A stretch of 36,586 bases of DNA from assembly GCA_031277975.1 (NCBI GenBank), contig JAITLI010000090.1, positions 1 to 36,586 of the forward strand, written 5' to 3'. The stretch's first letter is position 1. Each line of letters starts with the position of its first letter. Origin of the DNA: Azoarcus sp. GTDB lineage: Bacteria > Pseudomonadota > Gammaproteobacteria > Burkholderiales > Rhodocyclaceae. This document shows positions 1-36,586 of the stretch, piece by piece. Both the position numbers and the translations under genes were made by a program. The notes under the pieces are model-generated. The model was not told where the DNA came from. It saw only the letters and a list, made by a program, of their open reading frames with translations, and did not search any database.

Positions 1-2
1 CG

Positions 3-113
3 CTGGTCGAGGCCGCGAGCCAATACCCCCCGCCGCCCGGCGGCGCGACGGAACTGGGCGAGGACTACGCCGATTTGCTCGATGTCATCGGCGGGCAGTG
101 GGAGGCGGTGTAA
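3..113 (+). CDS. 3' end of an uncharacterised CDS (partial, truncated by window start)
   Basis: Frame 3 open from the window edge, reads LVEAASQYPPPPGGATELGEDYADLLDVIGGQWEAV then TAA at 111-113. Confidence 0.4.
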   Translation: MVEAASQYPPPPGGATELGEDYADLLDVIGGQWEAV

Positions 114-204
114 GAATCAGGGGACGGGGATCGGGGGATCGGGTCACTGTCGAGAGGATCCGTTGCGAGACACTTGTCGCCGCGCCAATCCTCCTCCCGC
201 CCCC

Positions 205-275
205 TCGTCATTGCGAGGCGCGCCGCGCCGTGGCAATTCAGTGCATTCTAAACGGCGCGAAGCGCCGCTGATTTG
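205..275 (+). repeat. Dispersed ~70-bp REP-like intergenic repeat, copy 1
   Basis: CTCGTCATTGCGAGGCGCGCCGCGCCGTGGCAATTCAGTGCATTCTAAACGGCGCGAAGCGCCGCTGATTT; matches the copies at 6766-6834 (reverse) and 10045-10115. Confidence 0.8.
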
Positions 276-389
276 AACCGCCGCATGGGTTGCCACGGTG
301 CTGCATCCGCCGCCGCCTTGATGTTGTCCAGCAATTTCCGGTTCCCGCGCGAGCGCGAACCCCGCCGGGCGCGGCTCGAATCTTCCCGT

Positions 390-1310
390 TCAATCCGCCG
401 TGATCCGCATGCGTTGCCGGAGCGTGATTTTCGCGCCCGAAGCGCGGCTATGGAAAGAAAAAGGGATCGACTCCTGCACCACGCGCCCCCCCGGCCGGAT
501 GCGCGTCCGCCGCACATCGAAATGCAGGTGCGGCCCGGAAGAAAAGCCGGTATTGCCGGAATAGGCCAGCGCCTGTCCCGCCTCGACCCGTTCCCCAGGG
601 CGCACCAGCGCGCTGCGCGGCGCGAGATGCGCATACTGCGCGAAAGTGCCGTCCGCATGCAGGATGGAAATGAGATTGGTCTGCCCGGCAAGCGCGGGAT
701 CGCGCCGTCCGGCGGTGAATCCATCCTTGACTTCGATCACGACGCCGCCGCGCGCGGCGCACACGAGCGTGCCCCGCGCAACGCCGAAGTCCACCGCATG
801 GCGGCTCATGGCGTCCCTGTGAGTCGTGATGATGCCATTGGGTTCCTGTGTGACGCGCGCCCGCGTGCCTTTTCCGAAAGGCAGCACATAACGGAAATCC
901 TGGTCGGGCACGGCGAAGGCATCGCCGACGCTGTAGGTATAACTGAAGCTGGCGTGATATGGCTTCTTGCTGTTTTTCGCGGAAATACGGGCGATTTCCT
1001 TGCTGGAACTCGCCGCGACGACCTCTTGCGCCGGCCATGATCTGTCGGACTGGAAATTGCTCCCGGCGATCCTGACGACCACCGTGACCGGCGCCGCCCC
1101 TTTATTCATGGCGACGATCCGGTGTTCCTGCCCGGAGCGGATCTGTTCGATCCGGAAAACATCGCCGTCCGCGCCCCACGCCGCAGCCATCCCCGCCAGG
1201 CAAAAGAATGGAAGACAAAAAAGCCGCCGCCGCGCGGCATGGCCGATGATCGAAGCGAACAGCCGCCCTGGAGGCGCGGCGAAGCAGCGGCGGCAAAGCG
1301 TGCGCCGCAT
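390..1310 (-). CDS. M23 (LytM-type) family metallopeptidase, secreted
   Basis: Hydrophobic N-terminal segment; HAVDF (HxxxD) and GPHLHFDV (HxH) zinc motifs; typical beta-strand context. Confidence 0.88.
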   Translation of the reverse strand: MRRTLCRRCFAAPPGRLFASIIGHAARRRLFCLPFFCLAGMAAAWGADGDVFRIEQIRSGQEHRIVAMNKGAAPVTVVVRIAGSNFQSDRSWPAQEVVAASSSKEIARISAKNSKKPYHASFSYTYSVGDAFAVPDQDFRYVLPFGKGTRARVTQEPNGIITTHRDAMSRHAVDFGVARGTLVCAARGGVVIEVKDGFTAGRRDPALAGQTNLISILHADGTFAQYAHLAPRSALVRPGERVEAGQALAYSGNTGFSSGPHLHFDVRRTRIRPGGRVVQESIPFSFHSRASGAKITLRQRMRITAD

Positions 1311-1311
1311 G

Positions 1312-2139
1312 TCAGTCTTTCTCCGCGCAACCCGGAGACATCAGCGCGCGCGCGAAACACAGGTCTTCCCACGCCTTGCCCTTGTCCAGCGGATTGCGCA
1401 GCAGATAGGCGGGGTGGTAAGTCACGGCCACCGCCACGCCGCCGCGCTCGAAGCGTTTGCCGCGCGCGGCGGCGATGCTGATTTCGCGCCCGATCAGCGC
1501 CTGCGCCGCCGGACGGCCCAGTGCGACCAGCAGCCAGGGCTGGATGAGCGCAATCTGGCGATCGAGAAAGGGCAGGCAAGCGCCGATTTCCGCCGCTTCC
1601 GGAGTGCGGTTGTGCGGCGGGCGGCATTTGACCGCGTTGGCGATGTAGACGTTTTCGCCGCGCTTGAGGCCGAGCGCCGCCAGCATGTGGTCGAGCAAAT
1701 GCCCGGCCTGTCCGACGAAAGGTTCGCCACGGCGATCTTCCTCCGCTCCCGGCCCTTCACCGACGAACATCCAGCGCGCCCCGCGGTCGCCGACGCCCGG
1801 CACGGCCTGCGTGCGCCGCTCACACAGCGCGCAGGCGCGGCAGGCGCGGATGCGCTCTTCCAGTTCCGGCCAGTCCAGCGTGGCGATGCGCTGGATGCGC
1901 TCGCCGATGGAAGGCTGGGGCGGCGGCTCGGGCGGCCCGGCCACAGGGGGCGCATCCGGCACCGGCGTGGCGGCTTCTTCCCGTCCGGCGGCGCGCGCGT
2001 CGGGAATGGGCCGCCGCACTTCTTCTACGGGCGGCGGGGCGGAGACATCGCCGGAAGGCGCGTCTTCCCCGGCGGTGCGCAGGCGCCACAGAGGGGCGAG
2101 TCCCATTTCGCGGAGAATGGCGGCGCGTTGCGGCTTCAT
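1312..2139 (-). CDS. Uracil-DNA glycosylase, family 4-like
   Basis: CRACALCERRTQAVPG, FVGEGPGAEEDRRGEPFVGQAGHLLD, NAVKCRPPHNRTP, TYHPAYLLRN motifs; Cys residues consistent with an Fe-S cluster. Confidence 0.9.
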   Translation of the reverse strand: MKPQRAAILREMGLAPLWRLRTAGEDAPSGDVSAPPPVEEVRRPIPDARAAGREEAATPVPDAPPVAGPPEPPPQPSIGERIQRIATLDWPELEERIRACRACALCERRTQAVPGVGDRGARWMFVGEGPGAEEDRRGEPFVGQAGHLLDHMLAALGLKRGENVYIANAVKCRPPHNRTPEAAEIGACLPFLDRQIALIQPWLLVALGRPAAQALIGREISIAAARGKRFERGGVAVAVTYHPAYLLRNPLDKGKAWEDLCFARALMSPGCAEKD

Positions 2140-2464
2140 GGGGCTTCGCGGGCGAGAGCCTGGAATGCGCGAAGGGCGCGCCGCTTGTGGTTTTCGAGTG
2201 AGAAAACCCTGGCGCTCCCGCGCTCTTTCCCAACGCCGCGCCGCGCCGCGTCAGGAAACGAACAGCCTCCCACTTCGCAATGCCGAGTTCTTCCAATGGA
2301 TTCCCCTCCCTCGCTTGGCGGGGGAGGGCGCCCGAAGGGCGGGAGAGGGCGTCGTTCCATCCGGCGCGCAGCGCCGCTGATTGAATCAAGGAATTCCCCT
2401 CGCCAGGGGAGGGAGGGGAATGCTTTGGAAAAACCACCGCGCTCATTTCGATGGCGAAGCCGCA

Positions 2465-2926
2465 TCATAGCTCCAGTTTCATGACAATAGCGTCCTCGCG
2501 TCCGCCGGAAGCTGGATAATAGCCTTTGCGCCGTCCGATTTCGACAAAACCGGCGCGCCGGTAGAGCGCCAGCGCGGGTGCGTTGGAGGGGCGGACTTCG
2601 AGGAAAAACCAGTGGGTGCCGCCGCGCCGCGCTTCGTCCAGCAGATAGCCGAGAAAGCGCCCTCCGAGACCACGCCCCTGTTCGCCGTGCGTCACGCTGA
2701 TGTTGAGGAGATGATTTTCGTCGATCACCGCAAGCACCACCGCGTAGGCCACGGGTACGCCGCCGTCGGACATCAGCCAGCAGGCATGTCCCACCGCCAG
2801 CGAGTCGAAAAAATTGTTCCGCGACCACGGAAAGGGATGCAGGAGGGCTTCCTGCGCTGCCACCCAGTCGAGATCGTCTTCGCGCATGGGGGTGAAGCTC
2901 AGGCCCGGGGCGCGCTCCGGCATCAT
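2465..2926 (-). CDS. rimI: Ribosomal-protein-S18-alanine N-acetyltransferase (GNAT)
   Basis: MMPERAPGLSF...LLNISVTHGEQGRGLGGRFLGYLL...FLEVRPSNAPALALYRRAGFVEIGRRKGYY; start chosen at 2926 because it overlaps the tsaB stop (ATGA); the ORF track extends further upstream. Confidence 0.88.
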   Translation of the reverse strand: MMPERAPGLSFTPMREDDLDWVAAQEALLHPFPWSRNNFFDSLAVGHACWLMSDGGVPVAYAVVLAVIDENHLLNISVTHGEQGRGLGGRFLGYLLDEARRGGTHWFFLEVRPSNAPALALYRRAGFVEIGRRKGYYPASGGREDAIVMKLEL

Positions 2927-3609
2927 GCCTTGTTCCCCCGCGCCAGGCGCTCGGCGGTGGTCAGCGCAACTTTGTTGCGCACATACAGGGGCGCGGTGCG
3001 TTCGGGCGGCGCCATGGCCGCCGCGCCCATGGCCGCTGCCAGGCGGGCCACCGCTTCCGCCGAGGGCGTCGCCGTCGGATCGCAACCGGCAAGTCCGGCG
3101 GTGACAGTGGTCAGATCCGCCGTGTGCGCGGCAAATGCCGTCCCCAAGCCGAACCATGCGCCCGCCGGCGGGCGCGGCAGCGCGGCGGGGGCGCAGCAGG
3201 CGGGCGCGGCAAGCTCGCTGACCGCGCCGCCTTCCACCCGGTAGCGTCCGTGGTAGATCTCGCCCATGCGCGCATCGGTCGCCACCAGCGCCAGGGGCCG
3301 GGGCGACTGCATGGCCAGCGCCGCCAGTGTGCACACCGGAATCACCCCCAAGCCCGCGCCAAGCGCCAGACCCTGCGCGACGCCGCACGCCAGCCGCAGG
3401 CCGGTAAAAGCGCCCGGCCCCGCGCCGAAGGCCACGGCATCGAGCGCGCCCATGCCCAGCCCGGCTTCGGCCAGCAGCGCGGCGGTAACGGCGAGAATAC
3501 GTTCGGAGTGGTCCGCGTGCCCTTCAAACCAGACCACGCGCGTCCCGCCATTGATATAGAGCGCGGCACTGGCGCGCTCGCAGGAAGATTCAAAAGCAAG
3601 TAACTTCAT
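2923..3609 (-). CDS. tsaB: tRNA threonylcarbamoyladenosine biosynthesis protein TsaB
   Basis: MKLLAFESSCERASAALY, AFGAGPGAFTGLRLACGVAQGLA motifs; tsaB-rimI adjacency. Confidence 0.9.
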   Translation of the reverse strand: MKLLAFESSCERASAALYINGGTRVVWFEGHADHSERILAVTAALLAEAGLGMGALDAVAFGAGPGAFTGLRLACGVAQGLALGAGLGVIPVCTLAALAMQSPRPLALVATDARMGEIYHGRYRVEGGAVSELAAPACCAPAALPRPPAGAWFGLGTAFAAHTADLTTVTAGLAGCDPTATPSAEAVARLAAAMGAAAMAPPERTAPLYVRNKVALTTAERLARGNKA

Positions 3610-3696
3610 CGTGCCGGTATTTTACCGGCGCGAACCCCGATACGGGCTGGCGGCGGGCATTCGCGCGCCGCACGCCGCCGTCCGCGCTGGCCGGGA

Positions 3697-4725
3697 TCAA
3701 TGCGGCGCGTTTTCTTTTCCGGCGATGAATGGCTCCAGCGCGGCAAGTACGCGCGCCGGTCCGATGCCGGTCAGGCAGCGGGTGTGTGCGAGCGGGCAGC
3801 GGCGCGCGAAGCAGGGGGCGCAGGGCAGGCACAGCGATTCGATGATGGCGCGCTTGCCCAGGGGCGGCGTATGTTCTGGGCTGGAAGAGCCGAAGATCGC
3901 CGCCAGCGGCACATCGAGCGCGGCGGCGACGTGCATGAGGCCGGAATCGTTGCTGACGGCGGCGCGGGCGAGCGCGAGGAGGTCGACCGCATCGCCCAGC
4001 CCGGTGCGGCCGGTGAGGTCACGCACATCGGGATTGCCGGCGGCGATCGGGCGCGCGGCTTCGCTGTCCTTGTTCGACCCCAGCACCCAGATCTGGAAAC
4101 CCCGGGCGGCGAGCAGGCGGGCAAGTCCGGCGTAATGCGCGGGCGGCCATTGCTTGGCGGGGCCGTATTCGGCGCCAGGCATGAAGGCGATGACCGGACG
4201 CGCGACGTCGAGTCCGAACCGTTCGAGCAGCGCGCGCTGGTTGACCGCATCGGCAATCAGGCTCGGTACGCGGAAAGAGGGCGGCGCGGCGTCTGCGCCG
4301 CGCGGCTGGCCGAGCGCGACGAAGCGCTGCACGGTCATCGGCAGGCGGGCGCGGTCGAGCGGGCGCAAGTCGTTGAGCAGGCCATAGCGCATTTCGCCGC
4401 GAAAGCCGGTGCGCTGCGGGATGCGGGCGAAAAATGGCGCGAGCGCCGATTTGAAGGAACCGGGAAGCACGATCGCCTGGCCATAGCGCTCCCGCGCCAG
4501 TTCGCGCCCGAGCCGCCAGCGCGCCCCCAGATCGATCTGGCCGTGGCCGAGCGGCATGACCACGCCGCGCCGCACTTCCGGCATGCGGGCGAGGATCGGC
4601 AGCGACCACGCCGGAGCGAGTACGTCGATCTCGCATGCGCCAGCGTGTTTCAGGCTCATGAACAGGCTTTGCGCCATGACCATGTCCCCGACCCAGGATG
4701 GGCCCACGATCAGGATTTTGCGCAT
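3697..4725 (-). CDS. waaF: ADP-heptose:LPS heptosyltransferase II
   Basis: MRKILIVGPSWVGDMVMAQSLF, FMPGAEYGPAKQWP, NDSGLMHVAAALDVPLAAIFGSSSPEHTPP. Confidence 0.93.
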   Translation of the reverse strand: MRKILIVGPSWVGDMVMAQSLFMSLKHAGACEIDVLAPAWSLPILARMPEVRRGVVMPLGHGQIDLGARWRLGRELARERYGQAIVLPGSFKSALAPFFARIPQRTGFRGEMRYGLLNDLRPLDRARLPMTVQRFVALGQPRGADAAPPSFRVPSLIADAVNQRALLERFGLDVARPVIAFMPGAEYGPAKQWPPAHYAGLARLLAARGFQIWVLGSNKDSEAARPIAAGNPDVRDLTGRTGLGDAVDLLALARAAVSNDSGLMHVAAALDVPLAAIFGSSSPEHTPPLGKRAIIESLCLPCAPCFARRCPLAHTRCLTGIGPARVLAALEPFIAGKENAPH

Positions 4726-4737
4726 TGCCGCGTGTTT

Positions 4738-5703
4738 TCAGCGCCGGTGCAGCCAGTCGAAATAGCGCGCCACGCCCGTGGCGACGTCCATGAAGACATG
4801 TTCGCAGCCCGCCGCGCGCAGCGCCGAAAGATCGGCTTCGGTGAAACTCTGGTAGCGGCCCCTGAGATGGTCGGGAAAGGGAATGTAGTCGATGCCGCCG
4901 AAACCGCTGTCACTGCGCCAGTTGCGGTGCCAGTCGATGGCGGCGCGCGCCAGATCGTTGAAGCTCTGCGCCCGCCCGGCGCCCACGTTGAAAATACCCG
5001 AGACTTGCGGATGGTCGAGCAACCACAGATTGACGGCGACGGCATCGTCGACGTGGATGAAATCGCGGCGCTGCTCGCCCGGCCCGTAACCTTCGGAACC
5101 CTCGAAAAGCCGCAGCCGGCCGCTGTCGTGCAACTGGTTGTTGACGTGGAAAGCAACACTCGCCATCGCGCCCTTGTGCTGTTCGCGCGGGCCATAGACA
5201 TTGAAATAGCGCAGGCCCGCCACCTGGCTGCCGATGCCGTCCAGACGGGCGCGCAGGTGGCAATCGAAGAGGAACTTGGAATAGGCATACATATTGAGCG
5301 GCTGTTCGTGCTCGCGCGCTTCGCGGAAAACCGGCCCCATGCCATAGACCGAAGCCGAAGAGGCATAAATGAACGGCGTCTTGCGCGCCGTGCACCAGGC
5401 CAGCAGCGCCTTGGTGTACTCGAAATTCACTTTCATCACGAAACGCCCGTCCCACTCGGTGGTCGACGAACAGGCGCCCTCGTGGAAAACCGCTTCCACC
5501 GCGCCGAAGCGCTCGCCCTTCTCCATGCGGGCAAGGAAGTCGTCCTTGTCGAGATAATCGTGGATGTCGGCATCGGCCAGGTTCAGGCATTTGTGGCCGT
5601 CGCCCAGGTCATCGACCACGAGGATGTCGCGGATGCCCCGGGCGTTGAGGCCCTGCACGATATTGCTGCCGATGAAACCGGCGCCGCCGGTGACGATGAT
5701 CAT
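4738..5703 (-). CDS. hldD: ADP-L-glycero-D-manno-heptose 6-epimerase
   Basis: [20 protein letters not shown] Rossmann motif, YAYSKF catalytic YxxxK, heptose-epimerase signature; adjacent to waaF and the heptose kinase. Confidence 0.94.
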
Positions 5704-5718
5704 GAAAAACTCCTGTAT

Positions 5719-6669
5719 TTATCCGGAATGCGCCAGCGCCTCGGACAGTTCGGCGCGGCTGACGGCGGCGGTGCCGAGCTTGCCGACCACAATGCCGGCG
5801 GCGGCGTTGGCCAGTCGCGTGGCGTGGGGCAGATCGAGTCCGCAAGCGAGACTCGCGCCAAGCACCGCGACCACGGTATCGCCCGCGCCGGTGACGTCGA
5901 ACACATCGCGCGCGCGCGCGGGCAGATCGAGCGCGGGCCGGTCTTTTTGCAACAAAGTCATGCCGCGCTCCGAGCGCGTGATGAGCAGCGCCTCCAGTCC
6001 CAGGCACGCGCGCAGCGCCTCGCCGCGCTCGCGTATCGCCTGTTCATCAGCGCAGTGACCGGCCACGGCCTCGAATTCGCTCATGTTCGGCGTGATGACC
6101 GAAGCATTGCGATAACGCTCGAAGCACGCGCCCTTGGGGTCGACCACCACGGGCAGGCCGCGCGCGCGCGCCGCCTCAATCAGCGTCGCGGCCTGCGCGA
6201 GCGTCCCCTTGCCATAATCGGAGAGTACCGCCGCGCCCGCGCCGTCGAGCGCCGTGGCGAAGGCGCTCTCCACGCCCGCCGCCTCCAGCACGGCGAAATC
6301 GTTCTCGAAATCGAGCCGGATGAGCTGCTGGTGACGGCTGATGACCCGCAGCTTGGTGATCGTCGGATGCCCCGGCGCCTCCACCAGATCGCAGAGCACC
6401 CCGCCCGCCGCCAACTTCCCGGACAAAAGCCGCGCCGCCTCGTCCCGCCCCACCAGCCCCACCAATCGCGCCGCCGCCCCCAGCGCGGCGGCGTTGAGCG
6501 CCACATTCCCCGCCCCGCCCGCCCGGAACTCATCGTTTTCCACCTTCACCACCGGCACCGGCGCTTCGGGCGAAATGCGCGTGGCCACGCCATGCCAATA
6601 ACGATCGAGCATGACATCACCCGCGACGGCAAGGCGGCAGGCGGAAAAATCGGGTAGTGGAACGGACAT
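5719..6669 (-). CDS. D-glycero-beta-D-manno-heptose-7-phosphate kinase (single-domain, RfaE1/HldA type)
   Basis: PfkB-type kinase: GDVMLDRYWHG, RAGGAGNVALN, DVTGAGDTVVAVL; 316 aa, so no C-terminal cytidylyltransferase domain. Confidence 0.9.
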   Translation of the reverse strand: MSVPLPDFSACRLAVAGDVMLDRYWHGVATRISPEAPVPVVKVENDEFRAGGAGNVALNAAALGAAARLVGLVGRDEAARLLSGKLAAGGVLCDLVEAPGHPTITKLRVISRHQQLIRLDFENDFAVLEAAGVESAFATALDGAGAAVLSDYGKGTLAQAATLIEAARARGLPVVVDPKGACFERYRNASVITPNMSEFEAVAGHCADEQAIRERGEALRACLGLEALLITRSERGMTLLQKDRPALDLPARARDVFDVTGAGDTVVAVLGASLACGLDLPHATRLANAAAGIVVGKLGTAAVSRAELSEALAHSG

Positions 6670-6765
6670 GGGGCAAGGCCGGAGCGAGAAGCGGAAGGCA
6701 CAATTATCCCACGAAGGCTGGCGGATGGCTCCGCAGATGGCGCGGCGGACAATCCAGGCGTGCAG

Positions 6766-6834
6766 TCAGCGGCACTTCGCGCCGGACGAAACGAACTGGA
6801 TTGCCACGGCGCTGCGCGCCTCGCAATGATGAGG
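6766..6834 (-). repeat. Dispersed ~70-bp REP-like intergenic repeat, copy 2 (reverse orientation)
   Basis: Reverse complement reads CTCATCATTGCGAGGCGCGCAGCGCCGTGGCAATCCAGTTCGTTTCGTCCGGCGCGAAGTGCCGCTGAC. Confidence 0.8.
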
Positions 6835-6938
6835 GGGGAGCTTTCGCGATGATGGAGGGATTGCCGCGCCGCGACACTTCACGCAATGGCGAGTTCTTCC
6901 GAAGGCTCTCCGCCCAAAGAATTCCCTGCCGTCGGAGA

Positions 6939-7658
6939 TCAGAAATCCCCCGCCGCCGTTTGCAAGGCGGCGATGGCCGCCAGGCCCGCTGTTTCCGTGC
7001 GCAGGATGCGTGGCCCCAGGGCCGCCGCGCGGCAGCCGGAACGTTGGCAAAGCGCCAGTTCTTCCTCGCTCCAGCCGCCTTCCGGGCCGACGAGGAGGTG
7101 GACGGGGGCGGCCAGCGGCGGCATTCCGGACAGGCGTTCGCCGCCGGGGGCGAGGATCAGGCGGGTAGCCGCCTCGCCCTGGCTGAGGTAGGCGGCGAGT
7201 TCCTGCACCGGCGCGACGAAGGGCGGGCGATTGCGCCCGCACTGCTCGCAGGCGGCAATGACGACCTGCCGCCAGTGCGCCACCCGCTTGCCGGCGCGCT
7301 CTCCGGCAAGGCGTGGCACCGAGCGCGCGGCCTGTAGCGGCACGATGCCCACGACGCCCAGTTCCACCGCTTTTTGTATCACCCAATCCATCTTGTCGCC
7401 GCTTGCCAGCGCCTGTGCGAGTACGATGGCGAACGGCGATTCCCTTTCGATTTCCCGCCACTGCCCGGCAACGGCGTATGCTTTGCGCGCACGAACTTCA
7501 AGACGGGCGTCAAGCTCGCCGCCGTTGCCGTCGAAAAGCGTCACCGCATCGCCGCGAGCCAGGCGCAATACCTTGAGCGCATGGTGCGCGGCGGCGGCTG
7601 GCAGTTCAACTTCCCCCGCGTGCGGCAAAATGCCCGGAAAATGAAAACGTGGAATCAT
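6939..7658 (-). CDS. rsmE: 16S rRNA (uracil1498-N3)-methyltransferase
   Basis: MIPRFHFPG start, HHALKVLRLARGD, IQKAVELGVVGIVPLQAARSV, LLVGPEGGWSEEEL, LGPRILRTETA; internal start at 7658 preferred over the longer ORF. Confidence 0.92.
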   Translation of the reverse strand: MIPRFHFPGILPHAGEVELPAAAAHHALKVLRLARGDAVTLFDGNGGELDARLEVRARKAYAVAGQWREIERESPFAIVLAQALASGDKMDWVIQKAVELGVVGIVPLQAARSVPRLAGERAGKRVAHWRQVVIAACEQCGRNRPPFVAPVQELAAYLSQGEAATRLILAPGGERLSGMPPLAAPVHLLVGPEGGWSEEELALCQRSGCRAAALGPRILRTETAGLAAIAALQTAAGDF

Positions 7659-7674
7659 CGCAACGATTATAAGC

Positions 7675-8547
7675 ATGCCTTCGATACCTTCAATGATTGC
7701 TCTGCCCCCGCCCCTCCCGCCCTCTTCCGGCCCGCCGCCCGCTCCTTCCGACGGCCTGCTGGCCAGGGCGCGCATCCTCGCGGCGCTGGTGCGCAGGATT
7801 GCCGGCGCGGAAATCCTGCCGCGCTACCTGAAAGTGGCGCGCGGACGCAAGGCCGACGGCTCTCTCTTCACCGAGGCGGATCTGGCCACGCAGCGGCGCC
7901 TCGCGGAAGAATTGCCGACGATCCTGCACGGACCGGTGCTGGGCGAAGAAATGAGCGGCGAGATGCAGGCGCGCCTCTGGAGCGAAGGCCGCGGCGGTCT
8001 GTGGTGCATCGACCCGATCGACGGCACCACCAATTTCATCAACGGCATTCCTTTTTTCGCGGTGGCGATCGCCTGGCTCGTCGACCACGAACCGCGCCTT
8101 GGTCTGGTCTATAACCCGATCAGCGACGAATGTTTCTACGCCGCCCGGGGCGCGGGCGCTTTCATCAACGACGAAACCCTTCCCCTGCGCCGCAGCACGC
8201 GGCGGTTGCGCGAAGCAGTGGCCGGTTTCGATTTCAAGCGCGTCAGCCCGCATCTGGGGGATGAACTGGTGGCGCGCCCGCCGTATTTCACTCAGCGCAA
8301 TTTTGGCTCCAGCGCGCTGGAATGGTGTTTCCTCGCCGCCGGGCGCTTCGATGTCTACATGCACGCCGGGCAAATGCTGTGGGATTACGCCGCCGGACAG
8401 TTGATCCTTGCCGAAGCCGGCGGCTGCGCCTGCGCGCTCGGCGGCGGCACGCTGTCGGCGGGACCGGCGGTCAAACGCGGCGTCATCGCCGCCGCCAACC
8501 CGCTGCTGTTCGCCGAATGGCGCGCGTGGCTGCAATCGCACTCATGA
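7675..8547 (+). CDS. Inositol monophosphatase family protein
   Basis: DPIDGTTNFINGIPFFAVAIAW and WDYAAGQLILAEAGG metal/substrate motifs. Confidence 0.88.
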   Translation: MPSIPSMIALPPPLPPSSGPPPAPSDGLLARARILAALVRRIAGAEILPRYLKVARGRKADGSLFTEADLATQRRLAEELPTILHGPVLGEEMSGEMQARLWSEGRGGLWCIDPIDGTTNFINGIPFFAVAIAWLVDHEPRLGLVYNPISDECFYAARGAGAFINDETLPLRRSTRRLREAVAGFDFKRVSPHLGDELVARPPYFTQRNFGSSALEWCFLAAGRFDVYMHAGQMLWDYAAGQLILAEAGGCACALGGGTLSAGPAVKRGVIAAANPLLFAEWRAWLQSHS

Positions 8548-8698
8548 AGCCGGAGGCTTTCTGGAAAAACACGGGCCGGAATTGATGATGCGTGTAGCGC
8601 CGCGAAAGGCGGGCGAACGGGATCGCCAGGGCGCCGCGTCCCGCGCGCGCCGCGCTCCTCCGGGAACCCGGAGGGAAATCTCCCCCACCCATATGCGT

Positions 8699-9649
8699 CT
8701 ACTGCCGCTGTTCGAGCCAGTGGGCCAGACCCTGCGCGTCGAGTTCCATGTCCACTCTCAACACCGGCCTGAGCCATTCGCGGCTTTCGGCGGGCGCTTC
8801 GGCGAGCAAGTAGCGCTCGATACTGGCATGGATAGTGTTCTTCCGGGCTTTTCCTTCTCCCGGCGCGGCTTCAGCCAGAGCGACGAAAACGTCGATCCGG
8901 CGCAATAAATCCGCGCCCAGGCGCTCCACATCATCCACCCGGCTGAAATGCGTAAGATACATCGCTTCCGGCTTGAGCGCGAGCAGGCGATGGATCGAAG
9001 CCTTCATCGCTTCGGGATCGAACTGGGTCGGCGTGGTGGCGGGGATCAGGAACGGCTCGCCGCTCACGCCCATTTCCCGATAAGCGATGCCGAAAGCGTC
9101 GCCGGTGAAACAGGCGCGCGCCCGCGCATCCCATAGGCACATGTGATGCTTGGCGTGCCCGGGCGTATGCAGGCATTGCAAGGCTCGGCCCGCGAGATCG
9201 AAAACCTGTCCATCGGCGGCTTCGAGCACCCTTTCGGGCGGTACCGGCACGGGCGCGCCGTAAAGGCGGCGAGCGATTTCCACGCCATACACTTCGGAGG
9301 CGCCTTCAAAAAGCCGGACGGGGTCGATCATGTGGCGCGCGCCGCGCGGATGCACCACCAGTTTTGCGTTCGGCAAGCGCGCCATGTAAGCGCCCGCGCC
9401 GCCCGCGTGATCGAGATGGACGTGGGTGAGAAACACATGATCCACCGCCTCCGGCGCCAGTCCGAGCTGATCGAGCGCGCCCAGGAAACGGGGCAGCGCG
9501 GCATTGTGGGCGGTATCGACCACCGCGACGCGGCCCTTTTCGACGATCAGATGCACGGCGGCCAATCCCGGACGTACATAGCCGGCATCCACGGCATGAA
9601 TATCGTCCGGCCAGGTAAAAAGCGGTTCAGTCTGCATGGCGCGGATCAC
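8699..9649 (-). CDS. MBL-fold metallo-hydrolase
   Basis: THVHLDHAGGAGAYM (HxHxDH), LHTPGHAKHH, CFTGDAFG. Confidence 0.88.
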   Translation of the reverse strand: MIRAMQTEPLFTWPDDIHAVDAGYVRPGLAAVHLIVEKGRVAVVDTAHNAALPRFLGALDQLGLAPEAVDHVFLTHVHLDHAGGAGAYMARLPNAKLVVHPRGARHMIDPVRLFEGASEVYGVEIARRLYGAPVPVPPERVLEAADGQVFDLAGRALQCLHTPGHAKHHMCLWDARARACFTGDAFGIAYREMGVSGEPFLIPATTPTQFDPEAMKASIHRLLALKPEAMYLTHFSRVDDVERLGADLLRRIDVFVALAEAAPGEGKARKNTIHASIERYLLAEAPAESREWLRPVLRVDMELDAQGLAHWLEQRQ

Positions 9650-9781
9650 TCGCGGGAGTTGTCAGATCCGGCAGGATAAAGCGTCCGCCCGGCGCGGGCA
9701 AACCCGATCCCTGATCCGCGGGTTACGGGGAATGCGGAACATCGGCATTGGCGATGCCGTTGAGAACCCGTTCCAGCAGCC

Positions 9782-9916
9782 CCGCCGCCGCCAGGCAATA
9801 ACGCCACGAGCAAAATGCACCATGGCCATGAGCGTCTCGGGAAGCTTCTCCCAGCAAACGAATATCCAGCGAAAGCGGTTCATCCACCCATGCGTGCGTT
9901 CGACCACCCAGCGCCG
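9782..9916 (-). pseudogene. Remnant of an IS5-family-like transposase C-terminus
   Basis: Frame reads RRWVVERTHGWMNRFRWIFVCWEKLPETLMAMVHFARGVIAWRR; upstream part of the gene is replaced by intergenic repeat sequence. Confidence 0.7.
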
Positions 9917-10019
9917 CTGCGCGCCGGATGGTTGAATCCTCCTCTCCCGGCCTTCGGCCACCCCGCAAGCAGGGGAGGGGAGTCCATCGGAAAGACTCGT
10001 CATTGCGAAAGCCGCCCCC

Positions 10020-10230
10020 TTCGTCATTGCGAAAGCCTCTCCCATCGTCATTGCGAGGCGCGAAGCGCCGGGGCAATCCAGTGCGTTCCATCCGGCGCGC
10101 GAGCGCCGCTGATTGATCCGGGTGGATTTGCGGCTCGCCAAGGCGCTTCGGATGGTTGAACCGCTGCATGGATTGCCACGTCGCTGCGCTCCTCGCAATG
10201 ACGAGGTGGGAAGGCTTTCGCAATGACGAA
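10020..10230. repeat. MITE-like composite with ~40-bp near-perfect inverted ends enclosing a copy of the ~70-bp repeat
   Basis: Left arm 10020-10058 TTCGTCATTGCGAAAGCCTCTCCCATCGTCATTGCGAGG; right arm 10191-10230 is its near-perfect reverse complement; innermost 13 bp (10046-10058 / 10191-10203) are perfect. Confidence 0.8.
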
Positions 10231-10311
10231 GTGGAAGGGTTCGCGGGGCGGGGCGTGCGCAGGGGCGGATGGCAATCCGCCCGTCTGGCAAATCCCGCCT
10301 GCCTTGACGCC

Positions 10312-10374
10312 GTAAAACTGTAGTTTCAAGCCGTAAAACTGTAGTTTTAAACTATAAAACTGTAGTTTTGAACC
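10312..10374. repeat. Three tandem 21-bp units each containing the palindrome AAAACT-GT-AGTTTT
   Basis: gtaaaactgtagtttcaagcc / gtaaaactgtagttttaaact / ataaaactgtagttttgaacc. Confidence 0.9.
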
Positions 10375-10420
10375 GTGAAGGCCGACCCTCAAGGCAACCT
10401 TCCCATCCTTCCCCGTCATC

Positions 10421-10675
10421 ATGGTCAGGCGATATGCCACCACTTGGGCGCGCGACCTGCAAGGCCGCATCGTCGCCAGGGTGACGCCCGACGGCGCGAT
10501 GACCGCCTACGAATTCGACAGCGCCGGACGGCCAGCCGCCGCCAGCCCCAAGCGCGAACGGATGGATTTTGCGCAGGAGGAGAGCGGCAAGACGATTTAT
10601 TTCTGTGTGCGCTATGAGAACGCCAAGGGGGAGCCGGGGCCGTGGGGGCCGATCTTCTCGGCGGTGATTCCGTGA
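10421..10675 (+). pseudogene. Rhs/YD-repeat-like fragment with an unrelated-looking C-terminal segment (small ORF or remnant)
   Basis: ARDLQGRIVARVTPDGAMTAYEFDSAGRPAAASP resembles a YD repeat; continues into GKTIYFCVRYENAKGEPGPWGPIFSAVIP. Confidence 0.45.
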
Positions 10676-10761
10676 GGGGTCGGGAAACGAAACGCCGCGC
10701 ACTTCGTCATTGCGAAAGCCTCCCCCTGCCTCGTTATCGCGAGGCGCGCCGCGACGCCGGT

Positions 10762-11247
10762 TTATCGTTCTTCCCGAATCTCCACGCCGCCTGTCTCCAT
10801 ATCCCATTGCGCGCGTATCACCATATCTATTGGATAAGGCTCGAACCAGTAGGTCGCTTCGATCCGGAAATGGGCGCGGTTGTACAGAGCGGCGTCATCT
10901 CCGTGGGCGATGGTGACTCTCAGCGATTTTTCCAGTATGCGCGGCTCGAAACAGGTGATGGCATTTTTGATTCCATCGGCCACGGCGCCGAGGTCGGATT
11001 CGGACAGGCGCTCGCCCGCCAATGTCGGGATGCCGAAATTGATGACCGAGCGCTTGACGCGCGGGAATTCTTCCAGGGGCAGTTGCCCTTCGAGATTCGT
11101 GCAATTGAGCAGCCATGCCAGATCGCGCAATACCGTTTTCCGGAAGGCATTGCGACTCACCGCGCCACGGCTGTCCCGCGACAGCCTGTCCAGCAGCGCC
11201 GGCATGAACAAATCGCTCGCGCGGGTTTCGTTTCCAGGGCGGCTCAT
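10762..11247 (-). CDS. tssE: T6SS baseplate protein TssE (gp25-like)
   Basis: LFMPALLDRLSRDS...VLRDLAWLLNCTNLEG...VINFGIPTLAG; start at 11247 (MSRPGNET) gives an ATGA overlap with tagF; ORF track extends to 11277. Confidence 0.88.
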   Translation of the reverse strand: MSRPGNETRASDLFMPALLDRLSRDSRGAVSRNAFRKTVLRDLAWLLNCTNLEGQLPLEEFPRVKRSVINFGIPTLAGERLSESDLGAVADGIKNAITCFEPRILEKSLRVTIAHGDDAALYNRAHFRIEATYWFEPYPIDMVIRAQWDMETGGVEIREER

Positions 11248-11936
11248 GTCGCCACGCCTCCATTCATCAACAGGCAAAACAGGTCGTCATCGGGCGGGCC
11301 GCAGTGGATGATCTGCCTCGGCGGCAGTTTGGGCGCGGGCTCCGCCCACCAGAAGCTGCGGTCGGCGCGCTCGTTGAACAGCGCTGGAAGATCCGGCCAC
11401 GAAAACCATTCCTTGCAGGGCGACGAGGCTCCGTCGCTTATTCCCAGATCGCCGAGAATACCCGCCGTGGAATTGTCTCCGCCATCGCCATGGGTTTGCC
11501 GCTTCAGGGCGCCAAGCACATGGTCGACCGGCATGCGTTCGCCGATGACGCTCCGCAAGGCCGCGTCGATCCGGTACAGCCAGCGGCTGTCCGGCGGCAA
11601 GACCTTGTCGATGCCGCGCCTGTCGAGCGAACGCAAGGCCAGCAGCGGCGAATAGCGTCCGATCTTGTCGACGCTCGGCGCCAGGCAGCCGATCAGGGCG
11701 GATTTGTCCCATATGCCGGCGTTGATGGCGAAGTGCCAGACCGGGGAGACCTGGTAGACGTCCCGCCAATCCCCGGGCCGCGAGCGGGCAAGCGCCGCCA
11801 TGCCGGATGAGATCCATTTGTGGACGGTTTCCCGCAGGGACGGGGGCAATCCCCTGCCGGCGAAATCGCCGACTGAAGGCAGCTTGCCGAACCATCCCAT
11901 GTATTTGGAAGAGGCCAAAAAACCGAACATCCCCAC
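11244..11936 (-). CDS. tagF: T6SS-associated protein TagF/ImpM
   Basis: GWFGKLPSVGDFAGRGLPPS, DVYQVSPVWHFAINAG, DKIGRYSPLLAL. Confidence 0.92.
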   Translation of the reverse strand: MGMFGFLASSKYMGWFGKLPSVGDFAGRGLPPSLRETVHKWISSGMAALARSRPGDWRDVYQVSPVWHFAINAGIWDKSALIGCLAPSVDKIGRYSPLLALRSLDRRGIDKVLPPDSRWLYRIDAALRSVIGERMPVDHVLGALKRQTHGDGGDNSTAGILGDLGISDGASSPCKEWFSWPDLPALFNERADRSFWWAEPAPKLPPRQIIHCGPPDDDLFCLLMNGGVAT

Positions 11937-11940
11937 CGGC

Positions 11941-12726
11941 TCACGCCTCCAGTGCTTTCCGCGCCAGGATGCGCGTCGTTATTTCTTCGCGTTCGCCGAC
12001 CCATACCGCCAGGGCGCTGTAGTTGTCCTGATCCTCCGCGTCCGCCCCGGCGATTTCGCGCGCCATGGCGTCCAGCCATTGCTCGGGGGAGGCCGCCTGC
12101 TGCAAGGCCGCTTCCATGACTTCTTCGCTGGCGCTCTCCCAGAAGCCGTCGGAGCACAGCAGGAAAATGTCGCCGGACAGCAGGGCGAGAGGTTTGTCGC
12201 ATACGGCGCGCTCCGGTATTTCGCCGCTGCCCACCGCCGCGTACAGCATGTTCCGCTTTCTGTTGCCGCGTAACGCGCCATTGAACATGCCGGCGTCGAT
12301 CATGGATTGCAGGACGCTGTGATCGTGCGTCAGTATGCGCGAGCGCCCGCTGCGGAACAGGTAGATGCGGCTGTCGCCAAGATGGCTCCAGTAAGCGAGC
12401 GCGCGTTCGGTATCCAGCATCAGCGCCGCGATCGTCGTGTCCATCTCGGCGTATCGCGGGTGACGTTCGCGTGCGTCGCAGAGCGCGTTGCGCGCGACCG
12501 GAATCGCCGCGTTGATCGCCGCGCCGTCGACCGCGGGCGCGGCGGAAAAGAACGACAGCACATGCCGCACGGCGGTTTCCGCCGCGAGCGCGCCGCCTTC
12601 ATGGCCGCCGGCGCCATCCGCGAGCACGAAACAGCCCAGCGTTTCGTTGGCGCAAAAGCCGATGAAATCTTCGTTGTATTTCCGGCCTCCGCACTCGCTG
12701 CGCTGCGCCACCGACAACCGCATCAT
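11941..12726 (-). CDS. pppA: PP2C-family Ser/Thr phosphatase (PppA-like) of T6SS
   Basis: KYNEDFIGF, VLADGAGGHEGG, LLCSDGFWE motifs; T6SS context. Confidence 0.88.
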   Translation of the reverse strand: MMRLSVAQRSECGGRKYNEDFIGFCANETLGCFVLADGAGGHEGGALAAETAVRHVLSFFSAAPAVDGAAINAAIPVARNALCDARERHPRYAEMDTTIAALMLDTERALAYWSHLGDSRIYLFRSGRSRILTHDHSVLQSMIDAGMFNGALRGNRKRNMLYAAVGSGEIPERAVCDKPLALLSGDIFLLCSDGFWESASEEVMEAALQQAASPEQWLDAMAREIAGADAEDQDNYSALAVWVGEREEITTRILARKALEA

Positions 12727-14756
12727 GGTTTGTGCCTCCTTTCTTCCGGCTGTATCGCCGCAATCGCTTTTTCATAGGCTTCGAGAAAGGCCGCCCCGAA
12801 GAAAGCCTGGAAGTGATCGGCGGCGCGTTGCCGCGCGTCCTGGAAATGGCGTATGTAGGCATCCCACAAGCGGGCCTTGCGCCGTCGCGGCAATACGTTG
12901 TCGAGTCCGCGCTCCGCTTCTCCCTCGTCGATCAGCCTTGGATCGAAGCGATCCAGCACATGATTCAGGGCCGATTTCGTGCCGGAGACGATGCCTATCT
13001 GATGGGCGCGCAAATCGGCGAAAGCGTTCCGCACCGCTTCGACAGGCCCCATGAAGCCGGGGAAGGGCTTGCCCAGCAGGTACAGCAGCGCGACCTTGCC
13101 ATCCGGGGAGAATTTGAGCGGGTTATTGTCCTCCGGCGCGATCACGGTGACGTTCGCCCTGACCGCCTGCTTGACAATGGCCCTGCTGGCGATCATATCC
13201 ACCGTCCCCTGCACATAGCCGCGAAACAGCTGGCCAAGCATTTTCATGAAATCCTTGTCCAGCGCGGTACGATCGGGCAATTCGACCCCCAGCCCTTCGA
13301 TGAAGGCCGCGTAGAGTTCCCGCGTGTCCGCCTCCAGGGGCGTCCGCGCGGGTGATGTTCGCGGCGGCCGCGCGGGCGGCGGCTCTTCCGCGCACACCGC
13401 GACGGGGCGGGCGTCCGGCGCCGTGGACGCGGACGATCGCAGCGCCGCGCCGGAATCCGGCCAGGCGGGCGGGCCGCCAATATCGTCATCATGGATCGGC
13501 GCCGATATGCCGTTTCCGGCCGCCGCGGTCTCCGGCGCCCTGTCCGCCTCCGGCAAAACATTGCCATCAGGAGTGCCGCCATCCAGTCCGGTGATGAGCC
13601 GGTCTATTTCGTCCATGCTGCCCGCGCCAGCCGTCTCCGGGGCGGAATCAGCCGCGGCGGCTTCGCCCGGCTCCAGTCCGTCAAGAAGCCAGTCGATGTT
13701 CCCGTCATCGAGCGCGGGAAACGGCGCGCCGCCTCCCGGCAAGACAGCGCCGCCGGAAGCGGGACCCGGCTCGGCGATGAGGCGGTCTATCTCATCATTC
13801 ATGCCGGTCACATCTGGCGGCAAGGCGGGAGAAACGGGCGCGGGGGCGATTTCCGGCGGCGGATCGCCGGATGCCGGTTTTCCTCCCGCTTCCGGCAGGT
13901 GGAACAATCCGCCAAGTTCCGGGCCATGGGTCAGATCCATGCGCGCCACGTTCAGGGCCGCGCTCGCGCTTTTGCCGCCTTGCAGGATGTCATCGAACTC
14001 GCCGCCGCCGCCGCCGAACAGCGCCTCCAGGGGATCGAGGCCGCCGTCGCGGCGCAAACTGTTGTCCGCCTGGCCGGACAGCGGGTCGCGCAGCAATTCG
14101 CGCGTCATCGCCCCGGCGTCGCCGCCGCCGTTGATGAGCTCGTCGCCCTTGCCGTCGAGACTGCCCGGATCGATGCCGCGCTCGTTGAGCATCGGCATGG
14201 GATCGCCGCGAACGATCCGGGGGTCTTCCGCGAACAGAGCGGCGAGGTTTTCGTCTTCCGCGTCCGGCAGCGCGGTTTCCGCCCGCCGCGCCGCCGGGCC
14301 GGAACCCAGCAGGGAAGCCAGAAAATCGTCGCTCACCCCGTCCGGTTGTGCCGCGCCGGCGGGCGGCGGCGGCATGGCTGGCTCGCCTTTCCGGGGCTGC
14401 GCCACGTAACGCGCTTGCAGCACATACGCACCGATAATGATCTGAGCATGGTCCCGCAACAGGCACTCCATGCCGGGGCCAAGTTCCTGGCCATCGATGA
14501 ACGCGGGGTTTTTCTTGCTGACGTTGCGGACACGGTATATTCCCCGGGATTCGAGGCTGAATTGCAGGTGTTGGCGCGACACCGTGTTCGCCGGATCGGG
14601 CAGGATGATGGCGTTGTCCTCGTTCCGGCCGATCGTGCCGCTGGTGGAAATCGTGCCCGCGACCGGCATCACGGGGGCAAGACTGTTGTAGGTCAGCGCC
14701 TGGATTTCGAGCATTTTCATTCCTTCATTCACTTCTGGAGCGGATTTTCCGCTCAT
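12723..14756 (-). CDS. T6SS FHA-domain protein (Fha/TagH-like)
   Basis: N-terminal FHA: GTIGRNEDNAIILPDPANTVSRQHLQFS...VSKKNPAFIDG; long disordered linker; C-terminal region with LFRGYVQGTVDMIASRAIVKQAVR typical of T6SS FHA proteins. Confidence 0.9.
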   Translation of the reverse strand: MSGKSAPEVNEGMKMLEIQALTYNSLAPVMPVAGTISTSGTIGRNEDNAIILPDPANTVSRQHLQFSLESRGIYRVRNVSKKNPAFIDGQELGPGMECLLRDHAQIIIGAYVLQARYVAQPRKGEPAMPPPPAGAAQPDGVSDDFLASLLGSGPAARRAETALPDAEDENLAALFAEDPRIVRGDPMPMLNERGIDPGSLDGKGDELINGGGDAGAMTRELLRDPLSGQADNSLRRDGGLDPLEALFGGGGGEFDDILQGGKSASAALNVARMDLTHGPELGGLFHLPEAGGKPASGDPPPEIAPAPVSPALPPDVTGMNDEIDRLIAEPGPASGGAVLPGGGAPFPALDDGNIDWLLDGLEPGEAAAADSAPETAGAGSMDEIDRLITGLDGGTPDGNVLPEADRAPETAAAGNGISAPIHDDDIGGPPAWPDSGAALRSSASTAPDARPVAVCAEEPPPARPPRTSPARTPLEADTRELYAAFIEGLGVELPDRTALDKDFMKMLGQLFRGYVQGTVDMIASRAIVKQAVRANVTVIAPEDNNPLKFSPDGKVALLYLLGKPFPGFMGPVEAVRNAFADLRAHQIGIVSGTKSALNHVLDRFDPRLIDEGEAERGLDNVLPRRRKARLWDAYIRHFQDARQRAADHFQAFFGAAFLEAYEKAIAAIQPEERRHKP

Positions 14757-16138
14757 TCGCCGCGCAAGGTCGCGCGCTCGCCCGCTTCGATATCGAAGTC
14801 CGCCGCAAATGGCGCACCTCGCGGAGAGATGGCCTCCAGGCTGTGGCGGCCAGGCTGGATCGGAATCAGGCGATCCACGCCCATGATGCCGTCCGGAGCA
14901 AAACGCTCGCCGTCGATGATAACAGTAGCATCGCCCATGTTCCGGATCACCAGTTGCGCTGCTTCCACGTTGATCCTGTCGAAGGTCAGGGTGGGCGTCT
15001 TGCCGCCATTGAGCGGCAAGGGAGCGGTATCCCGCGCCGCCGCGGGGGAGGCGGGTGGGGCGGCATCGCGGCCTTTTTCAACGACCGGCGCGCCGCCCCC
15101 CGATACCAGCGCGCGGACATCCCCGCCCGGGGCGCAATCGCCGCACAGGATGATGCGGTCGCCGTTTTCCGCGGGGAAATCCGCCGAAAATGACGCCCCC
15201 GTCGACGAAGCACCCGCCGGAAACGCCCGCAATTTGTGATTGCCCGCCCGGATCGGCACGCCATCGCCCCGATCCGGCCCGACCCTTTCGTCATCGATGA
15301 ACACGACGAGTTCTCCCGTCCCGCGCAGCACCAGCCGCGGCGGCGCGCCATCACCGCTTTTCTCGAACGTCAGGGCGGGTATTTTCCGCGCCTCCGTGGA
15401 TGAGCGCGGCGCGGGCGTGGCCGGCGCGGGGTCTTTTCCGGCAACCGCCGCTGCCCGAACGTTAGCGGGTACTGCCTTGAGCGGCGTTTTGCATTGCCCG
15501 CGCAGCACGACGCGGTCGCCTTTTTCCACCTTGAGATCGGCGGAAAACGGCGGTTCATGCGGGCATTCGACCCGCAAATGATGACGGCCCGAGACAATCA
15601 GCCCGATGCGCCCCGCCCGCGTCACACCGCCCAGCCCGATCCTTTCGCCATCGACCAGCACGGCGGCGTTGTCCAGCCCCCGCACCGCCACTTGCGGCAT
15701 GTCCGCGTCGATGCGCTCGAACGACAGGGCGATCGTGCCATCATCGTTGGCGCCCATCTCCCTCGGCGGCGCATGTGCCGGCGTCAGCGCGCGCGCCGCG
15801 CCGTCCCTGGCGGCGCCCATTGCCGAATGTTCGATGCCGGAGACCGCCGCATTCATCGCGCCGCCCGCCGCCGCCGCCGGATCGCGCGCGGCCTCCGCCA
15901 CGGTAACGCCCGCTTCCTTCAGTTTGCCGGGGATCGCCGCCGACACGTTCTGTTCCATGGAAGCCAGATCGCTCATCACTTTCGCCGAGGCATCATTGGC
16001 CACCGCCTCGGGCGGCGAGTCGAAAAGCGTCGTGCAGGCAACGAGAAAGAGCGCCGGGCAGCACAGCGCCGCGCCGGCAAGTCTTCCAGCCTTATCGCGC
16101 AAGACGCGAAACAGCGATTCACCGCGTTCCATCATCAT
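14753..16138 (-). CDS. Predicted lipoprotein with three tandem PEGA-like repeats
   Basis: Lipobox-like LFLVAC; repeats around VLVDGERIG, VFIDDERVG, VIIDGERFA, each followed by a GRHxLR-like and FxADxxxExGDRxxLRG segment. Confidence 0.8.
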   Translation of the reverse strand: MMMERGESLFRVLRDKAGRLAGAALCCPALFLVACTTLFDSPPEAVANDASAKVMSDLASMEQNVSAAIPGKLKEAGVTVAEAARDPAAAAGGAMNAAVSGIEHSAMGAARDGAARALTPAHAPPREMGANDDGTIALSFERIDADMPQVAVRGLDNAAVLVDGERIGLGGVTRAGRIGLIVSGRHHLRVECPHEPPFSADLKVEKGDRVVLRGQCKTPLKAVPANVRAAAVAGKDPAPATPAPRSSTEARKIPALTFEKSGDGAPPRLVLRGTGELVVFIDDERVGPDRGDGVPIRAGNHKLRAFPAGASSTGASFSADFPAENGDRIILCGDCAPGGDVRALVSGGGAPVVEKGRDAAPPASPAAARDTAPLPLNGGKTPTLTFDRINVEAAQLVIRNMGDATVIIDGERFAPDGIMGVDRLIPIQPGRHSLEAISPRGAPFAADFDIEAGERATLRGE

Positions 16139-17316
16139 CTCCCCCGCGCACCCGATGGCGTAGGTGCGGCGGCGCCAGAATTCGTGTTTTCCCCTCCGGA
16201 AAACGCTATGAAAAACACCGTGACGAACAGCAGCAAGACCAAGAGCAGGATACTCCAGCGCATGACGGCATCGTTATCCCGCGATCCTTTCCCCGTCCCC
16301 GCGCCGCGCGCCTTCCGGATGTCCCCGCGCGGCGTGACAACAACGGAAGGCGCGCGCGCGGGCGTCAGGACAGGCGGTGCGGTTTCCTCCGCGGCATCCA
16401 GCAATGCCTGCCTGAACGCTTCGACGGTGCGCGGACGCTCCTGCGGCCGCACCGCCATCCCCGCGTCGATGATTTTCAACACCCCGGCGGGCAGCGCCGG
16501 CGAGGCGAACGCCGCCGCCAGCGGCTTGACCGTGTCCCGCATGATCCTGGCCACCGAGATACCCGGCATCGCGCCGCTGACGAGAAAATAGGCCACCACG
16601 GAAAGCGCGTAAATGTCCGTCCATGGCCCCAGTCCCGGCGCATTGTCGCTGCCGCCGCCGCTGCCGTATTGCTCGATCGGCGCGAAGCCCGGCTTGAGGA
16701 TGATCGTGGTCGGGTCCTCGCCCCCCAGTTCCGTGTGGCGCGCGGCACCGAAATCGAGCAATACCGGCATCTTGTTTTCCAGCATCAGGATGTTGTCGGA
16801 CGAGATGTCGAGGTGATAGCAATCCACCGAATGGATCTGCGCCAGCCCCCCCAGTACGGGGATCAGGATGGCGAGCAGATCTTCCGAACTTCTCGCCCGA
16901 TAGCCGGCGCGCACCATGTCGCGCAAGGTCGTGCCGCGGTAGTAGGGCATGACCATGTAGGCGGTGCCGTTGGCTTCGAGAAACCGCAGCACCGAGACCA
17001 GCGCGGGATGGCGGAAACGCGCCAGGATGTGCGCCTCGTTGACGAAACGCCGCATCCCCTTGACGAACAATTCGCGCCTGGCGGCAACCCTGACCTCCAC
17101 CTGCGCGCCACCGCCGCGCGCCGCGAGGCTGGCCGGCAGGTATTCCTTGATCGCCACTTCCCGGTCGAGGAAGGTGTCGTGCGCCAGATACACGATCCCG
17201 AAGCCGCCCTCGCCGATGACCGAACGAATGACGAATTCCTGCAAGCGCGTCCCGGCGGGCAGGGCGCTCATCGGAGCGGGCATTTCCGCCCCCCGCGCAT
17301 CAGCCGTATCGTTCAT
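16135..17316 (-). CDS. ppkA: T6SS-associated Ser/Thr protein kinase with C-terminal transmembrane segment (PpkA/Stk1-like)
   Basis: IGEGGFGIVYLAHD, VAIKEYLP, HLDISSDNIL, LLDFGAAR; TM WSILLLVLLLFVTVFFIAF. Confidence 0.88.
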   Translation of the reverse strand: MNDTADARGAEMPAPMSALPAGTRLQEFVIRSVIGEGGFGIVYLAHDTFLDREVAIKEYLPASLAARGGGAQVEVRVAARRELFVKGMRRFVNEAHILARFRHPALVSVLRFLEANGTAYMVMPYYRGTTLRDMVRAGYRARSSEDLLAILIPVLGGLAQIHSVDCYHLDISSDNILMLENKMPVLLDFGAARHTELGGEDPTTIILKPGFAPIEQYGSGGGSDNAPGLGPWTDIYALSVVAYFLVSGAMPGISVARIMRDTVKPLAAAFASPALPAGVLKIIDAGMAVRPQERPRTVEAFRQALLDAAEETAPPVLTPARAPSVVVTPRGDIRKARGAGTGKGSRDNDAVMRWSILLLVLLLFVTVFFIAFSGGENTNSGAAAPTPSGARGR

Positions 17317-17349
17317 GGCGAATCATCGCTCCCGCGCCGTCCCGGCCCT

Positions 17350-20124
17350 TCAGGCGCCATGCCCCGCGCCCGCCTCTATCTCGCGCATCTCTATGTCGTA
17401 GATGAACTCGTCGTCCCCGGCGCGCAATCCCACGCGCTGCAAGCCCTGCCCGGCGACCAGCCCTTCAAGATAGCGGCGGCTGATCTCCGGCAATACGGAA
17501 TTGGTCAATATCGCGCCGATCATGCGCCCGCCGGCATCCGCCGTATTGCAGCGCCTGATGACCAGTTCGACGGCGGAATCGTCGTATGTAAACGCCGCGC
17601 CATGCGAGGCGGCCACCCGTTTCTGGATGCGCCGCAATTGCAGACGCACGATGCTGGCAAGCGTCTCCGGCCCGAGCGGGTAATATGGCACCACGATGAG
17701 CCGCCCGAGCAGCGCCGGGGGAAACACTTCGAGCAGCGGCTTGCGCAGCGCGGCGGCCACCGTTTCGGCATCGACGGGCAATTCCGGATCGGCGCACAGG
17801 CTGTTGACGAGATCCGTGCCGACGTTCGAGGTCAGGATGATGACGGTATTGCGGAAGTCGATCTGCCGTCCCTCCCCGTCTTCCATGCGCCCCTTGTCGA
17901 ACACCTGGAAGAAAAGTTCGTGCACGTCGGAGTGCGCTTTCTCGATCTCGTCGAGCAGCACGACGCTGTAGGGACGGCGGCGCACCGCTTCCGTCAGGAT
18001 GCCGCCCTCGCCATAGCCGACATAGCCCGGCGGGGCGCCCTTGAGCGTGGAGACGGTGTGCGCTTCCTGGAATTCGCTCATGTTGATGGTAATCAGATTC
18101 TGTTCGCCGCCGTAAAGGAATTCGGCCAGCGCCAGCGCGGTCTCAGTTTTCCCGACCCCGGACGGCCCGCACAGCATGAACACGCCGATGGGCTTGGCCG
18201 GATCGTCGAGCCGGGCACGCGCGGTCTGGATGCGCCGGGCAATGGTGGCAAGACCATGCCGCTGCCCGATCACGCGCCGTTCCAGATTGTCGACCAGATC
18301 GAGCACCGCCTGCGCCTCGTTGCGCAACATGCGCCCGACCGGGATGCCCGTCCAGTCGGCCACGACCGAGGCAATCGCCTGTTCATCGACCGCCGCCAGC
18401 ACGAGCGCGCGTTCGCCTCGCACGTCCGTCAGTTCCCGCTCCAGCTTTTCCAGTTCGGCCAGCAGTTCGGCGCGCGAAGCATCTTTCGCATCTTCCGCCT
18501 CATCCGCCGCCGCGGCGCTTTCGGGCGGCGGCGCTTCCGTGGTTTCGCCGGAGGCTTCTTTCGCGTCTTTCGCCAACGGCGCGGCAAGGCGCTCGCGCAG
18601 TTCGACGATCCGCCCGATCAGCGCCTTTTCCTTTTCCCAGCGTTGCTTCAATTCGCTTTCCTGCGCCGCCAGTTCCGCCAGGCGCGCGCGGATTTCATCG
18701 CCGCGCTCGGCGGCGCCGATGCCGGCCGCTTCTTCCTGGCGCAACATTTCAAGCTCGCTTTGCAGGATTTCGATGCGCCGCTGGCAATCTTCCAGTTCGC
18801 CCGGCGTTGTGTGCTGGCTGACCGCGACACGCGCGGCGGCGGTGTCCAGCAGCCCCACGGCCTTGTCGGGCAACTGCCGCGCCGGGATATAGCGGTGCGA
18901 CAACGAGACCGCGGCGCGGATGGCGCTGTCGAGCACCCGCACGCCATGGTGCCTTTGCAGCGCGCCGGTGATGCCGCGCAGCATCGCCACGGCCTTTTCC
19001 TCGTCCGGCTCCGGCACTTGCACCACTTGGAAGCGCCGGGTCAGGGCCGGGTCTTTCTCGATGTATTTCTTGTATTCGGCCCATGTCGTCGCGCCGATGG
19101 TGCGCAACGTGCCGCGCGCCAACGCCGGTTTGAGCAGGTTGGCCGCATCGCCCGTACCCGCCGCGCCGCCCGCGCCGATCAGGGTATGCACTTCGTCGAT
19201 GAACAGGATGATCGGTTTGGGGGAATGCTGGACTTCCTCGATCAACTGGCGCAGGCGCTGCTCGAATTCTCCCTTCATGCTGGCCCCCGCTTGCAGGAGG
19301 CCGATGTCGAGCGCGCGCAGTTGCACGCCTTGCAGGCTCGGCGGCACGTCGCCGCTGGCGAGGCGCTGCGCGAAGCCTTCGACCACGGCGGTCTTGCCCA
19401 CCCCCGCCTCGCCGGTCATGAGCGGATTGTTCTGGCGGCGGCGCATGAGGATGTCGATCATCTGGCGGATTTCCTCGTCGCGCCCGGTCACGGGGTCGAG
19501 TTCGCCTTTCCGCGCGCGCTCGGTCATGTCCGTGGTGAACTTGTTCAGGGCTTCCTGCTTGCCCATGGCCGCTGGGGCCATCGCGCCCGAAGTCTCCCCC
19601 GGCGCGGCGCTGTCGCCGAAAGTCTGGCTGGCGCTCGCCGCGCCTTCCTCGGGACTGCCCGCCGTCAACGCTGCCAGTTTCGCGCGCAGTTCTTCGGTAT
19701 CGACGCGCGCGAGTTCCTTCGACAGCGCCAGGGTCACGCCGCGCAGGTATTTGTCGGTCAGCAGGGTGAAAAGCAGATGCGCGCCGCGCACCGCCCCGGC
19801 GCCGAACGTGAGCGAGGCATCGACCCACGCCCGTTCGGCGGCCAGGTCGATGTCGCCGGACAAATCCTCGATCGCCAGCGCCCCGTTGGGCAGGCGTTCG
19901 AGCGCGGCCAGCAGGTTGCCGGCCAGCCTGCCGCCATCCACATCATAGTGGCGGCAGATGCGATGCAGGTCGCTGTCGTCGAGTTGAATCAGTTGATAAA
20001 GCCAATGGCTGATTTCGACATACGGATTGCCACGCAATTTGGCGAACACGGTGGCCGATTCGATGGCCTTGTGCAACACCGGATTCAATTTCCCGAAAAG
20101 CGCCACGCGGCTGATTTTGCTCAT
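17350..20124 (-). CDS. tssH: T6SS AAA+ ATPase ClpV (TssH)
   Basis: GEAGVGKTAVVEG, IILFIDEVHTLIGAGG, CGPSGVGKTETALALAEFLYGG, VVLLDEIEKAHSDVHELFFQVFDKG; T6SS context. Confidence 0.95.
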   Translation of the reverse strand: MSKISRVALFGKLNPVLHKAIESATVFAKLRGNPYVEISHWLYQLIQLDDSDLHRICRHYDVDGGRLAGNLLAALERLPNGALAIEDLSGDIDLAAERAWVDASLTFGAGAVRGAHLLFTLLTDKYLRGVTLALSKELARVDTEELRAKLAALTAGSPEEGAASASQTFGDSAAPGETSGAMAPAAMGKQEALNKFTTDMTERARKGELDPVTGRDEEIRQMIDILMRRRQNNPLMTGEAGVGKTAVVEGFAQRLASGDVPPSLQGVQLRALDIGLLQAGASMKGEFEQRLRQLIEEVQHSPKPIILFIDEVHTLIGAGGAAGTGDAANLLKPALARGTLRTIGATTWAEYKKYIEKDPALTRRFQVVQVPEPDEEKAVAMLRGITGALQRHHGVRVLDSAIRAAVSLSHRYIPARQLPDKAVGLLDTAAARVAVSQHTTPGELEDCQRRIEILQSELEMLRQEEAAGIGAAERGDEIRARLAELAAQESELKQRWEKEKALIGRIVELRERLAAPLAKDAKEASGETTEAPPPESAAAADEAEDAKDASRAELLAELEKLERELTDVRGERALVLAAVDEQAIASVVADWTGIPVGRMLRNEAQAVLDLVDNLERRVIGQRHGLATIARRIQTARARLDDPAKPIGVFMLCGPSGVGKTETALALAEFLYGGEQNLITINMSEFQEAHTVSTLKGAPPGYVGYGEGGILTEAVRRRPYSVVLLDEIEKAHSDVHELFFQVFDKGRMEDGEGRQIDFRNTVIILTSNVGTDLVNSLCADPELPVDAETVAAALRKPLLEVFPPALLGRLIVVPYYPLGPETLASIVRLQLRRIQKRVAASHGAAFTYDDSAVELVIRRCNTADAGGRMIGAILTNSVLPEISRRYLEGLVAGQGLQRVGLRAGDDEFIYDIEMREIEAGAGHGA

Positions 20125-20154
20125 GTCATTTACCCCAATGGTTTCTGTTGAACG

Positions 20155-21207
20155 TTACGTTCGATGCATGCGCGGCGCATCGGGCCGCTCTCCTTCCATG
20201 ACGAGGTCTCCCCGGTCGCCGCCGCCAGGCGGCTGCCCGAGCCAGGTCGTCCACCCCAGCCTGCTCGTGACCGCGCCAAGCCGCGGCGCGGGAACTTCGT
20301 CGTGCCGCAGGACGAGCCGGACATCCCACGAGAACTCGTAACTTACGTAATTGCGCACCCAGTCGCGCAATTGCCGGAACCGCTCGCTTCCCGGCAGGAA
20401 CGCCATGTAGTCGGCGAGCCGCAGCGGCCCGGCATGGATGCGGAAACGATGCTGCCGGTCGAGAACCGAGGCGCCGCACACCGCGCCGCGCCCCAGTTGC
20501 CCGGCGGCGGTCTCACTCCCCAGGAGCGTGCGATCCTTTTCGGCGAGTCGCAGCCAATGCGGCATCCACTCCTGGATGTGGAACGGACAGGCGAAGAAAA
20601 ACCGCAGGATCGAGGCCAATCCTTCCGAATTGCGCGTCATGCGCGCGAAATGGCCCGCCATGTAGCGCTTGGCGCGATCGGGCACGGAATCGCGCTTGTC
20701 GAAAACGGGTTCGCCATAACCGATCAGGCTGCCGACGTAGCAGGAAAAGCGATCCTCGTCCGGACGATCGAAGCTGGTCGTGGCTTGCACGCCGGCCCAG
20801 GCGCGATAGAACAGCAGCGCGAAGCGGTGATGGAAAATATCGAGAAAGGCCCGCAATGCCGGATCGCCGTCATACTCGCCGCGCTCGCGTGCAAATTCGG
20901 TGAAATGCAGCGGCATCGGGCCATTCGGCCCGAACAGCCCGAACGAGACTTGTTCGATGCACACACGGCCATGGCCGTCACTGCCGAAACCGGAGAGCGC
21001 CGCCGGAGCGAAATTGAGCGACGGCTTCTGGCTGATGCGCACGATCTCGTCGGCGGGATGCAAGGCCTTGCCGAAACGGGGCCGCGACGGATTGCGCGCT
21101 TCCAGCCAGCGCATGGTCTCGAACCAGTCGAAACGCCATGGTTCCTTGCGCCGTTCCGCTTCCAGCGGCACGACGATGTCCGCGCGAATGCCGCTTTCCT
21201 CAAGCAT
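20155..21207 (-). CDS. tssG: T6SS baseplate protein TssG
   Basis: FDWFETMRWLEARNPSRPRFGKALHPADEIVRISQKPSLNFAPAAL...FGLFGPNGPMPLHFTEFARER. Confidence 0.94.
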   Translation of the reverse strand: MLEESGIRADIVVPLEAERRKEPWRFDWFETMRWLEARNPSRPRFGKALHPADEIVRISQKPSLNFAPAALSGFGSDGHGRVCIEQVSFGLFGPNGPMPLHFTEFARERGEYDGDPALRAFLDIFHHRFALLFYRAWAGVQATTSFDRPDEDRFSCYVGSLIGYGEPVFDKRDSVPDRAKRYMAGHFARMTRNSEGLASILRFFFACPFHIQEWMPHWLRLAEKDRTLLGSETAAGQLGRGAVCGASVLDRQHRFRIHAGPLRLADYMAFLPGSERFRQLRDWVRNYVSYEFSWDVRLVLRHDEVPAPRLGAVTSRLGWTTWLGQPPGGGDRGDLVMEGERPDAPRMHRT

Positions 21208-23068
21208 CGGGCCGTCCTCCGAAACGCGGCGGCCACGCGGCGAGCGCCCCCCGCGTCGTGCTGTGCAGCGACAACTCGCAGAACATGTTCATGGAGACGT
21301 GCCGCGCCAGGAACTGTTCCAGTACGCAACCGAAAAGATAGGGGCTGCTGCCCGCGAAAGGCACTTCGTCGACAGAGAGCTTGATGCCGACGCCGCGTCC
21401 GAACACCAGCGGCCCGGAGACCGGCAGCCGCCGGGTCACGGCGCGAGACTCCACCGCGACGATGGATTCGCCATGTCTTGCCACCGCCGGATCGGCGAGC
21501 AGCGCATACAGGCCCAGCAACTTGCGCAGGGCCACCGCGCCGCTTTGCGCATCCATGTCGCGCAGGGCGAGATAATTCAGCGACAGATGGCTGATCAGGC
21601 GCCAGGTCATTTCCCGCTCGGCCACCGAAAATCGCGGCCGTGACGGCCCGCGCAGGATGCGCCCCCGCTTCATCGGCATGTCCGTTTCCACCGTCAGGTC
21701 GTGCGCGCCGCTGGCGGGGATGAGCAGCGGCAAATCGCGGTTGGTCAGGAGCATCGTCATCGACAACTGGTCGATGTGCTGCGGCCATGGGGACTCGTGC
21801 GCGTCGACAAGCGACAGGAAAACCTCGGAGCCGGCATAGCTCGAACGCGCCCCGCCGCGTTGCGAAGATTCCGACGCTCGCCGCGTTTCGCGCCGCGTGG
21901 TGAAATAGGCCTTGCAGCCGCCGCTGTCGGAGGCGGCATGACGATAAAATGGCGCGAAGCGGTTGACCGGATTATTGCCGCGGTCGAACCCTTCCACTGC
22001 GTCGATGCGGTAAACCTCGTAATCCAGCGGACGGGCGCGATCGGGCACCACATGATGCTCGACGCCGGAATGCGTCAGCATCAGGCGGTCACCATGGCGC
22101 TGGAAGACATTGATGACCGGCACGCAATCGAGTTCAAAGCAATTCTTGCGCACCGCGCCCGCGAGCGCGTCGGCATCCTGATCGAGCAGCGCCGTCAGGT
22201 CGAACGCATCCTCGCGCAACTTGCCAAGCGGCGCGCGCAGCCCATTGATGGAAAAAAACAGGAAACGCTGCGGGAACGCGAAATATTCGTGCAGCAGCCG
22301 ATACCCCTGGAATACGCGCGGATCGCCCGGCAACAGCGCCTGGGCGGCGTCGAACCCCTCGGGCCGCAACGCGGCGGCGGGCAAGAACGTGGTTTCGCCA
22401 CCGGCGGCGGGACCCACCGTCACGCCGAGACAATGACCGATCAGCGCCTCGTGGATCCGCGTGGCGAGCGCATCCGGCGCCGCCACGAAAAAAACCAGCC
22501 TGTCGGGATGCAGCCGCTCCGCCGTCACCGGCGTCCGGTATCTCAGGCGCAGCCGGATCTCCCCCCGCACTTCCTTGTCGCGCAAATGGCGCGTGGCGCG
22601 CGCGTCCCCGGCGGGCATACCGGCGCTGGCCTCCTCGATTTCGATCGGCCACGCCTCCATGTCCTGCGCCGTCACGAACGTGCATGGCGTCGCGGCGCCC
22701 GGCGGCGGCGCGCTGTTGAGCACCGCGCCGCGCGGCAAGCGCGCGACGATATCCTTCCTGGCATCGCTGTCCCGGTCCAGCGGAATCTGCACGATCGCCA
22801 TGGCCGGCGTCGGCGCGAGGTAATGCGGGAAAACGACTTCGAGCAGGCGCTGCGAGAAGCGCGGGAATTCCGCGTCCATCTTCAGATGGATACGGGCGGA
22901 AAGAAAGGCGAATCCTTCCAGCAAACGCTCGACATACGGATCGGCCACCGCCCCGCCCTGCATGCCGAGATGACCGGCTATCTTCGGAAACGAGGCTGCG
23001 AATTCCGCCCCCATTTCCTGGAGATAGGACAGCTCGCTGTTGTAATAATCGAGGAATTTCGCATCCAT
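21200..23068 (-). CDS. tssF: T6SS baseplate protein TssF
   Basis: MDAKFLDYYNSELSYLQEMGAEFAASFPKIAGHLGM...DPYVERLLEGFAFLSARIHLKMDAEFPRFSQRLLEVVFPHYLAPTP. Confidence 0.95.
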   Translation of the reverse strand: MDAKFLDYYNSELSYLQEMGAEFAASFPKIAGHLGMQGGAVADPYVERLLEGFAFLSARIHLKMDAEFPRFSQRLLEVVFPHYLAPTPAMAIVQIPLDRDSDARKDIVARLPRGAVLNSAPPPGAATPCTFVTAQDMEAWPIEIEEASAGMPAGDARATRHLRDKEVRGEIRLRLRYRTPVTAERLHPDRLVFFVAAPDALATRIHEALIGHCLGVTVGPAAGGETTFLPAAALRPEGFDAAQALLPGDPRVFQGYRLLHEYFAFPQRFLFFSINGLRAPLGKLREDAFDLTALLDQDADALAGAVRKNCFELDCVPVINVFQRHGDRLMLTHSGVEHHVVPDRARPLDYEVYRIDAVEGFDRGNNPVNRFAPFYRHAASDSGGCKAYFTTRRETRRASESSQRGGARSSYAGSEVFLSLVDAHESPWPQHIDQLSMTMLLTNRDLPLLIPASGAHDLTVETDMPMKRGRILRGPSRPRFSVAEREMTWRLISHLSLNYLALRDMDAQSGAVALRKLLGLYALLADPAVARHGESIVAVESRAVTRRLPVSGPLVFGRGVGIKLSVDEVPFAGSSPYLFGCVLEQFLARHVSMNMFCELSLHSTTRGALAAWPPRFGGRPDA

Positions 23069-23080
23069 TCGTCACTGATC

Positions 23081-26000
23081 CTAAGGCATGCCCCTGGGAC
23101 ACTTGAACTGGTTCAACTCCGGCAGGTTGAACGGATTCTGGACGCTCGTCGGCCTGATCTCGAAAGTCGCCGTCCGTCCGCCCACATCGAACCTGACGTT
23201 GAAGACATCCTGGGTCGCGCCCGGGCTTATTTTTCCGTGCTTGTCGAAGAGCCGGTGCAAGCCCCACAGCCCGGAGGCGGAAATACTGTTGGCGCCATTG
23301 GGCACCGGTGGCGTCAGCGTCACGCGCACCTGGTCGCCCCCCGCCGCGGGCCACGTCACCGAGGTCGGCACTTGCGGTCCATGGTCATAGCGCACCGTTT
23401 GCCCGCCGATATTCATGGTCATGGTCAGGATATTGGAATCCATGACCAATGGTCTGACGGTAAACGTGATCTGCGCGGTGTTGCCATTGCGGAAGAATAC
23501 ATCCCTGATGACGCGCCCCCGCGCGAAATCGGCAGGCAGCGATGTTCCTTCTCCCTGTTCCTGGCGGAACCGTTCCATCCTTCCGCCGGGAGCGAACATA
23601 TCCGCGAAATCGGCGGCAGTCACATCAATCGTCGAAGCACGGGAAAACGGATAACGGCCTGTGATAACTTTTTCGCAAAAACCGGTCACTTCCGTAACCA
23701 GCGCTGTATTAACAGCATTTCTTCCCGCTGCCCGGATACTCTTGTCGCTATTCTGGGCGACTGTCTTGAGAATTCTCCTGAACGGTTCCGGCATACTTTC
23801 GGCCCCGGTCAGCAATTGCGTAATCTGAGTGGTTTCGGGCATCGGCAGCTTGTTATCCGCCCTGTTTATCGCCAACGCCAACAGGCCGTGCAACTCTTCG
23901 AGCCTCTTGACCGCTTGGAGCATCGGAGAATTGGCGCCATCTCCACCGCTGCCATTGACAAAGCTGCGCAATGCAGCAAAACGGTTGTTGACCGCCATTT
24001 CAGGAATTTCCTTCGGCGTCAGCGCGCCGACCGTTCCCGGCGGCACGATCTGGCGCAAATCGTTTGTTGTCGCGGTGGCGGTCTGCCGGGCGCGGTTGAA
24101 CATCGACTGTTGCGTGTTCGCGGGGGCGGTTTCTTTCAGGAGCGTCGTCTCCCGCGCCGCGCCCGTCATGAAGCGGCGCAACGGCGAATCGATCCCGGAA
24201 AGGATGTCTACAATCTGCGCCGCTTCCCGCAGCGATCTGGGTTCGATGATGGTGACGTCGTCGATGTACTTTTCCCAATATGAAATGTAATCGGCCACAT
24301 AATGGCGTTTGACATCGAGCATCAGCTTGCCGGAGGCGACATCCTGCAAGGCGTCGCGTTCGTTGCGGATGACGCCGAGCACCCAGGACTCGTCCTTGCC
24401 GACGAAATTCAGGACGCGGTCGAGTTCCACCTTGAATAGTTCATGGTAGCCGCGATAGGTATAAAGAGACGGCACGCCATGCGTCAGCGAACGCCCACTC
24501 CTGAGCCTGAGCGCCTGCGCCGCCTGAACGCCGACTTCGGAAGCAACGGAAAATTCGGGCAACTGGTTGTTTTGCAGCAAGCGCTTCAGACGGCTGTAAA
24601 TGCGTTGCGAAGTCGTGTATTGCGTCAGGCGCGTGCGGGTGGCCTGCACCAGCGAGGCATCCACCGCCGTGGCGGACAGCGGTGCGGCGGCGGACTTTTC
24701 CGCGTTCAGGCCGACCAGAGCCGCGATGTGCCGCGCCAGCGCCTGGCGCTCGTCCGCCAGCGCGCCCTCGGGGAAATCGTATCCCCAGAGAGCCTCCACG
24801 AGAGAGGCGAATTCACGTTCGTCGAAATGCTCCGGCTCGTGCATCATCAGGTAAGCCTTCAGCAACTCATAAGCAAACTCCAGATCGTCGACCCCCACGC
24901 TGCGCAACCATTGCTCCAGATTGGCCTTGATCGTCGGAGCGAAACGCCTCTCCAGCAAATACTCGTACAACGGCCTCGCCCCGGCCTTGAGTTTCTTCCC
25001 CTGATAAAGTCCGAACCGCCATGGAATCCGCGGATCGTCGACCTTGAAAAAGGTACTGTCCGGCAAGGCTTCCGCCATGCCGAGTATCGGCAGCAGCGCA
25101 TTGATGCTGATATTGTTTCTCTCGGGCAGGTTGCCCAATTCGTCCTTGAATACGGCGGCCTTCTGGCCGACTTCCTCGATATGGGTCTGGTTGTTGAGAT
25201 CGCTGCCGATCCAGGCCAGCGTCGCGCCGCACAGCGCGCCCACACAAAGCGCGTATACCCCGATATGCCAGGCGCGCGAACGGCGCTCCGCGCGCCTGTC
25301 CGATCCGGCCAGATGCGCCTCGGCGAACACGACGCGGGAAAGCAATTCCTGCAAGAAATAAGCCTTGCCTTCTCCGGCAGCGGCTTTCCGGGGACTTTGC
25401 ACCGGGAATCCCTGGCCGAGCGCATGCACGATCCGGTCGAATGGCGTGCCTTCCTGCGTGGCGCTGGTGAAATAGACTCCACGCAACAACGGAGAAGCCG
25501 AAAAACGCGAGGCGGCGAGCAAATCCGCCGCGATTTCCCTGATGATCAGCGTCAACGCGCTGAATTGCTGCGGGAAAGCGTAAATCAACTCGCGGCGGCT
25601 GAGATCCGGCTCGCCCTGCAAGGTATCGACCAGCCCGGCGAAGATACGCGCCCGCAGCAAATCGAGTTCGACGGCAAACCGCGCCGGATCGAACTCGAAC
25701 GTTCCCGTGGGAGAAAACGGCAGGGTGAACCCCCACACCTGTTCGCGCCCGGAACGGTCGAGCGGCGAAAAATACTCGTCGAACCCCAGCAGCAGGTCGC
25801 ATTTATTGACGAGCAGATACACCGGAAACGACATGCCCAGATCGTTGCGCAGCTCATCGAGCCGGCGGCGCAGGATCGCGGCGCTGGATTGGCGGCCTTC
25901 CTCGTTCGCCCCGAGCAATTCCGTCACTGACAGCATCACCAGCACGCCATTGATCGGCTGGCGGCTGCGGTTTTTCTTCAGGAGCGAGAGAAAGCCGAGC

Positions 26001-26644
26001 CATTCCGCCTTGTCCGCGTCCACGTCGGACTCGTGCGTGGTGTAACGCCCGGCGGTATCGAGGAACACCGCCTCGTTGGTAAACCACCAGTCGCAATTGC
26101 GCGTGCCGCCCGCACCGCGAATCGCCGCCGCGCCGACTTGCCTGGCCAGGGGGAACGACAGCCCGGAGTTGAGCAGGGCGGTCGTCTTGCCGACGCCCGG
26201 CGCGCCGATGATGACATACCAGGGTAGTTCGTACACATATCGGCCATGCCGCAGGATGCGCCCCCAGAGCGTGGGCTTCGTTTTCTCGAAACGCGCCTTG
26301 CGCAGCACATCGAGCGCGTCGGCGAAGCGGTCGCGCAATATGCCGACCTGTCCCGCCTCTTCGTCCGGGCGCGCACTCAGGGTCGCGCGCAACATCCCGG
26401 CGATGCGCTCGTTCATGCGCCCCGCGCGCCAGCGCGCCAGCAGGAAACGCAGCAGGAAATACGCCAGGATCAGGCCGATCAGCCAGCAACGGGCCTCGAC
26501 GGAGGCGAGCGGACGCGCATCGCCGAACGCGAACAGCGGCCCAGCATACCAGATGAGCAGAAAGACCGCGATGACGCCAATCGTCACCCAGAGCGCGCGG
26601 GAGAGCAGCCAGCCGAAAATGCGCCGCAGCAACGACGAGATCAT
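23081..26644 (-). CDS. tssM: T6SS membrane complex protein TssM (IcmF-like)
   Basis: N-terminal TM segments, Walker A GAPGVGKTTALLNSGLSFPL, GGTRNCDWWFTNEAVFLDTAGRY, C-terminal IcmF domain. Confidence 0.95.
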   Translation of the reverse strand: MISSLLRRIFGWLLSRALWVTIGVIAVFLLIWYAGPLFAFGDARPLASVEARCWLIGLILAYFLLRFLLARWRAGRMNERIAGMLRATLSARPDEEAGQVGILRDRFADALDVLRKARFEKTKPTLWGRILRHGRYVYELPWYVIIGAPGVGKTTALLNSGLSFPLARQVGAAAIRGAGGTRNCDWWFTNEAVFLDTAGRYTTHESDVDADKAEWLGFLSLLKKNRSRQPINGVLVMLSVTELLGANEEGRQSSAAILRRRLDELRNDLGMSFPVYLLVNKCDLLLGFDEYFSPLDRSGREQVWGFTLPFSPTGTFEFDPARFAVELDLLRARIFAGLVDTLQGEPDLSRRELIYAFPQQFSALTLIIREIAADLLAASRFSASPLLRGVYFTSATQEGTPFDRIVHALGQGFPVQSPRKAAAGEGKAYFLQELLSRVVFAEAHLAGSDRRAERRSRAWHIGVYALCVGALCGATLAWIGSDLNNQTHIEEVGQKAAVFKDELGNLPERNNISINALLPILGMAEALPDSTFFKVDDPRIPWRFGLYQGKKLKAGARPLYEYLLERRFAPTIKANLEQWLRSVGVDDLEFAYELLKAYLMMHEPEHFDEREFASLVEALWGYDFPEGALADERQALARHIAALVGLNAEKSAAAPLSATAVDASLVQATRTRLTQYTTSQRIYSRLKRLLQNNQLPEFSVASEVGVQAAQALRLRSGRSLTHGVPSLYTYRGYHELFKVELDRVLNFVGKDESWVLGVIRNERDALQDVASGKLMLDVKRHYVADYISYWEKYIDDVTIIEPRSLREAAQIVDILSGIDSPLRRFMTGAARETTLLKETAPANTQQSMFNRARQTATATTNDLRQIVPPGTVGALTPKEIPEMAVNNRFAALRSFVNGSGGDGANSPMLQAVKRLEELHGLLALAINRADNKLPMPETTQITQLLTGAESMPEPFRRILKTVAQNSDKSIRAAGRNAVNTALVTEVTGFCEKVITGRYPFSRASTIDVTAADFADMFAPGGRMERFRQEQGEGTSLPADFARGRVIRDVFFRNGNTAQITFTVRPLVMDSNILTMTMNIGGQTVRYDHGPQVPTSVTWPAAGGDQVRVTLTPPVPNGANSISASGLWGLHRLFDKHGKISPGATQDVFNVRFDVGGRTATFEIRPTSVQNPFNLPELNQFKCPRGMP

Positions 26645-27960
26645 GGCTTGCCTCCCGTGGCGCCGAGCTGGCGCTGGATGGCCTCCGCCGACAGCAGCAC
26701 GGTGATTTCGACGCGGCGGTTGCGGGCGCGGCCTTCCCGCGTGTCATTGGGCGCGATCGGCTCGGCCTCGCCGCGCCCTTCGGCGCGGACGCGTCCTGCC
26801 CGCCCCAGATGGCTGTCGAGCAATCCTTTGACCGCTTCGGCGCGCGCCTGCGACAACTCCCAGTTGGAAGGAAAGCGCAGGCTGCGCATGGGCACGTTGT
26901 CGGTATAGCCCGACACGAGCACATTGCCGTCGATTTCCCCGAGCGCGTCGGCGATACGCTTGAGCACCGACAGGTAGCGGAAACGGATATCGGCGCTTCC
27001 GGACTCGAACAACCCGTCCCCGGTCAGGGTCACGATGCAGCGATTGGCTTTTTCCGTGACTTCCACCAGCCCTTCGCGGATCTCCTGTTCGAGAAAGCGG
27101 CGCAGCATCTCCGCCGTGCCCGTCGGTCTCTGTACGACCGCCACCGCTGGCTCCGGAATCTTCATCGCCGCCAATTGCGCATAGACGATATCGGAGCGGC
27201 TCCCTAGGGAAAACAGGAACCACAGATAAATCCCGAGGCCGATCAGCCCGCACAGCACCGCGACGACCCAGGGCGGCACCAGCCGCCAAGCCGGCGGCGT
27301 CGAACTCACTCCCTGCCAGTGCGGCGCGAGACGGGTTTCGTAGCCGCCCTTGACCTTGTCGAGAATCGAGGCGATCCGCCGCTTGAGGATTTCAAGCTGC
27401 GAATAGCCATTGTCGATGATCCTGAAACGCCCTTCAAAACCCAGCGCGTTGCAGTAATACAACAATTCAATGAGATTCTTGTGACGCTCGGGATTCTGCG
27501 CTAGCCGGGCCAGCAGCAAATAATATTTCTCGCCGCCCCAGGCTTCATTGTGAAACGAAACCAGCAGGCTTTGTTTCGCCCAGGCGCCCTTGCTTCCCCA
27601 CGGCGCATGCGCCGCCGCTTCGTCGAGGACAGTGCACAAGCAATAACGCGCGCCGATCAATTCGTCGCGTGCTACGCCCACTGATTGGGCGCGCTGTTCG
27701 AAGGCGCGTACTTCCATGACCAACTGCCGCCGCAATTTCGCCAGATCGTCGAGTTGAGGCATGCTCCGTATCTGCGCCACCATGTCGAGCAAACGGCCGG
27801 CAGCCCACACCAGTGGATTCACGCCGTTGGCGCTGTCGTACTCCAGCTCGATGCCGCCGACGGCCCGCGGTCCCGGCGCGGTCCCGGCGCGTGCGCCCTC
27901 CCGCATCCTCAGCACCGTGTCCGCTTCCATCGCGTCCGTCATTTGCGGATCGCCCAGCAT
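26641..27960 (-). CDS. tssL: T6SS TssL (DotU-like) with C-terminal OmpA/peptidoglycan-binding domain
   Basis: DotU region LLARLAQNPERHKNLIELLYYCNALGFEGRFRI; single TM; VLVSGYTDNVPMRSLRFPSNWELSQARAEAV...GEAEPIAPNDTREGRARNRRVEI. Confidence 0.94.
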   Translation of the reverse strand: MLGDPQMTDAMEADTVLRMREGARAGTAPGPRAVGGIELEYDSANGVNPLVWAAGRLLDMVAQIRSMPQLDDLAKLRRQLVMEVRAFEQRAQSVGVARDELIGARYCLCTVLDEAAAHAPWGSKGAWAKQSLLVSFHNEAWGGEKYYLLLARLAQNPERHKNLIELLYYCNALGFEGRFRIIDNGYSQLEILKRRIASILDKVKGGYETRLAPHWQGVSSTPPAWRLVPPWVVAVLCGLIGLGIYLWFLFSLGSRSDIVYAQLAAMKIPEPAVAVVQRPTGTAEMLRRFLEQEIREGLVEVTEKANRCIVTLTGDGLFESGSADIRFRYLSVLKRIADALGEIDGNVLVSGYTDNVPMRSLRFPSNWELSQARAEAVKGLLDSHLGRAGRVRAEGRGEAEPIAPNDTREGRARNRRVEITVLLSAEAIQRQLGATGGKP

Positions 27961-29279
27961 TCAAGGCCGAGGCCGGGAAAATCCCCGGCGACATGCAGCG
28001 CCATCCCCGCGCTTTTCTCCAGTTCCTTCCACAGTTCGTGCCGGGCGTCGAGTTCAAAATAGTTATAGCCCGCGTGGAAAGGAAGCTCCCGGGGCGCGAC
28101 CGGCAAAGGCCGCAGTACGATGCCGGGAAGTTGCAGGTTGATGAGATCGCGGATTTTTTCGACCGGCCCGATCTTGACCTGTGCCGGAAACTGCGTTTGC
28201 ATCTGCTCCACGGGCAGATCCGCGTGCGCGGCCAGCACGAACGAGGCCTGCTTGAACAAGGCGCGGTCGGCGACATTTGCCAGCTTGATGCCGAACTTGC
28301 GCTCCTGCAACTCGATGCGGATGACCGTTTGGTCGAGCACCGTGGCCAGCGCTCGGCGCAAATCCAGCAAAAGGGGGCGGAACGATGTCTGTAGATCGTC
28401 GTGAACATAGGCAGGATAACCGGACGCCCGCCGTGTCTCCGAAGAAAACGAGGTCAGTTCGCCCGCCAGGCCAACCAATTGCGCATAGAGACGTTCCGGA
28501 TGCAGCACGTCGATCTGCCCGAGATGTACGATCAGCGGTAACCAGCGGTTGATGAGCATCAGGATGAGGAACTCGCCGACTTCGGAAATCCCTCCGCGCC
28601 CGCTGGCCGAAAGGCGTCCCGCCAGCGCTTCCCCGCGCTGCCCGAGCAGGCTCGCCGCCTCGCGGATGAAGCCGGACAGGCTCTCCTGCGTGCGGCAATT
28701 GAGCGTCGGTGGAATGAATTCCCGATCCACGCGCAACACATTGTCCGCCTGCCGCTCGGTGATATGCAGCATTTTCATGGCGATCCAGCCATGGGGAACA
28801 TCGGCTTCCAGCATCAGGCGGAAACGGGGCCAGGCGATCTGGATCTCCGCCGCGCCCGCGCCGGGCGCATTGGCGTCTCCCGCCTCGAAGGTCGCGGCCC
28901 TGAACCTGGCGGCGCTCGCGCCGTCCTCATCGTAAATGACGCTCTCGACGCCCTCCCGCAACGGCGGCAATACCAAGCATACCGTGGCATTCTTCGCGTG
29001 CGGCGGGAAATCGAACGCGAACGGCCCCCCTCCATCGGCGGCCAGGTCGAACGGCGTGCCGTCCGGCAACAGGCCGCGGGCGCGCCGTATCAGTATCGTT
29101 CCCAGGCCCAGGGCATCGGGGTCGATCTCAAGGACGCTGAACCCCCAGAAAAACCCTTCGAAAGCCCCCTGCCCACGCCGGATGAAAGACTCGAAATAAC
29201 GCTCTTGTTGCTGGAAATGCTGTGGCCGCAAGAACATTCCCTCCGACCAGACGACCTTGTTGATATAGCCCATATACAC
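27939..29279 (-). CDS. tssK: T6SS baseplate protein TssK
   Basis: VVWSEGMFLRPQHFQQQERYFE start and typical TssK body. Confidence 0.95.
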   Translation of the reverse strand: MYMGYINKVVWSEGMFLRPQHFQQQERYFESFIRRGQGAFEGFFWGFSVLEIDPDALGLGTILIRRARGLLPDGTPFDLAADGGGPFAFDFPPHAKNATVCLVLPPLREGVESVIYDEDGASAARFRAATFEAGDANAPGAGAAEIQIAWPRFRLMLEADVPHGWIAMKMLHITERQADNVLRVDREFIPPTLNCRTQESLSGFIREAASLLGQRGEALAGRLSASGRGGISEVGEFLILMLINRWLPLIVHLGQIDVLHPERLYAQLVGLAGELTSFSSETRRASGYPAYVHDDLQTSFRPLLLDLRRALATVLDQTVIRIELQERKFGIKLANVADRALFKQASFVLAAHADLPVEQMQTQFPAQVKIGPVEKIRDLINLQLPGIVLRPLPVAPRELPFHAGYNYFELDARHELWKELEKSAGMALHVAGDFPGLGLECWAIRK

Positions 29280-29377
29280 TATGCATCCTGAAAAACAATG
29301 ACATCATGCGCCGGGGACCTTCCGCCGCCCGGCCCCGCGGAGATTCCCCGCCGAAAACATTTCCCTTGCGGCGCCGG

Positions 29378-29929
29378 TCATTTCCCCGGCTGTTCCTCGT
29401 ATATCGCCACGCCGCGCTCGCCCAGCACCACATACAGGCGTTTGGTCGGCGACTCGGAGTTGCTCCACACCCGCCCGGCAAGATAAGGCGCGGGCAGCGG
29501 CGCCACCGCCCGCCATGTACTGCCGGTCAGGTCCCGATACCCGGCGACCACCCCCAGGAACCGGCTGTTGAGCGCGGCGCGCCTGCGCACCATCCTGGTT
29601 TCGCCCGGCAGCAGGTTGTATTCATCATTGGTGAGCATTTCCTCGCCCAATGGCACGCCCCCTTGCCCCATCAGCACGAAATAGTCGGCGGACAGGAATT
29701 GCGTGTCATTGGAAAGCTCGAACAGGCGCACCACGATTGGTGAGGGCCTGCCCGCCGCGGTCGGATTGACGCGTTCCGCCGCGCCCATGGTGATTTCCAA
29801 GGGAACCGGGAGTTCCGGCCTTTCTACCGGCCTGAAAATCTCCCACAGCGCGCATCCCGGAAGCGCTATGCCAACAAGAATAATACCGAAAAGATGAAAA
29901 GCCCTTGCACGACCAAGCCCCGCATACAC
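29378..29929 (-). CDS. tssJ: T6SS outer-membrane lipoprotein TssJ (GTG start)
   Basis: Lipobox IALPGC; PSPIVVRLFELSNDTQFLSADYFVL; LLPGETRMVRR. Confidence 0.9.
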   Translation of the reverse strand: MYAGLGRARAFHLFGIILVGIALPGCALWEIFRPVERPELPVPLEITMGAAERVNPTAAGRPSPIVVRLFELSNDTQFLSADYFVLMGQGGVPLGEEMLTNDEYNLLPGETRMVRRRAALNSRFLGVVAGYRDLTGSTWRAVAPLPAPYLAGRVWSNSESPTKRLYVVLGERGVAIYEEQPGK

Positions 29930-29984
29930 TTATGGATCTCCCCGCGATTCGCCAGCATGCACGCCAAAAGCATTTGTGTTAACG

Positions 29985-30013
29985 TTGACGCCGCGAGCAT
30001 AACAAGTTAGTAT
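29985..30013 (+). promoter_or_regulatory. Sigma70-like promoter for tssABC
   Basis: TTGACG (29985-29990), 17-bp spacer, TAGTAT (30008-30013), upstream of the tssA ATG at 30048 in the divergent tssJ/tssA region. Confidence 0.5.
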
Positions 30014-30047
30014 TCTCGTGTCCAGTACGTGAGATAGTTCCTTTGCG

Positions 30048-31079
30048 ATGAACCCGATTTTCAGCCAGATTCTATTGGAAGCAGGCGAAGCCGTCGGCGA
30101 AGATCTGGAATACACCCCCGCGTTCGCCGAATTCACCACACTCTCGACGGGCCGCGGAGAGCGTCAAGTCGGAGAACATATCATTCCCGCGCAGGGGCCT
30201 GAATGGGGCGCGGTTTTCAAGGCCGGTTGCGCGCTGCTCGAACAAAGCAGGGATTTGCGCATCCTCGCCACGGTCTGCCAGGCGGCCCTGCAACAACACG
30301 GCCTGCCGGGGCTGGCGCAAGGGCTGGCGCTGATGGCGCGCTGGCTCGAAAGCCAATGGGACGCGCTGCATCCGGCGCTGGAGATCGACGGCGATTACGA
30401 CCCCCTGTTCCGCAGCAACGCCATCGCGAGCCTGTCCGACCCGATGGGTCTCGTGCGCGCCTTGCGGCAGGCGGTGTTTCTCGAAACCCCCATTGGAACG
30501 GTTACGATATCGACTGCGGAAAACCTGTTCAATGGAAAGCCGGTAGGAGAAGAAACGATCGTATCTTCCCTCGATCAGCTTTCACGAATAGCCACTGAAG
30601 AAAAAGAACGAAACCAGGAGTGTTTCGCCGCGATAATTTCCATTCACTCTTCGCTCGTCGCGATTGCCTCCATATTCAGGGAGCGGCTCGAAGCGGAATA
30701 TCGGCCCGACCTCGAATTGCTGGCAGGTATTGCTGCCCGTCTAGAACGCTTCGTCAGTGCGACGCTGGAAGAAACGGCGCAGCAACCCGGCACCGCCGAT
30801 ATACAGGAATCCGCCCTCCCCGCCGTTTCTCCCGCCTCTGCTCCGGCAGGCGCGGCGAGCCACGCGTTTCCCTCGTCGATCGCCACTCGCGCGGATGCGT
30901 TCAAGGCGCTCGCATTGGCGCGAACATATTTCGAAAACAACGAACCTTCACACCCCGCCCCCCTGTTGATTCGCCGCGTCGAGCGGCTTGCCGATATGGA
31001 TTTTCTCTCGCTCGTCAAGGATTTGACGCCAGGCGGCTTGCAGCAACTCCAAGTGTTGGCGGGAGAACCCGGAGACTGA
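30048..31079 (+). CDS. tssA: T6SS protein TssA (ImpA N-terminal domain)
   Basis: CALLEQSRDLRILATVCQAALQQHGLPGLAQGLALMARWLESQWDALHPALEIDGDYDPLFRSNAIASLSD. Confidence 0.92.
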   Translation: MNPIFSQILLEAGEAVGEDLEYTPAFAEFTTLSTGRGERQVGEHIIPAQGPEWGAVFKAGCALLEQSRDLRILATVCQAALQQHGLPGLAQGLALMARWLESQWDALHPALEIDGDYDPLFRSNAIASLSDPMGLVRALRQAVFLETPIGTVTISTAENLFNGKPVGEETIVSSLDQLSRIATEEKERNQECFAAIISIHSSLVAIASIFRERLEAEYRPDLELLAGIAARLERFVSATLEETAQQPGTADIQESALPAVSPASAPAGAASHAFPSSIATRADAFKALALARTYFENNEPSHPAPLLIRRVERLADMDFLSLVKDLTPGGLQQLQVLAGEPGD

Positions 31080-31190
31080 ATCGATTGACGACCATTGCCA
31101 TCGAAATGCGGCAGCGGAACACAGGCGGCGCCGCCACCCATGGGTTCATTGCCGTGACCATCATGCTTCATTCACCAAGGAGTTCTTGCA

Positions 31191-31739
31191 ATGCCTGACA
31201 TACCAAAGAAGAAAAGCGGACAGAAATTCATCGGGGACAATCGCGCCCCCCGCGTGCAGATAGAATACGACGTCGAAGTATACGGCTCGGAGAAAAAGAT
31301 ACAACTGCCGTTCGTGATGGGCGTCATGACCGATCTGTCCGGCAAGCCGAAGGAAGAACCTCCTCCGGTCACCGACCGCAAGTTCCTTGAAATCGACATC
31401 GACAATTTCGACGAACGCATGAAAGCCATCAAGCCAAGAGTCGCTTTCTCCGTCGACAACACCCTGACGGGCGACGGGCAGATCGCGGTCGATCTCACCT
31501 TCGAGAGCATGGAGGATTTCAAGCCGGCGGCCATCGCCCAGAAGGTCGAGCCCCTGCGGCAATTGTTGCAGGCGCGCACCGAGTTGAACAATCTGCTGAC
31601 TTACATGGACGGTAAGATCGGAGCGGAAAACCTGCTCGATGACGTCCTGAAGGACCCGGCGCTGCTCAAATCCCTTGCCAGCGCTCCCGCCCAGGCCGTT
31701 CCCGCGGCCAGGAACACCGACGACAAACAGGAAGACTGA
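31191..31739 (+). CDS. tssB: T6SS contractile sheath small subunit TssB
   Basis: APRVQIEYDVEVYGSEKKIQLPFVMGVMTDLSG...FLEIDIDNFDERMKAIKPRVAF; AAGGAG ribosome-binding site upstream. Confidence 0.96.
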   Translation: MPDIPKKKSGQKFIGDNRAPRVQIEYDVEVYGSEKKIQLPFVMGVMTDLSGKPKEEPPPVTDRKFLEIDIDNFDERMKAIKPRVAFSVDNTLTGDGQIAVDLTFESMEDFKPAAIAQKVEPLRQLLQARTELNNLLTYMDGKIGAENLLDDVLKDPALLKSLASAPAQAVPAARNTDDKQED

Positions 31740-31744
31740 CCGCC

Positions 31745-33247
31745 ATGCCCGAAACCAGCGCCCGCACATCGCCGGCAGCCGCCATATCCTATGCGGAACA
31801 GACGGATTTCGCCGCCCTGCTCGAAAAAGAATTCAAGCCCAAGACGGAAGAACAACGCACAGCCGTCGAAACCGCCGTGCGCACGCTCGCCCAACAGGCC
31901 ATCGGTTCCGCGATCACGCTGCCCGGCGACGCCTACCGCACCATCGAGGCGATCATCGCGGAAATCGACCGCAAATTGAGCGAACAGATCGACCGGATCA
32001 TTCACCATGAAGATTTCCAGCGACTCGAATCGGCATGGCGAGGATTGCATTACCTCGTAAACAACACCGAAACGGACGAAATGCTCAAGATCCGTTTCAT
32101 GAACATCTCCAAGAAAGATCTGCATCGCACCCTGCGGCGTCATAAAGGCACTGGCTGGGATCAAAGCCCGGTTTTCCGGCGTGTTTACGAAGAAGAATAC
32201 GGACAACTCGGCGGCGCTCCCTATGGCTGCCTAGTCGGCGACTACTATTTCGACCATTCCGCGCCGGACATCGAACTGCTCGGGGAAATAGCAAAAATAT
32301 CGGCCGCCGCGCACTGCCCCTTCATCGCCGGCGCGGACCCCGCCGTGATGCAAATGAAATCGTGGCAGGAACTGGCGAATCCGCGCGACCTGACCAAGAT
32401 CTTCGAAAATACCGAATATGCCCCATGGCGCAGCCTGCGCGAATCGGACGATTCACGCTATATCGGGCTGGCGATGCCGCGTTTCCTCGGCCGCATGCCC
32501 TATGGCGCCAAGACCAATCCGATCGACGAATTCGATTTCGAGGAAAACACCGGCGGAGCCGATCACCAGCGTTACCTGTGGATCAACGCCGCCTACGCGA
32601 TGGCGGCCAATATCAACCGCAGCTTCAAGCAATACGGATGGACCACCTCGATTCGCGGCGTTGAATCCGGCGGCGTCGTCGAAGACCTGCCGTGTCACAC
32701 GTTCCCGACCGACGACGGCGGCGTGGACATGAAATGCCCGACCGAAATCGCCATCTCGGATCGCCGCGAAGCCGAACTGGCCAAGAACGGCTTCATGCCG
32801 CTGATCCATCGCAAGAACACCGATTCCGCCGCGTTCATCGGCGCGCAAAGCCTGCAAAAACCCGCCGAATACCACGACCCGGACGCCACGGCGAACGCGA
32901 ACCTCTCGGCGCGCCTGCCCTACCTTTTCGCCTGCTGCCGTTTCGCCCACTACCTCAAGTGCATCGTGCGGGACAAGGTTGGCACATTCAAGGAACGCGA
33001 AGACGTGCAGCGCTGGCTCAACGAATGGATCGTGAATTACGTCGATGGCGATCCGCGCAATTCGAGCCAGGATACCAAGGCGCGCAAACCGCTCGCCGCC
33101 GCCCAAGTCGTCGTCGAGGACGTCGAAGGCAATCCCGGCTATTACAGCGCCAAATTCTTCCTGCGTCCGCATTACCAGCTCGAAGGACTCACCATGAGCC
33201 TGCGTCTGGTCTCGAAACTGCCGTCCGCCAAGGGGAGCAACGCCTGA
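31745..33247 (+). CDS. tssC: T6SS contractile sheath large subunit TssC
   Basis: ESAWRGLHYLVNNTETDEMLKIRFMNISKKDL...PFIAGADPAVMQMKSWQELANPRDL...GLAMPRFLGRMPYG. Confidence 0.97.
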   Translation: MPETSARTSPAAAISYAEQTDFAALLEKEFKPKTEEQRTAVETAVRTLAQQAIGSAITLPGDAYRTIEAIIAEIDRKLSEQIDRIIHHEDFQRLESAWRGLHYLVNNTETDEMLKIRFMNISKKDLHRTLRRHKGTGWDQSPVFRRVYEEEYGQLGGAPYGCLVGDYYFDHSAPDIELLGEIAKISAAAHCPFIAGADPAVMQMKSWQELANPRDLTKIFENTEYAPWRSLRESDDSRYIGLAMPRFLGRMPYGAKTNPIDEFDFEENTGGADHQRYLWINAAYAMAANINRSFKQYGWTTSIRGVESGGVVEDLPCHTFPTDDGGVDMKCPTEIAISDRREAELAKNGFMPLIHRKNTDSAAFIGAQSLQKPAEYHDPDATANANLSARLPYLFACCRFAHYLKCIVRDKVGTFKEREDVQRWLNEWIVNYVDGDPRNSSQDTKARKPLAAAQVVVEDVEGNPGYYSAKFFLRPHYQLEGLTMSLRLVSKLPSAKGSNA

Positions 33248-33278
33248 CGTTAGGGATCAGGGGTCAGGGATCAGGTTT

Positions 33279-33337
33279 CAGGAATCGGGAAAAACAAGCG
33301 GGCGTTGCAGCCGCTCGCGTTTTGGATCCGATTCCTG
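33279..33337. terminator. Possible bidirectional terminator hairpin between convergent tssC and tagJ
   Basis: Perfect 10-bp inverted repeat CAGGAATCGG (33279-33288) / CCGATTCCTG (33328-33337), with imperfect inner pairing. Confidence 0.45.
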
Positions 33338-33351
33338 GTTCCTGTCCTTGG

Positions 33352-34128
33352 TCAATGTTCGAGATTTATCCGGCCCACGGCGAACATATCGAGCGCTTCC
33401 CCATCCACATACCACACCCGGCGTCCGGCACCATACCATGTGCCGCCCGGGGATTCGTGCCAGACCGTTTCGGCGCCCGTCAATCGCGCGTCGGAGTCCC
33501 CCCGCGCCGGAGAGGGGTATCTTGTGGGCATATAAGCGATCTTGGCGGGATGGCCGGTTAATTTCAGGTCAACTGGCGCCCAGACCAGTTCCATGGCGCG
33601 CTTCGGCGGTGGAATTCGCAGGCTTTCCACGATCTCGAACGGTGCCCAATAATATGTCCCGCCCAGAATGATCTCGATCATCGGCCCGAGCCGTTCGTCG
33701 CCGTCGGCAATCCACTCGAACGCGGCAGGCGGCCCCTCGCCATGGTTGCCCTTGCTCGCGGGTGCGGCGGCCAGCGCCGCGCGCCGCGCCCGCGCCGCTT
33801 CTTCCCCGGATTGGCGCAACGCTTCGATCATGCTTTCAAGCCACGCGGGAGCCGGAGCCAGCAAATCCGGCAGGATTTTCCCCGCGAATACCGCCTCGCG
33901 CGTCTGCTCAGCACGCACGAGCATCCTGATCAGTTGCGCTTCCGGTGCCAGTTCGGCATCGAATTGACAGGCAAGCTGCAATTGTTGCAGCGCCTTTTGA
34001 TACTCCCCCTGCACAAGCCGCAATTGCGCCAGCGCTAGCCGATGGGAAGCCTTGAGCGGCTCGGCGCGAATCGCGACGCTGATTTGTTCAATTTCCTGTG
34101 CCAGCCCACGAATGGTAAGAGAAGTCAT
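33352..34128 (-). CDS. tagJ: T6SS accessory protein TagJ/ImpE
   Basis: LRLVQGEYQKALQQLQLACQFDAELAPEAQLIRMLVRAEQTREAVFAG; FEWIADGDERLGPMIEIILGGTYYWAPFE. Confidence 0.92.
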   Translation of the reverse strand: MTSLTIRGLAQEIEQISVAIRAEPLKASHRLALAQLRLVQGEYQKALQQLQLACQFDAELAPEAQLIRMLVRAEQTREAVFAGKILPDLLAPAPAWLESMIEALRQSGEEAARARRAALAAAPASKGNHGEGPPAAFEWIADGDERLGPMIEIILGGTYYWAPFEIVESLRIPPPKRAMELVWAPVDLKLTGHPAKIAYMPTRYPSPARGDSDARLTGAETVWHESPGGTWYGAGRRVWYVDGEALDMFAVGRINLEH

Positions 34129-34386
34129 GTTGTGAATTCCGCCAATGAAAAGAATGGGAGAACATAGTTTACCACTTCCTGAAAAGATACATGAATCAGT
34201 CTATTTCGGGTGAAGTTTGTACAACGCGCACACGATATCATGCGTTCTCTATAGCAAATTAACTTGATGTGCTCATGTCGATCCGCACTTTTCCCATCAC
34301 TTGAGCGCTATCTGACGGAGGATAGAGAAAACAACAGAACAGAGAAAAACGTTTTCATGGCTGACTCCAGTTGTTGAAGGTTCTCT

Positions 34387-34420
34387 CTGCCGGGATGGTT
34401 GGTCTGCCGGGATGGTTGGT
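34387..34420 (+). repeat. Perfect 17-bp tandem duplication
   Basis: ctgccgggatggttggt x2. Confidence 0.85.
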
Positions 34421-34658
34421 GTTATGGTTTTGAAGGTTGCCCTTGGGTTCGCCGTGGTTGCGATCCACGACGGGCAGACCGGAACGGACTTCAGGCATAC
34501 CTTTGTCGCAAGGCAGGCGAAACCGCAACGCCGTTGCCCGTTCCGGCTGCGCCGTAGAGGCGCTACCCGGCGCGGCGTCCTATGTCCGGCGGCGTGAGCA
34601 TACATTATGTGCCCCTTTTCTCAATTAAATCAGTAAATAAATTTTCATGATTTTTCGT

Positions 34659-35411
34659 TTACACAAGTATGAAATTATTTATATATGTATTGATGTCCTG
34701 TCCGTTCAGTTTATATTGGCGCTTCCTCGCGTCTCTCGTAATCTGTACTGACAGAGTTCTACCAGTAATAACCCCGGTAGCCCTCAGGTGTTCAAGCAAA
34801 GCGTTTGGAATAACAGCGTAATCTAAAAAACGATCTTCCCGCATCACAAAAATATAAAATGGTTTTTTGTTGAGATTATCATCGAATGCTTTTTGCTCGA
34901 TACCGAACCCAAAAGTATTTCCCAAGAGAGATGCGTTTTTTGTCGAAGTTTTGACTTGAATATAATGGAACTTTCCTTCTTTCTCTGCAATCAAATCAAC
35001 ACCTTGATCAACAGCCATTGTTGAAACATTAAACCCCCAAAAAAGAAGCTCACTAGCTACAGCATATTCTCCAGCCTTACCAGAGTAAAGAGTGTTTACT
35101 GATGGCGGTATTACTTTAATAATTGAACTGTCAGTACTTGATCCACGCTTTAACCGATAGAATCCACGGCGAAATGTCCCTTTTCTTTTACCAGATACTT
35201 TTGAGAAAATAGGCTTTTTTGTTCTCGCATGACTGGATAGTGCAGCGCCTATCTTTTCTGCAAGTTTTTCCTCAGAAAGCCCAAAGTTTCTGTTTTGGTT
35301 TACGGCTATTTTTGCGATTTCGTTAATGTGCATCCCTTGCGTTGTTCCATGACTATCTTCGTAAAGGATGTCCCTGACAACACTTAAGATTGGAGAAAGC
35401 TTTGTGTCCAT
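34659..35411 (-). CDS. HARE-HTH domain fused to a PD-(D/E)XK-like (DUF4365-like) putative nuclease
   Basis: N-terminal HINEIAKIAV...GAALSSHARTKKPIFSKVSGKRKGTFRRGFYRL; C-terminal GKAGEYAVASELLFWGFNVSTMAVDQGVDLIAEKEGKFHYIQVKTS (E...D...QxK). Confidence 0.65.
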   Translation of the reverse strand: MDTKLSPILSVVRDILYEDSHGTTQGMHINEIAKIAVNQNRNFGLSEEKLAEKIGAALSSHARTKKPIFSKVSGKRKGTFRRGFYRLKRGSSTDSSIIKVIPPSVNTLYSGKAGEYAVASELLFWGFNVSTMAVDQGVDLIAEKEGKFHYIQVKTSTKNASLLGNTFGFGIEQKAFDDNLNKKPFYIFVMREDRFLDYAVIPNALLEHLRATGVITGRTLSVQITRDARKRQYKLNGQDINTYINNFILV

Positions 35412-35417
35412 GTTATT

Positions 35418-36092
35418 CTAATTCCCAAAGTTCTTCATTTCCATCGGTAGGGCACGAAGCACTTTCCCGACGATTCGAGTTTCTTCCAGCTTTTCAGCCC
35501 ACGGCCATGGCGGGTAGTTTTTGTTATCTGATACGACGGTCAGGGTTCGCCCAGCGTAGGTCAGGCGTTTGCAAATCAGCTCCCCGGCGTGCAGGAGCAG
35601 GTAAACCCCCTCACCGTCGAACGCTATGATCGATGTGTCAACAAAGAGCAGATCGTCTGGCTGGATCGTCGGCAGCATGCTGTCATGCTCTGCGCGGACA
35701 ACTTTTACACTGCCGTCTGCGTTTGATCGCCCGATCAGTTTCCGCGCCCCTTCGGCCACTATTTCGATGCTGTGAATGATCTCTGGATAATCTGAATTGA
35801 CTGCGCCAGCCCCGCACGCGGCTGCCACATGGAGTACATCGAAGCGGGAGATGTCAGAACGTGACTTTCTTTCGGGAGTCATAGGCCCTTTTCCTGTGGC
35901 CAGCCATGAGGATGAAACGCCCAGAATATCTGATACAGTTAAAAGATTTTCACCGCGTAGCGATTTTGTTGCGCCGGAAAGCCAGTTATTCACAGACGCA
36001 GTGCTGATATTACATGCTCGTGCAATGTCTGCTTGTTTTATCCCATTCGCTTTAGATAAAGCGAACTGTATCCGTTCTGTGAATGTTTTCAT
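35418..36092 (-). CDS. Phage-type transcriptional repressor: N-terminal HTH plus S24 (LexA-like) peptidase
   Basis: KQADIARACNISTASVNNWLSG HTH; EHDSMLPTIQPDDLLFVD (Ser) and YLLLHAGELICKRLTY (Lys) dyad. Confidence 0.88.
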   Translation of the reverse strand: MKTFTERIQFALSKANGIKQADIARACNISTASVNNWLSGATKSLRGENLLTVSDILGVSSSWLATGKGPMTPERKSRSDISRFDVLHVAAACGAGAVNSDYPEIIHSIEIVAEGARKLIGRSNADGSVKVVRAEHDSMLPTIQPDDLLFVDTSIIAFDGEGVYLLLHAGELICKRLTYAGRTLTVVSDNKNYPPWPWAEKLEETRIVGKVLRALPMEMKNFGN

Positions 36093-36094
36093 GA

Positions 36095-36152
36095 TAGGTA
36101 ATCCTACTATCGCGCAGTTTAGGTGTGCCTGCTTTTTTGCTAGCTGTGCCTA
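36095..36152. promoter_or_regulatory. Three operator-like 12-bp sites between the divergent repressor and Cro-like genes
   Basis: TAGGTAATCCTA (36095-36106), TAGGTGTGCCTG (36120-36131), TAGCTGTGCCTA (36141-36152). Confidence 0.6.
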
Positions 36153-36162
36153 ATATGCGTGA

Positions 36163-36459
36163 ATGGACAAATGCAAATACATAGACGGGATTATTGACGG
36201 CCTCGGCGGAACCTGTGCGACGGCCAGAATGTGCGGAATTCGATTTGCTTCGGTTTCCAGGTGGCGGAAAAAGGGCATCCCTCGGGCATGGCTGGCGTAT
36301 TTCCGGGCTGTACGCCCGGATTTATTCAATGAATCGGTCGATCCGCAGCGCCTCTCCATGCCGGAACCGGAGCTTCTTGACCCGCCCGACCTGATGGAGA
36401 GGCTGGCGCAGACCGAGTCCGCCATGCATGGGGCTGGAATCAAGGATGTCGGGCCATGA
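36163..36459 (+). CDS. Cro/YdaS-like small DNA-binding protein
   Basis: 98 aa, GGTCATARMCGIRFASVSRWRKKGIPRAWLAYF resembles a helix-turn-helix of Cro-like regulators; divergent from the repressor. Confidence 0.65.
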   Translation: MDKCKYIDGIIDGLGGTCATARMCGIRFASVSRWRKKGIPRAWLAYFRAVRPDLFNESVDPQRLSMPEPELLDPPDLMERLAQTESAMHGAGIKDVGP

Positions 36460-36586
36460 GCCTCGATCCGAAGTCCGTCCACGTCCGCCTGTCCCCCGAC
36501 ATGCACGAGCGCCTGGCGGTGCTGGCCGGGCTGGAGAACCGGGAAACCGCCGCACACGCCGCGCTGCTGCTGGAAAAGATGATCGT
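36456..36586 (+). CDS. Small hypothetical protein, partial (cut by window end), ribbon-helix-helix-like
   Basis: ATGA overlap with the preceding gene; reads MSLDPKSVHVRLSPDMHERLAVLAGLENRETAAHAALLLEKMI. Confidence 0.5.
   Translation, partial: MSLDPKSVHVRLSPDMHERLAVLAGLENRETAAHAALLLEKMI

What the first reader, a model, noticed from the sequence alone, without database searches (positions are those of the whole stretch)
14753..16138. Lipoprotein with three tandem PEGA-like repeats embedded in the T6SS kinase/FHA/phosphatase module
Seen: a 461-aa ORF with a lipobox-like LFLVAC and three ~80-aa repeats (aa ~136-216, 254-335, 382-461; roughly 15491-15733, 15134-15379, 14756-14995). Each has a V-x-(V/I)-D-(G/D)-E-R core, then a G-x-H-x-L segment, then F-x-AD...G(D/E)R...L. 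Repeats 1 and 2 end in GQC/GDC and have an extra Cys nearby. Knowledge: in H1-type T6SS, threonine phosphorylation by PpkA, acting through Fha and reversed by PppA, is controlled by envelope sensors such as the lipoprotein TagQ with TagRST. No TagRST-like genes are visible here. Inference: this lipoprotein may be the envelope sensor for the kinase, or an accessory to the membrane complex, in place of TagQRST.
Basis: partly seen in the sequence, partly recalled or inferred. Interest (0 to 1): 0.75.

Follow-up and report, generated by a model that had tools for sequence, protein, structure and literature searches.

The report
Lipoprotein partner of T6SS kinase
A termite-gut bacterium's toxin-injection machine carries, between its on-switch kinase and the kinase's target, an outer-membrane-type lipoprotein made of three copies of the domain that related kinases carry on themselves; in two relatives it is fused to the kinase, so it is probably the kinase's missing outside part.

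Summary
In detail: a 461-aa lipoprotein with three real ~80-aa repeats lies between a PpkA-type kinase and Fha in a T6SS cluster. The host is probably a termite-gut Azoarcus-like betaproteobacterium. Pfam and NCBIfam do not recognise the protein. Profile comparison links its repeats to the PEGA domain at the periplasmic end of T6SS kinases. AlphaFold gives a confident beta-sandwich whose nearest solved structure is the PpkA domain of the RtkS-PpkA complex (9k1u), although that match is weak (E 0.025).

In this genus the kinase has lost its own periplasmic PEGA domain, and the lipoprotein (one repeat in most species, three here) sits next to it. In two lineages, shown independent by an AU test (p 3e-8), kinase and lipoprotein are one gene, the kinase's membrane helix doubling as the lipobox helix. 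I infer that the lipoprotein is the kinase's detached extracytoplasmic module, switching or positioning it, a job that TagQ/TagR, RtkS and TssW do elsewhere.

TssW of Acidovorax citrulli occupies the same gene slot; its sequence could not be reached, so homology is untested. The family is lineage-restricted.

The parts
14753..16138 (-). Lipoprotein gene, 461 aa, three PEGA-like domains
   Evidence: no Pfam/NCBIfam family; purifying selection
16034..16138 (-). Signal peptide and lipobox LVAC, Cys35; +2/+3 Thr-Thr (no Asp at +2, so outer-membrane sorting predicted)
   Evidence: sequence; Cys invariant in relatives
16010..16036 (-). Conserved motif after the lipid-anchored Cys, C-x-T-L-F-D-S-P-P
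   Evidence: also in the outgroup lipoproteins of G174 and G208
15491..15733 (-). PEGA-like repeat 1 (aa 136-216), the copy shared by the whole genus; conserved Cys192/Cys216
   Evidence: AlphaFold pLDDT 91.9
15134..15379 (-). PEGA-like repeat 2 (aa 254-335)
14756..14995 (-). PEGA-like repeat 3 (aa 382-461)
16135..17316 (-). PpkA-type Ser/Thr kinase, 393 aa, one C-terminal TM (about 16198-16260) and only a short tail after it; no PEGA domain
   Evidence: Pkinase 2.1e-24
12723..14756 (-). Fha / TagH
   Evidence: TIGR03354, 1.4e-59
11941..12726 (-). PP2C phosphatase, PppA-type
11244..11936 (-). TagF
   Evidence: PF09867
17350..20124 (-). ClpV / TssH
   Evidence: TIGR03345
23081..26644 (-). TssM
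26641..27960 (-). TssL, long form with OmpA domain
29378..29929 (-). TssJ: the standard outer-membrane lipoprotein is present, so this protein does not replace it
   Evidence: PF12790, 1.2e-28

Best explanation
The protein is the detached extracytoplasmic part of the T6SS kinase. Shown by computation: it is a lipoprotein with three PEGA-like beta-sandwich domains, encoded between kinase and Fha in this genus; the kinase here has no periplasmic domain of its own, while related kinases end in a PEGA domain; kinase and lipoprotein have fused twice independently. Inferred: anchored in the outer membrane, it reaches through the periplasm and contacts the kinase's membrane helix or short tail, and probably TssM/TssJ. 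That contact stabilises, switches or places the kinase, which then phosphorylates Fha, overcomes TagF and starts T6SS assembly, with PppA reversing it. Tripling of the domain in this species would lengthen the reach or multiply binding sites.
For: Conserved kinase-lipoprotein(or fusion)-Fha order in the genus loci and in another genus of the same family with the same cluster order TssM-F-G-ClpV-kinase-lipoprotein-Fha-PP2C-TagF (G174, L199). Fusions in G009 and G001 with one shared helix (..FVVLLMFAATVILSGC-KSLFDSPP..LVCVMAFFLALSGC-STLFDSPP), rejected as one clade at p-AU 3.1e-8. PEGA relation: hhalign 96.7% and 89-94% in strict versions, shuffles at most 4.2%. Confident model (pLDDT 91.9, pTM 0.82); best PDB matches are the two PpkA chains of the RtkS-PpkA complex 9k1u, prob 1.00, TM 0.56/0.51. 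Kinases of G174, G208 and the genus's second-type kinases carry PEGA. Domain known to matter: RtkS binds the periplasmic domain of Serratia PpkA and is needed for its stability and Fha phosphorylation (PMC6082577). BH72, an Azoarcus regulated by PpkA/PppA/TagF, has no TagQRST and its input is unknown (PMC6423157).
Against: No experiment. Foldseek E-value is weak (0.025) with no match below 0.001, and direct profile comparison with the enterobacterial PpkA tail is not significant (9.6%, two-sequence profile). G174 and G208 have PEGA on both kinase and lipoprotein, so transfer of the domain from kinase to lipoprotein is not a clean swap; the G208 TPR+PEGA lipoprotein is an equally good source. 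Fusion and co-linearity imply joint function but not its direction. The kinase tail after the TM is short, so the contact site is unclear.
Confidence: 0.6

Rival explanations
1. It is a positioning anchor like TssW: an outer-membrane protein that holds the membrane complex and kinase at non-polar sites, without carrying a signal.
For: TssW is encoded between ppkA and fha, is in the outer membrane, binds TssM, PpkA and weakly TssJ; its loss lowers Hcp secretion and makes T6SS polar (PMC12607579). The window protein has the same slot and a predicted outer-membrane lipobox.
Against: In the two fusions the domain is tied to the inner-membrane kinase, which an outer-membrane anchor would not tolerate unless the fusion is cleaved. 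The usual Burkholderiales gene in this slot is a TPR lipoprotein, unrelated to this one beyond the signal peptide. A. citrulli TssW itself could not be compared.
Confidence: 0.25
2. It is a general envelope or peptidoglycan accessory of the T6SS (TagV-like), with no direct role at the kinase.
For: Several T6SS carry accessory outer-membrane lipoproteins; TagV is proposed to bind peptidoglycan and acts apart from TssJ (PMC7614798). TssJ is present here, so this protein is not needed for the TssJ role.
Against: Fusion to the kinase twice, and strict placement between kinase and Fha, argue for a kinase role.
Confidence: 0.1
3. The fusions mislead: the lipoprotein is a passenger co-transcribed with the kinase, and fusions arise because neighbouring same-strand overlapping genes fuse easily.
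For: Genes overlap by a few bases, so in-frame fusion is mechanistically easy.
Against: Both fusions removed one of the two hydrophobic segments and kept both folded parts and the lipobox, and the lipoprotein is under purifying selection.
Confidence: 0.05

Closest known systems
Periplasmic PEGA-type domain of PpkA, as in the RtkS-PpkA crystal structure (PDB 9k1u)
   Same: Nearest solved fold to the repeat; PEGA domains of related kinases match the repeat profile.
   Different: There the domain is part of the kinase; here it is on a separate lipoprotein, in three copies, and misses the Pfam PEGA cut-off.
TssW of Acidovorax citrulli (PMC12607579)
   Same: Gene between ppkA and fha; signal sequence; predicted outer-membrane location; system without TagQRST.
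   Different: The common gene in that slot in Burkholderiales is a TPR lipoprotein that is not homologous to this one.
RtkS of Serratia marcescens (PMC6082577)
   Same: Envelope protein acting at the kinase's periplasmic side in a system without TagQRST; RtkS needs DsbA, and the conserved Cys pair here may also form a disulphide.
   Different: No sequence similarity; gene lies downstream of fha-pppA; RtkS binds a PEGA-type domain, whereas this protein is made of such domains.
TagQ/TagR/TagST of Pseudomonas aeruginosa
   Same: Outer-membrane lipoprotein input to the threonine phosphorylation pathway.
   Different: No TagRST-like gene was recognised in the window. TagQ sequence was not compared.
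TPR+PEGA lipoprotein of G208 (L200:11787-12665) in the same cluster position
   Same: Post-Cys motif LFDS and C-terminal PEGA with PFAAD..GE (85%, E 6e-6); same gene order.
   Different: Has a TPR segment and one PEGA copy, and a second TPR lipoprotein next to it.

Membership tests
PEGA domain (PF08308) | Match to the Pfam model above its gathering score | tested here: not met
   No PEGA hit for the window protein at E up to 1; single-repeat relative also none
PEGA domain (PF08308) | Profile similarity to accepted PEGA domains | tested here: met
   hhalign 96.7%, E 3.9e-10; 89-94% without bridging rows, controls at most 4.2%
PEGA domain (PF08308) | Small beta-sandwich fold | tested here: met
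   AlphaFold pLDDT 91.9, seven strands; top PDB matches are PpkA PEGA-type chains, TM 0.56/0.51, but E 0.025 only
TssW | Encoded between ppkA and fha | tested here: met
   defining statement in PMC12607579
TssW | Sequence homology to A. citrulli TssW | not tested
The TPR protein that usually fills this slot is not homologous
TssW | Outer-membrane location, binding to TssM and PpkA, non-polar positioning | not testable with these tools
   Lipobox with no Asp at +2 is only compatible with outer-membrane location
RtkS | Sequence homology to RtkS | tested here: not met
   hhalign 0.1% against two RtkS homologues, one of which was checked to match PDB 9k0l/9k1u
RtkS | Periplasmic protein binding the PpkA periplasmic domain | not testable with these tools
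   The kinase here lacks that domain
TssJ | T6SS-SciN model match | tested here: not met
   No hit for this protein; a separate TssJ is present
TagQ (TagQRST) | Homology to TagQ and linkage to tagRST | tested here: inconclusive
   No TagRST-like gene recognised in the window; TagQ sequence not compared; one unlinked FGE-sulfatase lipoprotein elsewhere in the genome

The most novel reading that the evidence does not exclude
The extracytoplasmic PEGA domain of a Ser/Thr kinase has been moved off the kinase onto an outer-membrane lipoprotein and works in trans. In the two fused lineages the kept lipobox lets signal peptidase II cut the fusion, so one polyprotein yields both the membrane kinase and its lipoprotein partner.
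Probability: 0.2. Interest if true: 0.8.

Novelty: new variant of a known kind. Interest (0 to 1): 0.6.

Why it matters
How the threonine phosphorylation pathway of T6SS is switched in bacteria without TagQRST is an open question, stated for Azoarcus olearius BH72 (PMC6423157) and partly answered elsewhere by RtkS and TssW. This family gives a direct, testable candidate in the Azoarcus-like lineage. Its natural series (single-repeat lipoprotein, triple-repeat lipoprotein, kinase fusion, kinase with its own PEGA) is a ready-made set of variants for asking what the periplasmic domain does. The lipobox inside a kinase's membrane helix is unusual in itself and easy to test.

Tried and rejected
TssJ replacement: rejected, TssJ is present. 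RtkS homologue: rejected. TPR lipoprotein homologue: rejected, only the signal peptides align. Frameshift or assembly error as the source of the fusions: judged unlikely, because each fusion lacks one whole hydrophobic segment and a frameshift would keep both, and the two are not sisters. An internal ATG 29 codons before the lipobox Cys in the G009 fusion could in principle also start a free lipoprotein; not excluded. Full-length AlphaFold was poor (pLDDT 53.9), though the strand pattern repeats three times. The phmmer PDB hits to an epimerase are chance. The NCBIfam hit of the kinase tail to 'lipo-invert' (E 0.07) did not recur in four related kinase or kinase-fusion proteins and was dropped.

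Full report
What is there. The window holds a T6SS cluster: TssK, TssL, TssM, TssF, TssG, ClpV, kinase, the lipoprotein, Fha, PP2C and TagF on the minus strand, with TssJ upstream and TssA, TssB, TssC on the plus strand. The lipoprotein ORF at 14753-16138 overlaps its neighbours by a few bases and is real. Its three repeats are well above chance, and against its nearest relative it is under purifying selection, most clearly in repeats 2 and 3. The protein has no Pfam or NCBIfam family and no meaningful PDB sequence match.

Who has it. The genome is 2.7 Mb in 204 contigs. A scan of named species genomes finds relatives only in MAGs labelled Azoarcus sp. or Betaproteobacteria, all 12 loci; that these are termite-gut MAGs is my reading of the isolate names. 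In the same genus 13 of 22 genomes, the window's own included, have a match; an order-wide sample of 400 genomes gave nothing convincing outside. In the genus loci with enough flank the order is ClpV-kinase-lipoprotein-Fha-PP2C. Most species have one repeat; only the window and its close relative G004 have three. One genome of good assembly quality from another genus of the family, G174, has a related lipoprotein in exactly the same cluster order.

What the repeat is. Direct Pfam search does not call PEGA. Comparing a profile of the repeats with PEGA-type domains taken from the C-termini of T6SS kinases and of kinase-linked TPR proteins of the same order gives 96.7% probability over 56 columns. 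Leaving out the sequences that could act as bridges it is 94.4%, 92.4% for the three window repeats alone and 89.4% for the genus without the window, against at most 4.2% for 12 column-shuffled controls. AlphaFold on 16 repeat sequences gives pLDDT 91.9, pTM 0.82, all beta. The best two Foldseek matches in the PDB are the PpkA chains of 'crystal structure of RtkS and PpkA complex', 9k1u, with TM 0.56 and 0.51; the E-values (0.025, 0.035) are weak, so the fold match alone would not carry the claim.

The kinase. Related T6SS kinases carry a PEGA domain after their TM helix: G174 and G208 in the family, several families of the order, the second-type kinase of G008 (25.8 bits, above the Pfam cut-off) and the second kinase of the window's own genome (27.6 bits). 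The kinase of the window and the other separate kinases of the genus have only a short tail after the TM. So in this genus the kinase next to the lipoprotein lacks the PEGA domain and the lipoprotein has it. This is not a strict either/or, because G174 and G208 have PEGA on both. The lipoprotein's domain is at least as close to that of the TPR+PEGA lipoprotein in the same slot of G208 (85%, E 6e-6, shared PF-A-AD pattern and shared LFDS after the Cys) as to the kinase's.

The fusions. In G009 and G001 kinase and lipoprotein are one ORF. Only one hydrophobic segment is left; its first part looks like the kinase's TM, its end is the lipobox LSGC followed by the family's LFDSPP. A tree of kinase plus ClpV puts the two apart, and holding them together is rejected, p-AU 3.1e-8. 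The simplest reading is two separate fusions, which is good evidence that the two proteins work together. The kept lipobox suggests that the fusion may still be lipidated, perhaps cut; that is speculation.

How it probably works. Established elsewhere: PpkA phosphorylates Fha, PppA reverses it, TagF represses, and Fha phosphorylation overcomes TagF; the input differs by species: TagQRST in P. aeruginosa, RtkS on the PpkA periplasmic domain in Serratia (PMC6082577), TssW between ppkA and fha in A. citrulli (PMC12607579). In BH72 the pathway is active without TagQRST (PMC6423157). I infer that the window's lipoprotein is the periplasmic input module of this kinase, anchored at the outer membrane. 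Whether it senses, stabilises or positions the kinase cannot be told from sequence.

Comparison. It is not RtkS, not TssJ and not the TPR lipoprotein that usually lies between kinase and Fha in the order. TssW has the same slot; I could not obtain its sequence, so membership is untested. On gene order alone I suspect TssW is the TPR type, but that is a guess. I rate it a new variant of a known kind: an envelope partner of the T6SS kinase.

Noticed in passing
L149:4912-6546 (G009) and L152:4906-6759 (G001): Kinase and lipoprotein fused in one ORF, with a lipobox (LSGC) inside the kinase's single membrane helix; possible signal peptidase II substrate. In G009 an internal ATG lies 29 codons before the Cys.
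   Followed up: partly
window 16135-17316 and kinases of the same genus: The catalytic loop reads HLD instead of HRD in nearly all genus kinases looked at (L082 keeps HRD; the second kinase of the own genome, L122, is also HLD), while outgroup kinases have HRD. They would be non-RD kinases, with possibly different activation.
   Followed up: partly
L122 (G000:C190:1-3034): The same genome has a second T6SS-type kinase with a true PEGA domain, next to an Hcp gene and a TPR lipoprotein, on a short contig.
   Followed up: partly
L069:1-4462 (G008): A second kinase(PEGA)-Fha-PP2C module lies back to back with the main T6SS; its kinase is split into two overlapping frames.
   Followed up: no
L132:5779-7058, L200:11316-12665: TPR+PEGA proteins and TPR-only lipoproteins between kinase and Fha are widespread in the order; the TPR-only type has no Pfam family.
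   Followed up: partly
L291 (G000:C124), about 4132-4800 minus strand: A solitary lipoprotein with an FGE-sulfatase domain, the domain I recall for TagR, outside any T6SS context.
   Followed up: partly
L016:149-391 (G015:C142): A short ORF 60% identical to the first 38 residues of the window lipoprotein on a separate small contig; a possible partial second copy.
   Followed up: no
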